Source: Fusobacterium perfoetens (lineage in GTDB: Bacteria; Fusobacteriota; Fusobacteriia; Fusobacteriales; Fusobacteriaceae). From it: DNA of 64,000 bases. Shown here piece after piece: positions 1 through 64,000 of the stretch. The number at the start of each line of letters is the position of its first letter. Position 1 is the first letter of the stretch. The position numbers and the translations under genes are program-made. The notes under the pieces were generated by a model. It searched no databases. It saw nothing but the letters and a program-made list of their open reading frames with translations, and was not told where the DNA came from. The DNA lies in assembly GCF_021531595.1 (NCBI RefSeq), contig NZ_JADYUD010000001.1, positions 124,001-188,000 on the forward strand, written 5' to 3'.

Positions 1-1277
1 TCATCAACAAGAGTTTCAATAGCACTGTCATCTGTAACTTGAGCCATTTTTTCTTCTTTAACAATAGTTTCAGGATCTCTTTCATCAGTAAGTTTCATTT
101 CAAAAAGAGTTTTAGCTATTTTTGATGAAATAACATTTGTATCAATAAGTTTTATAATTTTTCCTAAATCTTCAGAAGAAATTACAAAATCTTTTATTTC
201 AGTATTTTTTTGTTTTAATTCTTTTAAAACTTCTGTCATTATCCAGTTTGAACTTGATTTTGCATTTCCAGAAGCTTTTGCTGTATTTTCAAAATAATCA
301 GCAAGTTCAATATCTTCACAAAGAATATGTGCATCATATTCAGGAATTTGATATTCATTTATAAATCTTGCAACTTTATCAGTTATTGATTCAGGCATAG
401 TTTCTTTTATGGCTTCTATTTCTTCATCAGTTATAACAAGAGTAAGAAGATCTGGTTCATGGAAATATCTGTAATCCATAGCCTCTTCTTTGCTTCTCAT
501 AACTCTTGTAACTTGAGCATCATCATCCCAAAGTCTTGTTTCCTGATCTATTTTTCCACCCTTTTCAATAGTTTCAATTTGTCTATTTACTTCATAGTCT
601 ATTGCTCTTGCAACAGCTTTGAAAGAGTTAAGGTTTTTAACTTCAACTCTTGTTCCAAAAGGTTCTCCTTTATGATGTACAGATATATTAGCATCACATC
701 TTAAAGAACCAAGTTCCATTGAAACATCACTGACACCAGTATATTTAATAGTATTTTTAAGAAGAGTAAGATATTCATAAGCTTCTTCTGAAGTTCTCAT
801 ATCAGGTTCAGAAATAATTTCTACAAGAGGAATAGAAGCTCTGTTATAGTTTAAATAAGATTCATGAACTCCATGAACAGATTTACCTGTATCCTCTTCT
901 ATTTGTATTTTTGTAATTCCAACTTTTTTAGCTTTTCCATTTACATTTATTTCTAAGAATCCTTTTCCTGCATAAGAATTTTCAAACTGAGTTATTTGAT
1001 AGTTCTTTGGAGCATCAGGATAGAAATAATTTTTTCTATCAAAATGACTTTCGTTATTTATGTTACAGTTTAAAGCAAGAGCAGCTTTGACAGCATACTC
1101 AACAACTTTTTTATTTAATTTTGGAAGAGCTCCTGGATGTCCAAGACATATAGGGCATGTATGAGTATTTGAATCATCGTTATCGTAATCAGCACTGCAA
1201 CCACACCATACTTTTGTTCCTGTTTTTAATTGGAGATGGACTTCAAGTCCTATTACTGATTCCCATTCTTTTATCAT
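1..1277 (-). CDS. gatB: Asp-tRNA(Asn)/Glu-tRNA(Gln) amidotransferase subunit B (3' end cut by window)
   Basis: GatB is the tRNA-binding, kinase-like subunit of GatCAB, which amidates misacylated Glu-tRNA(Gln) and Asp-tRNA(Asn) in the cytoplasm. Reading leftward from the ATG at 1277, the product starts MIKEWESVIGLEVHLQL, the family's N-terminal signature, followed by a Cys-rich stretch (CGCS, then CPICLGHPG at about residues 42-50) and the RASIPLVEI, SMELGSLRCDAN and DYRYFHEPDL blocks typical of GatB. About 425 codons lie in the window; the family is about 475-480 residues, so the C-terminal tail is missing only because the window ends. Its ATG shares one base with the gatA stop (TAATG), which implies translational coupling. 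It is the last gene seen of a gatC-gatA-gatB run. Confidence 0.97.
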   Translation of the reverse strand, partial: MIKEWESVIGLEVHLQLKTGTKVWCGCSADYDNDDSNTHTCPICLGHPGALPKLNKKVVEYAVKAALALNCNINNESHFDRKNYFYPDAPKNYQITQFENSYAGKGFLEINVNGKAKKVGITKIQIEEDTGKSVHGVHESYLNYNRASIPLVEIISEPDMRTSEEAYEYLTLLKNTIKYTGVSDVSMELGSLRCDANISVHHKGEPFGTRVEVKNLNSFKAVARAIDYEVNRQIETIEKGGKIDQETRLWDDDAQVTRVMRSKEEAMDYRYFHEPDLLTLVITDEEIEAIKETMPESITDKVARFINEYQIPEYDAHILCEDIELADYFENTAKASGNAKSSSNWIMTEVLKELKQKNTEIKDFVISSEDLGKIIKLIDTNVISSKIAKTLFEMKLTDERDPETIVKEEKMAQVTDDSAIETLVD

Positions 1278-2740
1278 TATTTATCATCTCCTTCAGGAAG
1301 TTTCCATTCTCCTCTAATTTTTTCAAAAGCACTTCCTACAGCAATTAAGTCTTCTTCTCCAAATTGTTTTCCTAAAAGTTGGATTCCTACAGGAAGACCA
1401 TCTGTAAGCCCTGCTGGAACAGAAAGCCCTGGAATACCAGCAAGGTTTGCAGAAAGTGTAAATATATCTTCTAAATATAATTCTATTGGTGTTTTTTCTT
1501 TATTAAGTTCAAAAGATGGTGATGGAGCAACTGGAGTAAATATTACATCAACAGTTTTAAAAGCTTCATCAAAATCTTTTTTTATAAGAGTTCTTACTTT
1601 CTGAGCTTTTTTAAAGTATGCATCAAAGAAACCAGCACTTAAAACATATGTTCCTATCATAATTCTTCTTTTTACTTCAGCACCAAATCCTTCACTTCTT
1701 GATTTAATGTAAAGATCAAGGATATTTTTAGCTTCAGGGCTTCTGTATCCATATCTTACTCCATCAAATCTTGCAAGGTTTGAACTTGCTTCAGCAGGAG
1801 CAAGAACATAGTAAACAGGAACAGCATATTTTGTATGAGGAAGAGAGATATCAATGACTTCTGCTCCAAGTTCTCTTAATTTATCAAGAGATTCAAGCAT
1901 AACTTTTCTTACACCTTCATCAATTCCTTCAATAAAATATTCTTTAGGAACTCCTATTTTCATTCCTTTTATATCTCTTCCAAGAGCTTTTGTATAATCT
2001 GGAACATCTTTTTTAGATACAGTTGCATCGTATTCATCATATCCAGAAATAACATTCATTGTAAGAGCAACATCTTCAACAGACTTTGCAATTGGTCCTA
2101 TTTGGTCAAGAGATGAAGCAAAAGCAATAAGTCCATATCTTGAAACTCTTCCATAAGTAGGTTTAAGTCCTACAACACCACAAAAAGATGATGGCTGTCT
2201 TATACTTCCTCCTGTGTCAGAACCAAGAGAGATAAAACATTCTTGAGAAGCAATTGATGTTGCTGCTCCTCCAGAACTTCCACCAGGAACTTTTGTTGTA
2301 TCCCAAGGATTTTTAGTAAGTCCATGAGAAGAAGTTCTTGTAGTTCCTCCCATTGCAAATTCGTCCATATTTGTCTTACCTATGATTATTGCATCTGCTT
2401 CTTTTAATTTTTTTACAACAGTTGCATCATAAATTCCCACATAATTTCCAAGAATTTTTGAACATGCAGTTGTAAGATCTCCTTCAGATACCATATTATC
2501 TTTTATAGATACTGGAACTCCTGCAAGTGATCCCACTTTTTCTCCTTTTGCTATTTTTTCATCAATAATTTTAGCTTCTTCAAGAGCTTTTTCTTTTCTA
2601 AGAGAAACAAAACTGTTTATAAGTTCGTCTTTTTTTTCTATTCTTTCAAATACAGCCTTTGTAACCTCAACAGCAGAAAGTTCTCTGTCTGCTATTTTTT
2701 TTCTGATTTCAGCAGCTGTAAATTTATGTATCTCAGTCAT
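1277..2740 (-). CDS. gatA: Asp-tRNA(Asn)/Glu-tRNA(Gln) amidotransferase subunit A
   Basis: GatA is the glutaminase subunit of GatCAB: it releases ammonia from Gln or Asn and passes it to GatB. The 487-residue product is full length for the amidase-signature family. The catalytic Ser-cisSer-Lys triad can be read directly: Lys80 in VSIKDNM, Ser155 in GGSSGG and Ser179 in GSDTGGSIRQPSS. A GatA-type C-terminal part follows (AGIPGLSVPAG, LPVGIQLLG). It lies 21 bp downstream of gatC and overlaps gatB by one base, so the three subunits are made from one message in the order C-A-B. Confidence 0.98.
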   Translation of the reverse strand: MTEIHKFTAAEIRKKIADRELSAVEVTKAVFERIEKKDELINSFVSLRKEKALEEAKIIDEKIAKGEKVGSLAGVPVSIKDNMVSEGDLTTACSKILGNYVGIYDATVVKKLKEADAIIIGKTNMDEFAMGGTTRTSSHGLTKNPWDTTKVPGGSSGGAATSIASQECFISLGSDTGGSIRQPSSFCGVVGLKPTYGRVSRYGLIAFASSLDQIGPIAKSVEDVALTMNVISGYDEYDATVSKKDVPDYTKALGRDIKGMKIGVPKEYFIEGIDEGVRKVMLESLDKLRELGAEVIDISLPHTKYAVPVYYVLAPAEASSNLARFDGVRYGYRSPEAKNILDLYIKSRSEGFGAEVKRRIMIGTYVLSAGFFDAYFKKAQKVRTLIKKDFDEAFKTVDVIFTPVAPSPSFELNKEKTPIELYLEDIFTLSANLAGIPGLSVPAGLTDGLPVGIQLLGKQFGEEDLIAVGSAFEKIRGEWKLPEGDDK

Positions 2741-2761
2741 GAGAAATCCTCCTCTAAAATT

Positions 2762-3055
2762 TTATTCTCCTCCAACAACTTTTGGAACAATAACAGCACC
2801 ATCTTCAGCTTCAGGTGCATTTAAAAGTGCTTCTTCAACAGTAAGAGATTTTCTTACAGTATCTTCTCTTAAGTTGTTTGTATCATCGTTTACTTGTGAT
2901 AAAGGTTTTACTTCTGTTGTGTCAACTTCACCAAGCATATCAATGTAATTAAGAATATCATTAAGTTCCTGCTGATATTTTTCTATCTCTTCAGGGCTGA
3001 ATTCCAATCTTGCAAGTTTAGCAACATGTAAAACTTCCTCTTTGCTTAAAGCCAT
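2762..3055 (-). CDS. gatC: Asp-tRNA(Asn)/Glu-tRNA(Gln) amidotransferase subunit C
   Basis: GatC is the small belt subunit that wraps GatA and GatB and stabilises the complex. The 97-residue length is usual. The N-terminus (KEEVLHVAKLARLEFSPEE) and the following ELNDILNYIDMLGEVDT are recognisable GatC sequence, and the C-terminal half contains the LREDTV segment. An AGGAGG-type ribosome site precedes the ATG. It is the first of the three gat genes and lies 49 bp downstream of rluB, in the long operon that starts near 6.8 kb. Confidence 0.96.
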   Translation of the reverse strand: MALSKEEVLHVAKLARLEFSPEEIEKYQQELNDILNYIDMLGEVDTTEVKPLSQVNDDTNNLREDTVRKSLTVEEALLNAPEAEDGAVIVPKVVGGE

Positions 3056-3104
3056 TCTAACCTCCTAAAATTAATCTTTATATATTTAAAATATTTTCTG
3101 CATT

Positions 3105-3815
3105 TTAAAGTGAATACAGATAGTTTATTTCTTTTTTAGTAAGAGCTCTGTATTCTCCTGTTTCAAGACCATCAAGGTTTAATTCTCCCAGCATAATTCT
3201 TTTAAGATTTATGACAGGATGACCTACTGATTCAAACATTCTTCTTACTTGTCTATTTCTTCCTTCTTTTATAGCAAAATGAAGAACAGTATGTTTATCA
3301 TCTGCCAAAAGAATTTTTGCTTTTGCAGGAAGAGTTATTTTATCGTCTAACATAATTCCTCTTTTTAATTTATTAAGAGTTGTCATGTTGATATTTCCTT
3401 TTGCTTCTACAAGATAAGTTTTATAAACTTCTGTTCTTGGATGAATTATTTTATTAAAAATTTCTCCATCATTTGTAAGAAGAAGAAGTCCTTCTGTGTC
3501 ATAATCAAGTCTTCCAATAGGAAAAATTCTTTCTTTTGTATCTATTAAATCAACAACTGTTTTTCTTCCTCTTTCATCTTTTGCAGTACTTAAAACTCTT
3601 TTAGGTTTATTAAGAATAAAATAAACTTTTTGTTTTTTTTCAATGTTCAAAGGTTTTCCGTTAATAGTTATAGTATCATTTTTATCAACTTTTACTCCTG
3701 ATTCTGCAAGAATGCCATTTACTTTTATTCTTTTTTCTTCAATCATTTTATCAACAGCTCTTCTTGAACCTACTCCAAGTTCTGCAAGATATTTATTAAT
3801 CCTTGTTTTTTCCAT
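3105..3815 (-). CDS. rluB: Pseudouridine synthase, RluB/RsuA family
   Basis: Converts a uridine in rRNA to pseudouridine; the RluB group acts on 23S rRNA near the peptidyl transferase centre. The 236-residue protein has an N-terminal S4 RNA-binding domain (INKYLAELGVGSRRAVDKMI, about residues 6-50) and a catalytic domain with the family signature GRLDYDTEGLLLLTNDGE, in which Asp104 is the expected catalytic residue. The EGRNRQVRRMFESVGHPV block near the C-terminus is the RsuA/RluB substrate-contact motif. The start overlaps the end of scpB by 20 bp, so it is translated in the same message. The scpB-rluB order is familiar from Firmicutes. RluB versus RluE/RsuA target choice cannot be settled from sequence alone. 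Confidence 0.92.
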   Translation of the reverse strand: MEKTRINKYLAELGVGSRRAVDKMIEEKRIKVNGILAESGVKVDKNDTITINGKPLNIEKKQKVYFILNKPKRVLSTAKDERGRKTVVDLIDTKERIFPIGRLDYDTEGLLLLTNDGEIFNKIIHPRTEVYKTYLVEAKGNINMTTLNKLKRGIMLDDKITLPAKAKILLADDKHTVLHFAIKEGRNRQVRRMFESVGHPVINLKRIMLGELNLDGLETGEYRALTKKEINYLYSL

Positions 3816-4326
3816 TTAGTTTTTCCTTTATTTCATAATAGTTTGGAAGTTCATCTACTGAATCAATTCCAAGATAACCTAAAAATTTATCAGTTACTTC
3901 ATAAAGATTAGGCTTTCCTATAGAATCTTTTTTTCCGCAGATTCTTATAAATTTTTTATTTTCCATAGTATATATTATACTGTCTACACTGACTCCTCTT
4001 ATGGCTTCAACCTCACTTTTTGTTACTGGCTGGTTATAAGCTATTATTGAAAGAGTTTCAAGTGTTGAAGCAGAAAGCTTTCTTGGCTTTTTCTCCTGTT
4101 CAAAGAAATTTGTGATAACTTCTCCATATTTTGGATTTGATACTAAATAAACAGTATCATCAAATATTTCTATATTTATTCCAGTACTTTTTCTTTCTCC
4201 TTTAAGTTCATAAAGAATAGGTATAAGTTTATCAATGGAAAGAGAGAAGAATTTTGCTAAATCTTTTATTTTTATATCTTCTCCTCCTAAAAAAAGTATC
4301 GCTTCCAGCTGTGGTTTTATATCCAT
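3796..4326 (-). CDS. scpB: Segregation and condensation protein B
   Basis: ScpB dimerises and binds the kleisin ScpA, forming with SMC the bacterial condensin that organises and segregates the chromosome. The 176-residue protein contains two winged-helix units; the diagnostic segment is LETLSIIAYNQPVTKSEVEAIRGVSVDS (about residues 88-115; the core is IIAYNQPVTKSEVEAIRGV), followed by KKFIRICGKKDSIGKPNLYEVT. It lies 31 bp downstream of mreB and overlaps rluB. Its partner gene scpA is not here but at 32932-33666, which is unusual because the two are commonly adjacent. Confidence 0.95.
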   Translation of the reverse strand: MDIKPQLEAILFLGGEDIKIKDLAKFFSLSIDKLIPILYELKGERKSTGINIEIFDDTVYLVSNPKYGEVITNFFEQEKKPRKLSASTLETLSIIAYNQPVTKSEVEAIRGVSVDSIIYTMENKKFIRICGKKDSIGKPNLYEVTDKFLGYLGIDSVDELPNYYEIKEKLNGKNKD

Positions 4327-4357
4327 TTAAATTATCCTTTCATTTTATGAAAATTTA

Positions 4358-5410
4358 TTAGTAGTTGTTTTCAGGAGACATTAAAATTGATTTGTATTCA
4401 TTAAAGTTACCTAAGAATTTTGCAATTCCGTTGATAACAGCATTTAATGGATCTTCAACAACTGTAACATTAAGTTTTAAGGAGTTTGCAAGTTTTTTAT
4501 CAAGACCTCTAAGCAGAGCCCCTCCTCCAGTTAGATAAATTCCTGTTCTCTTAATATCAGAAGAAAGTTCAGGAGGTGTTTTTTCTAATATAGATTTAAT
4601 TTCTTCTATAATTTGATTTCCTGCTTCTTCAAGAGCATTTGCTATTTCAGTTGAAGTAACTGTAACATTTACAGGAAGCCCTGTGATAAGGTTTCTTCCA
4701 CTTATTTCACAAGTAAGTTCTTCTTCAAGAGGAATAACTGCTCCAATTTCTATTTTAAGACGCTCAGCAGTTTTATAACCTATAAGAAGGTTATGTTCCT
4801 GTCTTATATATTCTGTAATAAGATTGTCAAATCTATCTCCAGCAACTTTAAGAGAAGATGTTTTTACAATACCTCCAAGAGAAATAACACCAATTTCAGT
4901 AGTTCCTCCTCCTATATCAACAATAAGATTTCCTTCTGGCTGAAATACATCTATTCCAGCTCCTATAGCAGCAGCCATAGGTTCTTCTATAAGAAATGCT
5001 TCTCTTGCTCCAGCATCAGTACTTATGTCAATAACGGCTCTTTTTTCAACTTGTGTAACTCCAGCAGGAACACATATAAGAACTCTTGGACCTGCAAGTT
5101 TTCCAGAACCTTTATTTATTTCTCTGTAAAATCCTCTAAGCATTTTTTCAGTTACTTCATAATCAGCAATAACTCCATTTTTTAATGGTCTTATAGCATC
5201 AATATGAGCAGGAGTTTTTCCTATCATAGCTTTTGCTTTTTCTCCTACAGCGTAAAGTTCTTTTGTTTTATTATTTATAGCAACAACAGAAGGAGAATTT
5301 AAAACTATTCCTTTTTTCTTTACACAAATAAGAGTATTTGAAGTTCCAAGGTCAATACCTAAGTCTTCAGAAAACATTCCCCAGAATTTATTAAAGTAAT
5401 TTTTAAACAT
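4358..5410 (-). CDS. mreB: Rod shape-determining protein MreB
   Basis: MreB is the bacterial actin homologue that forms membrane-associated filaments and positions peptidoglycan synthesis. The 350-residue product carries the actin-fold nucleotide motifs: phosphate-1 DLGTSNTLI (about residues 20-28), phosphate-2 DIGGGTTEIGVISLGG (about residues 166-181) and the adenosine loop TGGGALLRGL (about residues 294-303). The N-terminal hydrophobic stretch (FKNYFNKFWGMF) could act as the amphipathic membrane anchor. It sits between maf and scpB. The partner gene mreC is almost 58 kb away in this window (62375-63178), so the usual mreBCD order is broken. Confidence 0.97.
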   Translation of the reverse strand: MFKNYFNKFWGMFSEDLGIDLGTSNTLICVKKKGIVLNSPSVVAINNKTKELYAVGEKAKAMIGKTPAHIDAIRPLKNGVIADYEVTEKMLRGFYREINKGSGKLAGPRVLICVPAGVTQVEKRAVIDISTDAGAREAFLIEEPMAAAIGAGIDVFQPEGNLIVDIGGGTTEIGVISLGGIVKTSSLKVAGDRFDNLITEYIRQEHNLLIGYKTAERLKIEIGAVIPLEEELTCEISGRNLITGLPVNVTVTSTEIANALEEAGNQIIEEIKSILEKTPPELSSDIKRTGIYLTGGGALLRGLDKKLANSLKLNVTVVEDPLNAVINGIAKFLGNFNEYKSILMSPENNY

Positions 5411-5424
5411 TTTTTCACCTCAAA

Positions 5425-6003
5425 TTATATTTTTTCTAAATTGTTTAAATCAAAGCCTGCACTGCTTAAAAAACGGATAAATTTACCAAGGGGAAATCCC
5501 ATTACACTGAAAAAATCTCCTTCAATTTTTTCTACAAAGAAAGCACCTTTTCCTTGTATGCCATAAGCTCCCGCCTTATCCATAGGTTCTTTTGTATCTA
5601 TATACCAGTTTATTTCATCATCTGTAAGAGTTTTAAAATAAACTTTTGTAACTTCACAATCACTGTATAATATTTTTTCAGTGAGATTTACAAATGAAAA
5701 AGCTGTTATAACTTCATGACTTTTTCCTGAAAGAGATTTAAGCATATTAAATGCTTCCAGTCTGTTATGAGGTTTTCCAAGAATTTTACCATCAACAACA
5801 ACAGCAGTATCAGCTCCTACTACATATTCATTTGGAAAATCTTCAGCTACAGCCTTTGCTTTTTTTTCTGCAATGTCTTTGATTTTTTCTACTGCAGTAT
5901 TTTTATTGCTTATTTCATCAATATTTTTTACAATAGTTTTAAATGAAAAACCAAAGTTTTCTAAAATCTCCTTTCTTCTTGGAGATGCTGATGCTAATAT
6001 CAT
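5425..6003 (-). CDS. maf: Maf-family nucleotide pyrophosphatase
   Basis: Maf proteins hydrolyse non-canonical or modified nucleoside triphosphates (dTTP/UTP or m7GTP types) and have been linked to septum inhibition. The 192-residue protein begins ILASASPRRKEIL, the family signature, and contains the conserved VVGADTAVVVDGKILGKPH and DKAGAYGIQGKGA blocks. It lies 14 bp upstream of mreB, a pairing also seen in many Gram-negative and Gram-positive genomes. Its ATG overlaps the stop of the upstream membrane-protein gene by four bases (ATGA). The substrate subclass is not decided here. Confidence 0.93.
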   Translation of the reverse strand: MILASASPRRKEILENFGFSFKTIVKNIDEISNKNTAVEKIKDIAEKKAKAVAEDFPNEYVVGADTAVVVDGKILGKPHNRLEAFNMLKSLSGKSHEVITAFSFVNLTEKILYSDCEVTKVYFKTLTDDEINWYIDTKEPMDKAGAYGIQGKGAFFVEKIEGDFFSVMGFPLGKFIRFLSSAGFDLNNLEKI

Positions 6004-6737
6004 TTAATAATATCCTCCTTAGGAAAATCTTCTTTCTTTTCTTCTTTGTTTTTTTCAAGAGGAAGAATATCCTTTTCAATAGCTTTTTCAACTTTTTCTT
6101 TTATTACAGTTTCAAGTATAATATTTTGTTTTTCGTATTCTACAGCTTTCTTTTCTTCAAGATTTTCTTTTATGGCAATTTGTGTCTGCATTTGAGCAAG
6201 AAGAGCTTTCTCAAGTTTTAATGCCTCTCTTCTTCTTTTGCATCTTATAAAATATTTTATAGTACGGCTTATTTCTTTTCCTATAAGAAAGAAAAGAGAA
6301 ATAAAAATAAGAATGGAAGAAATTGCAAATATGTAATTAAGTCTAAAATTTTCAAAAATATATGTAATAAAGTATGTCATAAGAAATCCTAGATTACAAT
6401 CCATTATACACATATTAATTATATTTGTTTCATTGAGCTTTTCTCCATATGCAAGAGTTCCAAGAATAAAAACAGAAGAAACAGAAATTATAAAAATAAT
6501 AGAAAAGAAAAGTCTTGTTTTATAAAAAATTCTTTTTTTTCTGCTGTTTATAAAAGTAAAAAATATATCAAGCAAAATTATTGCAACAGAGGGAATAAAA
6601 AATATTCCAAAATAGTTTTTGCCAAACAGAATAAAAGAATCAGAATATTCATACCCTTTTTTAAAAAAGAAAAAAATCAGTGAAAAAATAAAACCAAAAA
6701 GTATAGTTTTTGTCACAATCTTTTTTTTCCTATTCAT
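6000..6737 (-). CDS. Unknown five-helix membrane protein with coiled-coil C-terminus, head of the maf-mreB operon
   Basis: I do not recognise this family. From the ATG at 6737 (MNRKKKIVTK...) it has 245 residues: about five hydrophobic segments (around residues 9-25, 43-65, 74-98, 103-123 and 128-150) and then a charged, Glu/Lys-rich C-terminal tail of about 90 residues likely to form a coiled coil. An upstream in-frame ATG at 6827 is rejected because a good promoter (-35 at 6822-6827, -10 at 6799-6804) overlaps it, while TGGGAG lies just upstream of the 6737 ATG. It overlaps maf by four bases. Its position at the head of a morphogenesis operon suggests an envelope role, but that is inference. 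Confidence 0.75.
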   Translation of the reverse strand: MNRKKKIVTKTILFGFIFSLIFFFFKKGYEYSDSFILFGKNYFGIFFIPSVAIILLDIFFTFINSRKKRIFYKTRLFFSIIFIISVSSVFILGTLAYGEKLNETNIINMCIMDCNLGFLMTYFITYIFENFRLNYIFAISSILIFISLFFLIGKEISRTIKYFIRCKRRREALKLEKALLAQMQTQIAIKENLEEKKAVEYEKQNIILETVIKEKVEKAIEKDILPLEKNKEEKKEDFPKEDIIK

Positions 6738-6798
6738 TAAAATTTGCTCCCAAAAATATTTAATAAAATCCAGTTGAAAATATATGTACAACAGTATT

Positions 6799-6827
6799 AT
6801 TTTACCATAGAGGTAGTGAGTTTTCAA
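6799..6827 (-). promoter_or_regulatory. Promoter of the maf-mreB-scpB-rluB-gatCAB operon
   Basis: On the minus strand TTGAAA (6822-6827) and TAAAAT (6799-6804) are separated by 17 bp. It lies about 60 bp upstream of the chosen start of the membrane-protein gene and is the only good promoter I found in front of this eight-gene run with short or overlapping junctions. Confidence 0.65.
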
Positions 6828-6910
6828 GAAATAAAGAACATACTTTTTTATAAAGAAAAATTGTGTTATAATTTAAAATAGGAAACAGATTTTCAAGGAG
6901 ACTGATAAAG

Positions 6911-7357
6911 ATGAAAAGTAATGGAAAAGTTATTGCAATAAATGGAAACAGGATAAAATTAAAAATGTTTAAAGAAAGTTCTTGTGCTCATTGTTCTGGT
7001 TGTGGAGATGCAAATAAACTTGCTAGAGAACTTGAAGTAACTTATGATGGAGATGTAGAAATAGGAGATATAGTAACTTTTGAACTTGAAGATTCAAAGA
7101 TGCTGAAAATAGGATTTACAGTTTACATTCTTCCTATAATTATGATGATACTTGGATTTTTTATAAGTAATAAAATGGGAGGAAGTGAAAAAATAAGTGT
7201 GCTTGTTTCTTTTGCTTTTCTTGTTCTATCTTTTGCAGGACTTCATATATATGATAAATATTTTGTAAAAGAAAAAGTAGAAATGACAGTGACAGCTGTT
7301 GAAAAAGGTTCAGAAATATTTAGTGCAGATAGTTGTGCAGGACAAAATAAAGATTAA
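6911..7357 (+). CDS. RseC/MucC-family membrane protein (SoxR-reducing-system type)
   Basis: RseC proteins are small inner-membrane proteins associated with redox systems that reset SoxR, and with sigma-E control in Proteobacteria. The 148-residue product shows the family plan: a cytoplasmic N-terminal domain with a Cys cluster (SSCAHCSGCG, about residues 23-32), then two transmembrane helices (about residues 75-93 and 98-116) and a short tail with another Cys. The family is often encoded with Rnf electron-transfer genes; none are in this window. A TATAAT at 6867-6872 and an AAGGAG site precede it. Function in this organism is inferred from family only. Confidence 0.8.
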   Translation: MKSNGKVIAINGNRIKLKMFKESSCAHCSGCGDANKLARELEVTYDGDVEIGDIVTFELEDSKMLKIGFTVYILPIIMMILGFFISNKMGGSEKISVLVSFAFLVLSFAGLHIYDKYFVKEKVEMTVTAVEKGSEIFSADSCAGQNKD

Positions 7358-7390
7358 TATGTTAAAAAATTTTTTATAAGTGGAGGGATA

Positions 7391-7855
7391 ATGAAAAAAT
7401 TTTTTATTCTTTTTATGTTTTTAATTTTATGTACATTATCTTCAGCAAAAACTCAAAAAGTATCAAGACAACAGATAAAAGATGTTGGAGACATTACGAT
7501 TTCTCTTATAGGTAATGAACCTTTTACAGGTATGGTTACTGATGGAAAAGATAGGGAATATTATGTAAAGGGAAAACCCGATGGGAAATGGATAGCTTTT
7601 TATGACAATGGAAAAATGAAGTCCATAGAAAATTGGAAAGATGGAATGCTTAATGGGAAATATATTCTTTATAATGAAAAAGGAAAAAAAGTATTAGAAA
7701 CTTATTATAAAAATGGAATAGATAATGGGAAATATGCAATTTATTATGCAAATGGAAAGCCTCGTATTCTAGGACAAATAAAAAATGGAATTCCAGTTGG
7801 AAAATGGAAAAGATACAGCATGGATGGGAAACTTGCTGGAATAAGTAAATATTAA
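7391..7855 (+). CDS. Secreted MORN-variant (YwqK-like) repeat protein
   Basis: A 154-residue protein with a signal peptide (MKKFFILFMFLILCTLSSA, predicted cleavage near residue 19) followed by at least three repeats of about 23 residues of the type YxNGKxxxxxxWKDGxxNGK (FYDNGKMKSIENWKDGMLNGK, then YNEKGKK...YKNGIDNGK, then YYANGKP...IKNGIPVGK). Such MORN_2 repeats occur in many secreted proteins and are often labelled YwqK-like antitoxins, but no toxin gene is next to it. It is probably periplasmic or surface-exposed. It follows the RseC-type gene by 33 bp with a GTGGAGGG ribosome site. Confidence 0.75.
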   Translation: MKKFFILFMFLILCTLSSAKTQKVSRQQIKDVGDITISLIGNEPFTGMVTDGKDREYYVKGKPDGKWIAFYDNGKMKSIENWKDGMLNGKYILYNEKGKKVLETYYKNGIDNGKYAIYYANGKPRILGQIKNGIPVGKWKRYSMDGKLAGISKY

Positions 7856-7870
7856 ATTTTAGGAGATAAA

Positions 7871-8134
7871 ATGGAAAACTACAAATTTAATCAAAATAAA
7901 AAATGTGAATATTTTCCATGTCATAAAATAGAAAATCCAGAAGAAAAATTCAGTTGTATGTTTTGTTACTGTCCTTTATATATGCTTGGAAGAGAGTGTG
8001 GCGGAAATTTTAAATATACAGAAAATGGTATAAAAGATTGTTCAGACTGTATTCTTCCTCATATAAAAGAAACAGGGTATAACCATATTATGAGTAAGAT
8101 AAAGCTCGTAATTGAAAAAACTAGAGAAAAATAA
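7871..8134 (+). CDS. Cysteine-rich small-domain protein
   Basis: An 87-residue soluble protein with nine cysteines and several histidines: C12, C17-H18, C29-x2-C32-x-C34, C43, C57-x2-C60 and H64. The block FCYCPLY...CGGNFKYTENGIKDCSDC is the hallmark of the Cys-rich small domain family (PF04071 type), expected to bind metal or an Fe-S centre. Its role is not established. It lies 15 bp after the MORN-repeat gene with an AGGAGAT ribosome site, so it is probably co-transcribed, and it ends just upstream of the promoter for the 5S rRNA. Confidence 0.75.
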   Translation: MENYKFNQNKKCEYFPCHKIENPEEKFSCMFCYCPLYMLGRECGGNFKYTENGIKDCSDCILPHIKETGYNHIMSKIKLVIEKTREK

Positions 8135-8141
8135 AAAATAT

Positions 8142-8170
8142 TTGACAGAAAATAAAAAATATGATATCAT
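8142..8170 (+). promoter_or_regulatory. Promoter of the 5S rRNA gene
   Basis: TTGACA (8142-8147), a 17-bp spacer and TATCAT (8165-8170). The first base of the 5S helix is at 8177, seven bases after the -10 box, exactly where transcription should start. It is close to consensus, as expected for a stable-RNA gene. Confidence 0.8.
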
Positions 8171-8176
8171 TTTTTT

Positions 8177-8294
8177 GCTTAGAAACAATAGCTACAGGGG
8201 TACACCTAGTTACATTCCGAACCTAGAAGTTAAGCCTGTATACGCTGAAAGTACTTGGGGGGCAGCCCTCTGGGAGGATAGGGAGTTTCTAAGC
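8177..8294 (+). rRNA. rrf: 5S ribosomal RNA
   Basis: The segment contains the conserved 5S core (ATTCCGAAC...AGAAGTTAAGCC, about 8214-8236) and a closing helix I in which GCTTAGAAAC (8177-8186) pairs with GTTTCTAAGC (8285-8294). The length of about 118 nt is right for 5S; the mature ends may be trimmed by a base or two. No 16S or 23S rRNA or tRNA gene is next to it, and it has its own promoter, so it is a free-standing 5S copy. A small ORF across this region is an artefact. Confidence 0.92.
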
Positions 8295-8340
8295 ATTTTT
8301 ATTTTTTGAAAATGTTTTAAAAATTTTTATAAAAAAGATA

Positions 8341-8382
8341 AAAGGGACTATTACATTTTTATAAATTTGCAATAGTCCCTTT
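8341..8382. terminator. Bidirectional terminator between 5S rRNA and folA
   Basis: AAAGGGACTATT (8341-8352) pairs with AATAGTCCCTTT (8371-8382). The minus-strand read is followed by a TCTTTTTT tract, and the plus-strand read by a T/A-rich tail, so it can end both the 5S transcript and the thyA-folA message. Confidence 0.8.
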
Positions 8383-8399
8383 ATTATATAATTAAATTT

Positions 8400-8879
8400 T
8401 TATTTTTTATAAATGCAAGCTGTAAAATCATTATATTCTGTTTCTGATATAAGTTTATATCCATATTTTTCAACATCAGGGAAATAAAGAGGATTTTTTG
8501 CCTTTGCAACTTCCACATGAGGTTTTAATTTTGAAATATAAATTTCATCAATATTATAATTATCAAGGAAATATTTATAAATTGTATATCCTCCACATAT
8601 AAAGATATCTTTTCCGCTTTCTTCATATTTTTTCATAATATCTTCAATCTTTGTATCAAGAGTAAGAACTATAACTTCTCTGTTTTTTTTCATAAGATTT
8701 AAAGGTACATATTTTGCTGTATTTTCTCCAAAAAGAACAACATTTCCTATAGTTTTTGATTTGTAATAATTAAGTTCTTCCATTGAATGCCAAAGAAGTC
8801 CATTCCCTTCAGGAACTTTGTCTCCTATTAGATTATCTTTTCCTACACAGACAATCATATTTAATTTAGGTTTATTCAT
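8400..8879 (-). CDS. folA: Dihydrofolate reductase
   Basis: Reduces dihydrofolate to tetrahydrofolate with NADPH, regenerating the cofactor used by thymidylate synthase. The 159-residue length is typical. Recognisable family segments are MIVCVGKDNLIG near the N-terminus, LLWHSMEELNYYKSKTIGN (substrate and cofactor contacts), VVLFGENT, and IFICGGYTIYKYFL, the conserved GG motif near the NADPH site. The ATG follows the thyA stop with no gap (TAAATG), so the two genes are translated together, matching their linked metabolic roles. Confidence 0.93.
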   Translation of the reverse strand: MNKPKLNMIVCVGKDNLIGDKVPEGNGLLWHSMEELNYYKSKTIGNVVLFGENTAKYVPLNLMKKNREVIVLTLDTKIEDIMKKYEESGKDIFICGGYTIYKYFLDNYNIDEIYISKLKPHVEVAKAKNPLYFPDVEKYGYKLISETEYNDFTACIYKK

Positions 8880-9704
8880 TTATATAGCCACCTCGTAATT
8901 TATTTTTTCACCATGTTGATAATTTTCAAGAACAACATCATCAGGTTTAAAATCATATATTGATTTAAAGTTTTCAATTTTTATTTTTGCTCCATCAAAA
9001 GCAGGTCTTTTGATTTGCTTTAAAAGTTCAGGCATATGTCTGTCATAGATATGGACATTGTGGATATTCCATATAATTTCAGCAGGTTCAAGCCCACATT
9101 CCATAGCAACAAGTTTATGAAGCACAGAATATTGGAATACATTTGCAACAAGTCCAAGAGCAACATCACAGCTTCTTTGTCTTACCTCAAGATAAAGTTT
9201 TCCATTTATTACAGACCATTGAGTAAGATGCACACATGGAGTAAGAGCCATTTCATGAAGTTCTTCAGGAACCCATATTTCTGTCATGATTCTACGGCTG
9301 TTTGGATTTTTTTTAAGTTCTTCTATAACATAATCAAGCTGACTTTTATATCCAAAAGTTTTTTTTGCAATTTGATATCCATATGCTTTCCCTATTGTTC
9401 CATCATTCATCTTCCATTCATCCCAGAACTTACACTTTAATTTATTAAGTTCATCAACATTATTTGATTGCATAATCCATATCCAGTAAAGTTCTCTTAT
9501 AGGAGACTTGCTTGGAGCAAATCTTGTTGTAATAAGATGTGCTTCATCAGTTGAATTATCAATCCTAAACTGATATCCTATATAGCTTTTATAATGTGCA
9601 GGAGTGCCATCAGCATATTTTGTACGAACATTTCCTTCACTCCATATTCCTTGCTTGTCTATAGTTTCAACAATTTCTTTATATATTTTGTCAAATTTTG
9701 CCAT
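8880..9704 (-). CDS. thyA: Thymidylate synthase (ThyA type)
   Basis: Methylates dUMP to dTMP using 5,10-methylene-tetrahydrofolate, producing dihydrofolate that the adjacent folA product recycles. The 274-residue product contains the active-site segment ALTPCVHLTQW with Cys157 as the nucleophile, the dUMP-binding RQRSCDVALGLVANVFQYS block, and the C-terminal EVAI. The usual Pro-Cys-His is present. The residue pattern in the N-terminal region (WSEGNVRTKYADGTPAHYK) is like the FolA-linked branch in Fusobacteria and Firmicutes. Upstream is an intergenic region shared with the divergent PHP gene. Confidence 0.96.
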   Translation of the reverse strand: MAKFDKIYKEIVETIDKQGIWSEGNVRTKYADGTPAHYKSYIGYQFRIDNSTDEAHLITTRFAPSKSPIRELYWIWIMQSNNVDELNKLKCKFWDEWKMNDGTIGKAYGYQIAKKTFGYKSQLDYVIEELKKNPNSRRIMTEIWVPEELHEMALTPCVHLTQWSVINGKLYLEVRQRSCDVALGLVANVFQYSVLHKLVAMECGLEPAEIIWNIHNVHIYDRHMPELLKQIKRPAFDGAKIKIENFKSIYDFKPDDVVLENYQHGEKINYEVAI

Positions 9705-9845
9705 TTCTCACTCCTTTAAAATTTTTTAATTTATTCAGGATATATTTTATCACAAAAAAGAAATTTTTAAAATCTACTTTGTAAAATAAGAAGCTATGTT
9801 ATAAAAAAATTAAAATCAGTAAATGTTAAAACTATGTATAAGTTA

Positions 9846-9875
9846 TTAGAATCATATATTAAATTATGATATAAT
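9846..9875 (+). promoter_or_regulatory. Probable promoter of the PHP hydrolase gene
   Basis: TTAGAA (9846-9851) and TATAAT (9870-9875) with an 18-bp spacer, about 60 bp upstream of the ATG. The -10 box is perfect, the -35 is weak. The rest of the 232-bp divergent region is AT-rich with no other structure that I can support. Confidence 0.45.
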
Positions 9876-9936
9876 ATATTGTAAAGTATAATGTTGATTT
9901 AGGAAAATAAATTTTTAATATATAAAGGAGTATGAA

Positions 9937-10731
9937 ATGGATTATAAAATTGATTTACATGTACACAGTAATACAAATGTTCATGCTTTCAGTACTATTA
10001 AAGAAAATGCAGATTATGCAGCTGAAACAGGAATGAAAGTTATAGCTATAACAAATCATGGACCAGCTTTAGAAGATACTCCACATTGGTGGCAGCTTAT
10101 AAATATCAGAATAGTTCCTGATTATATTAATGGAGTAAGAATTTTAAAAGGTGTTGAAGCAAATATAGTAGGAGAAGAGGGAGAACTTGATATAAATCAA
10201 AAAATTTATGAACAGATGGAAATAATTCTAGCAGGTTTTCATGGAAACCATCTTTATCCTAAAAACAAAGATAAAGAAAAAAATACAAGAGCAGTTATAA
10301 ATCTTATGAAAACACAGAAAGCAGATATAATTGTTCATTTAGGAAATCCTGAATTTCCTATTGATTACAAAGAAGTTGCAAGAACTGCTAAAGAATATAA
10401 TATAGCTCTTGAATTAAATAACAGTTCGTTAGGAGGAACAAGAGTAGGATCTGAGAAAACATGTAGAGAACTTGCAAAATATGCAAAAGAATTTGGATGT
10501 TTTATATGTATAAATACAGATTCTCATTATTGTGCTCAGATAGGACATACACCTCTTGCTAGAGCTATAGCTGAAGAAATAAATTATCCTCAGGAGCTTA
10601 TTCTTAATAGTTCTGAAGAGATCCTTTATAAATTTTTAGAGATGAGAAAAAGTTTAAGACCTGAAAAAATAAGAGATACCTATATAGAAACATATTATTC
10701 TCCAATGAAAAAAGGGAATAAAGTTGAATAA
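9937..10731 (+). CDS. PHP-domain phosphatase (YcdX-like)
   Basis: A 264-residue PHP-fold hydrolase, expected to use a trinuclear metal centre to cleave phosphate esters. Metal-binding motifs are visible: DLHVHSN (about residues 6-12), ITNHGP (about residues 38-43), HWW (about 49-51), VEANIVG (about 74-80), FHGNH (about 99-103), VHLGNPEF (about 131-138), and NTDSHY (about 195-200). The NHGPALEDTPHWW block is characteristic of the YcdX family. Ribosome site AAAGGAG precedes the ATG. The physiological substrate is unknown. Confidence 0.85.
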   Translation: MDYKIDLHVHSNTNVHAFSTIKENADYAAETGMKVIAITNHGPALEDTPHWWQLINIRIVPDYINGVRILKGVEANIVGEEGELDINQKIYEQMEIILAGFHGNHLYPKNKDKEKNTRAVINLMKTQKADIIVHLGNPEFPIDYKEVARTAKEYNIALELNNSSLGGTRVGSEKTCRELAKYAKEFGCFICINTDSHYCAQIGHTPLARAIAEEINYPQELILNSSEEILYKFLEMRKSLRPEKIRDTYIETYYSPMKKGNKVE

Positions 10732-10753
10732 TTATATAAAAAAATAGTATAAT
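10724..10753 (+). promoter_or_regulatory. Probable promoter of fabK
   Basis: TTGAAT (10724-10729) overlapping the end of the PHP gene, an 18-bp spacer, and TATAAT (10748-10753), about 60 bp upstream of the fabK ATG. Confidence 0.5.
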
Positions 10754-10812
10754 AACTGAAAGAAAGATGAAGAAGAATTTAATCTACTAATATAAATCAA
10801 TCGGGAGGAATT

Positions 10813-11760
10813 ATGAAAGACAACAGAGTTTGCAGCCTTTTAGGGATAAAATATCCAATAATACAAGGAGCTATGGCTTGGATAGCAGATGGAAATTTAG
10901 CAGGTCATGTTTCTAAAGAAGGGGGACTTGGAATAATTGCAGGTGGTGGAATGCCTGTTGATATTTTAAGAAATGAAATAAAAAAAGCAAAAGAAATAAC
11001 ATCAAATCCTTTTGGTGTAAATCTTATGCTTATGATGCCTAATATAGAAGAACAAATAGATATTTGTATAGAAGAAGGAGTAAAAGTTGTTACAACAGGA
11101 GCAGGAAATCCAGGAATATATATGGAAAAATTAAAAGCTGCTGGAATAAAAGTAATTCCAGTTGTTGCCTCTGTAGCTCTTGCTAAAAGAATGGAAAAAA
11201 TAGGGGCAGATGCAGTTGTAGCAGAGGGAATGGAAGCAGGAGGTCATATAGGTGAAATTACAACTATGGCTCTTGTTCCACAAATAGCTGAAGCAGTTTC
11301 AATTCCTGTTATAGCAGCAGGAGGAATAGGAGGAGGAAAACAATTTCTTGCAGCCTTTGCTCTTGGAGCAGAAGGAGTTCAAGTAGGAACAAAATTCCTT
11401 GTAGCAGATGAATGTAATGTTCATGATAATTATAAAGAGGCAATAATAAAAGCTAAAGACAGATCAACTGTAGCAACAGGAAATTACACTGGACATCCAG
11501 TAAGAGTTATCAATAATAAGCTTGCTAAAGAAATGCTTGAAATGGAAAAACACGGAGCATCTGTAGAAGAACTTGAAAAACTTGGAACAGGAAAATTAAG
11601 ACTTGCAGCTGTTGAAGGAGATGTAAAAGAGGGAAGTGTTATGTCAGGGCAAGTAGCAAGTATGGTTACAAAAAGAGAATCTGTAAAAGATATCATAGAA
11701 GGATTAATGAAAGATCTTGAAACAGAAAGAGAAAATCTTTTTAAATATTTTGCAAAATAA
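10813..11760 (+). CDS. fabK: Enoyl-ACP reductase II (FabK), FMN-dependent
   Basis: FabK carries out the last reduction of each fatty-acid elongation cycle using FMN and NAD(P)H, replacing the triclosan-sensitive FabI. The 315-residue TIM-barrel protein starts [21 protein letters not shown] and contains the [33 protein letters not shown] and AAGGIGGG segments that bind FMN and the substrate. The length and the EAGGHIGE motif match FabK. Nitronate monooxygenase is the related alternative, but the N-terminal and GAGNPG regions favour FabK. A GGGAGGA ribosome site precedes it, and a terminator follows. It stands alone rather than in a fab cluster. Confidence 0.87.
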
Positions 11761-11783
11761 AATTAAAGAAATTTATAAAGTCT

Positions 11784-11816
11784 AAAAGGGTAAGAAATTT
11801 ACCCTTTTATTTTTTC
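11784..11816 (+). terminator. Terminator of fabK
   Basis: AAAAGGGTAA (11784-11793) pairs with TTACCCTTTT (11799-11808) around a five-base loop and is followed by ATTTTTTCTT. Confidence 0.85.
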
Positions 11817-11916
11817 TTAAAAATCTTTGTTAATTTATAAAAAACACATCTTTCTTTTTTATTACTAATGTGCTAAAATAATAGACATGAATTAACAATT
11901 TTAGGGAGGAAATGAA

Positions 11917-13281
11917 GTGGAGATTATAACAAAAGTAGTAGATTCTGTAAATAATCTATTATGGGGGAAAAACATACTAGTGGTAATGCTTATAGGTACT
12001 GCAGTATACTTTACAATAAGAACAAGATTTATGCAGTTCAGACTATTTGGGGATATTGTAAAAATTCTTGGAAAATCTGAAAAAAATAAAAAAGGAATAA
12101 GTTCTCTTGAGACATTCTTTTTAGGAACAGCCTGCAGAGTAGGAGCAGGAAATATAGCTGGGGTTGTTGCAGCAGTATCAATTGGAGGACCAGGATCATT
12201 GTTCTGGATGTGGCTTGTGGCACTTCTTGGATCATCAACATCTTTTATTGAATCAACTCTTGCTGTTATTCATAGGGATAAAATAGGAGAAGGAAGGTAT
12301 ATTGGAGGAACTCCATGGGTTCTTAAAAAAAGATTAAATACTAAAATACCAGCTCTTGTATATGCTGTTTCATCTATTATATGCTATATAGGTGTTACAC
12401 AGGTAATGTCAAACTCAGTTACAGAATCAGTTGCAAGTGCATATAATATTAATCCAAAATATGTAGCTGGAGTTTTAGCAGTTATAGTAGCTTCAATAAT
12501 TTTTGGAAAAAGCAAGAGAGATAAAATAATAGATGCTTTAAATAAGATTGTTCCAGTGATGGCAGCTTTATATCTTGGAGTTGTAATATTTGTAATTGTT
12601 ACTAATATCACAAGTTTTCCTGTTATGTTTAAAGATATTTTTTATCAGGCTTTTGGAGGAAAAGAATTTCTTGGAGGAAGTATTGGTGGAATAATAATGC
12701 AGGGAGTAAGAAGAGGATTATTCTCTAACGAAGCAGGAAGTGGAAATTCAAACTATGCAGCAGCAGTTGTTGATATAGATGAACCTGCAAAACAAGGAAT
12801 GGTTCAAGCTCTTGGGGTATTTGTAGATACTCTTATAATTTGTAGTGCTACAGCATTTGTTATTCTTCTTGCAGGAGTTGAAAAAGCAGTAGGAACAGAT
12901 GGAATGATTCTTGATGGTAGAGTTTTAAGTGGAATGACATTATTCCAAGAATCATTAAAAACTCATGTTGGTTGGATAGGAATTCCATTTACAGTTGTAA
13001 CAATATTTTTCTTCTCACTTAGTACAATTCTTGCAGTTGCTTTCTATGGAAAAAGTGCTGTAAACTTTATAAATGAAAAAATAAATTTAAATTTCTTCTA
13101 TCAAATTATTATTGTAATAATGGTTTATATAGGAGGAATACAGCAAAACTTCTTTGTATGGTCTCTTGCAGATTTTGGACTTGGAATAATGACTGTAATT
13201 AATATTATATGTATTCTTATTATTTCAAAAGATGCTCTTGTAGAACTAAAAAAATATGAAGCTAAATTAAGAAATAAATAA
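11917..13281 (+). CDS. Sodium:alanine symporter (AGCS family)
   Basis: An integral membrane carrier of about 10-11 helices that imports alanine or glycine with sodium. The 454-residue protein has the AGCS signatures GTACRVGAGNIAGVV (about residues 69-83), GGPGSLFWMW, RRGLFSNEAGSGN (about 266-278) and the C-terminal helices. The start is GTG at 11917, six bases after AGGGAGGA. An ATG at 11912 is closer to that site, but opens only a five-codon frame (ATG AAG TGG AGA TTA TAA) and is rejected. It has its own terminator and no obvious operon partner. Alanine versus glycine preference cannot be read. Confidence 0.9.
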   Translation: MEIITKVVDSVNNLLWGKNILVVMLIGTAVYFTIRTRFMQFRLFGDIVKILGKSEKNKKGISSLETFFLGTACRVGAGNIAGVVAAVSIGGPGSLFWMWLVALLGSSTSFIESTLAVIHRDKIGEGRYIGGTPWVLKKRLNTKIPALVYAVSSIICYIGVTQVMSNSVTESVASAYNINPKYVAGVLAVIVASIIFGKSKRDKIIDALNKIVPVMAALYLGVVIFVIVTNITSFPVMFKDIFYQAFGGKEFLGGSIGGIIMQGVRRGLFSNEAGSGNSNYAAAVVDIDEPAKQGMVQALGVFVDTLIICSATAFVILLAGVEKAVGTDGMILDGRVLSGMTLFQESLKTHVGWIGIPFTVVTIFFFSLSTILAVAFYGKSAVNFINEKINLNFFYQIIIVIMVYIGGIQQNFFVWSLADFGLGIMTVINIICILIISKDALVELKKYEAKLRNK

Positions 13282-13287
13282 AAAAAC

Positions 13288-13324
13288 AAACGGCAGACTT
13301 GAAAATTCAAGAATGCCGTTTTTT
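13288..13324 (+). terminator. Terminator of the AGCS symporter gene
   Basis: AAACGGCA pairs with TGCCGTTT, with CTTGAA/TTCAAG extending the stem inside; TTTTTT follows. It also lies just beyond the 3' end of the convergent aminopeptidase gene. Confidence 0.8.
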
Positions 13325-13334
13325 AATAAAAAAA

Positions 13335-14564
13335 TTAAAAAGCCCAGTTTCCGTTTTTAAAGATTTTTTCTTCTCTGCCATAAGAATCTATTCCAGTAAT
13401 ATCAAGATCTTTTGTTCCAAACATAAAATCTACATGGACTAAAGAATCATTCATTCCAGCTTCTTCCATTTGTTGTTTATTAAATGTATCTCCTTCTTCA
13501 ATGCAGCTAGGATATGCCTGTCCGATAGCAAGATGACATGAAGCATTTTCATCAAATAAAGTGTTATAGAATAAAATATTTGAATTTGAAATAGGAGAAT
13601 CGTAAGGAACGAGTGCTATTTCACCAAGATATTTAGCTCCTTCATCAGTATTTATAAGATTTTTTAATGCTTCTTCTCCTGATTCTGCAGAAAAATCTAT
13701 AATTTTTCCATCTTTAAAAGTAAGGGAGAAATTTTCAATAAGAGTTCCTCCATAGTTTAGAGGCTTTGAAGCTTTTACAATACCATCTACACCATATTTA
13801 TAAGGCATTGAGAAAACTTCTTCTGTGGGAATGTTTGCTACAAATTCTATTCCTGATTTTGTAATATCTTTTCCAGAAGCCCAAAGATGTCTATTAGGAA
13901 GCTGCACTGTAAGATTTGTTCCAATAGAATTTTTTATAACAAATTTTTTAAATTGCTTTTTATTTAGGTAATCCATTTTTTCTTTTAAATTTGCTAAATG
14001 TTTATGCCATGTTTCCACAGGATTTTCTGTATCTGCTTTTACAGAAGATATAATAGCTTTCCAAAGATTTTCAACAGCTTCCTCTTCAGAAAGATTTGGA
14101 AATACTTTTTTTGCCCATGCAGAAGTTGGAACAGAAATAATATTCCATTGAATAGTATTTGTCATAACTTTTTCATAATAAGATTTAAGTCCTACATTTC
14201 TCGCTGTTTGTGCCTTTGCAATTTTTTTACTGTCAATTCCTTTTAAAAGTTCAGGATCATTTGCAGCAATACTTAAAAAAGCTGCATTTTTTTCTGCATA
14301 AAACATAAGAGAATCTATTTCCCATTGAGGCATATTTTCAAAAATTTCAATATCTCCATGTAAAAATCTCATTTTTTTACAGAAATCATCATTCCAATGA
14401 ACTACAACTTCTTTTGCTCCCATTTTATATGCTGTTTCAACAAGCATTCTTGTAAAAGGAGCTGTCTCAACAGGAGACATTATAACAAGAGTTTGTTTCT
14501 GCTGAAGATTTATTCCAATTTTAAGTGCAAGGTCTGCATATTTTTGTAAAGTTTTATTATTCAT
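13335..14564 (-). CDS. Aminopeptidase, M29 family (AmpS/PepS/AmpT type)
   Basis: A cytoplasmic dinuclear-metal aminopeptidase that removes N-terminal residues from peptides. The 409-residue length is that of the M29 family. The metal ligands can be placed by motif: Glu in NIPTEEVFSMP (about residue 248), Glu in LGEIALVPYDSPI (about 313), His and Tyr in ASCHLAIGQAYP, and His-x-Asp in SLVHVDFMFG. This follows the E-E-H-H-D pattern of characterised members. It is transcribed alone, toward the AGCS gene, and shares its terminator region. Substrate range is unknown. Confidence 0.88.
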   Translation of the reverse strand: MNNKTLQKYADLALKIGINLQQKQTLVIMSPVETAPFTRMLVETAYKMGAKEVVVHWNDDFCKKMRFLHGDIEIFENMPQWEIDSLMFYAEKNAAFLSIAANDPELLKGIDSKKIAKAQTARNVGLKSYYEKVMTNTIQWNIISVPTSAWAKKVFPNLSEEEAVENLWKAIISSVKADTENPVETWHKHLANLKEKMDYLNKKQFKKFVIKNSIGTNLTVQLPNRHLWASGKDITKSGIEFVANIPTEEVFSMPYKYGVDGIVKASKPLNYGGTLIENFSLTFKDGKIIDFSAESGEEALKNLINTDEGAKYLGEIALVPYDSPISNSNILFYNTLFDENASCHLAIGQAYPSCIEEGDTFNKQQMEEAGMNDSLVHVDFMFGTKDLDITGIDSYGREEKIFKNGNWAF

Positions 14565-14702
14565 TATTTCCTCCTTGAAAATTATATTTCTGCTTTATTA
14601 TATCATAAAAAAGAGAGTAAAAAAAAAGTAAAATATTTATTTTCTTAGACAAATGTGATAAAATTGTAATGTTGTACAATATTTTATATCGGGGAGGTCG
14701 AG

Positions 14703-15833
14703 TTGGAAAAAAAAGATATAGTAATAAAAGGGTTAAGTAAATCTTTTGATGGTGTACAGGTTATTAAAAATATTGACTTGGAAATTAAAGCAGGAGAATT
14801 TTTCTCTATTTTAGGTCCGTCTGGATGCGGAAAGACAACACTGCTTAGAATTTTAGCAGGGTTTATTGAACCTGATACAGGAACAGTGTATTTGGGGGAT
14901 AAAAATATAACAAATCTTCCGCCAAATTTAAGATCTACAAATACAATATTTCAGAAATATGCATTATTTCCTCATCTTACAGTTTATGAGAATATAGCAT
15001 TTCCTCTGAGAATGAAGAAAATGGATTCTGATTATATAGATACAGAAGTAAAAAAAATGCTTAAAATGATAGATCTTGAGGAGCATGCTTCTAAAAAGCC
15101 AAACCAACTTTCAGGAGGGCAACAACAGAGAGTGTCAATAGCAAGAGCACTTGTAAATAAACCAGAAGTTCTTCTTCTTGATGAACCTCTTTCAGCTCTT
15201 GATGCAAAACTTAGACAAAATCTTTTGATTGAACTGGATAATATCCATGAAGAAGTTGGAATAACATTTATATTTATAACACATGATCAGCAGGAAGCAC
15301 TTTCTATTTCAGATAGAATAGCGATAATGAATAAGGGAAAAGTTCTTCAGGTAGGAACACCTGCAGAAGTATATGAGTCACCTGCAGATATGTTTGTAGC
15401 AGATTTTATTGGAGAAAATAACTTTATTGAAGGAGAAGTTGTTTCAATAGATAGTGAAACATGTGCAACTCTTAAGCATGAAAAACTTGGTGAAATTCGT
15501 TTTGAAATGGATAGAGAAGTAAAAGTTTCTGATCGTGTAAAAGTGTCTATCAGACCTGAGAAAATAAGAGTAACAAGAAAACCTCCTAAAAACTTAGGAA
15601 AAATTCATAATGTGGTAAAAGTATATGTTGATGAAGTTATTTACACAGGATTTCAAAGTAAATATTTCGTATGGCTTAATGGGGAAAAGGATATGCTGTT
15701 TAAAGCATTTAAACAACATGCTATTTTCTTTGAAGATGATGAAAGCAGTGTAAAATGGGATGAAGAAGCATATATTTCTTGGAACTCTGAAGATAGTTAT
15801 CTGGTTGAGGTAGAGGCAAATGAAAAGAGATAG
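14703..15833 (+). CDS. potA: Spermidine/putrescine ABC transporter ATP-binding protein
   Basis: PotA hydrolyses ATP to drive polyamine import through PotBC. The 376-residue protein has the Walker A GPSGCGKTT, signature LSGGQQQR, Walker B LLLDEPLSALD, the H-loop ITHDQ, and a C-terminal TOBE-like domain (about residues 240-376) as in PotA. The start is TTG at 14703, preceded by GGGGAGG at the right spacing; no ATG is available close by. It overlaps potB by 14 bp. The specificity (polyamine rather than iron, putrescine or thiamine) is inferred from the PotB/PotC-type permeases that follow. Confidence 0.9.
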   Translation: MEKKDIVIKGLSKSFDGVQVIKNIDLEIKAGEFFSILGPSGCGKTTLLRILAGFIEPDTGTVYLGDKNITNLPPNLRSTNTIFQKYALFPHLTVYENIAFPLRMKKMDSDYIDTEVKKMLKMIDLEEHASKKPNQLSGGQQQRVSIARALVNKPEVLLLDEPLSALDAKLRQNLLIELDNIHEEVGITFIFITHDQQEALSISDRIAIMNKGKVLQVGTPAEVYESPADMFVADFIGENNFIEGEVVSIDSETCATLKHEKLGEIRFEMDREVKVSDRVKVSIRPEKIRVTRKPPKNLGKIHNVVKVYVDEVIYTGFQSKYFVWLNGEKDMLFKAFKQHAIFFEDDESSVKWDEEAYISWNSEDSYLVEVEANEKR

Positions 15834-16659
15834 AAGAGGAATTTATTATACTTTACCAATAACAATTTGGCTTACAATTTTCTTTTTGATTCCTATGGGA
15901 ATTGTTCTTGTATATTCTTTCTTAAAAAAAGGGATATATGGAGGAGTTGAACTTGAATTTTCTTTAGAAACATTTAAGATTTTTGCAAATCCAATGTTTC
16001 TTAAAATAGTTTATAAAACTCTTGCAATGGGAATAATTGTAACACTTTTTACTCTTATAGTGGCAGTTCCTACTGCATATTTTATAGTTCGTTCAAAGCA
16101 CAGAGAAAAATATATATATCTTATAATTATTCCTTTTTGGACAAATTTTCTTATAAGAATTTATGCTTGGATGGCAATTTTAGGAAATAATGGATTTATA
16201 AATTCATTTTTAATGAAAATAGGAATAATAAATGAACCTATACAATTTTTATATAATACAGGTGCAGTTATTTTGATTTCTGTTTATACAAGTTTACCTT
16301 TTGCTATACTTCCTCTTTATTCAACAATAGAGAAGTTTGATTTTTCTCTTATAGAGGCAGCAAGAGATTTAGGAGCAACAAACAGACAAGCATTTTTTAA
16401 AATATTTATTCCAAATATAAAAAGTGGAATAATGACAGCAGGATTATTTACATTTATTCCTATGCTTGGTTCTTATGTTGTACCAAAACTTGTAGGAGGA
16501 GCAAATTCAATTTTTCTTGGAAATGTTATCGCTCGTCATCTTACAGAGACAAGAAACTGGCCTATGGCATCAACAATATCATCAGTCCTTATAATTATAA
16601 CTTCTGTTATACTTTTTGGATTTATGATTGCAAAGAAGAGAGGTGGAGCTGATGAATAA
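15820..16659 (+). CDS. potB: Spermidine/putrescine ABC transporter permease PotB
   Basis: One of two transmembrane subunits of the polyamine importer. The 279-residue protein has about six helices and the permease motif EAARDLGATNRQAFFKIFIP (EAA loop, about residues 182-201) that docks onto PotA. The PFWTNFLIRIYAWMAILG segment is typical of PotB. The start overlaps potA by 14 bp, and the stop overlaps potC: the ATG of potC is at 16652 inside the last codons of potB. Confidence 0.92.
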   Translation: MKRDRRGIYYTLPITIWLTIFFLIPMGIVLVYSFLKKGIYGGVELEFSLETFKIFANPMFLKIVYKTLAMGIIVTLFTLIVAVPTAYFIVRSKHREKYIYLIIIPFWTNFLIRIYAWMAILGNNGFINSFLMKIGIINEPIQFLYNTGAVILISVYTSLPFAILPLYSTIEKFDFSLIEAARDLGATNRQAFFKIFIPNIKSGIMTAGLFTFIPMLGSYVVPKLVGGANSIFLGNVIARHLTETRNWPMASTISSVLIIITSVILFGFMIAKKRGGADE

Positions 16660-17425
16660 AAGAAGAACATCATTATTTTTCTTTCTTCTGTCTATGATTT
16701 TCTTTTATCTGCCCCTTGTTGTTCTTGTCATATATTCTTTTAATGAAGGGAAAGCAATGGTATGGCAAGGATTTTCATTGAAATGGTACAGAGAGCTTTT
16801 TATGTATTCAGATGAAATCTGGAGAGCGTTTAAATATAGTATATTTATTGCAATTTTTTCAGGGCTTCTTTCTACAACATTGGGAACATTAGGAGCAATA
16901 GGACTTCATTGGTATAAATTTAGATATAAAAAATATCTTGAAGTAATAGGTTATCTTCCTCTTATAGTTCCTGATATAATAATGGGAGTATCCCTTTTAA
17001 TATTATTTGTTACAGTGAAACTTGAACTTGGTCTTGCAAGTATATTTATAGTTCACACAACATTTAATATTCCTTTTGTACTTTTTATTGTGCTTTCAAG
17101 GCTTTCAGAAATAGATTATTCTATTGTTGAAGCAGCTTATGATCTTGGAGCAACAGAGATGCAGACATTAAAAAAAGTAATTATACCAATGCTTATGCCT
17201 GCAATAATATCAGGATTTCTTATTGCTCTGACTTTATCATTTGATGATTTCGTTGCAACATTCTTTGTGGCAGGTCCAGGTTCATCAACTCTTCCTCTTA
17301 GAATTTATTCTATGATAAGATTGGGAGTGTCACCTGTTATAAATGCACTTTCTGTATTATTTATAGGATTTGCTACAGTACTTACTCTTTCAACTACAAA
17401 ACTTCAAAAATATTTTTTAAAGTAG
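16652..17425 (+). CDS. potC: Spermidine/putrescine ABC transporter permease PotC
   Basis: The second transmembrane subunit of the polyamine importer, about six helices, with the EAA loop EAAYDLGATEMQTLKKVIIP (about residues 167-186) and the PotC-type C-terminal FVAGPGSSTLPLRIYSMIR. I place the start at ATG 16652 (MNKRRTS, 257 residues) because GGTGGAG sits just before it and it overlaps potB by eight bases; a longer reading from 16628 would begin inside potB without a ribosome site. No substrate-binding potD follows. Confidence 0.92.
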   Translation: MNKRRTSLFFFLLSMIFFYLPLVVLVIYSFNEGKAMVWQGFSLKWYRELFMYSDEIWRAFKYSIFIAIFSGLLSTTLGTLGAIGLHWYKFRYKKYLEVIGYLPLIVPDIIMGVSLLILFVTVKLELGLASIFIVHTTFNIPFVLFIVLSRLSEIDYSIVEAAYDLGATEMQTLKKVIIPMLMPAIISGFLIALTLSFDDFVATFFVAGPGSSTLPLRIYSMIRLGVSPVINALSVLFIGFATVLTLSTTKLQKYFLK

Positions 17426-17488
17426 TAAACAATAAAGAGAAAAAAAGAGTCTAAAGGAAGTAATTATACATTATTTTGGAGGAAATTT

Positions 17489-18334
17489 ATGAAGAGATAT
17501 TTTAAACTACTGCTTGTTTCACTTGTTTTATTTTTACTTGGAGGATGTTCATTCTTTGGAAAAAAAGAAAGTACAGATTTTACAAAATATAATGATATTA
17601 GAGCAACATTTGTAACATCTCAGGGAGACATAGAATTTTATCTTTATCCTGAAGCAGCTCCAATAACTGTAGCAAGTTTTGTAAATCTTGCTTTAAGAGG
17701 TTATTATGATAATACAGTATTTCATAGAGCTATTGAAAACTTTATGATTCAAGGGGGAGATCCTACTGGAACAGGACAAGGAACACCAGGATATCTTACA
17801 AACGATGAATTTGTTGACTGGCTTGATTTCTATCAACCTGGAATGCTTGCAATGGCAAATATGGGGCCAAATACAAATGGATCACAATTTTTTATAACTA
17901 TATATCCTGCTGATTCTTTAAATCAAAGATATACAATTTTTGGAGAATTTGTAACTCAGGGAGATTATGACAGAATTAAAAAGCTTGAAAAAGGTGATGT
18001 GATAAAAGAAATAAAAATCAGTGGACATGCAGATCTTTTACTTGCTTTAAATAAAGAAAGAGTAGATGAATGGAATAAAGAACTTGATTCTAAATATCCA
18101 AACTTAAAAAAATATCCTGTAAAAGATTTATCTGCATTTGGAAATGAAGTTGAACAATATAGAAATGAGCTTGAATCAATATATACTCCAAAGCAAAAAG
18201 AAATTAAAGAAGAAAAAGAATTTTTCATTCCTAGATTTATCAGAGCAACAGAAAAAAAATTAAAAGAAAGAAAAGCTGCTAAAATAGAAAAAGCTAAAGC
18301 AGAAAAAGAACTTGATGAATTCACATTAGATTAA
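17489..18334 (+). CDS. Cyclophilin-type peptidyl-prolyl isomerase lipoprotein
   Basis: An exported proline isomerase that would assist folding in the periplasm or at the outer membrane. The signal peptide ends in the lipobox LLGGC (Cys20), so the protein is lipid-anchored. The cyclophilin domain (about residues 37-175) has FHRAIENFMIQGGDPTGTG, LAMANMGPNTNGSQFFI and the final IFGEF block that form the active site. The remaining C-terminal 100 residues are charged, Lys/Glu-rich and probably helical, which is an extension beyond the usual cyclophilin. It is 63 bp from potC with its own GGAGG site and may be co-transcribed with the pot genes. Confidence 0.88.
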   Translation: MKRYFKLLLVSLVLFLLGGCSFFGKKESTDFTKYNDIRATFVTSQGDIEFYLYPEAAPITVASFVNLALRGYYDNTVFHRAIENFMIQGGDPTGTGQGTPGYLTNDEFVDWLDFYQPGMLAMANMGPNTNGSQFFITIYPADSLNQRYTIFGEFVTQGDYDRIKKLEKGDVIKEIKISGHADLLLALNKERVDEWNKELDSKYPNLKKYPVKDLSAFGNEVEQYRNELESIYTPKQKEIKEEKEFFIPRFIRATEKKLKERKAAKIEKAKAEKELDEFTLD

Positions 18335-18364
18335 AAAAAGGGGTTTATACCCCTTTTTCTTTTA
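18335..18364 (+). terminator. Terminator after the cyclophilin gene
   Basis: AAAAAGGGGT pairs with ACCCCTTTTT (GGGG at 18340-18343, CCCC at 18350-18353) with a four-base loop and a T-rich tail. The inverse read can serve the convergent DJ-1 gene. Confidence 0.85.
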
Positions 18365-18382
18365 TGCTTTTTATAAATGTTT

Positions 18383-18925
18383 TTATTTTAATGTCATTCC
18401 GATTTTTACTTTTTCAATAGTTTCAGGTGCAAGATATTCAAGAATTGTAAATCCAAGTTCTTGAGAATACCCTGAACCACTGGCAGTGATAAGATTTTTA
18501 TCTTTTACAATAGGTTCGTCTATAATATTGCAAAAATCTTTTACAAGTTCATGAGTAGAGAAATGAAGAGTTATATTTCTTCCATCTATCATTCTTCTTC
18601 TTCCCAATGAAGATGGAGCTCCACAAATTGCTGCAACCATTTTTCCATTGTCAAGATAGTATTTTGTAAGAGCCATAGCTTCATCTGATTTAAAAAGATT
18701 TTCATATCCTGAATATCCTCCTGGAAGGAATATACCATCAGCATCTTTATAGTCTCCAAACATATCATCAGCCTTGACTGTAACATTTTGTGCAGAATTA
18801 ACTTCAAGAGTTTTGTTCAAAGAAAGAGTAACAACTTTTATTCCTGCTCTTCTCATCACATCAATAGGTGCAATAGCCTCTAAAATTTCAAATCCTTCTG
18901 CAAGTAAAACATAAACTTTTTTCAT
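18383..18925 (-). CDS. DJ-1/PfpI family protein (YajL/ThiJ type)
   Basis: A 180-residue DJ-1 superfamily protein; members act as deglycases, chaperones or oxidative-stress proteins. Visible motifs: EGFEILEAIAPIDVMRRAG near the N-terminus (conserved Glu of the active site), FLPGGYSGYENL and VAAICGAPSSLG, where the Cys is the nucleophile-elbow cysteine (about residue 101). The AICGAP motif with the upstream Glu fits the YajL/DJ-1 subfamily. It is monocistronic with an AGGAGG ribosome site. Its precise activity is not determined by sequence. Confidence 0.85.
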   Translation of the reverse strand: MKKVYVLLAEGFEILEAIAPIDVMRRAGIKVVTLSLNKTLEVNSAQNVTVKADDMFGDYKDADGIFLPGGYSGYENLFKSDEAMALTKYYLDNGKMVAAICGAPSSLGRRRMIDGRNITLHFSTHELVKDFCNIIDEPIVKDKNLITASGSGYSQELGFTILEYLAPETIEKVKIGMTLK

Positions 18926-19041
18926 AGTTACCTCCTAAAATATAAACATATTAAATAAAATTTTCAGTAAAAGTTTCCCCTTTAAATACCTTTTAACCAT
19001 ATGTAATCACTATATTATCTATTTTACTGAATAAAATTATT

Positions 19042-20211
19042 TTAGAAATTATAATTATAAAAAATATAATTTACAGGAAGATATGCAGATGCAAGAAATT
19101 CCTTTTTTTCCTCTATATGACTTATGATAAAATTCTCTTTTATTTCAGTTAGTTGATAGCTTTGAAGAGAGATCATAAGGTAATTTTTAAATATTGGACT
19201 TTTGAAAAGCTTTCCTGAAACTACAAAGTTATCAAGAGAGAAAATAGCATCAATATTAAGTATTATAAGGGCTGTATAGTTTGCTATTTTTTTTAGGATA
19301 AGGCATTCTTCAACCTCTCCTTTTTCAGCTCTTTCAACGAGATAATCAAATCCATGTGTATCATAGTTTTTAATTATTTCAGGATACTCTCTGTATTTAT
19401 CTTTAAGTTGTTTTATAATACTGGAACTTGATATCATTGTTTCAATACAACCTTTTCTTTTACATGTATCACAAAAGACATCTGAATCAGGTTCAATTAT
19501 AACATGGTTAAGCCCTAATTTTTTATTAAAGTCCATAAATGGATTTACAAGTTGATTATTTACTATAATACTTCCATCTATGAGAGTATTATATTTCATA
19601 AAAAAGAAATTTTTAATTGACGGTTCACAGAAAGTCTGATAAAGAGCTAATGCTCTTATAAAAGTATCTATGATCACAGGAAAACTAAAATATTCTTTAG
19701 CAAATTCAGTTAATTTTTCATAATTAAGTTCCTCAAGAAAACTATAATCATAATATTTATTATGAAACTCTGAAAGGTTTATTGTAATTCCCATCCCAAG
19801 AATTTCATTTTCTTTGACATCGTTTTCTTTTATAAAAGTTTGAATTCTTGTAAAAATATCATGAAATAAATCTTTTGAATTTTTTATTTGATTGCTGTTT
19901 TCTCTTGAAAAAGCATGAAGAATTTCAAGATTTGTATTAGTGAAAACAATAGTTGTAGTATCAGGTCTTAAATCAATTCCTATAAACTTAAATTTATTAT
20001 AATTTATAAGGAGATCTGTTCTTTTACGGTTATTTTTTATTCTTTCTTCTTCATATAAAATATTTTCAGATATAAGTTTTTTTGAAATTTTTGTCAATGA
20101 AGCAGGAGAAAGATTTAAATTTTCTGCTAGCTCAAGTTTAGTTCCACCTTGATGAATATTGATATACCTAAGAAGATTGGCTATGTTTCTATTGTTCGTT
20201 GCATTGTTCAT
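19042..20211 (-). CDS. ROK-family transcriptional regulator
   Basis: A 389-residue repressor of the NagC/XylR/Mlc group: an N-terminal winged helix-turn-helix (about residues 8-65, GGTKLELAENLNLSPASLTK) followed by a ROK sugar-kinase-like domain. The zinc/His motif is present but altered: NHVIIEPD with His and CDTCKRKGCIE in place of the common CxCGxxGCxE. An active-site Asp for kinase activity is not evident (the ATP loop reads IGIDLRPDTT), so it is a sensor rather than an enzyme. It diverges from a porin gene and is likely to control it and itself. AAGGAGG precedes the ATG. The ligand is unknown. Confidence 0.85.
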   Translation of the reverse strand: MNNATNNRNIANLLRYINIHQGGTKLELAENLNLSPASLTKISKKLISENILYEEERIKNNRKRTDLLINYNKFKFIGIDLRPDTTTIVFTNTNLEILHAFSRENSNQIKNSKDLFHDIFTRIQTFIKENDVKENEILGMGITINLSEFHNKYYDYSFLEELNYEKLTEFAKEYFSFPVIIDTFIRALALYQTFCEPSIKNFFFMKYNTLIDGSIIVNNQLVNPFMDFNKKLGLNHVIIEPDSDVFCDTCKRKGCIETMISSSSIIKQLKDKYREYPEIIKNYDTHGFDYLVERAEKGEVEECLILKKIANYTALIILNIDAIFSLDNFVVSGKLFKSPIFKNYLMISLQSYQLTEIKENFIISHIEEKKEFLASAYLPVNYIFYNYNF

Positions 20212-20248
20212 AAAATGCCTCCTTAAATAAAAATAAAAATAAAAAAGC

Positions 20249-20277
20249 TTGACAAAAACTAAAAAAACAACTATAAT
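20249..20277 (+). promoter_or_regulatory. Perfect consensus promoter toward the porin gene
   Basis: TTGACA (20249-20254), 17 bp, TATAAT (20272-20277): both boxes match the consensus exactly. The start site would be near 20284, leaving a leader of about 410 nt before the porin ATG. A-rich TAAAAA repeats directly upstream could act as an UP element. Confidence 0.75.
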
Positions 20278-20292
20278 TTTACTAGGTAAAAT
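20276..20292. promoter_or_regulatory. Operator-like palindrome, candidate ROK-repressor site
   Basis: ATTTTAC-TAG-GTAAAAT: seven-base inverted arms around a three-base centre, overlapping the -10 box and the predicted start site of the consensus promoter. AT-rich dyads are typical ROK-family operators, and the ROK gene is divergent from here. The link is inference. Confidence 0.5.
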
Positions 20293-20573
20293 AAAAGTTT
20301 TAAAAAAATAAAATATTTTTAAATTAATTTAAAAATTACACAAAAATATTGAATGACTTTTTCTTTTTAATTTTTATCATATCTATATTATATAATAAAA
20401 TTTTAATAAGTAACAGAGTTTATTGAAGAATATTTTAAAATTCATAATGAGACTATATCATATGCTCTGTTTAAAAGATTGTTTGATATTTTGTGAAAAA
20501 CTTTTAAAAAAAGAATTTAAAAAATAATAAAAATAAATAAAAATAAATAAAAAACAGCGGGCTAATAAAAGTA

Positions 20574-20657
20574 TTAACTTAATACAGCCTCATACATAAA
20601 AATTTTACATAATTAAATTTTTTAACTTTATTAAAAAATTTAACTGTATTAAGGTAA
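20574..20657 (+). promoter_or_regulatory. Structured leader upstream of the porin gene
   Basis: TTAACTTAATACAG (20574-20587) is complementary to CTGTATTAAGGTAA (20644-20657) apart from one G-T pair. Inside, TTAAATTTTTTAA (20613-20625) and TTAAAAAATTTAA (20631-20643) form a perfect 13-bp hairpin with loop CTTTA. The nested fold ends 26 nt before the AGAGGGGG ribosome site of the porin gene. Confidence 0.5.
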
Positions 20658-20696
20658 TATTTTTTATTAATAAAAATATTTCAGAGGGGGAATAAA

Positions 20697-21662
20697 ATGA
20701 AGAAAACAGCATTATTATTAGGAGCAGTATTAGCAGTAAGTTCATCAGCTTATGCAAAAGAAGTTCTTCCAGTAGTGGAGGAAGTACAGGAAACTGTTGT
20801 TATAGCTGAAGTAACTCCTGAACCATTAATCAAATCAGTAACAGTAGGACAAAGTTTAGAGGTAGATAATACTTCTGGTCAAAAGAATATAGGTGAATCA
20901 GTTATATTCATGAATACAGCAGAACTTAATACTGAAAACTGGGATTTCACAATAGGAGCAGGAAAAGTTTTCTCATCTGACACTCGTCATAGAGAAGGTG
21001 GACTATATGACAGAGGTACATCAAGAATGGAACTTCAAGCTATAAGAAACTTTGATAACTGGTTCTTAGGAGTAAAAGTTCAAAGCAATGATAACTATGA
21101 CAGATGGTATTTAAGAACAGGATATGATTATGGAATGTTCTCAGGTTGGATGGATGCTCAATACTATTCTCAAAGTGGAAATTATGAAGATTATGGAAGA
21201 ATAGAAATAATGCCTTTCAATGTAACATTTGGACCAATTAAAGTAGGATACTATTTAGATTATATAGATTATACAGGAAAAGGACAAGTTGAATTAAATG
21301 ATAAGGGAGGAGTAGTAGAAAAAGGTAATATTCTTGAAAAATCAGCAGATCATCAATTAAGATTCTACGCACCTCTATATACAGGAGAAAAATTAGGTTT
21401 AACTTTAGAATATAGATTAGGATTACATAATTCAGCAGATTACAGCAATCTTGGAAAAGATAAAGGATATAGAGTTTATAAAGACTTTAACTATAATGCT
21501 CTTATAGTAAATGCTAATTATGCTTTAAATGATTCATTTGATATTTATGGATACTATAGATATGATATATCAAAATATGAAGCTAAAAAAGGAATTATAA
21601 CTAACGAAGATAACGGAAAATACTATGGAGAATTCCAAATAGGATGGGCTTATACATTCTAG
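20697..21662 (+). CDS. Outer-membrane beta-barrel (porin-like) protein
   Basis: A 321-residue exported protein: Sec signal MKKTALLLGAVLAVSSSAYA with cleavage before KEV, a Pro/Val/Glu-rich periplasmic N-terminal stretch (about residues 21-45), then alternating aromatic strands and a C-terminal aromatic residue (WAYTF) as required by the BAM machinery. The signal and acidic N-terminal stretch resemble those of fusobacterial porins such as FomA, but the barrel sequence is different. It is likely a 12-14-strand porin for sugars or oligosaccharides, given the divergent ROK regulator. Strong ribosome site AGAGGGGG. Codon use is biased to a small set (GGA, AGA, TTA), which suggests high expression. 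Confidence 0.8.
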   Translation: MKKTALLLGAVLAVSSSAYAKEVLPVVEEVQETVVIAEVTPEPLIKSVTVGQSLEVDNTSGQKNIGESVIFMNTAELNTENWDFTIGAGKVFSSDTRHREGGLYDRGTSRMELQAIRNFDNWFLGVKVQSNDNYDRWYLRTGYDYGMFSGWMDAQYYSQSGNYEDYGRIEIMPFNVTFGPIKVGYYLDYIDYTGKGQVELNDKGGVVEKGNILEKSADHQLRFYAPLYTGEKLGLTLEYRLGLHNSADYSNLGKDKGYRVYKDFNYNALIVNANYALNDSFDIYGYYRYDISKYEAKKGIITNEDNGKYYGEFQIGWAYTF

Positions 21663-21690
21663 TTTTAAAATAGCTTATTTGAATATTTTT

Positions 21691-21829
21691 TATAATAAAA
21701 ATTTCCTCGGGGCATAAAGCCCACTCAATAATTCAGCTGTTAAAGTGTGCTAACTTTGACATAGATAAAAGTAAAATCTCAAAGGAAAGTACTGAAGGCC
21801 TTCTCACCCTTCAGTATTTTTCTTTTTTT
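21691..21829 (+). ncRNA. Candidate small RNA or 3' UTR-derived RNA downstream of the porin
   Basis: A perfect TATAAT (21691-21696) lies 30 bp after the porin stop. The region that follows has a GGGC-ATAAA-GCCC hairpin (about 21710-21722), a mostly unpaired middle, and a strong terminator at 21790-21829, giving a product of about 125 nt if transcription begins near 21703. Its 5' end contains TTCCTC, complementary to a GAGGAA ribosome site. The -35 box is poor, so it could also be simply the porin's 3' UTR or released by processing. Confidence 0.35.
21790..21829 (+). terminator. Terminator downstream of the porin
   Basis: TACTGAAGG (21790-21798) pairs perfectly with CCTTCAGTA (21808-21816) around a nine-base loop; TTTTTCTTTTTTT follows on the plus strand. 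Confidence 0.88.
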
Positions 21830-21843
21830 GAAAATATGATAAC

Positions 21844-21868
21844 AAAAAAGGAGCTTATTTCAGCTCCT
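21844..21868 (-). terminator. Terminator of purC
   Basis: Read on the minus strand, AGGAGCT and AGCTCCT (21849-21868) form a stem with a six-base loop followed by TTTTTTG, just beyond the purC stop at 21902. Confidence 0.85.
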
Positions 21869-21901
21869 CTGTGTTTTTTATTAATTACTTTATCTAGAAT
21901 A

Positions 21902-22582
21902 TTAAGCAAAGAACATTTCAGTTAAGTCCATAGGATTAACTATAACACCATCTTTATATACTCTCATATTTCCAGATGCAATTTCATCTATTAAGATAAC
22001 TTCTCCATTATTATCAATTCCAAATTCAAACTTAATATCATAAAGATCTAATCCTTTTTTAGCTAATTCATCTTTAACAATAGTAGAGATTCTTTGAGTT
22101 CTTTCTTTCATAGAGTCATATTGTTCAGCAGTCATAACACCTAAAACAACTAGTCCGTCTTTTGTAACTAATGGATCACCAAGTGCGTCATTCTTAAAAG
22201 TAGTTTCTACATATGCTGGAAGATCAGCAGCCTCATTTACATATTGAACATAACGACGGTAAAAACTTCCTACAGCTTTGAAACGGCATATAACTTCAAG
22301 ACCTTTTCCAAAAGGTTTTGCAGGGACAACTTCCATTGTTCCTTTTTCTAAATCGGCAGAAATATAGTGAGTTTTTACTCCTTGGTTGTTAAGGATTTCA
22401 AAGAAGTATTCAGACATTTTTAAATTTGCTTTTCCTATACCTTCAATAGTTAATCCAACAGAGTTTTCACCTGGATCGAATACTCCATCTTTTCCAGTAC
22501 AGTCATCTTTGAACTCTAATAAGAAGTTCCCATTTTCCAGTTTGTACACATTCTTTGTTTTTCCTTGATAAACTTTCTCCAT
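21902..22582 (-). CDS. purC: SAICAR synthetase
   Basis: PurC joins aspartate to CAIR with ATP in the purine pathway. The 226-residue product is typical: [18 protein letters not shown] at the N-terminus, FKDDCTG, the [13 protein letters not shown] substrate-binding block (family: VVRNIAAGSFxRRxG), and [10 protein letters not shown] near the C-terminus, equivalent to the LADEISPDxxR motif. The strict Arg and Asp/Glu positions are kept. It stands alone here, away from any other pur gene except guaA 3.6 kb away. A promoter at 22707-22734 leaves a leader of about 115 nt. Confidence 0.95.
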
Positions 22583-22662
22583 TTTTTTCCTCCATTGTAT
22601 AAAATAAAAAAATTATTGGCTGAAATATTAACAGTTTATATACAAAATCCGCACTAAAATTA

Positions 22663-22701
22663 TAACTCTATATTATTTGATTGTTTTTGGTAACTCTATA
22701 T
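22663..22701 (-). repeat. Direct repeat TAACTCTATAT in the purC leader
   Basis: The 11-base sequence occurs at 22663-22673 and 22691-22701, 28 bp apart centre to centre, downstream of the purC promoter start site. Such spaced repeats can be a regulator site, but the region is AT-rich and chance is not excluded. Confidence 0.4.
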
Positions 22702-22706
22702 GTGGT

Positions 22707-22734
22707 ATTATACCATTTTTTAACAAATTTTCAA
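22707..22734 (-). promoter_or_regulatory. Promoter of purC
   Basis: On the minus strand TTGAAA (22729-22734), 16 bp, TATAAT (22707-22712). The start would be near 22700. The leader does not show the conserved core of a purine riboswitch. Confidence 0.65.
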
Positions 22735-22789
22735 ATTTTTTCTTATATCTTAATAAAAAAATTTATAAAGTACATTATTTATTAAAATT

Positions 22790-23047
22790 TTAAAGTATAT
22801 TAAATTCTTTTTTGAACTCCTCAAGATTATCAAAACTGTCATAAGGATTATAGAAAAAAGTTTCATCATCATTTTCAAAATATGAATAACTGCTATAAAG
22901 ATGACCAATAGCTTTTTTATATAATTTCATATTAGCATTGTGTTCTTCTATAAGAGAAGTAACCATATTGTTTTTATCACTTATTTCAATATATCCTTCT
23001 TCAAGCATAATTCTATCAAGTTCTTGTGTAAGTTCATCTATGTTCAT
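22790..23047 (-). CDS. Hypothetical 85-residue acidic protein
   Basis: I do not recognise it. It is a small, soluble, acidic protein (MNIDELTQELDRIMLEEG..., ending DNLEEFKKEFNIL) with a predicted helical N-terminal half, a Tyr/Phe/Ser-rich middle (HLYSSYSYFENDDETFFYNPYDSF) and no Cys pairs, signal or membrane segment. AAGGAGAT at a normal distance from the ATG supports translation. It lies between purC and the restriction cluster; it could belong to either. The 293 bp upstream of it, up to the restriction gene, is AT-rich with a TATACT at 23184-23189 and nothing else I can name. Confidence 0.6.
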   Translation of the reverse strand: MNIDELTQELDRIMLEEGYIEISDKNNMVTSLIEEHNANMKLYKKAIGHLYSSYSYFENDDETFFYNPYDSFDNLEEFKKEFNIL

Positions 23048-23340
23048 AAGTATTTATCTCCTTGCATAAAGTATTTATTATAATATATCATATTTTTTTA
23101 TTAAAAAGATATAAAAAAATATTTTGTTAAATTTTAAATAAAAATATTATTGATATTATGTAGATTTTTATATTTACTTGTAATATACTTATATTGTAAA
23201 GAAGGTTAAAAAAGCTATTATTAATATATCTATAAAATGAATTTATCAGATATAGAACTATATTAATATTAAAAATAATAAAAAAATTCAATATAGAATA
23301 TTATAAATTTGTAATTATCTTTAAAGGAGGAATATTAGAT

Positions 23341-24174
23341 ATGACTACAAGAAATAGAGCTGAAGGCTGGAAATATGCTAAGTTATCTGGACATAAAAAT
23401 GAACAACTTGTAGCAGAATTAACAGCTGAAAGCAAAGAAATTCAACAAAGAATATTAGAATGTGCACATTTAAAAGATGTTGTTATTAATCGTGTTGAAT
23501 ATGGTGGATTATGTGAAACAAATGTAGATTGTATTTTAGGTGGAAAAACAAAATCAAAGACAGATATGTGGCTTTATTTATCAAATGGAAAGAAACTTAA
23601 TGTTTCTATAAAGAAAGATGATAGTGGTCAAGTTTTTTTAATAGGAATTGATAGATTTATCAGAGGATTTGAAATGCAATATGGGAAAAGAATACCAGAG
23701 CAAGTAAAAAGAGCTATTTCTCTTTATTTTGGTTCTGCAACCGATACTCTTGATATTATTAAATTACATAGTAGTGCTAATCAAAATCTTGAACTTAGAA
23801 AACATAGATTAGTAGCAAATACACTAAAGTCTTATAATGAAACTTTATATAATAGCTTAATTGAATGGATAAATGAAAATATTGTAGAGATATTTGATTT
23901 TTGTTTTGCAAAAGGATTAGCTAAGGATTCAGATAATTGGGCTCAAATTTTATGGTATAAAAATATGGTTGGTGAAAACCAATTTGATACTATAATTTAT
24001 TTACCAGATATTCAAAATAAGATTTCTCCAACAGCAGTATACGGCATAAGAAATGGAGGTAGTACAATTCAGCTTCCTTTTGGATTTGTACAGTGGCATA
24101 GTCCGCGTAAAATTATACCTGGAGATATTCAATTTCATCATACATATAATAAGATATTAGAATTAATAAAATAG
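23341..24174 (+). CDS. Type II restriction endonuclease, MspI/HinP1I-like PD-(D/E)xK candidate
   Basis: A 277-residue protein in a cluster with a C5 methyltransferase. The catalytic region is KTDMWLYLSNGKKLNVSIKK, giving Asp75...Ser89-x-Lys91, a variant of D...(E/Q/N)xK like the MspI (NxK) and HinP1I (QxK) enzymes. The C-terminal GGSTIQLPFGFVQWHSP...GDIQF resembles the HinP1I C-terminal pattern, which is my reason for placing it there; it is a similarity judged by eye. No membrane or signal segment. AAAGGAGGA precedes the ATG. The sequence it cuts cannot be stated, but it should match the adjacent methyltransferase. Confidence 0.65.
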   Translation: MTTRNRAEGWKYAKLSGHKNEQLVAELTAESKEIQQRILECAHLKDVVINRVEYGGLCETNVDCILGGKTKSKTDMWLYLSNGKKLNVSIKKDDSGQVFLIGIDRFIRGFEMQYGKRIPEQVKRAISLYFGSATDTLDIIKLHSSANQNLELRKHRLVANTLKSYNETLYNSLIEWINENIVEIFDFCFAKGLAKDSDNWAQILWYKNMVGENQFDTIIYLPDIQNKISPTAVYGIRNGGSTIQLPFGFVQWHSPRKIIPGDIQFHHTYNKILELIK

Positions 24175-24182
24175 GAGAACAT

Positions 24183-24941
24183 ATGAGTTTTGATTATAGA
24201 GAATATAGAAAACAATTGGGATTTAAAAATCAAGAAAATTTAAAAAAATATTTTAAAGCTAAAGATATTGTTTATATAAATTGGGAGAAAATAGAAGAAT
24301 ATAATTTAAGGTTAAAAGAAATATTTCAAAAAATTAATTATGTTGTTCATCCAAAAATTAATTGGTCATCAATGAATAAAATAAACTTGGAAATTGATAA
24401 GGCTTACAATATTATGAAAGAAAATAATATTTTTACAAAATTAAATAATAATGGGCGTAATCCTGAAGATGTATACTATAATTGGATGAGAGGTTATATA
24501 GTATGTAAATATTTTGCACCAGCTCTTTCTATTATTTTTGGAGTATCAAAAGAATCTATAAAAACTGTAGGACATGATAGTCTTACAGATTTTAAAACTT
24601 TTTCTAAATCACCAATGGCAGATTTAGAAATTAAATTAAATGATACTATTATTAGGCTTGAGATACAATCAGGATTTACTGGGATAAATGATATAAAATA
24701 TCATAAAGTTCAGGAAGCAAAGCGTGTTTTTGAAAATGAAAAAATTATATCATTTGTTGTTCATTTTGATTTATTTAATGGAACTATGGCTATAATAAAT
24801 ATAACTAACATTAATGAAAATAATACTAACTGGATTACAAGAAGTGAAATGGAAGGACAAAAAGTATTTTCAATTCCAGAAAAGGCATTTCAATGGTTTT
24901 TTCCTGATGAGCCACCTTATTATTTAGATATTATATATTGA
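24183..24941 (+). CDS. Second candidate nuclease (PD-(D/E)xK) of the restriction cluster
   Basis: A 252-residue protein eight bases downstream of the first nuclease gene (ATAGGAGAACATATG), so co-translated. The segment SPMADLEIKLND...IRLEIQSGFTG contains Asp147...Glu160-x-Gln162, an ExQ variant of the nuclease core, followed by INDIKYHKVQEAKR. No HNH or GIY-YIG motif is seen. It may be a second subunit or strand-specific partner of the first enzyme, an independent nuclease, or a specificity-related protein. Codons use TTA/ATA/AAT more heavily than neighbours. Confidence is moderate for nuclease, low for its exact role. Confidence 0.5.
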   Translation: MSFDYREYRKQLGFKNQENLKKYFKAKDIVYINWEKIEEYNLRLKEIFQKINYVVHPKINWSSMNKINLEIDKAYNIMKENNIFTKLNNNGRNPEDVYYNWMRGYIVCKYFAPALSIIFGVSKESIKTVGHDSLTDFKTFSKSPMADLEIKLNDTIIRLEIQSGFTGINDIKYHKVQEAKRVFENEKIISFVVHFDLFNGTMAIINITNINENNTNWITRSEMEGQKVFSIPEKAFQWFFPDEPPYYLDIIY

Positions 24942-24946
24942 AAAAT

Positions 24947-24975
24947 AAAGCAACTCTTTTTAAGGAGTTGCTTTA
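24947..24975. terminator. Convergent terminator between nuclease 2 and the methyltransferase
   Basis: AAAGCAACTC pairs with GAGTTGCTTT around TTTTTAAG. It spans the last codons of the methyltransferase gene, so the stem is partly coding on the minus strand. Confidence 0.7.
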
Positions 24976-26048
24976 CTTCTTAATGCTTCTAATATTTGTT
25001 TTGCTATAGCAATAGAAAGAAGTGGTGGAACGGCATTGCCAATTTCTAGCCGTTTCATACCATCTGCTCCATAAAATTTATAATCATCTGGAAAGCTTTG
25101 TAAGCGAGCTCCCTCTCTTATAGACATAGCTCTTGAATCACGAGGATGAATACATCTAGATGAAGATGGACATGCAAAATTACGTGTTATTGTGGTAGCT
25201 GGTTTTTCCCACCATAATTTAGCATATGTATTACCGTATCCACTTTTAGGACGAATTTCTTCAGGTAAATCATTTTTAGATTGTCCATCTTTAAGAGTTT
25301 CCATAATTTTAATTAAATGTTCTCCATTTTTAGGAGCTTTATGTTCTTCAAGGAAATTATCAACATTTGCTCTGACAAATTTTAAAAACTCGTTGTCTCC
25401 AATATCTGTTTCATAATAATTTTTTTCTTGACCACTTTTGATACAAGGTAAATCTCCTATTGCATCTTTTAATGTAACATATGGTTTAAGTCCCTCTCCA
25501 TGTGTAGGTATAGGATATATAAAATTATTTTTTTCTTTCATACCAACCAATATTACCCTTTCTCTTTGTTGAGGGACACCGAAATCAGCAGCATTTAAAG
25601 TTTTTTGTTTAAGGATATATCCTAATTCTTCAAATTCAGTTTGAATTTTTTTAAATAGATTTCCTTTATCCATAGTTAGAATTCCAACAACATTTTCAAA
25701 AACAAAAACTGTAGGTTTAAGAATTTGTAAAATTCTTTTATATTGCATAAATAAATTTGCTCTGTCATCCATTTGTCTTTTCCCTAATGTTGAATAAGAT
25801 TGACAAGGTGGTCCTCCTACAATAATATCTATTTTTTTATTTTTTAAAACTTTATTAAGTTTTTCTTCTGTTAAATCGTTAATGTCACAATTTATCATTT
25901 TCACATCAGGGTGGTTTAAAGTATATGCTATAGAAATATCTTTTTCTATTTCATTTGCAGCAATTATATTAAAATCTGATATTTTAGAAAAACCGTAACT
26001 TAGACCTCCTACACCAGCAAATAAATCAATGACATTATATTTTGTCAT
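24960..26048 (-). CDS. DNA (cytosine-5) methyltransferase
   Basis: Methylates cytosine at C5 in a specific DNA sequence, protecting it from the neighbouring nucleases. The 362-residue enzyme has all core motifs: I DLFAGVGGLSYGF, IV GGPPCQSYSTLG with the catalytic Cys (about residue 82), VI FVFENVVG, VIII QQRERVILVG, IX in ARLQSFPDDY and X IGNAVPPLLS. The target-recognition stretch is about residues 190-310, with CPSSSRCIHPRDSRAM just before motif IX. It is convergent with the two nuclease genes, which is a common arrangement. The recognition sequence is not readable here. Confidence 0.92.
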   Translation of the reverse strand: MTKYNVIDLFAGVGGLSYGFSKISDFNIIAANEIEKDISIAYTLNHPDVKMINCDINDLTEEKLNKVLKNKKIDIIVGGPPCQSYSTLGKRQMDDRANLFMQYKRILQILKPTVFVFENVVGILTMDKGNLFKKIQTEFEELGYILKQKTLNAADFGVPQQRERVILVGMKEKNNFIYPIPTHGEGLKPYVTLKDAIGDLPCIKSGQEKNYYETDIGDNEFLKFVRANVDNFLEEHKAPKNGEHLIKIMETLKDGQSKNDLPEEIRPKSGYGNTYAKLWWEKPATTITRNFACPSSSRCIHPRDSRAMSIREGARLQSFPDDYKFYGADGMKRLEIGNAVPPLLSIAIAKQILEALRSKATP

Positions 26049-26104
26049 TTTTCCTCCTGTGTTAATAAGATGGATATATTTTTATTAATTTTGTAATAAA
26101 AAAT

Positions 26105-26138
26105 AAATGTGAAAGCTTTTACTAAGAAAAGCTTTCAC
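26105..26138 (-). terminator. Terminator of guaA
   Basis: GTGAAAGCTTTT (26109-26120) and AAAAGCTTTCAC (26127-26138) form a perfect 12-bp stem with loop ACTAAG; the minus-strand read ends in ATTTATTTTTTATTA. Confidence 0.85.
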
Positions 26139-26151
26139 ACCAAAATACAAA

Positions 26152-27690
26152 TTATTCCCACTCTATTGTAGCAGGTGGTTTAGAAGAAATATCGTAAGTT
26201 AATCTATTAATTCCTTTAACTTCGTTGATAATTCTGTTTGAAACTTTTTCTAGGAAATCGTAAGGAAGTCTAGACCAAGTTGCTGTCATAAAGTCTATTG
26301 TATTTGCAGATCTTAAAACAGCAGTATATTCATAAGTTCTTACATCTCCCATAACTCCTACAGATTTTACAGGAAGAAGAACAACGAAAGCTTGGCTTAC
26401 TTTGTTATAAAGATCAGCATTTCTTAATTCTTCAATAAAGATATTGTCAGCTTCTCTTAAGATGTCAGCTTTTTCCTTAGTAACTTCTCCTAGGATTCTA
26501 ATTCCAAGTCCAGGTCCTGGGAATGGATGTCTATCTATCATATGGTCAGGAATTCCTAATTCTCTTCCTACAGCTCTTACTTCATCTTTAAATAATTCTC
26601 TTAAAGGTTCAAGAAGAGTGAATTTCATATCTTCAGGAAGCCCTCCAACATTGTGATGAGATTTTATAGTCATAGAAGGCCCTTTTACAGATTGAGATTC
26701 AATAACATCTGGATATATAGTTCCTTGTGCTAAGAAATCAACATCAGTAAGTTTTCCTGCTTCTTCATTAAATACTTCAATAAATTCTTTTCCTATTATT
26801 TTTCTTTTAGCTTCAGGATCAGAAACACCTGCAAGTTTAAATAAGAATCTTGCTTCAGCGTTTACACATTTTATATTCATATGGAAGTTTTCTCCATATA
26901 TTTTCATAACATTTAAAGCTTCGTCTTTTCTTAGAAGTCCTGTGTCAACAAAGATACAAGTTAACTGATCTCCGATTGCTTTATGGATAAGAGTTGCAGC
27001 AACAGATGAGTCAACTCCTCCTGAAAGTCCAAGAAGAACTTTTTTATCTCCAACAGTTTTTCTTATTTTTTCAATAGTATCTTCAATATAGTTTGTCATG
27101 CTCCAGTTTTTTTCACATTTTGCTATATTGAAAACGAAGTTTCTGTAAAGTTCTTTTCCATATTCAGTGTGAGTAACTTCAGGATGGAACTGAACACAGT
27201 AGATATTTTTTTCTGCATTGTAAGCAGTAGCTATACAAGAATCTGTATGAGCAATTTGAACGAATCCAGGAGCAAGTTTAGTAACATGATCCTGATGGCT
27301 CATCCATACTTGTGAATCATTAGGAATACCTTCAAAAAGAGGGTTAGATGCATCATCTAAAATAAGATGAGCTTTTCCAAATTCTTGTTTGTCAGCACAT
27401 TCAACTTTTCCTCCAAGAAGATGAGTTGTAAGTTGCATTCCATAACATACTGCAAGAACATGAATACCTAAATCGTATAATTTTTTATCTATCATAAAGG
27501 CATCTTCTAAGTAAACAGAAGCAGGTCCTCCAGAAAGAATAATTCCTTTTGGCTCTCTAGCCACAATATTTTCAATTGGTTCAAAGTATGGAACTATTTC
27601 AGCAAATACTCCCATTTCTCTTATTCTTCTAGCTATAAGTTGGTTATATTGAGAACCAAAATCTAGTATAAGAATACTATTCTTTTTCAT
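26152..27690 (-). CDS. guaA: GMP synthase (glutamine-hydrolysing)
   Basis: Converts XMP to GMP using glutamine and ATP. From ATG 27690 the product is 512 residues. It has an N-terminal class I glutamine amidotransferase (AVCYGMQ with nucleophile Cys at about residue 82; FHPEVTHTE with the His-Glu pair), then the ATP-pyrophosphatase P-loop LLGLSGGVDSSVAATL (about residues 217-232), and the GMP-synthase C-terminal dimerisation domain. The longer reading from TTG 27702 starts inside the GGAGG ribosome site and is rejected. It is transcribed alone. Confidence 0.97.
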   Translation of the reverse strand: MKKNSILILDFGSQYNQLIARRIREMGVFAEIVPYFEPIENIVAREPKGIILSGGPASVYLEDAFMIDKKLYDLGIHVLAVCYGMQLTTHLLGGKVECADKQEFGKAHLILDDASNPLFEGIPNDSQVWMSHQDHVTKLAPGFVQIAHTDSCIATAYNAEKNIYCVQFHPEVTHTEYGKELYRNFVFNIAKCEKNWSMTNYIEDTIEKIRKTVGDKKVLLGLSGGVDSSVAATLIHKAIGDQLTCIFVDTGLLRKDEALNVMKIYGENFHMNIKCVNAEARFLFKLAGVSDPEAKRKIIGKEFIEVFNEEAGKLTDVDFLAQGTIYPDVIESQSVKGPSMTIKSHHNVGGLPEDMKFTLLEPLRELFKDEVRAVGRELGIPDHMIDRHPFPGPGLGIRILGEVTKEKADILREADNIFIEELRNADLYNKVSQAFVVLLPVKSVGVMGDVRTYEYTAVLRSANTIDFMTATWSRLPYDFLEKVSNRIINEVKGINRLTYDISSKPPATIEWE

Positions 27691-27760
27691 TAATACCTCC
27701 AAAAATTTTAATATTATAAAATGGTTAAAAACCTTTTTAATTATTTATTAATTGTTTTAA

Positions 27761-28186
27761 TTAAAATGGAAATTCATCATCTTCAAAATCATTTCCTACA
27801 GGAGCAGATTTTGCAGGTTCAGCAGCTCTTTGGAAACCTTCGTTATAATTTCCGCTGCTGTAAGAAGAATCTTCTCCAGTGCCATTTTTACTTTCAAGGA
27901 ATTCAACAGTATCTACTAAAACATCATAAGAAGTTCTTTTTTCTCCATTCACTTCATATCTGTTCATCTGAATTCTTCCTTGTACACCTACTTTTCTTCC
28001 TTTTCTAAGATATTCGCCAATAAGCTCAGCAGTTTTTCCAAATGCAACACAGTTTATAAAATCAGCCTCTCCTTTTTGAAAAGGTCTGTCAACAGCTAAA
28101 GAAAATCTTGAGTAAGCTTTACCACTTTGACCGAATTTTAGTTCAGGATCTCTGGTAAGTCTTCCTGTTAAAATAACTAAATTCAT
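27761..28186 (-). CDS. ssb: Single-stranded DNA-binding protein
   Basis: Coats single-stranded DNA during replication and repair and recruits partner proteins through its C-terminal tip. From ATG 28186 the product is 141 residues: OB fold with MNLVILTGRLTRDPEL at the start, FINCVAFGKTAELIGEYLRKG and VQGRIQMN, a short Gly/Ser/Asn/Pro linker, and the acidic tip DDEFPF. The upstream in-frame codons (from 28210) lie before the AGGAGG ribosome site and are rejected. It is divergent from polA. Confidence 0.95.
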   Translation of the reverse strand: MNLVILTGRLTRDPELKFGQSGKAYSRFSLAVDRPFQKGEADFINCVAFGKTAELIGEYLRKGRKVGVQGRIQMNRYEVNGEKRTSYDVLVDTVEFLESKNGTGEDSSYSSGNYNEGFQRAAEPAKSAPVGNDFEDDEFPF

Positions 28187-28336
28187 AAATTTTCCTCCTA
28201 GTAAATACATAATTGATTACTAATAATTATAACAGAAAAGCAAATTAAAAACAATGAAAATTGTTGTGCTTTTATTCAATATTAATGGTAATTATGATAT
28301 AATTGATAGGGAAATAATAAAATGGAGGAAAAAGAT

Positions 28337-31069
28337 ATGAAAAGGATAGTATTGCTTGATGTCAGTGCAATTATGTACAGGGCATTTTATGGAAATATGA
28401 ATTTTAGAACAAAAAACGAGCCGACAGGAGCAGTGTATGGATTTACTAATACCCTTTTAAGTATTATAAAGGAATTTTCTCCAGATTATATAGGAGCGGC
28501 TCAGGATATAAAAAGAGCAGAACTAAAAAGAAGTAAAATATACAGTGAATATAAAAGTAATAGAGATGCAATGCCTGAAGATCTTCTTGTTCAGGTTGAC
28601 AGAATAGAAGAGGTACTTGATTGTTTTGGAATAGACAGATTTAAAATTTCAGGCTATGAAGCTGATGATGTTATGGGAACAATTGGAAAAAAATTTTCAA
28701 AAGAAAATTATGAAATTATTATCATAACAGGTGACAAAGATTTGACACAGCTTCTTGATAAAAATATAAATATTGCTCTTCTTGGAAAAGGAGATGGAGG
28801 TGGATTTAAAATTCTTTCAACTCCTGAAGATGTAAAAGAACATCTTGGTGTTTATCCTGAAATGATACCTGACTTATTTGGACTTATAGGTGACAGCAGT
28901 GATGGAATTCCTGGAGTAAGAAAAGTAGGTCCTAAAAAAGCAATACCTATGCTTGAAAAATATAAAAATCTTGAAGGAATTTATGAAAATATAGATTCTT
29001 TAAAAGAGATATCAGGAATAGGGCCTTCTCTTATAAATAATATAAAAGAAGATAAAGAAATAGCTTTTTTAAGCAGAAATCTTGCAACTATTGAAACAAA
29101 TATTCCTCTTGAAATAAAAATAGAGGATTTAGAATATAATGTAGATAATAGAAAACTTTTATCACTGTTTAAAGAGTTAGGTTTTAAAGCTCTTATAAAA
29201 AGAATGGGGCTTTCTGAAGAAGAGGAAAAAGAGAAATATGAAGAAAAGGAAACTTCAGAGCAAGTGGGACAGCTTGGGCTTTTTAATGTAGAAAACGAAT
29301 CTGTTCTAAAGCCTAAAAAAGAAAAAGACAGTATGGTAATGATTATTGATACAGAAGAAAAATTTGAAAAGATGTATAATGATTTAAAATCTGAAGAATT
29401 TATATATTTCTATGCTGAAAATATAGGAGTAGTTTTTGCAGGAGAAGAAAGGGATTATTATGTTCCTCTTTATCATAATCTTAAGATAGGAGAGAAATAT
29501 GGAAATCTAGATAAAAAACTTATTGAAAAAATATTTTCTATGGATAAAAAATTTGTAACATATAATTTTAAAAATATTCTTAGAAATTATTATAAAATTC
29601 CAACTGAAAATATGGAATTTGATGAAATGCTAGCATATCATCTTATTACAGCTCAGACAAGAGAAAATATTGAAAGTATGATTGCTGCTGAAACTATGAA
29701 AGACATAAAAAAATATGCTGATATTTTTGGAAAAGAAAAACCTGAAGAAACAGATATAGAAAAATATGGAAATTATATTCGTGAAAGAGGAGAAGCAGTA
29801 AGAGAACTTCATTTTTCTCTTAAGGAGCAGCTTGAAGAAAAAAATCTTATTCCTGTTTTAAAAGAAATAGAAATTCCTCTTATTGAAGTTCTGAATTCTA
29901 TGGAAGAGGAAGGAATAATGATTAATCCTGAGTATTTTTATGAATTCGGTGCAAAAGTAGGAGAAAAATTAAATATTCTTGAAGAAAAAATATATGAAAT
30001 TGCAGGAGGAAAATTTAATCTTAATTCCCCTAAACAATTAGCAGAAGTTTTATTTATAAATCTTAATATAGCTCCTGTAAAGAAAACAAAAACAGGTCTT
30101 TCAACGAATGTGGAAGTTCTTGAAGAACTTGAAGCAAGAGGAGAAGAAATAGCAAAATATATTCTTGAATATAGAAAACTTTCTAAATTAAAATCAACAT
30201 ACATTGATGCTCTTCCAAAATCTGCAGATAAAAATAATAGAATTCATACTAATTTTAATCAGACAGGAACAGCTACAGGAAGGCTTTCGTCATCTGATCC
30301 AAATTTACAGAATATTCCTGTTAAAACTGATGATGGAATGAGAATAAGAGAAGGATTTATTGCTAAGAAAGGTTATAAACTTCTTGGAATAGATTATTCT
30401 CAAATTGAACTAAGAGTTCTTACAGAAATTTCAGAGGATGAAAATCTTATAAAAGCATATGCAGAAGGAAAAGATCTTCATGATCTTACTGCAAGAAAAA
30501 TATTTGGGCTTTCTGAAAGTGAGGAAGTTACAAGAGAACAAAGAACAGCAGCTAAAATTGTAAACTTTAGTATTATTTATGGAAAAACTGCTTTTGGTTT
30601 GTCAAAAGAACTTAAAATAACAAGAAAAGATGCAGAAGACTATATTGCAAAGTATTTTGCAGAATATCCAAAAGTAAGAGAGCTTGAAACAGAAATAATA
30701 CAAAAAGCAGAAGAAACAGGATATGCAGAAACATATTTTAACAGAAGAAGGGATATAGAAGGTATTCATTCAAGAAATAAAAATATAAAAAATCAAGGAG
30801 AAAGAATGGCAGTAAATACTGTTATTCAAGGGACAGCAGCAGAAGTTATAAAAAAAGTTATGATAGAACTTTATAAATTTTTAAGAGGAAAAGAAGATAT
30901 AAAAATGCTGCTTCAGGTTCATGACGAACTTATATTTGAAATAAAAGATGAAAAGGTTGAAGAGTACAGAACAGTTATAGAAAATATTATGAGAAACAGT
31001 GTTAAGTTTAAAAATGTAAAACTTGAAGTAAATAGTTCTGTAGGAAATAACTGGGCAGAGGCAAAATAA
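28337..31069 (+). CDS. polA: DNA polymerase I
   Basis: Fills gaps and removes RNA primers. From ATG 28337 (MKRIVLLD, with GGAGG eight bases upstream) it has 910 residues. Domains: 5' nuclease, about residues 1-290 (YEADDVMGT, ITGDKDLTQLL, GDSSDGIPGVRKVGPKKA); a 3'-5' exonuclease-like domain, about 320-490; polymerase, about 500-910 (SSDPNLQNIPV, DYSQIELRVL, VNFSIIYGK, VHDELIFE). In the exonuclease-like part the metal residues are not evident (FIYFYAENIG where FDxETxxL is expected; YNFKNILRN where NxxYD is expected), so proofreading is probably lost. Confidence 0.96.
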   Translation: MKRIVLLDVSAIMYRAFYGNMNFRTKNEPTGAVYGFTNTLLSIIKEFSPDYIGAAQDIKRAELKRSKIYSEYKSNRDAMPEDLLVQVDRIEEVLDCFGIDRFKISGYEADDVMGTIGKKFSKENYEIIIITGDKDLTQLLDKNINIALLGKGDGGGFKILSTPEDVKEHLGVYPEMIPDLFGLIGDSSDGIPGVRKVGPKKAIPMLEKYKNLEGIYENIDSLKEISGIGPSLINNIKEDKEIAFLSRNLATIETNIPLEIKIEDLEYNVDNRKLLSLFKELGFKALIKRMGLSEEEEKEKYEEKETSEQVGQLGLFNVENESVLKPKKEKDSMVMIIDTEEKFEKMYNDLKSEEFIYFYAENIGVVFAGEERDYYVPLYHNLKIGEKYGNLDKKLIEKIFSMDKKFVTYNFKNILRNYYKIPTENMEFDEMLAYHLITAQTRENIESMIAAETMKDIKKYADIFGKEKPEETDIEKYGNYIRERGEAVRELHFSLKEQLEEKNLIPVLKEIEIPLIEVLNSMEEEGIMINPEYFYEFGAKVGEKLNILEEKIYEIAGGKFNLNSPKQLAEVLFINLNIAPVKKTKTGLSTNVEVLEELEARGEEIAKYILEYRKLSKLKSTYIDALPKSADKNNRIHTNFNQTGTATGRLSSSDPNLQNIPVKTDDGMRIREGFIAKKGYKLLGIDYSQIELRVLTEISEDENLIKAYAEGKDLHDLTARKIFGLSESEEVTREQRTAAKIVNFSIIYGKTAFGLSKELKITRKDAEDYIAKYFAEYPKVRELETEIIQKAEETGYAETYFNRRRDIEGIHSRNKNIKNQGERMAVNTVIQGTAAEVIKKVMIELYKFLRGKEDIKMLLQVHDELIFEIKDEKVEEYRTVIENIMRNSVKFKNVKLEVNSSVGNNWAEAK

Positions 31070-31084
31070 GAAAGGAGATTTCAG

Positions 31085-31996
31085 ATGTCCTATACTTATC
31101 AAGTAAAAAATGAGATAATAAAAAAGGGCGGATATACAGTAAAAGAAAAAACTGCAGAGTTAAGAGGAATATTAGATGCTAAAAATGCAGTTTTTAATGA
31201 TCATATAGAATTAAAGTTGGAAAGTATTGAACTTGCTAACAGAGTATATAGAATTTTAAAAGAGATTACAAATCTTAAATTAAATGTAAAGTATTCTACA
31301 AGTAAAAATTTTGGAGAACATAATATATATATAATAGGAATTGTTAATCAAAAAGGATTCAGAGATTTTTTAAATCTTCTTGAAGAATATAGAGGAAAAG
31401 CTATTCGTGAAGATGAAGAAAAAACAGCAGGTTTTATAAGAGGACTTTTTCTTTCTACAGGATATATTAAAAGTCCTGAAAAAGAATATGCTTTGGATTT
31501 TTTTATAGATAATGAAGATATAGCAGAAGAACTTTATGAAATTCTTGGAGATTTAGGTAAAAAAGTATCAAAAACAAAAAAGAGAAATAAAAATCTTGTT
31601 TATCTTAGAAATTCTGAAGATATTATGGATATACTTGTAATAAATGGTTCTATAAAAGAATTTTATAAATATGAAGAAACTACAATGATGAAAGACTTAA
31701 AAAATAAGACAATAAGAGAAATGAATTGGGAAGTTGCCAATGAAACGAAAACTCTTAATACAGGGCTAAGACAGATAAAACAGATTAATTATATAGGAGC
31801 AAAAATAGGTATAAATAATCTGACTCCTGTTTTAGAAGAAGTGGCTTTTTTAAGACTTCAAAATCCTGAAAGCTCTCTTCAGGAACTGGCTGAAATGATA
31901 GGTATTTCAAAATCAGGAATAAGAAATAGATTCAGAAGAATAGAGGAAATATATAACCAGCTTCTTGAGGAAAATGGAGAACAACCAAAGGAGTAA
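31085..31996 (+). CDS. whiA: DNA-binding protein WhiA
   Basis: WhiA combines a LAGLIDADG-type fold with a C-terminal helix-turn-helix; in Gram-positive bacteria it affects cell division and chromosome segregation. The 303-residue product starts MSYTYQVKNEIIKK as in the family, has the central KTAGFIRGLFLSTGYIKSPEKEYAL domain and ends with the HTH LQELAEMIGISKSGIRNRFRRI (about residues 265-286). It is 15 bp from polA with AAAGGAG and is followed closely by ribF. Its presence in a diderm is a fusobacterial trait. Confidence 0.93.
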   Translation: MSYTYQVKNEIIKKGGYTVKEKTAELRGILDAKNAVFNDHIELKLESIELANRVYRILKEITNLKLNVKYSTSKNFGEHNIYIIGIVNQKGFRDFLNLLEEYRGKAIREDEEKTAGFIRGLFLSTGYIKSPEKEYALDFFIDNEDIAEELYEILGDLGKKVSKTKKRNKNLVYLRNSEDIMDILVINGSIKEFYKYEETTMMKDLKNKTIREMNWEVANETKTLNTGLRQIKQINYIGAKIGINNLTPVLEEVAFLRLQNPESSLQELAEMIGISKSGIRNRFRRIEEIYNQLLEENGEQPKE

Positions 31997-32006
31997 TACA
32001 ATTAAT

Positions 32007-32942
32007 ATGAAAATAATAAAAGATATTTTAAAAGGAAATGAAAAACTAAAAAATAGTTATGTTGCTCTTGGAACTTTTGATGGAGTGCATAGAGGACATA
32101 GAGTATTAATATCTGAAGCAGTAAAAAAAGCAAAAGAAAATAATGGGATATCTGTTGTATTTACATTTTCAAATCATCCTATGGAAGTGATTTTTCCAGA
32201 AAGAGTTCCTAAAATGATAAATACTCTTGAAGAAAAATTATATCTTTTAGAAGAAATGGGTGTTGATTATGTTGTACTTCAAACTTTTGATAAAGAATTT
32301 GCAAACTGCACAAAAGAAGAATTTATTGATAATATTTTAATAAATGCCCTTGGAGCAAAAGAAATATTTGTAGGATTTAATTATACATTTGGAGAAAGAG
32401 GAGCAGGAAATACAGAATACCTTAAATCTATAAGCAAAGAAAAGAATATTATAGTAAATGAAGTTCCTCCTGTTGAATATAAAGGGTATGTATTAAGTTC
32501 AACACTTATAAGAAATCTTATTCTTAATGGAGAGCTAGAACTTGCAAACTGTTTTTTAGGAAGACCTTTTCTTATTTCAGAAATAGTGGAACATGGAAAG
32601 AAATACGGAAGACTTTTAGGTTTTCCAACAGCTAATTTAAAAGTTGTAAATAAAGTTTATCCTCCTTTTGGAATTTTTGGAGGAAGCACAGTTATTGAAG
32701 GAGAAAATAAAAAGCAATATTCTTCAGTAATAAATATAGGAAAGAATCCTACATTAAAACCAGGAGAACTAAGTGTAGAGGTGCATATTCTTGATTTTAA
32801 TGACATGCTTTATGGAAAAAGAATTTATGTGAATATAGAACATTTTATGAGACCTGAGAAAAAATTTGATTCATTTGAAGATTTAAAAATAGGAATACAA
32901 AAAGATGTTGAGAACTGGAGAAATTATTCTGATGGAAAATAA
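32007..32942 (+). CDS. ribF: Bifunctional riboflavin kinase/FAD synthetase
   Basis: Phosphorylates riboflavin to FMN and adenylates FMN to FAD. From ATG 32007 it has 311 residues. The N-terminal nucleotidyltransferase has GTFDGVHRGH (about residues 24-33), GFNYTFGERGAGN and SSTLIRNLI; the C-terminal kinase has GRLLGFPTANL and NIGKNPT with a late EVHILDF. I choose 32007 because it gives the usual length; an ATG at 31974, inside whiA, is the alternative. The ribosome site AAAGGAG is 13 bases upstream, a little long. It overlaps scpA. Confidence 0.93.
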   Translation: MKIIKDILKGNEKLKNSYVALGTFDGVHRGHRVLISEAVKKAKENNGISVVFTFSNHPMEVIFPERVPKMINTLEEKLYLLEEMGVDYVVLQTFDKEFANCTKEEFIDNILINALGAKEIFVGFNYTFGERGAGNTEYLKSISKEKNIIVNEVPPVEYKGYVLSSTLIRNLILNGELELANCFLGRPFLISEIVEHGKKYGRLLGFPTANLKVVNKVYPPFGIFGGSTVIEGENKKQYSSVINIGKNPTLKPGELSVEVHILDFNDMLYGKRIYVNIEHFMRPEKKFDSFEDLKIGIQKDVENWRNYSDGK

Positions 32943-33666
32943 AAATGAAAATTTTGAAAAAGCTGTTGAAAATAAAAATGATATTCTCCTTAAAATAGAT
33001 AATTTTGAAGGGCCACTTGAGCTTCTTTTATATCTTATAGATAAGAAAAAATTAAAAATATCAGAGGTAAGAATTTCTCAGCTTATTGACGAATATATTG
33101 CTGTTTTTGAAAGATCCAAAAAAGATAATCTTGAAATAAAAACAGAATTTCTTATGACAGCTGCAGAGCTTCTTGAAATAAAAGCAGTGTCAGTCCTACA
33201 TATAAATGAAGAGCTTGAAACAGAAAAAGTATTGAAACAAAGGCTTGAAGAATATAAGCTTTTTAAAGATGTGGCAGATAGAATTAACAGCATGGGAAGT
33301 GAATTTAATATTTCTTATTCCAGAGGAGAAGGAAGAAAGATAAGAAAATCTGAATCTAAAGAATATGATCTTAATTCTTTGAAAGCAGAAGATATTTATA
33401 ATAGTTATAAGAAATATTTAAAAGTAATTGATGAAGAAGTTATTGAAATAAAATATGAAAAAGTATATTCAGTTGAAGAGGAAATAGAAAAAATTAAAGT
33501 TATTCTTTTTGAAAAACCTCTTACTCTTGATGAAATTTTTTCAAGAGCAGAAAACAGAATTCATCTAGTTTATATATTTCTTGCTCTTCTTGATATTTAT
33601 AAAGAAGGAAAAGCAGATATAATAAACAATGATGAAAAGATTATTATAAAAAAAATAGAAAGCTGA
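32932..33666 (+). CDS. scpA: Segregation and condensation protein A
   Basis: The kleisin subunit of SMC-ScpAB condensin; it bridges SMC heads and carries the ScpB-binding segment. From ATG 32932 (MENKNENFEK, overlapping the ribF stop) it has 244 residues. The N-terminal FEGPLELLLYLIDKKKLKISEV and RISQLIDEYI, and the TAAELLEIKAVSVL helix, are hallmarks of ScpA. The C-terminal segment (LTLDEIFSRAENRIHLVYIFLALLDIYKEGK) is the winged helix that binds the SMC head. The longer reading from 32905 is without a ribosome site. scpB is far away at 3796-4326. Confidence 0.93.
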   Translation: MENKNENFEKAVENKNDILLKIDNFEGPLELLLYLIDKKKLKISEVRISQLIDEYIAVFERSKKDNLEIKTEFLMTAAELLEIKAVSVLHINEELETEKVLKQRLEEYKLFKDVADRINSMGSEFNISYSRGEGRKIRKSESKEYDLNSLKAEDIYNSYKKYLKVIDEEVIEIKYEKVYSVEEEIEKIKVILFEKPLTLDEIFSRAENRIHLVYIFLALLDIYKEGKADIINNDEKIIIKKIES

Positions 33667-33682
33667 TTGGTGTGGAGGTTCA

Positions 33683-35143
33683 ATGTTTAAAAGTGGAATA
33701 CTTGTAATGCTGATAACATTAGTCAGCAGAGTGCTTGGACTTGCAAGAAGTGTTGTTGTTGCTTATTATTTTGGTGTATCTGCAGGAACAGATGCTTTTT
33801 TCAGTGCATTTAAAATAAGTAATTTTTTCAGACAACTTCTTGGAGAAGGAGCACTAGGAACATCGTTTATCCCCATGTATAATGAAAAAGTTGAAAAGCA
33901 GGGGGAAGAAGAGGGGAAAAAATTTATTTTTTCAATTCTTAATATAGTTTTTATTTTTTCTGTTATAGTTTCACTTGGAATGATAGTATTTTCAAAAGAA
34001 ATAATAACAGTTATAGTGAGTGGATTTTCAGATGAAACAAAATTTATTGCATCTGATCTTTTAAAAATAATGTCAAGTTACTTCATTTTTATAAGCCTTT
34101 CAGGAATGATTTGTGCAGTGCTTAATAATTTTAAATGTTTTGCAGTGCCAGCATCAACTTCCATATTTTTCAATATTGCTATTCTTGGAGGAGCAATATT
34201 TTTTGGAAAAACTTATGGGATAAAAGCTATGGCTTATGGGGTTCTTGTAGGAGGTTTTTTACAACTTATAATAGTTCTTCCACAATTTTTTAAAAGAGTA
34301 GGAAGATATAGATTTAGGATTGATTTCAAAGATGAATATCTTAAAAGAATTTTTTATCTTATGGTTCCTATGCTTGTAGGAATTGTTGCAAGACAGTTTA
34401 ATACAATAGTAGATCAATTTTTTGCTTCATATCTTGAAACAGGAGGAGTATCAGCACTTGAAAATGCAACAAGAGTATATAATCTTCCTATAGGGGTTTT
34501 TGGAATATCAATTTCTACAGTAATTTATCCAGCTCTTTCAAAAAAAATTGTTAATAAAGATTTTAAAGCTGTAGAAGAGGATATTAAAAAAGGACTTAAT
34601 ATTTTATTGTTCTTAGTTGTGCCATCAACTATAGTTCTTACTATTTATTCAGAAGATGTAATAAGACTTATTTTTGAATATGGAAAATTTGGAGGAAGAG
34701 CAGTAAAGATAACTGCTGAATCACTTTTTTATTATTCTTTAGGACTTTATTTTTATACTGCAATACATCTTATGACAAGAGCTTTTTATGGAATGAAAAA
34801 CAGCAGAGATCCTGTTAAGTTTTCAATATCGGCAATTGTAATAAATATTCTTTTAAATGCTCTTTTAATAAATTCAATGGAATATAGAGGGCTTGCTCTT
34901 TCAACTTCTGTGGCAGCAATGGTAAACTTTTCATTACTTTTATATACATTTAGAAAAAAATATATTTCTCTGAGCTTAAAACCTGTTTGTATTTTTCTTA
35001 TAAAAGTTCTTATAAGTTCAATGATAGCAGTTGCAGCAAGCTTTTGGTTAAAAAATATTATAGTTAAACTTGCAGTATTTGGTGCAGTTTATCTTGCTTT
35101 ATGGGGATATACATTGTATAAGAAAAAATTAGAGGTATTTTAA
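33683..35143 (+). CDS. murJ: Lipid II flippase MurJ
   Basis: Flips lipid II, the peptidoglycan precursor, across the inner membrane. The 486-residue protein has about 14 hydrophobic helices and the MurJ N-terminus (LVMLITLVSRVLGLARSVVV with the conserved Arg residues), GTDAFFSAFKISNFFRQLLGEGALGTSFIP (about residues 35-64) and the LPIGVFGISISTVIYPALSK segment. It follows scpA by 16 bp and its stop shares one base with the next gene (TAATG). The neighbours are core. Confidence 0.95.
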   Translation: MFKSGILVMLITLVSRVLGLARSVVVAYYFGVSAGTDAFFSAFKISNFFRQLLGEGALGTSFIPMYNEKVEKQGEEEGKKFIFSILNIVFIFSVIVSLGMIVFSKEIITVIVSGFSDETKFIASDLLKIMSSYFIFISLSGMICAVLNNFKCFAVPASTSIFFNIAILGGAIFFGKTYGIKAMAYGVLVGGFLQLIIVLPQFFKRVGRYRFRIDFKDEYLKRIFYLMVPMLVGIVARQFNTIVDQFFASYLETGGVSALENATRVYNLPIGVFGISISTVIYPALSKKIVNKDFKAVEEDIKKGLNILLFLVVPSTIVLTIYSEDVIRLIFEYGKFGGRAVKITAESLFYYSLGLYFYTAIHLMTRAFYGMKNSRDPVKFSISAIVINILLNALLINSMEYRGLALSTSVAAMVNFSLLLYTFRKKYISLSLKPVCIFLIKVLISSMIAVAASFWLKNIIVKLAVFGAVYLALWGYTLYKKKLEVF

Positions 35144-36684
35144 TGGGAATTTCAAATTATAAAGTATACACACCATTTATATATGCTGATTTTATAACTG
35201 AACTTGCAATAAAAAACTATTTCTGTGAAGAGTATACTGAAGAAAAATTAAGAAATTTGAAAATAGCAGATCTTTCCTGTGGAACGGGAAATCTTCTTAC
35301 TGTAATGCTTATAAAACTTATAGAACTTTCAAAAAAAATAACAGGAAAATATTTTTTTAACTCAGATTGGATAAGAGGATATGATATTGATGAAAATGCT
35401 CTTGAAATCTATAAACAAGATGGGCAGGAGATTTTAAAAAGATATAATCTTAAAGGAGAAATTTTATTTTTTAAAGAAGATTCACTTTTAAGTGAAAAAA
35501 AAATAAAATATAATATAGTAATAGGAAATCCTCCATATTTAGGAGAAAAAAATCATCAAAAAATTTTTAGAAAGCTCAAGGAAACAGAGTTTGGAAGAAA
35601 ATATTATGAAAGTAAAATGGATTATTTCTATTATTTTATAGAAAAAGGTATTGATATTTTAGATGAAGAAGGAATTCTTGTGTATGTTACAACAAATTAC
35701 TGGCTTAAAGCTGACAGTGCGGTAATTTTAAGAAAAAAACTAAAAGAAGAGGGAAACTATACAGATATAATAGATTATAATATTTCCATATTTAAAGATG
35801 CTCCAGGTCAACATAATATGATTTTTTCATGGAAAAAAGAAAAGAAAAATGTAAATGATAAAATAAATATAGAAAAAGAAGGAAATAAATTTACTTTAAA
35901 AAATAGTAATCTTTATGATGAAAAAGGAAATATTATTCTTGTTGATGAAGAGAATAGAAAATTTAATAAAAAGATAAGTGAGAAAAGCACACATAAATTA
36001 GGAGAAATTTTTAATATCAATCAAGGAATAGTGACAGGGTGTGATAAGGCTTTTATTACAAAAGAATATAATGAAAAATTTAAAGAATATCTGAAACCAT
36101 TCTATAAGAATAAAGATATTTTTAAGTATAGCTGTATAGATAAAAATTATTTCTGGATATACTATATTGAAAAAACAGATGATATTTCAGATGAATTGAA
36201 AAATTTTTTTATGCCTTATAAAGAAACTTTATTAAAAAGAAGAGAAGTAAGAAAAGGTGCTTTAAAATGGTGGCAGCTTTTATGGGCAAGAGATAAAAAT
36301 ATAATGAAGGATGAAAAAATTCTTGTAAGGCAAAGATGTAAAACTAATTTTTTTGCATATAGTAAAGGAGAATTTTATGGAAGTGCAGATATATATTATC
36401 TGACTTTAAAAGATAGATATTTTAATATTTTTTATATTCTAGGATATCTTAACTCTAAAATTTTTTATAGATGGTATAAAAATAACGGAAAACATAAAGG
36501 ATATAATCTTGAATTTTATACTACCCCTTTAAAGCAAGTCCCTTTATTTTATCCGAGTAATGATAAAAATAATGAGATTTTATATGTTGAAAATTTAGTT
36601 AAAAAACAGATAGAAAATTATTCAGAAGAAGTTCAGAATGAAATAGATAAATATTTTGAAAAGGTATATTTAGATAAAAATTAA
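35143..36684 (+). CDS. N6-adenine DNA methyltransferase (Eco57I/TaqI-like), no nuclease domain
   Basis: A 513-residue type II-like adenine methyltransferase. Motif I is ADLSCGTGNLL (about residues 42-52), motif IV is NPPY in IVIGNPPYLGEK (about 125-136), and LVYVTTNYWLKA follows. The C-terminal half (about residues 280-500) looks like a target-recognition domain with CDKAFITKEY...RQRCKTNFFAYS...YILGYLNSKIFYRWY, as in Eco57I-type enzymes. No restriction nuclease is encoded beside it. Its ATG overlaps the murJ stop by one base, so it is translated from the murJ message, an odd context for a DNA methyltransferase. A terminator follows. Confidence 0.85.
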   Translation: MGISNYKVYTPFIYADFITELAIKNYFCEEYTEEKLRNLKIADLSCGTGNLLTVMLIKLIELSKKITGKYFFNSDWIRGYDIDENALEIYKQDGQEILKRYNLKGEILFFKEDSLLSEKKIKYNIVIGNPPYLGEKNHQKIFRKLKETEFGRKYYESKMDYFYYFIEKGIDILDEEGILVYVTTNYWLKADSAVILRKKLKEEGNYTDIIDYNISIFKDAPGQHNMIFSWKKEKKNVNDKINIEKEGNKFTLKNSNLYDEKGNIILVDEENRKFNKKISEKSTHKLGEIFNINQGIVTGCDKAFITKEYNEKFKEYLKPFYKNKDIFKYSCIDKNYFWIYYIEKTDDISDELKNFFMPYKETLLKRREVRKGALKWWQLLWARDKNIMKDEKILVRQRCKTNFFAYSKGEFYGSADIYYLTLKDRYFNIFYILGYLNSKIFYRWYKNNGKHKGYNLEFYTTPLKQVPLFYPSNDKNNEILYVENLVKKQIENYSEEVQNEIDKYFEKVYLDKN

Positions 36685-36712
36685 AAGAGAGCTTATACGC
36701 TCTCTTTTTGTT
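36683..36712. terminator. Bidirectional terminator after the methyltransferase
   Basis: AAAAGAGAGC (36683-36692) pairs with GCTCTCTTTTT (36699-36709) around TTATAC. It also follows the stop of the convergent alarmone synthetase gene. Confidence 0.85.
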
Positions 36713-37492
36713 TTACTTAAATTTATTATCAAGTTCTCTGTCGTCAGAATACTCCATATTTTCAGTTACAGCAGGTTTTAAATTTTTAATAAATGTTCCC
36801 ATTTCATCAGCACTTCCAACTATTCTGTTAAAAATGCTTAAATAATCATTTAAAATAGGATTATCTACATCATAAGGATATCTTATAATATGATCAATTT
36901 CGCTCCATGCTTCTTCAAAAACAGTTCTTACCTGCATTTCAACATAAAATTTTTCTCCTGTTTCAGATTCTGTCTGAATAAGATAATGTACAGAACGATA
37001 ACCATGTTCTCTTACTATAATTTCACAGTTAAGATGTTTCATGGTTTCTTTAAGAAGATCCATGTTGTAATCACCAGGTCTTACATTTATTTGTGGAGTT
37101 TCTGCTACATCCCAAAACTTTAAAATTTCATTGTGAATATCAATCCAATCATCTTTAAAAAGATGAAGAACTCTTACTCCTATAAGGTCTGTTACAATTT
37201 CTTTATAGTTTTTAACAGATATATTTCTATCTACATACTTTTTCCCTTTTCTTATTATTTTTTCTATAAGATGGGCAGGTTTCTTTACTCTTCTTCTTAC
37301 AGAGTGGACAGTTTTGGTGTCAATAAGTTTAAAAGTAAATTCATCTGCAAGTTTTTCAAGAGTTGGAACAAGAGTTATATAGTCATCATGGATTTTTACA
37401 AGTTCATCCCAGTTAAGACCTGTTGACTCAAAATATTCCTCCTCAATTGAAAATTTTTCAAAAAAGTTTTTTCTGTCCAGCAATTTTTTCAC
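36713..37492 (-). CDS. Small alarmone synthetase (RelA/SpoT synthetase domain)
   Basis: A 259-residue protein with only the (p)ppGpp synthetase fold, without HD hydrolase or TGS/ACT domains. The nucleotide-binding motifs are seen: VRRRVKKPAHLIEKI, DLIGVRVLHLFKDD (about residues 103-116) with the catalytic Asp, REHGYRSVHYLIQTES, and EMQVRTVFEEAWSEIDH (about 184-200). This is the plan of RelQ/RelP-type enzymes. It would raise ppGpp under stress. An alternative bifunctional role is unlikely at this length. It lies 50 bp downstream of the acidic-protein gene (start 37492, stop of the latter 37543) and may be part of the same transcript. Confidence 0.88.
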   Translation of the reverse strand: MKKLLDRKNFFEKFSIEEEYFESTGLNWDELVKIHDDYITLVPTLEKLADEFTFKLIDTKTVHSVRRRVKKPAHLIEKIIRKGKKYVDRNISVKNYKEIVTDLIGVRVLHLFKDDWIDIHNEILKFWDVAETPQINVRPGDYNMDLLKETMKHLNCEIIVREHGYRSVHYLIQTESETGEKFYVEMQVRTVFEEAWSEIDHIIRYPYDVDNPILNDYLSIFNRIVGSADEMGTFIKNLKPAVTENMEYSDDRELDNKFK

Positions 37493-37542
37493 CTCTTTCA
37501 GTTTTTATTTCTATTACTTACCAAAACTTAAAAATTTAAAGT

Positions 37543-38847
37543 TTAATTTTCTAATTTTGACAATTCAATTAAGCAAGGTTTTCTGTAGCCTGCTGTTTTT
37601 TCTTTAAAAATATTATTTTTTTCAAGAGGATTTCTAAGAGTTATTTTTTCTTCTATAACTAAGTTTTTATCAACTTTATGCTTTCTTTTTATAATCAGGA
37701 AATCTCCTTCATGTAAATTGTAATTTTCATTTTTAAAATTAAAATTACACCATGTCTCTATCATTCTGTTTTCTCTTAAAGCTGCATTAAGCTCAAGAAG
37801 ATAATAGATATTTTCACACTCAGGAAGTTTATCAGCTTGGAATTTGTATCCTGATTTATTAAGTGTTTCAAAGAAATGCTGAACGGTTTTTATTCTCATA
37901 AGTTCTATTCTGTCTTCAGCTGTAATATCTCCATAGAGATTATTTACTTTAAATGAAATAGGTGCTCCACTAAATATTTTTTCAAGCATCTCTAAGACTT
38001 TAAGCATTCTTGAATTTTTTATAAGAGAGCTTATTTCATATGAGCGAACACTTCCATAAGCTTTTATAGTGTCATTATTAAGTGAAACACTTAGTCCAAG
38101 TTTAAATTCTCTATGTTTTACTTCAAGCATTTTTATAGATTCATTAGAAACGATTCTTAAATGACAATTATTGATACTGTCATTTCCTATTTTTATTCCT
38201 GTATTTCCAATTACAACCTGATTAGGAAAAGTCATTCCTTCGGGAATATTAGAAATTTTAATAGGGAGCTGAGAAAGCTTTAAAGAACTATATTTAATCT
38301 CTAAAGCTGTTTCAAATTTTCCCATATCCTGAGAAAAATCAAAAGAAACAGTTTTAGGTTCATATATATTTTCAGTTTCTTTAATTTCATTTATAATTTC
38401 AGTATCTGAAAGAATTTTTTCAGGATCAGGAGATATAGCATCAGATAAAGTTATATTTTCACTTTCTGAGCTTTCAACTTTTGTTTCTTTTTTAATTTCT
38501 TTTTCTTGAGAGAAATTATTTTCAGTAGAAATGTTATTTCCAAAAAGTTGATATTGTTTTTCTGTTATAGCTTCAAAGCTTTCAGTATCTTCTAAATTTT
38601 TCTGCAGTTCTTCAGTTTTGCTTTCTGTCGGTAGTTCTTTTATGCAGTTTTCAGTAGTATCAATTTTTTCTTCAGTAATTTCTTTAAATGTAAGATTTTT
38701 TTCTAAAGATTGAGAAACTTCAGGCAGAACATTTTCAGCAGCATTATTTTCTATTTCAATTGTGCTTTCTTGAGAAAGATTACTAATACTTTCAATCTCA
38801 TTATTTTCTATCCTGCTATTTTCTGCTTCATCTTCTGATACTACCAT
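37543..38847 (-). CDS. Unknown acidic protein, partner of the SIR2-like gene
   Basis: I do not recognise the family. The 434-residue product has two parts: residues 1-165 are Glu/Asn/Ser/Thr-rich, low complexity and probably disordered, with many short acidic repeats (EENNE, TEEKI, ESSESEN); residues 165-434 look globular, with FDFSQDMGKFETALEIKYSSLKLSQLPIKI (about 171-200, an amphipathic beta run) and a helical MLKVLEMLEKIFSGAPISFKV block. No Cys cluster, signal or membrane segment. Its ATG overlaps the stop of the SIR2-like gene by seven bases (ATGGTAG), so the two are coupled. No function can be given. Confidence 0.6.
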   Translation of the reverse strand: MVVSEDEAENSRIENNEIESISNLSQESTIEIENNAAENVLPEVSQSLEKNLTFKEITEEKIDTTENCIKELPTESKTEELQKNLEDTESFEAITEKQYQLFGNNISTENNFSQEKEIKKETKVESSESENITLSDAISPDPEKILSDTEIINEIKETENIYEPKTVSFDFSQDMGKFETALEIKYSSLKLSQLPIKISNIPEGMTFPNQVVIGNTGIKIGNDSINNCHLRIVSNESIKMLEVKHREFKLGLSVSLNNDTIKAYGSVRSYEISSLIKNSRMLKVLEMLEKIFSGAPISFKVNNLYGDITAEDRIELMRIKTVQHFFETLNKSGYKFQADKLPECENIYYLLELNAALRENRMIETWCNFNFKNENYNLHEGDFLIIKRKHKVDKNLVIEEKITLRNPLEKNNIFKEKTAGYRKPCLIELSKLEN

Positions 38848-39674
38848 TGGAACTTTTTTTCGTTCATCAACTCACTGTATAACTGGGGGAATAGTTTATT
38901 TAAATCTATATTAGGATTTTTTGTATAATTTTTAAGTTCTCTGAAAAATTCATATTCAGTTGAAGCAAGAACTTTAATATTATACTTATTGAAAAATTCC
39001 ATTACCTTTGGATTTAAAATAGAATTTGATGTTATTACATACATAGGTTTTATATCTTCGCAATTTCTGCTTAAAATGAAATCAAGAATTGTAAAGAAAT
39101 CAGAATCATCAAAATCTACCCCTAAAAAAATTGTACTTCTATGCTTAAGTTCATATCTTATACTATCCCAAAAAACAGTATAGAAAGGAAGAACTCTAAG
39201 TCTTCTGAAATCTTGCTCTGTTACAGCACAATTTTCATAGTTACTTAAATCTCCAAGAACTTTATAAAGTCTTACCTTTCCATCAGTAAAAATTTCCTTA
39301 TCATATGGTGTGATTTTTTTAACCCTTGTACTTTCTTCTATTGAAGAATCATAGTTTGTATTTATAACTGCTCCTACCAAATCAGCTTCTATAAGAGCAT
39401 CAAGATAACAGTTACTGCTCTTTTTATACTCATATATTCCTTGTATTTTTTTATACAGCGACTGCTTCGTTCCTATTACAGAATCTACAAAACATTGACT
39501 GACTTCAAACAAAGAATGTCTGTCATTAAAGCTTTTTATATTTTTAAATTTTATTTGATTAGCTAAAATTTCAACGAGTCCATCTCTGCTTGGGAAGCCA
39601 TTAGATTTTTCAAAAAAATTGCCAGTACATATATTAAGTTTTTTTTCTAAGTCAAGTTTTTCAAAAAAGCTCAT
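38841..39674 (-). CDS. SIR2-like domain protein (degenerate catalytic His)
   Basis: The 277-residue protein has the SIR2 fold as judged by AVINTNYDSSIEE (the TNYD motif, Asn105-Asp109), YKVLGDLSNYENCAVTEQDF (about residues 137-156) and TIFLGVDFDDSDF (about 181-193). In SIR2 NAD enzymes the second motif is HGD; here it reads LGD, with Leu140 in place of the catalytic His. The Gly-rich GAGxS loop near residue 17 is also replaced (CTGNFFEKSNGFPS). It therefore probably does not hydrolyse NAD in the usual way. GAGG precedes the ATG, and a TTGAGA-17-TATACT promoter lies upstream. Confidence 0.65.
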   Translation of the reverse strand: MSFFEKLDLEKKLNICTGNFFEKSNGFPSRDGLVEILANQIKFKNIKSFNDRHSLFEVSQCFVDSVIGTKQSLYKKIQGIYEYKKSSNCYLDALIEADLVGAVINTNYDSSIEESTRVKKITPYDKEIFTDGKVRLYKVLGDLSNYENCAVTEQDFRRLRVLPFYTVFWDSIRYELKHRSTIFLGVDFDDSDFFTILDFILSRNCEDIKPMYVITSNSILNPKVMEFFNKYNIKVLASTEYEFFRELKNYTKNPNIDLNKLFPQLYSELMNEKKFQW

Positions 39675-39712
39675 ATAATAACCTCGCTTATAAATTTAAT
39701 GTATTCACTATA

Positions 39713-39741
39713 AGTATATACTATATTTATAAAATTCTCAA
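39713..39741 (-). promoter_or_regulatory. Promoter of the SIR2-like/acidic-protein unit
   Basis: On the minus strand TTGAGA (39736-39741), 17 bp, TATACT (39713-39718), about 35 bp upstream of the SIR2-like ATG. Confidence 0.6.
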
Positions 39742-39829
39742 TGAAATATTAAAAAAATAGTGTATAATGTATTAGGGTAAAGAATTAAATTTTTTTTAAT
39801 AAAAAATAGCCATCAAAAAGGAGGAGTAT

Positions 39830-41284
39830 ATGTTACAGCAGGTATTTCATTTACTTGGAGATTACATCTTCGTTGCAAACATCTTTTTAGCATCTGTAGT
39901 TCTTTTCTTTGAGAGGAAAAGACCAGTATACACTTTGTTTTGGATAACTATTTTGCTTTTAACTTCATATTTTGGTTTTATTGCATATTTGTTTTTTGGT
40001 ATGAAATTTTATAAAAAAAGAAATACAGAAAAATTTTATACAAGAAATTTTTTAAGACAGATATATAAAGAAAACCATTATAAAGTTCAGCTTGTGGAAA
40101 AGAGAACTAAACTTGTAAGCTACATTGTAAAATCTGTAGGAAATAAAGTTACATATCTTAATAATGTTTATTTCTTTAAAGAAGGAAATTCTTTTTTTCA
40201 GAGAATGATTGAAGATATAAGAAATGCAAAAGAAACAATAAATATGGAGTATTATATTTTCAGTGATGATGAGTTTGGAAGTGGAATATATGACGAACTT
40301 ATTTTAAAAGCACAAGAAGGAGTTAAAATTAAAATAATTATTGACGGGATAGGAACAAAAATTCTTAAAAGAAAAAGAATAAAGCAGCTTGAAAAAGCTG
40401 GTATAAAAGTAAAAACTTTTTTTCCTTCTCATTTTCCATTTTTCAGATTTGGAAATTTAAGAGCAAATTATCGTGATCATAGAAAAATGTGTATAATTGA
40501 CAGTCTAATATTATATACAGGAGGCTTCAATATAGGAAATGAATATATAGGCAAAGGAAAGCTTGGCAACTGGAGAGATACAGGTGCAAGGATAAATGGA
40601 GAAATAGCAGTTGATGCTGACAGAGAATTTTATATTTCATGGAACTTTGTTCATAAAGGAGTTAATCTGAGAGATATTGACAAACAACTTCGTAGTAAAG
40701 TGAATAATATTGAAGAGAGAAAAGAAAAATTTCATATAAATGCTATGCAGATTGTAAGCAGTGGCCCTAACTATCAGACAAGAACAATTCGTGATTGCTT
40801 TATGAATCTTATAATGAGTGCCAAAAGAAGTATATATATAGAAACACCATACTTTGTTCCTGATGACTTGCTCCTTGACTGCTTGAGAATAGCGATTATG
40901 TCAGGTGTGGAAGTAAAGATAATAGTTCCTTATATAGGAGATCATCCTTTTGTTTATTGGGCAAATCAAGGATTTATTGTAGAACTTTTAGAAATGGGAG
41001 CTGAAGTATACAGATATACTGATGGATTTTTCCACAGTAAACTTATAATAATAGATAATGAAGTAGCTTCTTTTGGAAGTGCTAATTTTGATTACAGAAG
41101 TCTTTATCAAAACTTTGAGATTAACTTTAATGTCTATGATTTAGAGCTTGTTGGTCACTTGAGACAAATATTCTTTGAAGATATTTCAAAATCTGTCTCT
41201 TTAGACTATAAGGTTATGAAAGAAAGAAATGTATCTGAAAAAATAAAAGAGTCTATATGCAGATTAATATCTCCAGTAATTTAA
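39830..41284 (+). CDS. cls: Cardiolipin synthase
   Basis: Makes cardiolipin from two phosphatidylglycerols at the inner membrane. The 484-residue protein has two N-terminal transmembrane helices (about residues 10-28 and 38-56) and two phospholipase-D HKD motifs: YRDHRKMCIIDSLILYTGG (about residues 218-236) and FFHSKLIIIDNEVASFGSAN (about 398-417). The ribosome site is GGAGG, and cls is followed 12 bp later by a PHP-domain gene. The synthase family is clear; ClsA versus ClsB type is not separated. Confidence 0.94.
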   Translation: MLQQVFHLLGDYIFVANIFLASVVLFFERKRPVYTLFWITILLLTSYFGFIAYLFFGMKFYKKRNTEKFYTRNFLRQIYKENHYKVQLVEKRTKLVSYIVKSVGNKVTYLNNVYFFKEGNSFFQRMIEDIRNAKETINMEYYIFSDDEFGSGIYDELILKAQEGVKIKIIIDGIGTKILKRKRIKQLEKAGIKVKTFFPSHFPFFRFGNLRANYRDHRKMCIIDSLILYTGGFNIGNEYIGKGKLGNWRDTGARINGEIAVDADREFYISWNFVHKGVNLRDIDKQLRSKVNNIEERKEKFHINAMQIVSSGPNYQTRTIRDCFMNLIMSAKRSIYIETPYFVPDDLLLDCLRIAIMSGVEVKIIVPYIGDHPFVYWANQGFIVELLEMGAEVYRYTDGFFHSKLIIIDNEVASFGSANFDYRSLYQNFEINFNVYDLELVGHLRQIFFEDISKSVSLDYKVMKERNVSEKIKESICRLISPVI

Positions 41285-41296
41285 GGAGGAAATAAA

Positions 41297-42046
41297 ATGG
41301 GTTTAGATGATTTGGATGATTTTTTTAAGAATTTTTATACAGACAGACATAAGGATAAAACCTTTGTAGATCTTCATCTTCATACAAATTATTCAGATGG
41401 CTTTATAAGTGGAAAAAGTCTTTTACATTATTTAGAGGATAAAAATTATCTGATAGCTGTAACAGATCATAATGCAGTTGGAGGAAATATCCTTTTAAGA
41501 AAATTGGGAATAAATGTTATTCCAGCAATAGAACTTGGTTGCTGTGATGGTTTTGAACTTCTTATCTATTTTGCTTCAGAAGATGATATGGTATATTTTT
41601 ATAAGGGATATGTTGAACCTAATAAAAATAAAATAAGAATGGCAAAGACAACAAAAGATATAGAATATTATTTAAGGGCTCTTGAAAATTTCAAATGTTA
41701 TAAATCAATTCCACATATAGCAGGAGTAGCTCAGAAAAATTTTATAAAGAATAAAGATTATATTTATAATATTATAGGTAGGGTTGATGCAATAGAAATT
41801 CATAACCATGCTCTTCCAAATTCAAGAAATCTTATAGCTCAAGAAATTCAAAAAAAATACAATCTAGGAATCACTTTTGGAAGTGACAGCCATTTTATGG
41901 ACGAGATAAAAGCTTTTTATAAATATTTTAATGAAATAAAAGAAAAGAAGAGTCTGGCAAATGAATATTTTCAAAAGATGAAACTTCTTGGAGGACTTGG
42001 ACAAAAACATCTTATGTATGGTTTGAAAGGAAGCTTGGAAAAATAA
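41297..42046 (+). CDS. PHP-domain phosphoesterase
   Basis: A second PHP-fold protein in the window (249 residues), different from the one at 9937. Motifs: FVDLHLHTNYSDG (about residues 23-35), IAVTDHNAVGG (about 52-62), GSDSHFMDE near residue 200, and EIHNHALPNSR. These match the metal-binding set of PHP phosphoesterases, including 3',5'-nucleotide and ribose-bisphosphate phosphatases. Its substrate cannot be read. It lies 12 bp after cls and so is likely co-transcribed. Confidence 0.82.
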   Translation: MGLDDLDDFFKNFYTDRHKDKTFVDLHLHTNYSDGFISGKSLLHYLEDKNYLIAVTDHNAVGGNILLRKLGINVIPAIELGCCDGFELLIYFASEDDMVYFYKGYVEPNKNKIRMAKTTKDIEYYLRALENFKCYKSIPHIAGVAQKNFIKNKDYIYNIIGRVDAIEIHNHALPNSRNLIAQEIQKKYNLGITFGSDSHFMDEIKAFYKYFNEIKEKKSLANEYFQKMKLLGGLGQKHLMYGLKGSLEK

Positions 42047-42074
42047 ATTACTTCAAAAAAAAAGAAAAGTATTG

Positions 42075-42080
42075 TATAAT
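42075..42080 (+). promoter_or_regulatory. -10 box of the tRNA-Arg gene
   Basis: A perfect TATAAT nine bases before the mature tRNA start. No good -35 box is seen in the preceding A-rich stretch, which may be covered by the 3' end of the PHP gene. Confidence 0.5.
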
Positions 42081-42088
42081 GTTTGAGT

Positions 42089-42165
42089 GATTCTGTAGCT
42101 CAGTTGGATAGAGCAACGCCCTCCTAAGGCGTAGGTCATGCGTTCAATTCGCATCAGAATCGCCA
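42089..42165 (+). tRNA. tRNA-Arg (anticodon CCT)
   Basis: Acceptor arms GATTCTG (42089-42095) and CAGAATC (42155-42161) pair; the D loop has AGTTGGATAG, the T loop TTCAATT, and the anticodon loop CTCCTAA gives anticodon CCT at 42123-42125, which reads AGG. The CCA end is encoded (42163-42165). It is a single tRNA gene between a PHP gene and lepA. Confidence 0.95.
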
Positions 42166-42200
42166 GATATAAAATTAAAATTATTAAGATAAATTTTGAA

Positions 42201-42227
42201 AAAGACTGTTTCAGACAGTCTTTTTTT
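42201..42227 (+). terminator. Terminator of the tRNA-Arg gene
   Basis: AAAGACTGT (42201-42209) pairs with ACAGTCTTT (42215-42223), followed by TTTT and CCC. Confidence 0.85.
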
Positions 42228-42275
42228 CCCTTAAAAAACAACTTAAAAGTAAAATAATAAAATTTTTAACTTGTG

Positions 42276-42304
42276 TTGCATTTTTTTTTCATTTCTTTTA
42301 TAAT
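42276..42304 (+). promoter_or_regulatory. Promoter of lepA
   Basis: TTGCAT (42276-42281), 17 bp of T-rich spacer, TATAAT (42299-42304), 34 bp upstream of the GTG start. Confidence 0.6.
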
Positions 42305-42337
42305 AAAATAATGAATATAATTATTTGGGAGGTTTAA

Positions 42338-44143
42338 GTGTTACAAAAATTTAAAAGAAACTTTTCTATTATTGCACATATAGATCACGGGAAGTCAACT
42401 ATTGCTGACAGACTTCTTGAAGCAACTCATACAGTTGCAGAAAGAGATATGAAAGCACAGCTTCTTGACTCGATGGAACTTGAAAGAGAAAAAGGGATAA
42501 CAATCAAAGCTCAGGCAGTTACTCTTTATTATGATGCCAAAGATGGAAACCGTTACGAGCTTAACCTTATAGATACTCCAGGACATGTGGACTTTATATA
42601 TGAAGTTTCAAGATCACTTTCAGCATGTGAAGGAGCTCTTCTTGTTGTAGATGCTGCTCAGGGTGTAGAGGCTCAAACTCTTGCTAATGTTTATTTAGCC
42701 CTTGAAAATGACCTTGATTTAATTCCTGTAATTAATAAAATAGATCTTCCTGCAGCTGAACCAGAAAGAGTAAAAGAAGAAATTGAAAATGTAATAGGAC
42801 TTCCTGCTGACGATGCAGTTCTTACATCAGCTAAAATTAATCTTGGAATAGAAGATCTTTTGGAAGCTATAGTTCAAAGAATTCCTGCTCCTTCTTATGA
42901 TGAAGAAGCACCTCTTAGAGCACTTATTTTTGACTCTAAATTTGATGATTACAGAGGAGTAATAACTTATGTAAAAGTTGAGGATGGAGCAATTCGTAAA
43001 GGGGATAAAATAAAAATATGGTCAACTGGAAGAGAAGCAGAAATTCTTGAATGTGGAATTTTCTCTCCAAATATGAAGGCAACAGGAGAACTTACTTCAG
43101 GATCAGTAGGGTATATTATAACAGGATTAAAAACAATTAAAGATTCAAGAGTAGGGGATACAATAACTCATGTAAACAGACCATGTAGTGATCCACTTCA
43201 GGGATTCAGACCTGCACAGTCAATGGTATTTGCAGGAATTTATCCTATATCAACAGACGATTATGGAGCTCTTAGAGAATCTCTAGAGAAACTTCAACTT
43301 AATGATGCCTCATTGAACTTTGTTCCAGAAACTTCATTAGCATTAGGATTTGGTTTCAGATGTGGATTCCTTGGACTTCTTCATATGGAAATTATTGTTG
43401 AAAGACTTAGAAGAGAATATAATATAGATCTTCTTTCAACAGCACCATCAGTTGAATATAGAATAACTATGGAGGGAAAACCTACTTATGTTATTGACAA
43501 CCCATGTGATTTCCCTGAAGCTGGAAAGGCTAAATTTATAATAGAAGAGCCTTATATAAAAGGAAATATAATTGTTCCTAAAGATTATGTAGGTGGAGTA
43601 ATGGAGCTTTGTCAAGAAAAGCGTGGAACATATATAGGTATGAATTATATAGATGACAATAGAACAATGCTTACTTATGAACTTCCACTTGCAGAAATTG
43701 TACTTGATTTCTATGACAAGTTAAAATCAAGAACAAGAGGCTATGCATCATTTGAATATGAGCTTATTGATTATAGACCAGGAGAACTTATAAAAGTTGA
43801 TATTCTTGTTTCAGGAACTGTTGTTGATGCCTTTTCATTTATTTCACATAAAGATAATGCTGTTTCAAAGGGAAGAGCAATATGTGAAAAACTTAAAGAA
43901 GTAATCCCAAGACAGCAGTTTGAAATTCCTATTCAAGCAGCTCTTGGTGCAAAGATAATAGCAAGAGAAACAATAAAAGCATATAGAAAAAATGTTATAG
44001 CTAAATGCTATGGTGGAGATATAACAAGAAAGAAAAAGCTTCTTGAAAAACAAAAAGCAGGTAAGAAAAGAATGAAACAAATAGGAAATGTTGAAATTCC
44101 ACAAGAAGCATTTGTATCAGTGTTAAAATTAAATGATAATTAA
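42338..44143 (+). CDS. lepA: Elongation factor 4 (LepA)
   Basis: A ribosome-associated GTPase that back-translocates or helps assemble ribosomes. The 601-residue length is typical. G motifs: AHIDHGKST (about residues 12-20), DTPGHVDF (about 77-84), and NKIDLP (about 131-136). The C-terminal LepA-specific domain includes the conserved [20 protein letters not shown]. The start is GTG at 42338 with GGGAGG five bases before it. A terminator at 44206 follows. Confidence 0.97.
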
Positions 44144-44205
44144 TTACTGATTGTTTTCTTTGTTCATTAAAATAAGCTAGCTTATTAATAAGAAAAAAAT
44201 TTTAT

Positions 44206-44250
44206 AAAATGAAACTGTTCATATAAAATTACAACAGTTTCATTTTTTTT
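44206..44250 (+). terminator. Terminator of lepA
   Basis: AAAATGAAACTGTT (44206-44219) pairs with AACAGTTTCATTTT (44233-44246), with a 13-base loop, followed by TTTT. A separate 16-bp palindrome (AATAAGCTAGCTTATT, 44171-44186) lies just before it. Confidence 0.82.
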
Positions 44251-44388
44251 ACAATAAATTAACATTTCAAATTTTTATTTTATATTTCTCTTTCTTTATG
44301 ATAGAATAATAATCAGGGATAAAGGAAACAAGGGCAAGAGTATTGGCTTATGTTCTCCAAAAATAAATAAGTTTAAGGACGTGATCAC

Positions 44389-45003
44389 TTGAATATTACT
44401 TTTTTTAAGGGAATCATAACGGGAATAATTTTGTCTCTTCCATTTGGTCCAGTAGGACTATATTGTATGGAGAAGACTTTAACAGAGGGAAAAAGAGATG
44501 GTTTTTCAACGGCACTTGGAATGGTTACTTCTGATGTGGTATATGGGCTTGTTGCTTTTTTCTTTATTAATCAGGCTGAAGGTTTTATTTTAAAATATGA
44601 ATTCTTTTTTAAAGCTTTGGTAGGTGTTTGTCTTATAATTTTAGGTATAAAAAAATTAAAGACACCAGTTGTTATAAAAAAGCCGACAAAAGTAAATAAA
44701 TATAATATTCAAAACTATTTGTCAGGTTTCTTCTTGTCTGTTATAAATGTGACAGGAATAGTAACAATAATTTTTATATACACTCTTTTGAGTGTTGTAG
44801 GGGATGCAGATAATTATCTACTTCTTGCAGGAGGAATAGGAACAGCAGGAGTTGTTTCATGGTTTATAAATGTACAAGTGCTTACATATTTTAAAAGATT
44901 TATAACAGATGATTTATTAATAAAATTATCTAAACTGGCAAGTTTTATAATTCTTACTTTTGGAATAGCAGCACTTGGATATATTATTGTAAATTTGATA
45001 TAA
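44389..45003 (+). CDS. LysE-family amino-acid exporter
   Basis: A 204-residue, six-helix membrane protein. The N-terminus GIITGIILSLPFGPVGLYCMEKTLTEGKRDGF is the LysE/RhtB signature (PxGPV motif at about residues 18-24), and helices are spread over residues 5-27, 37-57, 68-85, 113-135, 141-160 and 180-202. It would export an amino acid or related compound. The start is TTG at 44389 with AAGGA nine bases before it; an in-frame stop 15 bases upstream leaves no alternative. mnmA follows nine bases later. Confidence 0.82.
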   Translation: MNITFFKGIITGIILSLPFGPVGLYCMEKTLTEGKRDGFSTALGMVTSDVVYGLVAFFFINQAEGFILKYEFFFKALVGVCLIILGIKKLKTPVVIKKPTKVNKYNIQNYLSGFFLSVINVTGIVTIIFIYTLLSVVGDADNYLLLAGGIGTAGVVSWFINVQVLTYFKRFITDDLLIKLSKLASFIILTFGIAALGYIIVNLI

Positions 45004-45012
45004 GGAGTTGCA

Positions 45013-46092
45013 ATGTTTGATATTAACAATTTTAAAGAACTGCTTGAATACAGAAAAGAAAATGAAAATATAACAATAGCTGTTGCAATGAGTGGGGGAG
45101 TAGACAGCTCTGTAACAGCATATATTTTAAAAAAACAAGGGTATAAAGTTTTTGGTGTCACAATGATAACATGTGAAGCAGGTGTTGATGCTGATGCCAG
45201 AAAAGTTTGTGAAGATTTAGGGATAGAACATTATGTTTTAGACTTAACAGAGTCTTTTAGTGATAAAGTTATAAATTATTTTATAAATGAGTATGAACAT
45301 GGAAGAACTCCAAATCCATGTATGATATGTAACAGACATATAAAAATGGGAGCTTTAATAGATTTTGCCCTTGAAAAAGGAGCGAATTTTATTGCAACAG
45401 GTCATTACAGCAATATAGAAAATGGAGTTTTGAAAGTAGGGCATGATTTAAGTAAAGATCAGGCATATTTTCTTTCTCAGGTAAATAAAGATAAATTAAA
45501 ATATGTAGTATTTCCTCTTGGCGAAATAGAAAAAACAGATGTGAGAGAAATAGGAAAATATCTTGGAGTGAGAGTCTATGCTAAAAAAGATTCTCAGGAA
45601 ATTTGTTTTGTAGAAGATGGAAAGCTAAAAGAATTTCTTATAGAAAAAACAAATGGAAAAATTGCAAGAGAAGGAAATATTGTTGACACAGATGGAAAAA
45701 TACTTGGAAAACATCAAGGACTTGCTTTTTATACAATTGGACAAAGAAAAGGTCTAGGAATATCATCAGATAAACCTCTTTATGTGTTAAAACTTGATGA
45801 AAAAACAAATTCTATAATTATGGGAAGCAACGAAGAGCTTTTTAAAGACTCTCTTACAGCAAATAAAATAAATCTTTTAAAAGTATCTTCAATAAGTGAG
45901 TTAGAAGGAATAGAATGTTTTGCAAAAACAAGATCAAGAGATAAGTTTCATAATTGTAAAATCTCAGTTCTTGGAGAAGACGAAATAAAAGTTTCTTTTA
46001 AGGGGGATAAAGTAAGAGCTGTTACTCCTGGACAAGGAGTAGTTCTTTATGACCAAAACTATGAAGTCATTGCCAGTGGATTTATAAAATAA
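45013..46092 (+). CDS. mnmA: tRNA-specific 2-thiouridylase
   Basis: Inserts sulfur at the wobble U34 of Lys, Glu and Gln tRNAs. The 359-residue product has the PP-loop AMSGGVDSSVTAY (about residues 24-36), the first cysteine in PNPCMICNRHIK (about 98-109), SKDQAYFLSQV, and the second cysteine in SQEICFVEDG (about 194-203). AAGGAG precedes the ATG. It is co-transcribed with the LysE gene. The cysteine pair supports normal activity. Confidence 0.95.
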   Translation: MFDINNFKELLEYRKENENITIAVAMSGGVDSSVTAYILKKQGYKVFGVTMITCEAGVDADARKVCEDLGIEHYVLDLTESFSDKVINYFINEYEHGRTPNPCMICNRHIKMGALIDFALEKGANFIATGHYSNIENGVLKVGHDLSKDQAYFLSQVNKDKLKYVVFPLGEIEKTDVREIGKYLGVRVYAKKDSQEICFVEDGKLKEFLIEKTNGKIAREGNIVDTDGKILGKHQGLAFYTIGQRKGLGISSDKPLYVLKLDEKTNSIIMGSNEELFKDSLTANKINLLKVSSISELEGIECFAKTRSRDKFHNCKISVLGEDEIKVSFKGDKVRAVTPGQGVVLYDQNYEVIASGFIK

Positions 46093-46116
46093 AATTTAAT
46101 AAAATTATAATAAAAA

Positions 46117-46170
46117 ATCTGCCTTATTATACTATTTACGATAGAAAGTATAAAGGGCAGATATTTTTTT
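46117..46170 (+). terminator. Terminator of mnmA
   Basis: ATCTGCC (46117-46123) with ATTATACT pairs with AGTATAAA and GGGCAGAT (46155-46162); TTTTTTT follows. The minus-strand SNF2-like gene ends at 46184, just beyond. Confidence 0.75.
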
Positions 46171-46183
46171 ATTAATAATATTT

Positions 46184-49100
46184 TTATTTTAATATTTGAA
46201 GGATTTCTTCTTTTGAAAAATCAGTATCATTTATTTTAAAACCATTTTTTCTTAAATTATATATCTTTTCTTCAATTGTATTCTCTGCAAAAAAATTATA
46301 AATAATAATTTTATTTTCAGGAGAAAAGTCTATATAATTTGTAAGATTTGAATAATACCACTGGTCAAGGAAAATTATAACATCTGTTTTTGGAAATTCA
46401 CAAGGAAGATGTTTAATTTTTGAAGATACAAATAAAGCACCTAAAGATTTTGAATTAAAAGCACTAAACTTGTCATTTATTTCTTCTTCATTCATTTCTT
46501 CACTAATAAAAATATGTGTATTTTTAAAACCTGGAGCTGAACCTTTATGTGCAGTAATTCCGTTAAAATTATAAACAACTATAACTTTATAGCTATTATT
46601 AAATAAAATTTTCAAAAGATTATAAAAAAGAGTGTTTTTTTCAAATGAAGAAATTTTTTTATCATTCAAAGTTTCTTGTAGTGTAAAGTAGCAGGCATTT
46701 TTAAGTTCTTGGAACATTTCTAGAATATCATCTTTTTCTAAATCTAGATTATTTTTTATTTCATATATATAGTTATTAAAAATAGCAGAATATATTCTTC
46801 TGTTTTTTGGAGTCAGAGAAAATTTTATTTCAGTATTTACTATATTTGATAGTTCTTCAATAACTTCAGATTTTGTACGGCGTAAAATAAATGGAGTTAT
46901 AACAGGAACTGATTTCTTTTTATAGTTATAATATTTAGATAAAAATTTTTCAAGATTAATAAGATAATCTGGAAGAACAATAGAAAAAACAAGCCATATT
47001 TCTTTTAAATCTACTTCAATAGGAGAACTTATAGAAGCATATGCTGTTTTACGGTTAATCTTTTTGATAGCTTTATAAAAACTTTCTGAAGGAAGTTTTG
47101 CAGAATAGAAATTTCCAAAAATAACATTTTCAAAATAGATATCTTCAAAAATTGAATATTCTTTTTCAAAAAAAGAATAAGTAGTAATAATAATTTCTCC
47201 TGAAGAGATATCAGAAAGCTCTTTTTCATCAGATAAATTTTTATCAATAATTTTATATTTTAAATTTTTATAAAAACCTTCTATATTATTTTTCCAACTT
47301 TCTATATCTTCCTTGTGCACAATTATAAGGTTAGGAAGCTGATTTTCTCTGTTTTGAATTTCTAAAAAAGCAAGAAGCTGCATTTTTTTTCCTAATTTTG
47401 GTCCATCAGCAAGAATACCTCCTACACCTTTTCTTTTCATATTTAAAAGCCAGTTTGTTCCATAGTATTGATATTTTCTTAAAAAGTGATATTCAGGAGC
47501 ATAATTTGCTATGTAGTCTTTCATATTTAAATTATTTATAGAATAATTATTTAAGAAGAAGTCATAAACTATATCTCTATAGAAAGTACCTGAGAGAATT
47601 TCTTGATCTGTAAATTTTAAGGTTGTAAATAATTCTTTAAGTATTCTAAGATCAGTTTCTTTAAAGTATAGAATACTTTTATTTCTTAAGGAAATATATT
47701 TTGAAAATCCACTAAGATAAAAAAGAGCATGAAAAGTTTCTAAAATTTCATTTGAAGTAAGAACATCAGAAGAAATATTTATTTTAAGCATATCTTTTTC
47801 TTTTGAAATGTTCAGAAAAATTTCAGCTTCTATATATTTAATTTCTTTAGAATCATCAGAATACAGAAGTTTACCATCATAAAAAAGTTTTTTAGACTGC
47901 TCTGTAAAAAAATTATAAGCTTTATTCTGAGTTGTAAAAATATAACACTCTTCTTTACTAAATTTATCTTTAGTTAAACATTTAAAAAATAATTTTTCGT
48001 TACAGCTAAGATTATACTCATATAGTCTGTCTGAAATGATTTCTTTTTGTATATTTTCAACTTTTAAACCATCATATAGAAATTTAGGTTTTATAAAATA
48101 ATAATCATCAGAAAATTCAACAAAAGCTCCAGACTGAATTTTTTCAGGAAAATAGTAATTTTTTATTACTTCATCTGAGAATTTTACATTGAAATATTTT
48201 CTTAAATTAAAGATAATAGTTCCTACATCTTTACTATTTTTTGGAAATATTATTTTATTTTTAGTTTCTGAATAAACTTTAAAAATATTTACAATATTTT
48301 CATAGTCAGGTATTTTTATCAATTTTATATTTTCATTATCAGTTTTATAGCAGATATATTCTCTATTTATAGGATACCAATTTTGAATATTTTTTATTTC
48401 AAGTACAAAATAATCTTCTTTTTCAGAAATGAAAATTTCAGGAGATATTTCCCCATGAAGATAATTTGAACACATCTGAGGAAAGAAAGGCATAAAAATA
48501 GGTAACATAAAATCAGGTATTTCTAAATTATAGTCGCTGTCAATTTTAGAAAAATTTCCATATTCAAGATAATTTTTAAGGATATTAATAAAATCTTTTG
48601 AAAGAGATTCAATTTTATAATTATCTTTTTCAAGGATCATTATAAATGGCAGTTTTGTTTCAGAATAATTGAAAAAACGGTTTTGATTTTGCAAAATTTT
48701 ATAACGAATAGAATTAAAATAATTTCTTAAAGTAATATCTGAAATATATATTTTGTCATTTTCTTTTACCTTTAACTTAAAAGAAATATATAAACTAAAT
48801 TCATCTGAATAATCTTTAAGTGTATTTTTAAAAAAAGAAACAAGTTTTTCATTTTTAAAAATGCTTAATCTTATAGAATTATCTTCATGGGGAAAATACT
48901 TTTCAAGCATAATTAAAAAAGCACAGATAACATGTTCACATGGTCCTTTTTTATCGTAATTACATGTACAGTTAAAAACTTCAACAGAGTCTGATTTTAA
49001 ACTATAATATAAAGAAGGATAAAATTGTTTTTCTTTTTCTGTAATAACACCTTCTGCCAAAATACTTAGTGAATCACTTTTTTTAAAAAAAGTAATATTA

Positions 49101-49216
49101 TCTTTTGTTTTTTGTTTTGTAAAAAGGCTTTCTCCTTTTTCCCATGTTTTAAAAAATGCACGGGTTTTAAATTTTTTTATAATGTCATTTTTTTTATCAG
49201 TAGTTCTTTGTTGCAT
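46184..49216 (-). CDS. SNF2-family protein with SWIM finger and degenerate ATPase motifs
   Basis: From ATG 49216 (MQQRTTDK, GAGG nine bases upstream) it has 1010 residues. The N-terminal SWIM zinc finger is intact: NCTCNYDKKGPCEHVIC (about residues 82-98). The C-terminal 430 residues have SNF2 order, including ITPFILRRTKSEV (about 773-785), a hallmark of SNF2 proteins. The ATPase motifs are broken: GGILADGPKLGKKMQLLAF where GGILADEMGLGKTxQ is expected (Walker A Lys/Thr region), FENVIFGNFYSAKLPS where DEAQxIKN is expected (no DEAH-like acids), and no QRAHRIGQ-type Arg motif after DVIIFLDQWYYS. It is an intact 3-kb ORF, so probably a scaffold or DNA/RNA-binding protein, not a motor. Confidence 0.8.
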   Translation of the reverse strand: MQQRTTDKKNDIIKKFKTRAFFKTWEKGESLFTKQKTKDNITFFKKSDSLSILAEGVITEKEKQFYPSLYYSLKSDSVEVFNCTCNYDKKGPCEHVICAFLIMLEKYFPHEDNSIRLSIFKNEKLVSFFKNTLKDYSDEFSLYISFKLKVKENDKIYISDITLRNYFNSIRYKILQNQNRFFNYSETKLPFIMILEKDNYKIESLSKDFINILKNYLEYGNFSKIDSDYNLEIPDFMLPIFMPFFPQMCSNYLHGEISPEIFISEKEDYFVLEIKNIQNWYPINREYICYKTDNENIKLIKIPDYENIVNIFKVYSETKNKIIFPKNSKDVGTIIFNLRKYFNVKFSDEVIKNYYFPEKIQSGAFVEFSDDYYFIKPKFLYDGLKVENIQKEIISDRLYEYNLSCNEKLFFKCLTKDKFSKEECYIFTTQNKAYNFFTEQSKKLFYDGKLLYSDDSKEIKYIEAEIFLNISKEKDMLKINISSDVLTSNEILETFHALFYLSGFSKYISLRNKSILYFKETDLRILKELFTTLKFTDQEILSGTFYRDIVYDFFLNNYSINNLNMKDYIANYAPEYHFLRKYQYYGTNWLLNMKRKGVGGILADGPKLGKKMQLLAFLEIQNRENQLPNLIIVHKEDIESWKNNIEGFYKNLKYKIIDKNLSDEKELSDISSGEIIITTYSFFEKEYSIFEDIYFENVIFGNFYSAKLPSESFYKAIKKINRKTAYASISSPIEVDLKEIWLVFSIVLPDYLINLEKFLSKYYNYKKKSVPVITPFILRRTKSEVIEELSNIVNTEIKFSLTPKNRRIYSAIFNNYIYEIKNNLDLEKDDILEMFQELKNACYFTLQETLNDKKISSFEKNTLFYNLLKILFNNSYKVIVVYNFNGITAHKGSAPGFKNTHIFISEEMNEEEINDKFSAFNSKSLGALFVSSKIKHLPCEFPKTDVIIFLDQWYYSNLTNYIDFSPENKIIIYNFFAENTIEEKIYNLRKNGFKINDTDFSKEEILQILK

Positions 49217-49412
49217 AATTAATAACCTCACAAAAATTTTTTACATTGTATTGTACCATAAATTATGTAATGATAAAATTATTTCAAAAAAAATTATTTC
49301 ATTTTAAACAATGCATTAATTAAAAATTCATTCTAAAAAAATTATTTTAAAGAAAATAAAAAATATAAATATATATGATTTTGTTTCTGCATTAAAAAGT
49401 CAGAAAAAGTTA

Positions 49413-49441
49413 TTGATTAATTAAAGAATATATGATATTCT
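49413..49441 (+). promoter_or_regulatory. Promoter of glmS
   Basis: TTGATT (49413-49418), 17 bp, TATTCT (49436-49441). It lies about 30 bp upstream of the ribozyme. The preceding 180 bp (49232-49412) is AT-rich and holds nothing I can support. Confidence 0.55.
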
Positions 49442-49474
49442 TCATGAGTAACTATGAGTATTAGAAATAAAAAA

Positions 49475-49622
49475 AGCGCCAGAACTTAAAATATTAAGTT
49501 GACGAGGACTGAAGACATTCGAAAATTCGGCGGGTACTTCAGAGGGAGTTACACCCTGAGAAACTTTACAAAACCATGGAGCAATCTGTGGGACAAAAGA
49601 GTTTAAGTAACAATTCTCATAG
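49475..49622 (+). promoter_or_regulatory. glmS ribozyme-riboswitch
   Basis: The region starts AGCGCCAGAACTT and has AGTTGACGAGG and CGGCGGGTACTTC, which are the conserved core of the glmS ribozyme (P1/P2 and the P2.1-P3 segment), 43 bp upstream of glmS. The family binds glucosamine-6-phosphate and self-cleaves between the A at 49475 and G at 49476, lowering the glmS message. The 3' boundary is approximate. Confidence 0.92.
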
Positions 49623-49664
49623 TAAACACATGAACATTAAAAAAATAATATCAGGAGGTTTATT

Positions 49665-51485
49665 ATGTGTGGAATTGTAGGTTATGTAGGTCATGGAGAT
49701 ACAAAAGAAATAATTTTACAGGGACTGAGAACTTTAGAATACAGAGGATATGACTCATCAGGAATGGCTCTTATGTCAGATGGCGAAATAATTGTAGAAA
49801 AAAAAGAAGGAAGAATACAAAATCTTGCTGACAGTCTAAAAGGAAAAGTTTTTTCTTCGGAAATAGGTATAGGACACACAAGATGGGCAACGCATGGAGT
49901 TCCTTCAGACAGAAACTCACACCCTCATTATAGTATGGATAAATCAGTAGCTGTAGTTCATAATGGAATTATAGAAAATTATCAGGTACTAAAAAAAGAG
50001 CTTGAAGAAAAAGGGTATGTTTTTTCTTCTGAAACAGATACAGAAGTAATTTCTCAATTGATACAGGATATGTATAATGGAGATATTTTAGATACAGTTA
50101 TAAAAGTTCAGAAGAGATTAGAAGGAAGTTATGCTATAGGTGTTCTTCATAAAAATCATCCAGATGAGTTAGTTTGTGCAAGAGAACATAGTCCGCTAGT
50201 AATAGGAATAGGAGAAAAAGAAAATTTTATAGCTTCAGATGTATCAGCACTTTTAAAATATACAAAAGATGTTTATTATCTAGAAGATGGAGATACAGCA
50301 GTATTAAAATCAGGAGAAATAAAAATTTTTGATAAAAATGAAAATCTTGTACAGAGAGAAAAGAAATATATAGAATGGAATCTTGAACAGGCAACAAAAT
50401 GTGGTTATCCTCATTTTATGCTAAAAGAAATTTTTGAACAGCCTCAGGCAGTTAAAGAAACTTTTAATAAAAGAGTTCATAATGGAAAAGCAGATTTTTC
50501 AGATGTTTTAAATTATAAAGATATAGAAAAGATAAATAAAATATATATAATTGCTTGTGGAACTGCTTATCATGCAGGTCTTCAAGGGCAATTTGCTCTT
50601 CAGAAAATAGCAAAACTTGATTCAGCTGCTGATATAGCCTCAGAATTTCGTTATAGTGATCCTTTTATAGATGATAAAACAATGGTAATTTTTGTAAGTC
50701 AGTCTGGAGAAACTTCAGATACTCTTGCAGCATTAAAAGAGGCTAAGAGTAAAGGAGCTCTTACAATAGCAATAACAAATGTTGTAGGATCAACAATATC
50801 AAGAGAGGCAGATAAAGTTATATATACAATGGCAGGTCCTGAAATTGCTGTAGCTTCAACAAAAGCATATACAACACAGGTTGCAATATTTTATCTTCTT
50901 GCTCTTTATATAGCAGAGCTTAGAGGTGTTATTTCTGAAGAAAAATATAAAGAGTATATTTCTGAAATAAAAGATATGCCTGAAAAGATTCAAAAAATAT
51001 TAGATGACTGTGAAAAAATAAAACCAGCAGCAGAGTATTTTAAAAATAGAATAAATGGTTTTTATATAGGAAGAGGGCTTGATTATAAAGTTGCTGTTGA
51101 AGGTTCTTTGAAAATCAAAGAAGTTTCATATATTCATACTGAAGCATTTGCATCAGGAGAACTTAAGCATGGAACAATAGCACTTATAGAAGAAGGAACA
51201 CCAGTAATTGTAATAGCAACGCAAAGAAATCTTATTGATAAATCTGTTTCAAATATTAAAGAGGTAAAAGCAAGAGGAGCATATATTATTACAATAGGAT
51301 TTAAAAATGAAGAGAATTTAAAAAATGTTTCAGATATTTTTATAGGAATACCTGAATGCAATGATTTATTTGCAGGATTTTTATCAATAATTCCTCTTCA
51401 GCTTCTTGCATATTATACATCAGAGGCTAAAGGAATAGATGTGGATAAACCAAGAAACCTTGCAAAATCAGTAACTGTTGAATAA
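49665..51485 (+). CDS. glmS: Glutamine-fructose-6-phosphate aminotransferase (GlcN6P synthase)
   Basis: Makes glucosamine-6-phosphate from fructose-6-phosphate and glutamine, the first step of amino-sugar synthesis for peptidoglycan and LPS. The 606-residue enzyme has the N-terminal Ntn glutamine amidotransferase (MCGIVGYVG, Cys2 nucleophile) and two SIS sugar-binding domains (VSQSGETSDTLAAL, about residues 345-358; and KHGTIALI in the second SIS domain). The C-terminal DKPRNLAKSVTVE is invariant. The upstream ribozyme provides feedback control. Confidence 0.98.
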   Translation: MCGIVGYVGHGDTKEIILQGLRTLEYRGYDSSGMALMSDGEIIVEKKEGRIQNLADSLKGKVFSSEIGIGHTRWATHGVPSDRNSHPHYSMDKSVAVVHNGIIENYQVLKKELEEKGYVFSSETDTEVISQLIQDMYNGDILDTVIKVQKRLEGSYAIGVLHKNHPDELVCAREHSPLVIGIGEKENFIASDVSALLKYTKDVYYLEDGDTAVLKSGEIKIFDKNENLVQREKKYIEWNLEQATKCGYPHFMLKEIFEQPQAVKETFNKRVHNGKADFSDVLNYKDIEKINKIYIIACGTAYHAGLQGQFALQKIAKLDSAADIASEFRYSDPFIDDKTMVIFVSQSGETSDTLAALKEAKSKGALTIAITNVVGSTISREADKVIYTMAGPEIAVASTKAYTTQVAIFYLLALYIAELRGVISEEKYKEYISEIKDMPEKIQKILDDCEKIKPAAEYFKNRINGFYIGRGLDYKVAVEGSLKIKEVSYIHTEAFASGELKHGTIALIEEGTPVIVIATQRNLIDKSVSNIKEVKARGAYIITIGFKNEENLKNVSDIFIGIPECNDLFAGFLSIIPLQLLAYYTSEAKGIDVDKPRNLAKSVTVE

Positions 51486-51502
51486 ATTAAATAGTAATAA
51501 AT

Positions 51503-51532
51503 AAAATGGGGATTTTATAAGATCCCCATTTT
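51503..51532. terminator. Terminator between glmS and the DUF1275 gene
   Basis: AAAATGGGGAT (51503-51513) pairs with ATCCCCATTTT (51522-51532). It is symmetrical and can serve both convergent genes; the following T tract is weak on the plus strand. Confidence 0.65.
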
Positions 51533-51567
51533 AATATAATTATTTTTTACAATATTAAAGTAAAATT

Positions 51568-52320
51568 TTACTTTACAGATTTTTTACTGCTATGTCTTTT
51601 GTGCTTTTTTTCTTCTTCTTTATGATTATGTCTTTTTGCTCTTTCAGCTTTTAGAGTTTCATATTCAAGATTTCTTTCAAGTTTTTTTCTAAGGCAAAGA
51701 TATGAACCACCTATAAGCATATATCCTAAAGAGACAGCATAAACAGATTCTCTTCCATGAAAATCATACATTATTTTGCTTGCAACACCACCGAAGAAAA
51801 ATGAAAATAAACTTAGAGTATAATAGAATATTTTCCATGTATCAAATTGTTTTCCTCTTAAAAGATAGCCTATATAAACTCCAAGGTCACTTATTGCTCC
51901 TGTAAGATGTGATGTTCTTACAAGTATTCCTTTATAAGTTATGAAAAGACCATTTTGAATTCCAACAGCAATAGAAAGAAGATAAGCAAAAGATTTGTCT
52001 CCATGTGCTAAATGGAAAAGAATAGCAATAAGAGTTCCAAGAATAATAAAAATCATTCCATATCTTTTTCTGAAAGAGAAATGTCTTTCTCCTATAAAAA
52101 GTCCAGCTAAAATATTTCCAAGTATAAAGAAAAATAATGCAACTGCCAATTGAAAGACTTCTTTATCAATTCTTATTTCCCAACCTTCCATTGCCAGTTT
52201 TGCCACACTTCCTGTAAAATGTGTCAGGGGAAATGCAACAGTTATTAAACCATATACATCAACATAACCCCCTATAAAAGAAAGCATACAAATCCAGATA
52301 AGCATTATCCTGCTGCCCAT
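51568..52320 (-). CDS. DUF1275/YoaK-family membrane protein
   Basis: A 250-residue inner-membrane protein with about six helices and the family's FIGGYVDVYGLITVAFPLTHFTGS start (about residues 16-39). The last 35 residues are very basic (KRHNHKEEEKKHKRHSSKKSVK, in two runs), which would sit in the cytoplasm. YoaK-family function is unknown. It lies 26 bp after sbcC and is likely the third gene of an sbcD-sbcC transcript. Confidence 0.82.
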   Translation of the reverse strand: MGSRIMLIWICMLSFIGGYVDVYGLITVAFPLTHFTGSVAKLAMEGWEIRIDKEVFQLAVALFFFILGNILAGLFIGERHFSFRKRYGMIFIILGTLIAILFHLAHGDKSFAYLLSIAVGIQNGLFITYKGILVRTSHLTGAISDLGVYIGYLLRGKQFDTWKIFYYTLSLFSFFFGGVASKIMYDFHGRESVYAVSLGYMLIGGSYLCLRKKLERNLEYETLKAERAKRHNHKEEEKKHKRHSSKKSVK

Positions 52321-52346
52321 TATTTTTTCTCACCTCTAAAGTTTAA

Positions 52347-55300
52347 TTATATTTCTTTTACAATAGTTCCAGATATTCCTACTTTTGCAGGAGTAACCAT
52401 AAGTTTTCTTGTTACTCTATTTTTAATTTCCTCAACATGGGTAATAATTCCTACAGTCATTCCCTCTGCTCTTAAATTTTCCAGTACACTGAAAACTATT
52501 TCTAAAAGCTCTGAATCTAAAGTTCCAAATCCTTCATCTAAAAAGAAAAATTCAAGTTTTGATTTTCCTCTAAGCTGAATTTGATTTGCAAGAGCAAGAG
52601 CAAGACATAAAGAAACCATAAATGTTTCTCCCCCTGATAAAGATTGAGGTTTTCTTATTGCACTGTTAAAATTATCTATAATAGAGAAATCTGATTTCTC
52701 ATCAACATTTATTCTGTAGCGTCCATTTGTTATTTTTTGAAGAGTGTCAGATGCAATTCTAGTAATGCTTTGAAGTTTTCCGGCTGAAAGAAAGTCTAAG
52801 AATTTGCGTCCTTTTAAAAGTTCTACCATTTCTTTTGCAGGGTCAAGTTTTTTTTCTGTGTTTTCTTTTTCTTTTAAAATTTCTTCAGCTCTTTTTTTAT
52901 TAGCGTTGAAAATTTCAATACTTTTTGTAACTTCCCCTATTGCCTTAATGTTTAGCTCTAAGGACACATCTACTATTTTACCACATTCTGATAAATTTTC
53001 AAACTTTTCTTTTGAAAAACTTCTGTTTCCAAGTTGCTCTTTATAATCAAGAATCATATTTAATATAGAGATGCTGTTATTTTTATATTTCTCTATTTCA
53101 TCTTTCATTTCTTCTATTTTATTTATTGAATTTTCAATAATATTTATATATTGAAGGTCTGAAATTTTATTTTCTAAAAGTACATTATTTATCTCTTCAG
53201 AAAGTTTAAGATGTTCTGAAGCAATATTTTTATATGTTTCTTTTTTTTGTATAAGCTTAGTTTCAAAAATTTTAATTTTCTCTGTCCAAACAGTTATTTT
53301 TTCGTCGTATATTTCTTTTTTTCTCTTTCTTATTTCATTTAACTTTTTATCAGCAGCAGAAGATTTTTCACTGGCTATTTTTAAAGCTTCAAGATTTTTC
53401 TGAAGTTCTTCTAAAGAAAAAGGAGATATAGAAATAGATTCTAAGCTTTTTTTAAGTTCGTTTAAAGAAAGATTTTTAATAGAAACTTCACTTTCATTTT
53501 TTCCATAAGAAACTTCGTATTTACTTAAAATAGAACTTTTTTCTTTTAATTCTTTTTCAAAATAAGATACCTGTGACTTGTTTTTTTGATTTAATTTATT
53601 TAAATTTTCTTTTTTATCTTTCAGAATATTAATTTCATTTTTTATTTGGTTTATTGAAGAAATTTCAGCTGAAATATTTTTTAAATCAGTATTATAATTT
53701 TTAATTTTTTCTTCTGAAATTTCAAGGCTGCTTTTTAAAGTTCTTATGTTTTTTTGAATGTTTTCAAACTCTTCTTCATTAAAAGATATATTTTCTGTAA
53801 AAGAATTATGTCTGTGGTAAATCCCATTACAAACAGGGCATTTATCTCCTTCGTGAAGTTCTTTTTCAAGTTCATGTATAAAATAATTTTTTCTATCAGC
53901 AGTATAAGTTTTTTCAGCATTTTCAAGTTCATAAAGTTTTTCTTTTTTTTCAGCAATAGAGTTGTTTAAAAGTTTTATATCTGAAGTAATTTTTTCCCAT
54001 TCTTTTTTTCTTAATTCAAGATTTTTTAATATATTTTCTTTTTCAATAAGACTTTTTTCTATATTTATAATTTCATCTTGAGAAATTTCTTTTATTGATT
54101 CTTTTTCTGATTCTAATTTTTTTATAATAATTTTAAGTTCTTCTGTTTTATCTGAAATATTTTTTTTATCTTTATTTAAAATTTCTAGTTCAGAATTTAA
54201 AGTATTAATTTTTTCATTAAGTTCTTTTCTCCTCAAAGAATTTCTATATTCATCAGAAACTTTTAGTATCTCTTCTTGAGAAATATGATTTTCTTCTTTT
54301 TCTTTTTCAAGAATAGATTCCTCTTTTTCAAGATTAGAATACAGAATTTTTTCTTTTTCAAGCATCATTTTTCCTTGCTCAAATTTATTATTATCTTCAC
54401 TTATTTCATCATTAAGAATTTTTAGATTTTCTTCATAATCATTTTTTTTATGAATTTTTTCTATAACAGGGATAAATTTTTCAGCCATATTTTTTTTGAT
54501 TTCAAGATTTTTAATATATTCAGCTTGGTTATCAAGTTTATTTTTTTGTATATTTAATTCAGAAAGTTTTATTTCAAGTCTTTTAGTTTCTTCCATATCC
54601 TGAAGACTAGCTTTTATCGTTTTTTCTTCTTGTTTTAATTTAATATTCTCTTTTTTTAAGTTTTCAAGTTCTATAGTTTTATTTTTAAGTTCATCTTGAT
54701 TAAAACCTATGGCAGTTAGTTCAATATTTAAATTTTTTAATTTTGCTTCAAGCTCATATTTATGGGCATTTGCTTTTTTTGAGAGCATTTCTCCGTATTT
54801 TTCAAGATTAAAGATTCTTTCAAGCATATCTCTTTTTTCATTTCCACTTAATTTTAAAAATTGGCTGAAATTTCCTTGAGGAAGGACAACTGATCTTGTA
54901 AAATCTTCAAGTGTAAGTCCAAGAATATTTTCTTTAACTTCACGATATATATCTTTATAATTCTCTGCCAGTTTAATTTCTTGATTGTTATCTATTTTAA
55001 ATAAAATGGCAGTTTTTGTGACTTTTCCACTTTTTTTCCCTATCTTATAGTTTCTTTCAACTCTGTAAATATTTTCTCCCACTTTAAATTTAAAATTTAC
55101 TTTTGCTTGATCAGAATTTTTATTTATAGCTTCTGCATCAAAAAAATCTCTGTTTTCATTGTCTTTATTTGTTTTAAATCTTATTATATTTCCATAAAGT
55201 GCAAGAGTCATTCCATCAATTATTGTAGATTTTCCACTTCCAGTAGGTCCGAAAATCCCAAATAATCCGTCTCTTCCTATTTTTTCAAAATCTATTTCTT

Positions 55301-55352
55301 GTTTTTCCTGAAAACTTTGAAGTCCTTCTATGCTTAAAAATAAAGGTTTCAT
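52347..55352 (-). CDS. sbcC: SbcC, exonuclease ATPase subunit (Rad50-like)
   Basis: With SbcD it opens hairpins and trims double-strand breaks. The 1001-residue protein has an N-terminal Walker A (GPTGSGKST, about residues 35-43), two long coiled-coil arms, a zinc-hook CPVC in the middle (GDKCPVCNGIYH, about residues 484-495), and a C-terminal ABC signature SLSGGETFMVSLCLALAL with Walker B FFFLDEGFGTLD. The stop-start junction with sbcD is TAATG. Lys/Glu-rich coiled coil explains the low complexity. Confidence 0.96.
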   Translation of the reverse strand: MKPLFLSIEGLQSFQEKQEIDFEKIGRDGLFGIFGPTGSGKSTIIDGMTLALYGNIIRFKTNKDNENRDFFDAEAINKNSDQAKVNFKFKVGENIYRVERNYKIGKKSGKVTKTAILFKIDNNQEIKLAENYKDIYREVKENILGLTLEDFTRSVVLPQGNFSQFLKLSGNEKRDMLERIFNLEKYGEMLSKKANAHKYELEAKLKNLNIELTAIGFNQDELKNKTIELENLKKENIKLKQEEKTIKASLQDMEETKRLEIKLSELNIQKNKLDNQAEYIKNLEIKKNMAEKFIPVIEKIHKKNDYEENLKILNDEISEDNNKFEQGKMMLEKEKILYSNLEKEESILEKEKEENHISQEEILKVSDEYRNSLRRKELNEKINTLNSELEILNKDKKNISDKTEELKIIIKKLESEKESIKEISQDEIINIEKSLIEKENILKNLELRKKEWEKITSDIKLLNNSIAEKKEKLYELENAEKTYTADRKNYFIHELEKELHEGDKCPVCNGIYHRHNSFTENISFNEEEFENIQKNIRTLKSSLEISEEKIKNYNTDLKNISAEISSINQIKNEINILKDKKENLNKLNQKNKSQVSYFEKELKEKSSILSKYEVSYGKNESEVSIKNLSLNELKKSLESISISPFSLEELQKNLEALKIASEKSSAADKKLNEIRKRKKEIYDEKITVWTEKIKIFETKLIQKKETYKNIASEHLKLSEEINNVLLENKISDLQYINIIENSINKIEEMKDEIEKYKNNSISILNMILDYKEQLGNRSFSKEKFENLSECGKIVDVSLELNIKAIGEVTKSIEIFNANKKRAEEILKEKENTEKKLDPAKEMVELLKGRKFLDFLSAGKLQSITRIASDTLQKITNGRYRINVDEKSDFSIIDNFNSAIRKPQSLSGGETFMVSLCLALALANQIQLRGKSKLEFFFLDEGFGTLDSELLEIVFSVLENLRAEGMTVGIITHVEEIKNRVTRKLMVTPAKVGISGTIVKEI

Positions 55353-56587
55353 TATACTTCTTCTCCTTTAGTATTTTCTTCTTCTGTAATAAGTTTTTCA
55401 AAAAGATTAAGAATTTCTTTGCTTGGTTCTATTTCAGCATTATTCTTTGAAAATTTATAGTATTTTATAAATGCTTCTTCTATATTTTTTTCCATAGAGT
55501 CATCAAGAATTTCTTCTGATTCATAGGAGCTTCCTTTAAGTTTAAGATAAATATCTACAACATTTTTATTTTCCTTTATTTTTTTTACTTCTCCTGCCAC
55601 AAGAGTTTTATCAGATTCAATTTCAAGATAAATCCATTCGTTGCTTTTTGATTTTTGCTGAGACAACTCAATAGCCTCTTCAATACTTTTGCAAATATAT
55701 CTGTTTATCGGCTTATAATTAGTGATGTCAATTTCGTTAAATTTTAAATTTTCTCTTTCTACATCTGCAATTATTATTTTTTTGCTGTATCTATTTTCTG
55801 AAACACGGTATTCTATAGGAGAGCCACTGTAAAAAGCATTGTATTTTAAAAATTTCATAGGTTTATGAATGTGTCCAAGAGCGGTATAGTCGCTATTTGG
55901 TAAATCTGAAAGTTTCACTGTGTAAGCTCCTCCAAATTCAAGTCCATTTTCGCTTTCGTCAACCTCATTGTTTGATACAAAAATATGTCCCAAAGCAATA
56001 TATGGAATTTTTTTGTTCCAATTTTTTTCTTTAAATTTATAAATATATTTTATTTTTTCACTGTATGTCATAGAAGTAATATCAATTTCTTCATTATTGT
56101 TTTCTGAAAAGTTTTTTACTATAGTTTCAGCTTCAATTTCACTTATGTAAGGAAGAAAAGAAATAAAAGCTTTTTTCCCATTTGTTTCAATTTCAAAACT
56201 TCCCTCATAAGAATTTGAAATAATGGCAGTTCCATATTGTCCCTGATCTAAAATTTCAGATGGAGACTCAAGAATTATAACCCCATAATCTCTTTCAATA
56301 TTTCTTGTAACAGTAAGTCTTTTTCCACTGTCGTGATTTCCTGCTATAAAAATAGCAGTACATTTGTTTAAATTTCCAAGTTTTTTAATGAAGTCATAGT
56401 AAAGTCTTTCAGCTTCAATTGGAGGATTTGGACTGTCGTAAATATCTCCTGCTGTTATAAGCAGATCAATATTATTATTTTCTATTATATTTAATAAGTC
56501 AGAAAGAAATTTTCTTTGTTCGTCAATTCTTTCATAACCATCAAGTTTTTTTCCAAGATGCCAGTCTGATGTATGAAGTATTTTCAT
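55352..56587 (-). CDS. sbcD: SbcD, exonuclease nuclease subunit (Mre11-like)
   Basis: The metallophosphatase nuclease subunit of SbcCD. The 411-residue product has all Mre11/SbcD phosphoesterase motifs: SDWHLGK (residues 7-13), AGDIYDSPNPP (about 46-56), FIAGNHDSGKR (about 84-94), and LGHIHKP (about 230-236). A C-terminal domain (about residues 270-411) is involved in SbcC binding. It is upstream of sbcC with a one-base overlap. It is transcribed away from the TPP riboswitch region. Confidence 0.95.
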   Translation of the reverse strand: MKILHTSDWHLGKKLDGYERIDEQRKFLSDLLNIIENNNIDLLITAGDIYDSPNPPIEAERLYYDFIKKLGNLNKCTAIFIAGNHDSGKRLTVTRNIERDYGVIILESPSEILDQGQYGTAIISNSYEGSFEIETNGKKAFISFLPYISEIEAETIVKNFSENNNEEIDITSMTYSEKIKYIYKFKEKNWNKKIPYIALGHIFVSNNEVDESENGLEFGGAYTVKLSDLPNSDYTALGHIHKPMKFLKYNAFYSGSPIEYRVSENRYSKKIIIADVERENLKFNEIDITNYKPINRYICKSIEEAIELSQQKSKSNEWIYLEIESDKTLVAGEVKKIKENKNVVDIYLKLKGSSYESEEILDDSMEKNIEEAFIKYYKFSKNNAEIEPSKEILNLFEKLITEEENTKGEEV

Positions 56588-56673
56588 ATTATATTCTCCT
56601 AAAAAATTATTGATAATATTATTATATCATGTTTTTTTACCCTTAAACAGTTGCGAATTTTTAATAAACACTA

Positions 56674-56702
56674 TTGCTTATAAAAATTATTTATGCTATA
56701 TT
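56674..56702 (+). promoter_or_regulatory. Promoter upstream of the TPP riboswitch
   Basis: TTGCTT (56674-56679), 17 bp, TATATT (56697-56702); the start would be near 56709, about 17 bases before the aptamer. Confidence 0.5.
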
Positions 56703-56725
56703 TATATTACAAATGTATATTGTTT

Positions 56726-56801
56726 GGCTGCTAGGGGAGCTTTTTGCTGAGATTTTACCCTTAGAACCTGCTTCTGGATAATACCAGCGAAGGGAAGTGG
56801 C
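56726..56801 (+). promoter_or_regulatory. TPP (thiamine pyrophosphate) riboswitch aptamer
   Basis: GGGGAGC...GCTGAGATT...ACCC and GAACCTG...CAGCGAAGGGAAGTGG are the invariant THI-box elements (CTGAGA in the pyrimidine-sensing arm and the GAACCTG...GCGAAGGGA arm). It is upstream of tenA and transporter genes, which fits thiamine control. Confidence 0.95.
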
Positions 56802-56820
56802 AAAAAGTTGTTTTTTTTAT

Positions 56821-56852
56821 GTCATTTTCGTTTTAGAAAATGACTTTTTTTT
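56821..56852 (+). terminator. Expression-platform terminator of the TPP riboswitch
   Basis: GTCATTTTC (56821-56829) pairs with GAAAATGAC (56836-56844), followed by eight T. A bound TPP would be expected to favour this terminator and stop transcription of the salvage genes. Confidence 0.88.
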
Positions 56853-56861
56853 ATTCTTGAA

Positions 56862-56883
56862 ATAATTGTATTAATACAATTAT
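56862..56883. promoter_or_regulatory. 22-bp perfect palindrome upstream of a second promoter
   Basis: ATAATTGTATT is followed by its exact reverse complement, with no spacer. It lies between the riboswitch terminator and a second promoter-like pair at 56896-56923 (TTGAAA, 16 bp, TATACT), so it could be an operator for a protein regulator. It may also be chance in AT-rich DNA. Confidence 0.4.
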
Positions 56884-56895
56884 CTTTTAAAAGCT

Positions 56896-56923
56896 TTGAA
56901 AATTTTCTACAGGATAGTATACT
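56896..56923 (+). promoter_or_regulatory. Possible second promoter of the thi operon
   Basis: TTGAAA (56896-56901), 16 bp, TATACT (56918-56923), located after the riboswitch terminator. It would allow tenA and the transporter to be transcribed independently of the riboswitch. Confidence 0.45.
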
Positions 56924-57005
56924 TATATTGTGGAAAGGCAAAAATAAAAGCTTAAAGATAAACTGTATGATATGATTTTTCTAAGATACTTAAGGAGGAA
57001 TTTAT

Positions 57006-57659
57006 ATGTTTACAGATGAACTTTACGAAAGTGTAAAGGATCTTTGGACAAGTTTTTATTCTCATCCATTTGTAGATGGTATAGGAAGTGGAAAACTTGA
57101 CAAAGAAAAATTTAAGTTTTACATGATTCAAGACTATCTTTATCTGCTTGATTATGCTAAGGTTTATTCTCTTGGTGTTGTAAAAAGTACAGATGAAGAA
57201 ACAATGGCAAAATTTTCAAGCCTTGCTGATGGGATCTTAAATACTGAGATGTCTATTCACAGAAATTATATGAAAAAACTGGGAATAACAAATGAAGAAA
57301 TAGAAAATACAAAGATGTCTCTTCATAATGCTTCATACACTCATTATATGCTTGCAGTTTCTTATGCAGGTGGAGTTCCTGAAATTGCAGTTTCTTTACT
57401 TTCATGTTTATGGAGCTATGAGTTTATAGGAAAACATCTTTACAACAAATATGGAATACAAGACAATTTCTATGCTGACTGGATTAAAGGATACATTTCT
57501 GAAGAGTATCATGAAATGAATGAATGGCTTCTAGAACTTGTAAACAAATATTCAGAAAATCTTTCAAAAAGAGAGAAAGAAAAACTTACAGAAATTTTTG
57601 TAAATACAAGCAGATATGAGGGATTGTTCTGGGATATGGCTTATAAAGGAGAAATGTAG
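57006..57659 (+). CDS. tenA: TenA thiaminase II (aminopyrimidine aminohydrolase)
   Basis: Hydrolyses aminopyrimidines from degraded thiamine to HMP for reuse. The 217-residue product has the TenA pattern: QDYLYLLDYAKVYSLG (about residues 42-57, with Asp43), the catalytic Cys134 in LLSCLWSYEFIGKHL, and the SRYEGLFWDMAYKGE C-terminus with the conserved Glu. AAGGAGG precedes the ATG. It is the first gene after the TPP riboswitch, followed without gap by the transporter genes, which fits salvage of external thiamine breakdown products. Confidence 0.92.
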   Translation: MFTDELYESVKDLWTSFYSHPFVDGIGSGKLDKEKFKFYMIQDYLYLLDYAKVYSLGVVKSTDEETMAKFSSLADGILNTEMSIHRNYMKKLGITNEEIENTKMSLHNASYTHYMLAVSYAGGVPEIAVSLLSCLWSYEFIGKHLYNKYGIQDNFYADWIKGYISEEYHEMNEWLLELVNKYSENLSKREKEKLTEIFVNTSRYEGLFWDMAYKGEM

Positions 57660-58367
57660 ATGAAAGTTTTGGAACTGGAAGATATTTCTTTTTCATATGA
57701 TGGAGGAATTCCTCTTTTAAAAGATATATCTTTCTCATTGGAAAAAAATGAATTTCTGTCAATAGTCGGAAGCAGCGGCTGTGGGAAATCAACTATTATA
57801 AAACTTATAGCAGGAATAGAGAAGGCTGACAAAGGAATAATCAAAGGACTTTCAACAGGATATATGCCTCAAAGAGACCTGCTTCTTCCATGGAGAACAG
57901 TTCTTGAAAATATTATGCTTCCTGTTGAACTTAATAAAAAAAACAGAGAAGAAGGGAAAAAGAAAGCAGTAACTTACTTAAAAAAACTTCATCTTGATGA
58001 ATATCAGGATAAGCTTCCTCAGGAACTTTCAGGGGGAATGAGACAGAGAGTTTCTTTTTTAAGAACTCTTCTTACAGAAGCTGATATTCTTCTTCTTGAT
58101 GAACCTTTCAGTGCTCTTGATGCAATAACAAAAGAGTATCTTCAAAAATGGCTTCTTGATACTCTTAAAGAGTTTGACAAAAGTATAATATTTATAACAC
58201 ATGATATAAATGAAGCTCTCTTCCTTTCAGATAGGATTCTTGTCTGCAAAGATAAACCTCTTGATTCTTTTGCTGAATTTGTAGTTCCAAAAGATAAAGA
58301 AAATAATGTTGAAAAAATAGCAGAAATGAAAAAAGAGATTTTACATATTATAAGAGGTGACAACTAA
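57660..58367 (+). CDS. thiZ: ABC transporter ATP-binding protein, thiamine-pyrimidine type (ThiZ)
   Basis: The ATPase of an importer of the nitrate/taurine/pyrimidine class. The 235-residue subunit has Walker A GSSGCGKST, signature LSGGMRQR, Walker B LLLDEPFSALD and the H-loop ITHD. The ATG follows the tenA stop with zero spacing (TAGATG), and it overlaps the permease gene by one base. Sulfonate or nitrate could also be substrates of this class; riboswitch and tenA context favour the HMP-precursor system. Confidence 0.85.
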   Translation: MKVLELEDISFSYDGGIPLLKDISFSLEKNEFLSIVGSSGCGKSTIIKLIAGIEKADKGIIKGLSTGYMPQRDLLLPWRTVLENIMLPVELNKKNREEGKKKAVTYLKKLHLDEYQDKLPQELSGGMRQRVSFLRTLLTEADILLLDEPFSALDAITKEYLQKWLLDTLKEFDKSIIFITHDINEALFLSDRILVCKDKPLDSFAEFVVPKDKENNVEKIAEMKKEILHIIRGDN

Positions 58368-59107
58368 TGAAGAGACCTTCCCCAGCTTTAATGTCAACAA
58401 TTATATTTTTTCTGATTTGGGAAATCGGAGCAAGATATTTAGGAATGCTTTTTATACTTCCATGGCCTACAGCTATTTTGAAAAAGATATGGGATTTAAG
58501 AGTACCTCTTTTTAAATATCATCTTCCAGCTACACTGGAAATAGCAGTAATTTCAATCCTTCTTTCTTTAATATTGGGAGCTTTTCTTGCAATTATTATG
58601 GACAGAAGCCAATATATAGAAGAATGTATTTATCCTATTATAGTAACAACACAGACTATACCAATAACAGCACTTGCACCTATATTTATTTTGTGGTTTG
58701 GATATACAATATGGAGTAAAATTTTAGTTTCAGTTATAATAGCTTTTTTCCCTGTGACAATAACTCTTCACGACGGATTAAAGGCTACAAAGCAGGATTA
58801 CATAGAACTTTTTAAAAGTATGAATGCTTCAGACTGGGATATTTTTATGAAATTAAAAGTACCTTCAAGCATACCTTATTTTTTCTCTTCTTTAAAAATA
58901 GCAATTCCTCTTGTACTTATAGGAGCAGCTATAGGAGAATGGCTTGGAGCAAATGCAGGGCTTGGATATTTCAGCAAAAGAATGATGACACAGCTTGACG
59001 GAGCAGGTGTATTTGCACCTATAGTTCTTATCTCTGTTATTGCCATTATTTTTGTACAGCTGATTACTATCATAGAAAAGAAAATACTTGTGTGGAGGAA
59101 GGATTAA
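58367..59107 (+). CDS. thiX: ABC transporter permease, thiamine-pyrimidine type (ThiX)
   Basis: The membrane subunit of the importer: 246 residues, about six helices, and the EAA loop (ELFKSMNASDWDIFMKLKVP, about residues 146-165). The TQTIPITALAPIFILWFG segment (about residues 92-109) is typical of the SsuC/ThiX permease group. The start overlaps thiZ by one base (TAATG). The next gene encodes the binding protein. Assignment is by context and class. Confidence 0.85.
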   Translation: MKRPSPALMSTIIFFLIWEIGARYLGMLFILPWPTAILKKIWDLRVPLFKYHLPATLEIAVISILLSLILGAFLAIIMDRSQYIEECIYPIIVTTQTIPITALAPIFILWFGYTIWSKILVSVIIAFFPVTITLHDGLKATKQDYIELFKSMNASDWDIFMKLKVPSSIPYFFSSLKIAIPLVLIGAAIGEWLGANAGLGYFSKRMMTQLDGAGVFAPIVLISVIAIIFVQLITIIEKKILVWRKD

Positions 59108-59109
59108 TT

Positions 59110-60132
59110 ATGGAAAGACTTATGAGATTGAAAGTTCTGTTTGTATCACTTTTAGCTTTTGTTTTCTTAGTAGGATGTACATCTGAAAAAGAGCCAGTAA
59201 AAGAAGAGAAACCTCTTGAGACTGTAGATGTTGTTCTTGATTGGTATCCAAATGCTCTTTACAGTTTTATTTATGTTGCTATGGAAAAAGGATATTTTGA
59301 AGAAGAAGGAATAAAAGTAAATATACATTTTCCTGCAAATGCTTCAGATCCATTAGCTCTTACAGCAGCTAAAAAAGCTGACATAGGATTTTATTTCCTT
59401 CATCATCTTGTAATGGCAAGAGCAAATGAGAATATTCCTGTAAAAGCAATAGGGGTTGTAGTAAAAAAACCACTTACAGTTGTTATGTCTCTTAAAGAAA
59501 ACAATATTACAAGACCAAAAGATTTAGAAGGAAAACTTGTAGGATATTCAGGAGGACCTTTAACAGAAGGGACTTTGGATACAATGGTTTTAAAAGATGG
59601 AGGAGATCCTTCTAAAGTTGAAGTTTTAGATATAGGATTTGAACTTCTTACTGGAATGATAACTAAAAAGGTTGATGCAACAATAGGAGGACTTATCAAT
59701 CACGAAGTCCCTGTAATGCTTGAAAAAGGATTTGAAATTAATTATTTCTATCCAAGTGAGTATGGAGTTCCTGATTATTATGAAAATCTTCTTGTTGCCA
59801 ATGATGAGCTTATAGAAGAAAGAAAAGATGTTTATACAAAATTTTTAAAAGCCTGTGCAAGAGGAGCAGAGGATATGAAAAACAATCCTGAAGAATCTCT
59901 TGATATACTTCTTTCAAAACAGGCAGCAGAACAGTTCCCTTTAAGCAGAAGTGTAGAAAAACAAAGTACAGATATACTTTTATCTTTTATGTTTAACGGA
60001 GACACTCCTTTCTTGTATCAAGAGAAGGAAGTGTGGGAAAAAAATATAGACTGGCTTTATGACCAGAAAATTATAAAAAGAAAAATAGATGCAGAGGAGA
60101 TGTTTGTAAATCTTTTGCCTCTTAATGAGTGA
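59110..60132 (+). CDS. thiY: Pyrimidine-precursor-binding lipoprotein, first copy (ThiY-like)
   Basis: From ATG 59110 (MERLMRLK, GGAGG nine bases upstream) it has 340 residues. A signal peptide ends in the lipobox FLVGC (Cys about 23), so it is a lipid-anchored binding protein. The mature part has VDVVLDWYPNAL, EKGYFEEEGIKVNIHFPAN (about residues 62-80), KKADIGFYFLHH, and SEYGVPDYYENLL, which match the NMT1/THI5-like family that binds formyl-aminopyrimidine. It would feed ThiXZ. A second paralogue follows, with long identical blocks. Confidence 0.87.
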   Translation: MERLMRLKVLFVSLLAFVFLVGCTSEKEPVKEEKPLETVDVVLDWYPNALYSFIYVAMEKGYFEEEGIKVNIHFPANASDPLALTAAKKADIGFYFLHHLVMARANENIPVKAIGVVVKKPLTVVMSLKENNITRPKDLEGKLVGYSGGPLTEGTLDTMVLKDGGDPSKVEVLDIGFELLTGMITKKVDATIGGLINHEVPVMLEKGFEINYFYPSEYGVPDYYENLLVANDELIEERKDVYTKFLKACARGAEDMKNNPEESLDILLSKQAAEQFPLSRSVEKQSTDILLSFMFNGDTPFLYQEKEVWEKNIDWLYDQKIIKRKIDAEEMFVNLLPLNE

Positions 60133-60155
60133 GAAAACGGAGGAAATAATAAAAA

Positions 60156-61163
60156 ATGACTTTTAAAAAAATAAAATATGCAGTGCTTATGCTTTTAATG
60201 TTAATCATTGTAGGTTGTGGTGGAACAAAAGAAAAAGCTGAGAAAAAACTTGATACAGTAGATGTTGTTCTTGACTGGTATCCAAATGCAATTCATTGTT
60301 TCTTATATAATGCTATTGAAAAAGGATATTTTGAAGAAGAGGGAATAAAAGTAAATATACATTTTCCATCAAATGCTTCAGATCCAATGGCTCTTCCAGC
60401 AGCTAAAAAAGCTGATATAGGTATATATTATCTTCATCATCTTGTAATGGCAAGAGCAAATGAAAATATTCCTATAACTTCAATAGGAGCTATTACTCAG
60501 AAACCTTTAAATGTTATTATTGCTCTTAAAGAAAATAATATTAAAAGAGCTAAAGATTTAGAAAGAAAAACTATAGGATATTCTGGTGGACCTCTTAGTG
60601 AAGAAAGTTTAAAAGCTATGGTTGAATATGACGGAGGAGATGCATCTAAAGTAAAAGTAATAGATGTAGGATTTGAACTTCTTACTTCAATGATAACTAA
60701 ACAGGTTGATGCAACAATAGGAGGACTTGTAAATCACGAAGTTCCTGTTATGGAAGAGAAAGGACTTCCTGTAGATTATTTTTATTGTACAGAATATGGA
60801 ATGCCTAACTACTATGAAGAACTTTTTGTTGCTAATGATGATTTAATAAAAGAAAGAAAAGATGTATATGTAAGATTTTTAAAAGCAGCTAATAAAGGAT
60901 TTAATGATATGATGAATAATCCTGAAGAATCTTTAGATATCCTTCTTGCAAAACAAGAAGCAGATCAGTTCCCTTTAAGTAGAAATGTTGAAACACAAAG
61001 TATAAATATTCTTCTTCCTATAATGAAAGAAGAGGGAGTACCATTCTTACATCAAGATGCAGAAGTGTGGCAAGAAAATATAAATTGGTTATACGATCAT
61101 AAAATTATAGATAAAAAAGTAGATGCTAATGAGATGTTTATAAATCTTTATGAAGAAAAATAA
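60156..61163 (+). CDS. Pyrimidine-precursor-binding lipoprotein, second copy (ThiY-like)
   Basis: A 335-residue paralogue of the gene directly upstream (23 bp away), sharing blocks such as TVDVVLDWYPNA, EKGYFEEEGIKVNIHFP and VMARANENIP. The signal peptide ends in LIIVGC (Cys about 21). Residues around the ligand differ: FYFLHHLV versus IYYLHHLV, PTxx versus GLPVDYFYC near residue 205, and the C-terminal part. This suggests a different ligand preference. It has its own GGAGGA site and a terminator after it, and ends the operon. Confidence 0.85.
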   Translation: MTFKKIKYAVLMLLMLIIVGCGGTKEKAEKKLDTVDVVLDWYPNAIHCFLYNAIEKGYFEEEGIKVNIHFPSNASDPMALPAAKKADIGIYYLHHLVMARANENIPITSIGAITQKPLNVIIALKENNIKRAKDLERKTIGYSGGPLSEESLKAMVEYDGGDASKVKVIDVGFELLTSMITKQVDATIGGLVNHEVPVMEEKGLPVDYFYCTEYGMPNYYEELFVANDDLIKERKDVYVRFLKAANKGFNDMMNNPEESLDILLAKQEADQFPLSRNVETQSINILLPIMKEEGVPFLHQDAEVWQENINWLYDHKIIDKKVDANEMFINLYEEK

Positions 61164-61188
61164 AAAATAATTTTTAAGTAAAAATGAG

Positions 61189-61230
61189 CAGGAAATAATT
61201 CTTTAAAAAAGTATTGTTTCCTGTTTTTTT
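61189..61230 (+). terminator. Terminator of the thi operon
   Basis: CAGGAAA (61189-61195) pairs with TTTCCTG, then seven T. The loop is A/T-rich. Confidence 0.78.
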
Positions 61231-61383
61231 ATTTTTATATATTTTTCAGAAATAATACAAAATCACGAAAATATCCTTTTGGGAATGAAAATAGTTAGGC
61301 AGTTTACTATTTTTTTGGTAAAATATGAAGATGAATATTAAATATTTATTTTACATTTTGGAGAGAACGGAGGAAATAAAATA

Positions 61384-62247
61384 ATGTTGGACAACAAAAC
61401 AAAGGGAATAATTTTTATGCTTATATCGTCGTTAGGATTTAGTTTTATGGCAGTAAGCATTAAATATGTAGGTGATATTCCCCTTTTTGAAAAAATATTT
61501 TTCAGAAATTTAGTAAGTCTTTTTGTTGCCCTTTGGGGTTTAAGAAAAGTTGGAAATTTTAGTGTGCTTTTGGGACAGAAAGGAAACAGAGGCTATCTTA
61601 TAGGAAGAGCAGTAGCAGGTCTTTTAGGGGTGGTGGCAAATTTTTATGCAATAGCCTATCTTCCTCTTGCAAATGCAAATATTCTTAATAAACTTTCACC
61701 ATTTGTAGTACTTTTTTTATCTGCATATTTTTTAAAAGAAAAACTTAGAAAAATACAAATAGCAGGATTTTTTATTAGTTTTTTTGGTGTTATTCTTATA
61801 ATAAAACCTACTATGGACTTTAATATTCTTCCAAGTCTTTCAGCACTTGCTTCAGCTGTATTTGCTGGAATAGCTTATACAATTGTAAGAGTACTTGGGA
61901 ATAGAAAAGAAAATCCTAATACTATAGTATTTGTATTTTCACTTATTTCTGTTTTAGGGATTTTTCCATTTATGATGATGGATTATGTACAGCCTTCTTT
62001 TAAAGAACTTATGATTTTATTGAGCATAGGAGTTTTTGCTACTTTTGGACAATTTGGACTTACTTATGCTTATAAATATTCAAAGGCATCAGAAGTATCA
62101 ATTTATACATATTCAAGTATAATTTTTACTGTTATTTTAGGATTCTTTTTCTTTGGAGAAATACCAGATGTGCTTACAGTAATAGGTGGTATAATTGTAA
62201 CAGCAGTTGCTGTGAAATTATATTTTGTTTTTAAAGAAAAAGAATAA
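61384..62247 (+). CDS. EamA/DMT-family transporter
   Basis: A 287-residue protein with about ten helices and the two-EamA-domain plan of the drug/metabolite transporter superfamily. The N-terminal domain has GIIFMLISSLGFSFMAVSIKY and the second repeat has ASAVFAGIAYTIVRVLG; the YLPLANANILNKLSPFVVLF segment is typical. It would export or import a small metabolite; the substrate is not readable. The gene is monocistronic with GGAGGAAA before the ATG. Confidence 0.85.
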   Translation: MLDNKTKGIIFMLISSLGFSFMAVSIKYVGDIPLFEKIFFRNLVSLFVALWGLRKVGNFSVLLGQKGNRGYLIGRAVAGLLGVVANFYAIAYLPLANANILNKLSPFVVLFLSAYFLKEKLRKIQIAGFFISFFGVILIIKPTMDFNILPSLSALASAVFAGIAYTIVRVLGNRKENPNTIVFVFSLISVLGIFPFMMMDYVQPSFKELMILLSIGVFATFGQFGLTYAYKYSKASEVSIYTYSSIIFTVILGFFFFGEIPDVLTVIGGIIVTAVAVKLYFVFKEKE

Positions 62248-62299
62248 TTAAAAAATGTTCGCCTGTAGAGAACAAAAAGCTAAAAATTGTGTAATATTC

Positions 62300-62328
62300 T
62301 TTACAAATGAAGGGTAATATACTATAAT
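62300..62328 (+). promoter_or_regulatory. Promoter of mreC
   Basis: TTTACA (62300-62305), 17 bp, TATAAT (62323-62328), 46 bp upstream of the mreC ATG. Confidence 0.65.
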
Positions 62329-62374
62329 TATTGAAAAGAAAGTATTAAAAATTTGGTTGTACAAAGGAAATAAA

Positions 62375-63178
62375 ATGAAACTTAAAAAGAAGAAAAGAAC
62401 CCTTATAGGGTGGGTTTATATAATAGTAGTCGCAGCAGCAGTGATTTTCCTTATGAAAGGTTTACTGCTTTTTGGTATGAAAAAATTAAATGTTTTAATT
62501 CTTCCTGTACAGAGCAAAATTTATATGACAACACAAGGTATCAGAGAAAATTTTAATACTATTTTAAAATATAAAGATTTCTTTTATGAAAATAGAGAAT
62601 TAAAATCTAAAATAACTTCTCAGGAATATAAAGATGAGCTTATAGCTGATCTTACAGATGAAAATATAAGACTTAGAAAACTTTTGGACCTGAAAGGGCA
62701 GATGGAATATAAAACAAAAGTTGTAAAAGTAAGTTTTCAGCATGTTCAGGATACTTATGAAGATTTTATAATAAAAGCTGGATCTGTAGATGGAATGGAG
62801 ATTAATATGCCTGTACTTTCAGGAAGACAGCTTATAGGAAAGATAACAGATGTCTATGAAAATTATTCTGTTGTAAAAATGATAACAGGTGAAAATAGTT
62901 ATGTGAGTGTTTTATGTAAAGATGTTATAGGGATAGTAAGTGGAGAACGGGAAAAAGACTTATATTTTAGACCTACTTCTTCTCTTGAAGAAGAAATAAA
63001 AATAGGAGAAGAACTTTATACATCAGGAATAAGTGATGTGTATCCTAAAGGACTTTATGTAGGAAAAGTTTCAGAAATTGTATCAGCAGATAATAAGCTT
63101 GAAAAAATATACAGGGTAAAGATAGATACAAATATTTATGATTTCCAGGAAGCAATAGTACTGATGGGAGATGTATAA
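62375..63178 (+). CDS. mreC: Rod shape-determining protein MreC
   Basis: An inner-membrane protein that links MreB to the cell-wall synthesis complex. From ATG 62375 (MKLKKKKR, AAAGGAAA upstream) it has 267 residues: a membrane helix (about residues 13-35), a coiled coil (about 62-105), and the MreC beta-domain with IIKAGSVDGMEINMPVLSG and LIGKITDVYENYSVVKMI. A longer reading from TTG 62357 lies in the ribosome-site region and is rejected. mreB is far away at 4358-5410, and no mreD is next to it. Confidence 0.92.
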   Translation: MKLKKKKRTLIGWVYIIVVAAAVIFLMKGLLLFGMKKLNVLILPVQSKIYMTTQGIRENFNTILKYKDFFYENRELKSKITSQEYKDELIADLTDENIRLRKLLDLKGQMEYKTKVVKVSFQHVQDTYEDFIIKAGSVDGMEINMPVLSGRQLIGKITDVYENYSVVKMITGENSYVSVLCKDVIGIVSGEREKDLYFRPTSSLEEEIKIGEELYTSGISDVYPKGLYVGKVSEIVSADNKLEKIYRVKIDTNIYDFQEAIVLMGDV

Positions 63179-63180
63179 TT

Positions 63181-63738
63181 ATGAAAAAAATTATATTAGC
63201 TATATTCTTTGCATTATGTTCATTTAGTTTTGCTGAGGTAAAAAATATAAGTGAAATAAAAAGTTTGGACCTTATTGTAATGGAAAAAACTTTTATAAAT
63301 AAAAGAAGCGAAGAAAAAGTATACAATATAAAATATGTTGTGCCTAATCTTTTAAGAAAAGAGATGCTTGAACCACAGTCTCACAGAGGAGAAGTTTTTG
63401 TTTATGCAGATGATACAAAAAAAACTTATCTTCCTGTTTTTGACGAGGTAACAGAAGACAAAGCTGTTCCAGAAGAAAATCTTGTAATTGATACAATAGT
63501 TCTTCTGCAGAATAAAGATAGAAAAGATGAAAAATTTAGAAAACTTTATAACAGTGGAAAACTTGTTCGGATAAGGAATGATAATGTTATAATAGAGCCT
63601 CAAAAAATGGAACTTATAGATAATTATTATATACCTGTTTTTATAAAAATTTTTGATGGAGATATTCTTGTTGCTGAACTAAAAATAGAAGATGTAAAAA
63701 TTAATTCAGAAATCAGCAGAAAAGAGTTTGAGTTATAA
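63181..63738 (+). CDS. Exported protein, probably LolA-like
   Basis: A 185-residue protein with a Sec signal (MKKIILAIFFALCSFSFA, cleavage near residue 18). The mature part has alternating beta pattern and VYNIKYVVPNLLRKEMLEPQSHRGEVFVY-type segments (about 44-72) that resemble LolA/outer-membrane-lipoprotein-sorting proteins, where a half-barrel binds a lipid. I judge this from pattern alone. It is two bases after mreC and overlaps recO by one base (TAATG). mreD would be expected here in many genomes, but this protein is not a multi-helix membrane protein. Confidence 0.5.
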   Translation: MKKIILAIFFALCSFSFAEVKNISEIKSLDLIVMEKTFINKRSEEKVYNIKYVVPNLLRKEMLEPQSHRGEVFVYADDTKKTYLPVFDEVTEDKAVPEENLVIDTIVLLQNKDRKDEKFRKLYNSGKLVRIRNDNVIIEPQKMELIDNYYIPVFIKIFDGDILVAELKIEDVKINSEISRKEFEL

Positions 63739-64000
63739 TGACAAATCTTTTAAAAGTTGAAGGTATAATAATAAATAAAAAGGATATAGGCGATTTTGAT
63801 AGAATTGTCACTATGTTTACAGGAAGTTTTGGAAAAATAGATGTTCTTATTAAAGGCATTAGGAAAAGTAAAAAAAGAGATAAGATAGGAGCAGATATTC
63901 TTTCTTTTTCTAGAATGGTAGTGTACAAAAAAGAAAACAGTTATATTGGAACAACTGTTGAATCTGTAAAAAATTATAATAATATAAGAGAAGATATGAA
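63738..64000 (+). CDS. recO: DNA repair protein RecO (start only, cut by window)
   Basis: The ATG at 63738 shares one base with the preceding stop. The visible 87 codons (MTNLLKVEGIIINKKDIGDF, then DRIVTMFTGSFGKIDVLIKG, IRKSKKRD) match the N-terminal OB domain of RecO, which loads RecA with RecR. The family is about 240 residues, so about 150 lie beyond the window. Confidence 0.85.
   Translation, partial: MTNLLKVEGIIINKKDIGDFDRIVTMFTGSFGKIDVLIKGIRKSKKRDKIGADILSFSRMVVYKKENSYIGTTVESVKNYNNIREDM

Follow-up and report, generated by a model that had tools for sequence, protein, structure and literature searches.

Non-mobile chromosomal genes seldom show conserved frameshifting, and few instances are known according to a 2016 review (PMC5009743). 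As outlined in two earlier papers (PMC5009743, PMC3711429), the dnaX gene of Escherichia coli combines the slippery heptamer A_AAA_AAG with an upstream Shine-Dalgarno (SD)-like element and a downstream stem-loop, and yields two products with a common N-terminal part. The same papers describe a reversed dnaX type in Chlorobium, in which the slip makes the longer product and the zero-frame stop lies directly past the site. Another conserved non-mobile bacterial gene with a -1 frameshift and two protein forms, as presented in the review (PMC5009743), is csoS2 of carboxysomes, where the slip leads to the shorter product. The heptamer A_AAA_AAG belongs to the -1 motifs with the highest efficiency in E. 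coli (PMC4066793).

Here we describe a locus in a 64,000-nucleotide stretch of a Fusobacterium perfoetens genome (hereinafter the window, to which all positions refer). It consists of two minus-strand open reading frames, A (277 aa, 38841–39674) and B (434 aa, 37543–38847, in the -1 frame of A), which overlap by 7 nt (ATGGTAG). The initial annotation had recognized both frames and their overlap correctly and had interpreted them as two translationally coupled proteins, possibly with a role in defence. We consider it highly probable that A and B are instead one gene, from which programmed -1 frameshifting gives A and A-B; that the inactive SIR2 part serves as an oligomerising core is a guess. 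The layout is that of the reversed dnaX type. Unlike in dnaX, however, the encoded protein is unrelated, the proposed downstream helix contains the zero-frame stop, and the second arm of this helix can lie from 11 to about 870 nt away. In contrast to csoS2, the slip would add a large domain.

Gene A encodes a SIR2-fold protein, as follows from the Pfam profile search (SIR2_2, PF13289, 8e-17) and from the alignment of ThsA of the Thoeris system (PDB 6lhx/8bto) to the profile of the A family (over 200 residues, 1.5e-11, with 6lhx). The sequence landmarks pointed out in the initial annotation, namely TNYD, LGD with Leu140, and FLGVDFDDSDF, are all present, and the profile alignment places N107 and L140 of A on the Asn of TTNYD and the His of MHGD in ThsA, respectively. 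The noted change in the glycine-rich loop also recurs, the GAG nucleotide loop being altered across the A family (38 relatives). The column of the catalytic His (HGD) contains L, F, M, N or Y and in none of the 38 relatives His, so that the description of a SIR2 fold without the catalytic residue of NADases and sirtuins extends to the entire family. The Asn of TNYD is kept in the window protein and in 26 relatives, and is replaced by Asp in 10. Given that the catalytic His is gone throughout the family, the A protein has probably lost NAD hydrolysis. The nearest SIR2 domains are those of ThsA (the PADLOC STALD profile matches A with 8e-10); compared to ThsA, the A family lacks the catalytic His and the SLOG domain, has a changed nucleotide loop and is encoded by a core gene. 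Fold matches of the SIR2 part, which itself is poorly modelled in the fused A-B protein (pLDDT mostly below 55), include the SIR2 filament proteins KomC/HAM-SIR2 and Avs5. These are active NAD effectors in defence, and their likeness to A is one of predicted fold. The SIR2 part is related to defence enzymes, yet conserved, presumably inactive and put to housekeeping use.

The B protein starts with an acidic arm of about 160 residues followed by a single domain of about 275 residues, in agreement with the earlier description of an acidic N-terminus joined to an unfamiliar globular part. The AlphaFold2 model of the domain is good (pLDDT 86, pTM 0.75). Nevertheless, no convincing sequence match to B was found in Pfam, PHROG, NCBIfam, PADLOC or PDB, and comparison of the model with PDB folds yielded no match either (best E 5e-3, probability 0.14). 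Matches to PXR-like PDB entries (E 0.3–0.7) were rejected because they disappeared when a profile was used. The B domain is an orphan by sequence and, as modelled, by fold.

The B frame is open from position 38871, i.e., 24 nt upstream of the B ATG, and the overlap contains an A_AAA_AAG heptamer in phase with A (38853–38859, minus strand), two features that were overlooked in the initial annotation. The end of A reads GA[A AAA AAG] TTC CAA TGG TAG, with the zero-frame stop (38841–38843) three codons past the heptamer. This arrangement is conserved. All 33 split loci that were read place B in the -1 frame relative to A, and the open frame of B begins 19 to 70 nt before the end of the A stop. 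An in-phase heptamer within the two-frame overlap, just before the A stop, is present in 28 genomes (the window genome and 27 others; A_AAA_AAG in 25 and A_AAA_AAA in three), in which N_A AAA AAG (or AAA) is separated by two to four codons from the stop of A; the exceptions are genera g4 and g6. The last codon of the heptamer is AAG in 25 of the 28, whereas AAG accounts for 25% of the Lys codons in the same A genes. As a background, in-phase heptamers have a frequency of one in every 396 codons over 244 kb of the window genome; these 244 kb include 29 overlapping gene pairs in a -1 relation, of which A/B alone has a heptamer inside the overlap.

If B were translated from its own start codon, the stretch ahead of this codon would be expected to be noncoding, and the opposite is observed. 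Between the A stop and the first ATG, GTG or TTG of B, the pooled 713 codons contain no stops in the B frame, compared to 71 and 115 in the other two frames, and Asp and Glu together make up 35% of the residues in the B frame versus 2–3% in the others. This stretch is plainly coding, which counts against an independent start. In the extreme cases, there is no start codon for B over 866 nt (G027, locus L013) or over 401 nt (G016, of g4). In most relatives, a start codon for B is missing around the overlap, so that ribosomes must reach B by way of the A frame.

The tie between the two proteins, which the initial annotation had anticipated, is further emphasized by gene fusion: A and B are always adjacent where contigs allow, and form a single open frame in 15 genomes. 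The fusions require at least four separate changes on the A tree, on which genomes with the slippery site occur in all main clades, with the caveat that several deep branches of this tree are long and their placement is unsure. For example, the fusion in Cetobacterium sp. 2A (L066/L081) reads TTA AAA AAA AAA GCT CTC TCG GTA AC(T), i.e., the ancestral heptamer site plus one A, and its junction, KKALSVT, is the one predicted for the slip in relatives.

The frame relation, the slippery site, the coding character of the startless stretch, the helix covariation described below and the fusions are direct evidence at the level of sequence. The slipping of the ribosome on the heptamer, and its rate, are presumed by analogy with dnaX-type sites (PMC4066793, PMC5009743, PMC3711429). 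In the mechanism we propose, most ribosomes would terminate at the A stop and produce the 277-aa SIR2-fold protein. Some, on reaching A_AAA_AAG a few codons ahead of this stop, would slip by one base in the -1 direction and continue into B, giving a protein that comprises the SIR2 fold, the acidic arm and the orphan domain. In the window, this trans-frame product is predicted to consist of 710 aa (37543–39674, minus strand, junction MNEKK/VPMVVSEDEAEN), with the fusions in relatives as its counterparts. In many lineages, an upstream SD-like element and a downstream helix holding the A stop would raise the slip rate. We can only guess that the SIR2 fold forms an oligomerising core, by analogy with ThsA and other SIR2 filaments, and that slipping determines what proportion of the subunits has the acidic arm and the B domain, comparable to the forms with a set ratio made from dnaX and csoS2. 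The window genome encodes a tRNA-Lys with anticodon CTT (G000:C8:108464-108536) besides the one with TTT, which may lower slipping on AAG. A control search for dnaX (PF12169) in this genome gave no match, hence there is no positive control from the same genome.

With respect to the stimulators, SD-like elements, defined according to Sharma and colleagues (PMC4066793), precede the heptamer in 17 of the 28 genomes, against a background of 12% in the rest of A; no such element was found upstream of the heptamer in the window genome. A downstream helix is proposed for the window, with the 5' arm TGGTAGTATCAG (38835–38846, minus strand) 6 nt past the heptamer and containing the A stop, and a putative 3' arm TTGATACTACTG (38652–38663, minus strand) 171 nt further on, in the part that codes for the acidic arm. 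This helix has p 0.005 when the 5' arm is fixed and 300 nt are searched, and is not significant (p 0.32) under the strictest test, a 1300-nt synonymous shuffle; the same 5' arm pairs also in relatives. All 10 split g5 genomes have a helix of 9–10 bp located 5–7 nt past the heptamer (p<=0.003 each). In g3 (Cetobacterium-like), g2 and G014, the 5' arm with the A stop pairs over 10–18 bp with the sequence encoding (F/L)G(V/I)T in B, at a distance of 131 to 874 nt. The Thr codon of this motif is ACC in 11 of 11 cases, versus 3 of 305 Thr codons elsewhere in the same A and B genes, although the Fisher value exaggerates this difference, as the majority of the genomes concerned are closely related.

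In the comparison of 23 distinct sequences, 90% of the helix cells are paired and 51 cells are changed on both sides, compared to 19 in shuffles; slid registers drop to 19–51% paired. The third base of the A stop codon covaries with its partner (15 A-U, eight G-C and no mismatched pairs, with TAA facing T and TAG facing C). Within the g3/g2/G014 subset, where the 3' arm was set by homology rather than picked by pairing, 97.5% of the cells are paired, with a weaker excess of covariation (8 of 500 shuffles as high); outside this subset, the register was picked by best pairing. For g5 alone, none of 500 shuffles reaches the covariation score. In 1300-nt synonymous-codon shuffles, the p value of the helix ranges from 0.005 to 0.39 per genome. 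Altogether, one or both stimulators are seen in g5, g3 and g2 and, under the strictest test, not in the window, where stimulators of the slip are presumed. If the long-range helix is real, slipped ribosomes would break it, which would create feedback on the product ratio.

Two groups depart from the common slippery site. In g6, the site reads CAA AAA CAG, so that the -1 frame is kept but the heptamer is not; this sequence would support at most a weak A_AAA slip. In Fusobacterium sensu stricto (g4 and F. vincentii, the sequence of the latter taken from a mislabelled plasmid record), there is no A-run, and the -1 frame is retained together with a GGTGAT SD-like element, which could pair with 16S rRNA, a conserved TAT GCC TRA, and a hairpin just past the A stop. 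The arms of this hairpin are changed yet still pair (GGTGAGGAC/GTCCTCACC and TTTTGAGGAT/ATCCTCAAGA). These sequences would be compatible with a tRNA-Tyr that moves from UAU to UGC (+2), but this is pure speculation. The sites concerned lie around the A stop in L134 (4166–4301, F. vincentii), L076 (8708–8843) and L084 (minus strand). A more far-reaching reading, which we consider less likely than not, is that the family shares a core gene whose -1 frameshifting is stimulated by a long-range helix between the A stop and distant B coding sequence (130 to 870 nt), and that in Fusobacterium sensu stricto the unrelated TAT GCC TRA has taken the place of the slippery site and would be a new kind of shift site.

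The frame evidence can be set against two other ways of expressing B. Under translational coupling, ribosomes would end at the TAG or TAA of A and restart on an overlapping ATG or GTG to produce B alone. A start overlapping the A stop indeed exists in the window, in G022 (ATG) and in four more g5 genomes (GTG), but most split loci lack it, with the first ATG, GTG or TTG 20 to 866 nt downstream and plainly coding sequence ahead of it. The coupling claimed in the initial annotation thus survives at best by half, for the window overlap and not for most relatives, and it offers no reason for the heptamer, the helix or the constancy of the -1 frame; as a full account of the locus it is improbable. 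Because 7 of the 28 split loci have an overlapping or near start, some B alone could arise by reinitiation; in the window, ribosomes restarting on the overlapping ATG could contribute free B, and coupling may coexist with the slip. Transcriptional slippage, in which RNA polymerase transcribes the A-run with extra or missing bases and the altered mRNAs encode A-B, would give the same products as ribosomal slipping. It is used by dnaX in Thermus (PMC3711429), and some of our genomes have runs of 9–10 A, yet the run is limited to 6 A in nearly all g3 and in two g5 genomes, where it invariably ends with a G in the slippery phase. Furthermore, the direction is always -1, a pattern that Antonov and colleagues read as ribosomal (PMC3711429), and the SD-like elements and the downstream helix make sense for ribosomes. 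We therefore regard polymerase slippage as quite improbable, and favour programmed ribosomal frameshifting into B.

The defence role suggested in the initial annotation would have the inactive SIR2 protein as a sensor and the acidic protein or the adjacent alarmone synthetase as the effector of an anti-phage system. The proximity of A to ThsA and the existence of patchy true ThsA-like proteins in the phylum speak for such a role, which the genomic distribution, assessed within the phylum, makes very improbable; one scan of a genome collection gave only 3 loci, so that relatives outside the phylum may exist. A single copy of gene A is present in 51 of 61 Fusobacteriaceae genomes (43 of 47 good-quality ones). 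Gene B immediately follows A in all cases where the contig extends far enough, and the gene order cardiolipin synthase, A, B, alarmone synthetase is recurrent; in the window, the cardiolipin-synthase-like PLD gene (PF13091/PF13396), which in the family lies upstream of A more often than any other gene, is divergent from A and occupies 39830–41284 (plus strand). Presence at one locus in all fusobacteria had been named beforehand as an argument against defence, and this is largely what we find, except that genera g7, g9 and g10 lack A-B. Outside Fusobacteriaceae, the phylum contains weak, patchy SIR2 proteins of other kinds, and B was not found elsewhere in Fusobacteriota. No relatives of A or B were found in viral contigs, nor of B in phage records, and the catalytic His is missing from all 38 relatives compared. 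Given this distribution and synteny, instead of the patchy presence in variable or mobile regions typical of Thoeris and defence islands, A-B is a core gene of Fusobacteriaceae and not a defence-island gene. The small alarmone synthetase (RelA_SpoT, PF04607, 1.9e-19; 36713–37492, minus strand) does begin 50 nt behind B, as previously noted, and action of A-B together with it in one operon, for example in tuning, deserves consideration, even if we deem it unlikely. The A-B-synthetase order holds in g1–g6 and g11, and the window has no terminator-like hairpin between the three genes but a computed bidirectional one after the synthetase (36683–36708). However, the synthetase is missing from the A-B locus in g8, where it is encoded elsewhere in the genome, and in g12, g13 and g14; g12 genomes have A-B and a single RelA_SpoT match each, the long one, and genomes and genera without A-B still keep the synthetase. 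It is a frequent but separable neighbour outside the defining unit, with which it may share a transcript. As for the promoter assigned to the pair, a sigma-70-like match (TTGAGA-17-TATACT, 10/12; 39713–39741, minus strand) does lie upstream of A, but shuffled sequence gives just as many matches of this kind (19.7, versus 19 in the actual sequence), so the claim is weak.

Frameshifting on A_AAA_AAG, the mechanism favoured here for A-B, is known as such. What appears to be new is the A-B gene itself, its conservation across a family, and the helix joining the A stop to distant B coding sequence. Our literature search returned no relevant report that joins Fusobacterium and programmed ribosomal frameshifting; the main text of the GeneTack survey names no SIR2 case, with an unnamed cluster in its supplements being possible, and the text of the 2016 review that was available (PMC5009743) mentions neither Fusobacterium nor a SIR2 case. 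If correct, our interpretation provides a family-wide core case in which a stop codon, a slippery site and a distant coding sequence evolve together, and the lineages with a fusion in place of the slip make the reason for having two products testable. It would also correct annotation, as in the RefSeq record of Ilyobacter, where B is given as a separate hypothetical protein starting 57 nt after A.

Several additional observations concern individual genomes. A phage or plasmid origin of the unit was considered and rejected for want of relatives in viral contigs or phages; the matches to Fusobacteriaceae in PLSDB come from a 2.1-Mb F. vincentii chromosome, mislabelled as a plasmid, and from the 0.96-Mb Ilyobacter replicon. 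The latter, pILYOP01 of Ilyobacter polytropus (L135), carries the A-B unit between lon and glutamine synthetase III. In the 99% complete g5 genome G020 (G020:C47, L087), A is apparently broken by an in-frame TAA near a contig end, which is either a real loss or an assembly error. True Thoeris-like defence is more plausible for the larger, patchy SIR2-domain proteins related to A in the phylum (G096:C32, G021:C229, G078:C75, G062:C1, G006:C63 and G090:C2) than for the window pair. In the window, an Eco57I/TaqI-like DNA methyltransferase gene (35143–36684) is convergent with the alarmone synthetase and is not kept at this place in relatives, and a SNF2-related helicase of 1015 aa with a bacterial SNF2_assoc domain is encoded at 46184–49231 (minus strand).
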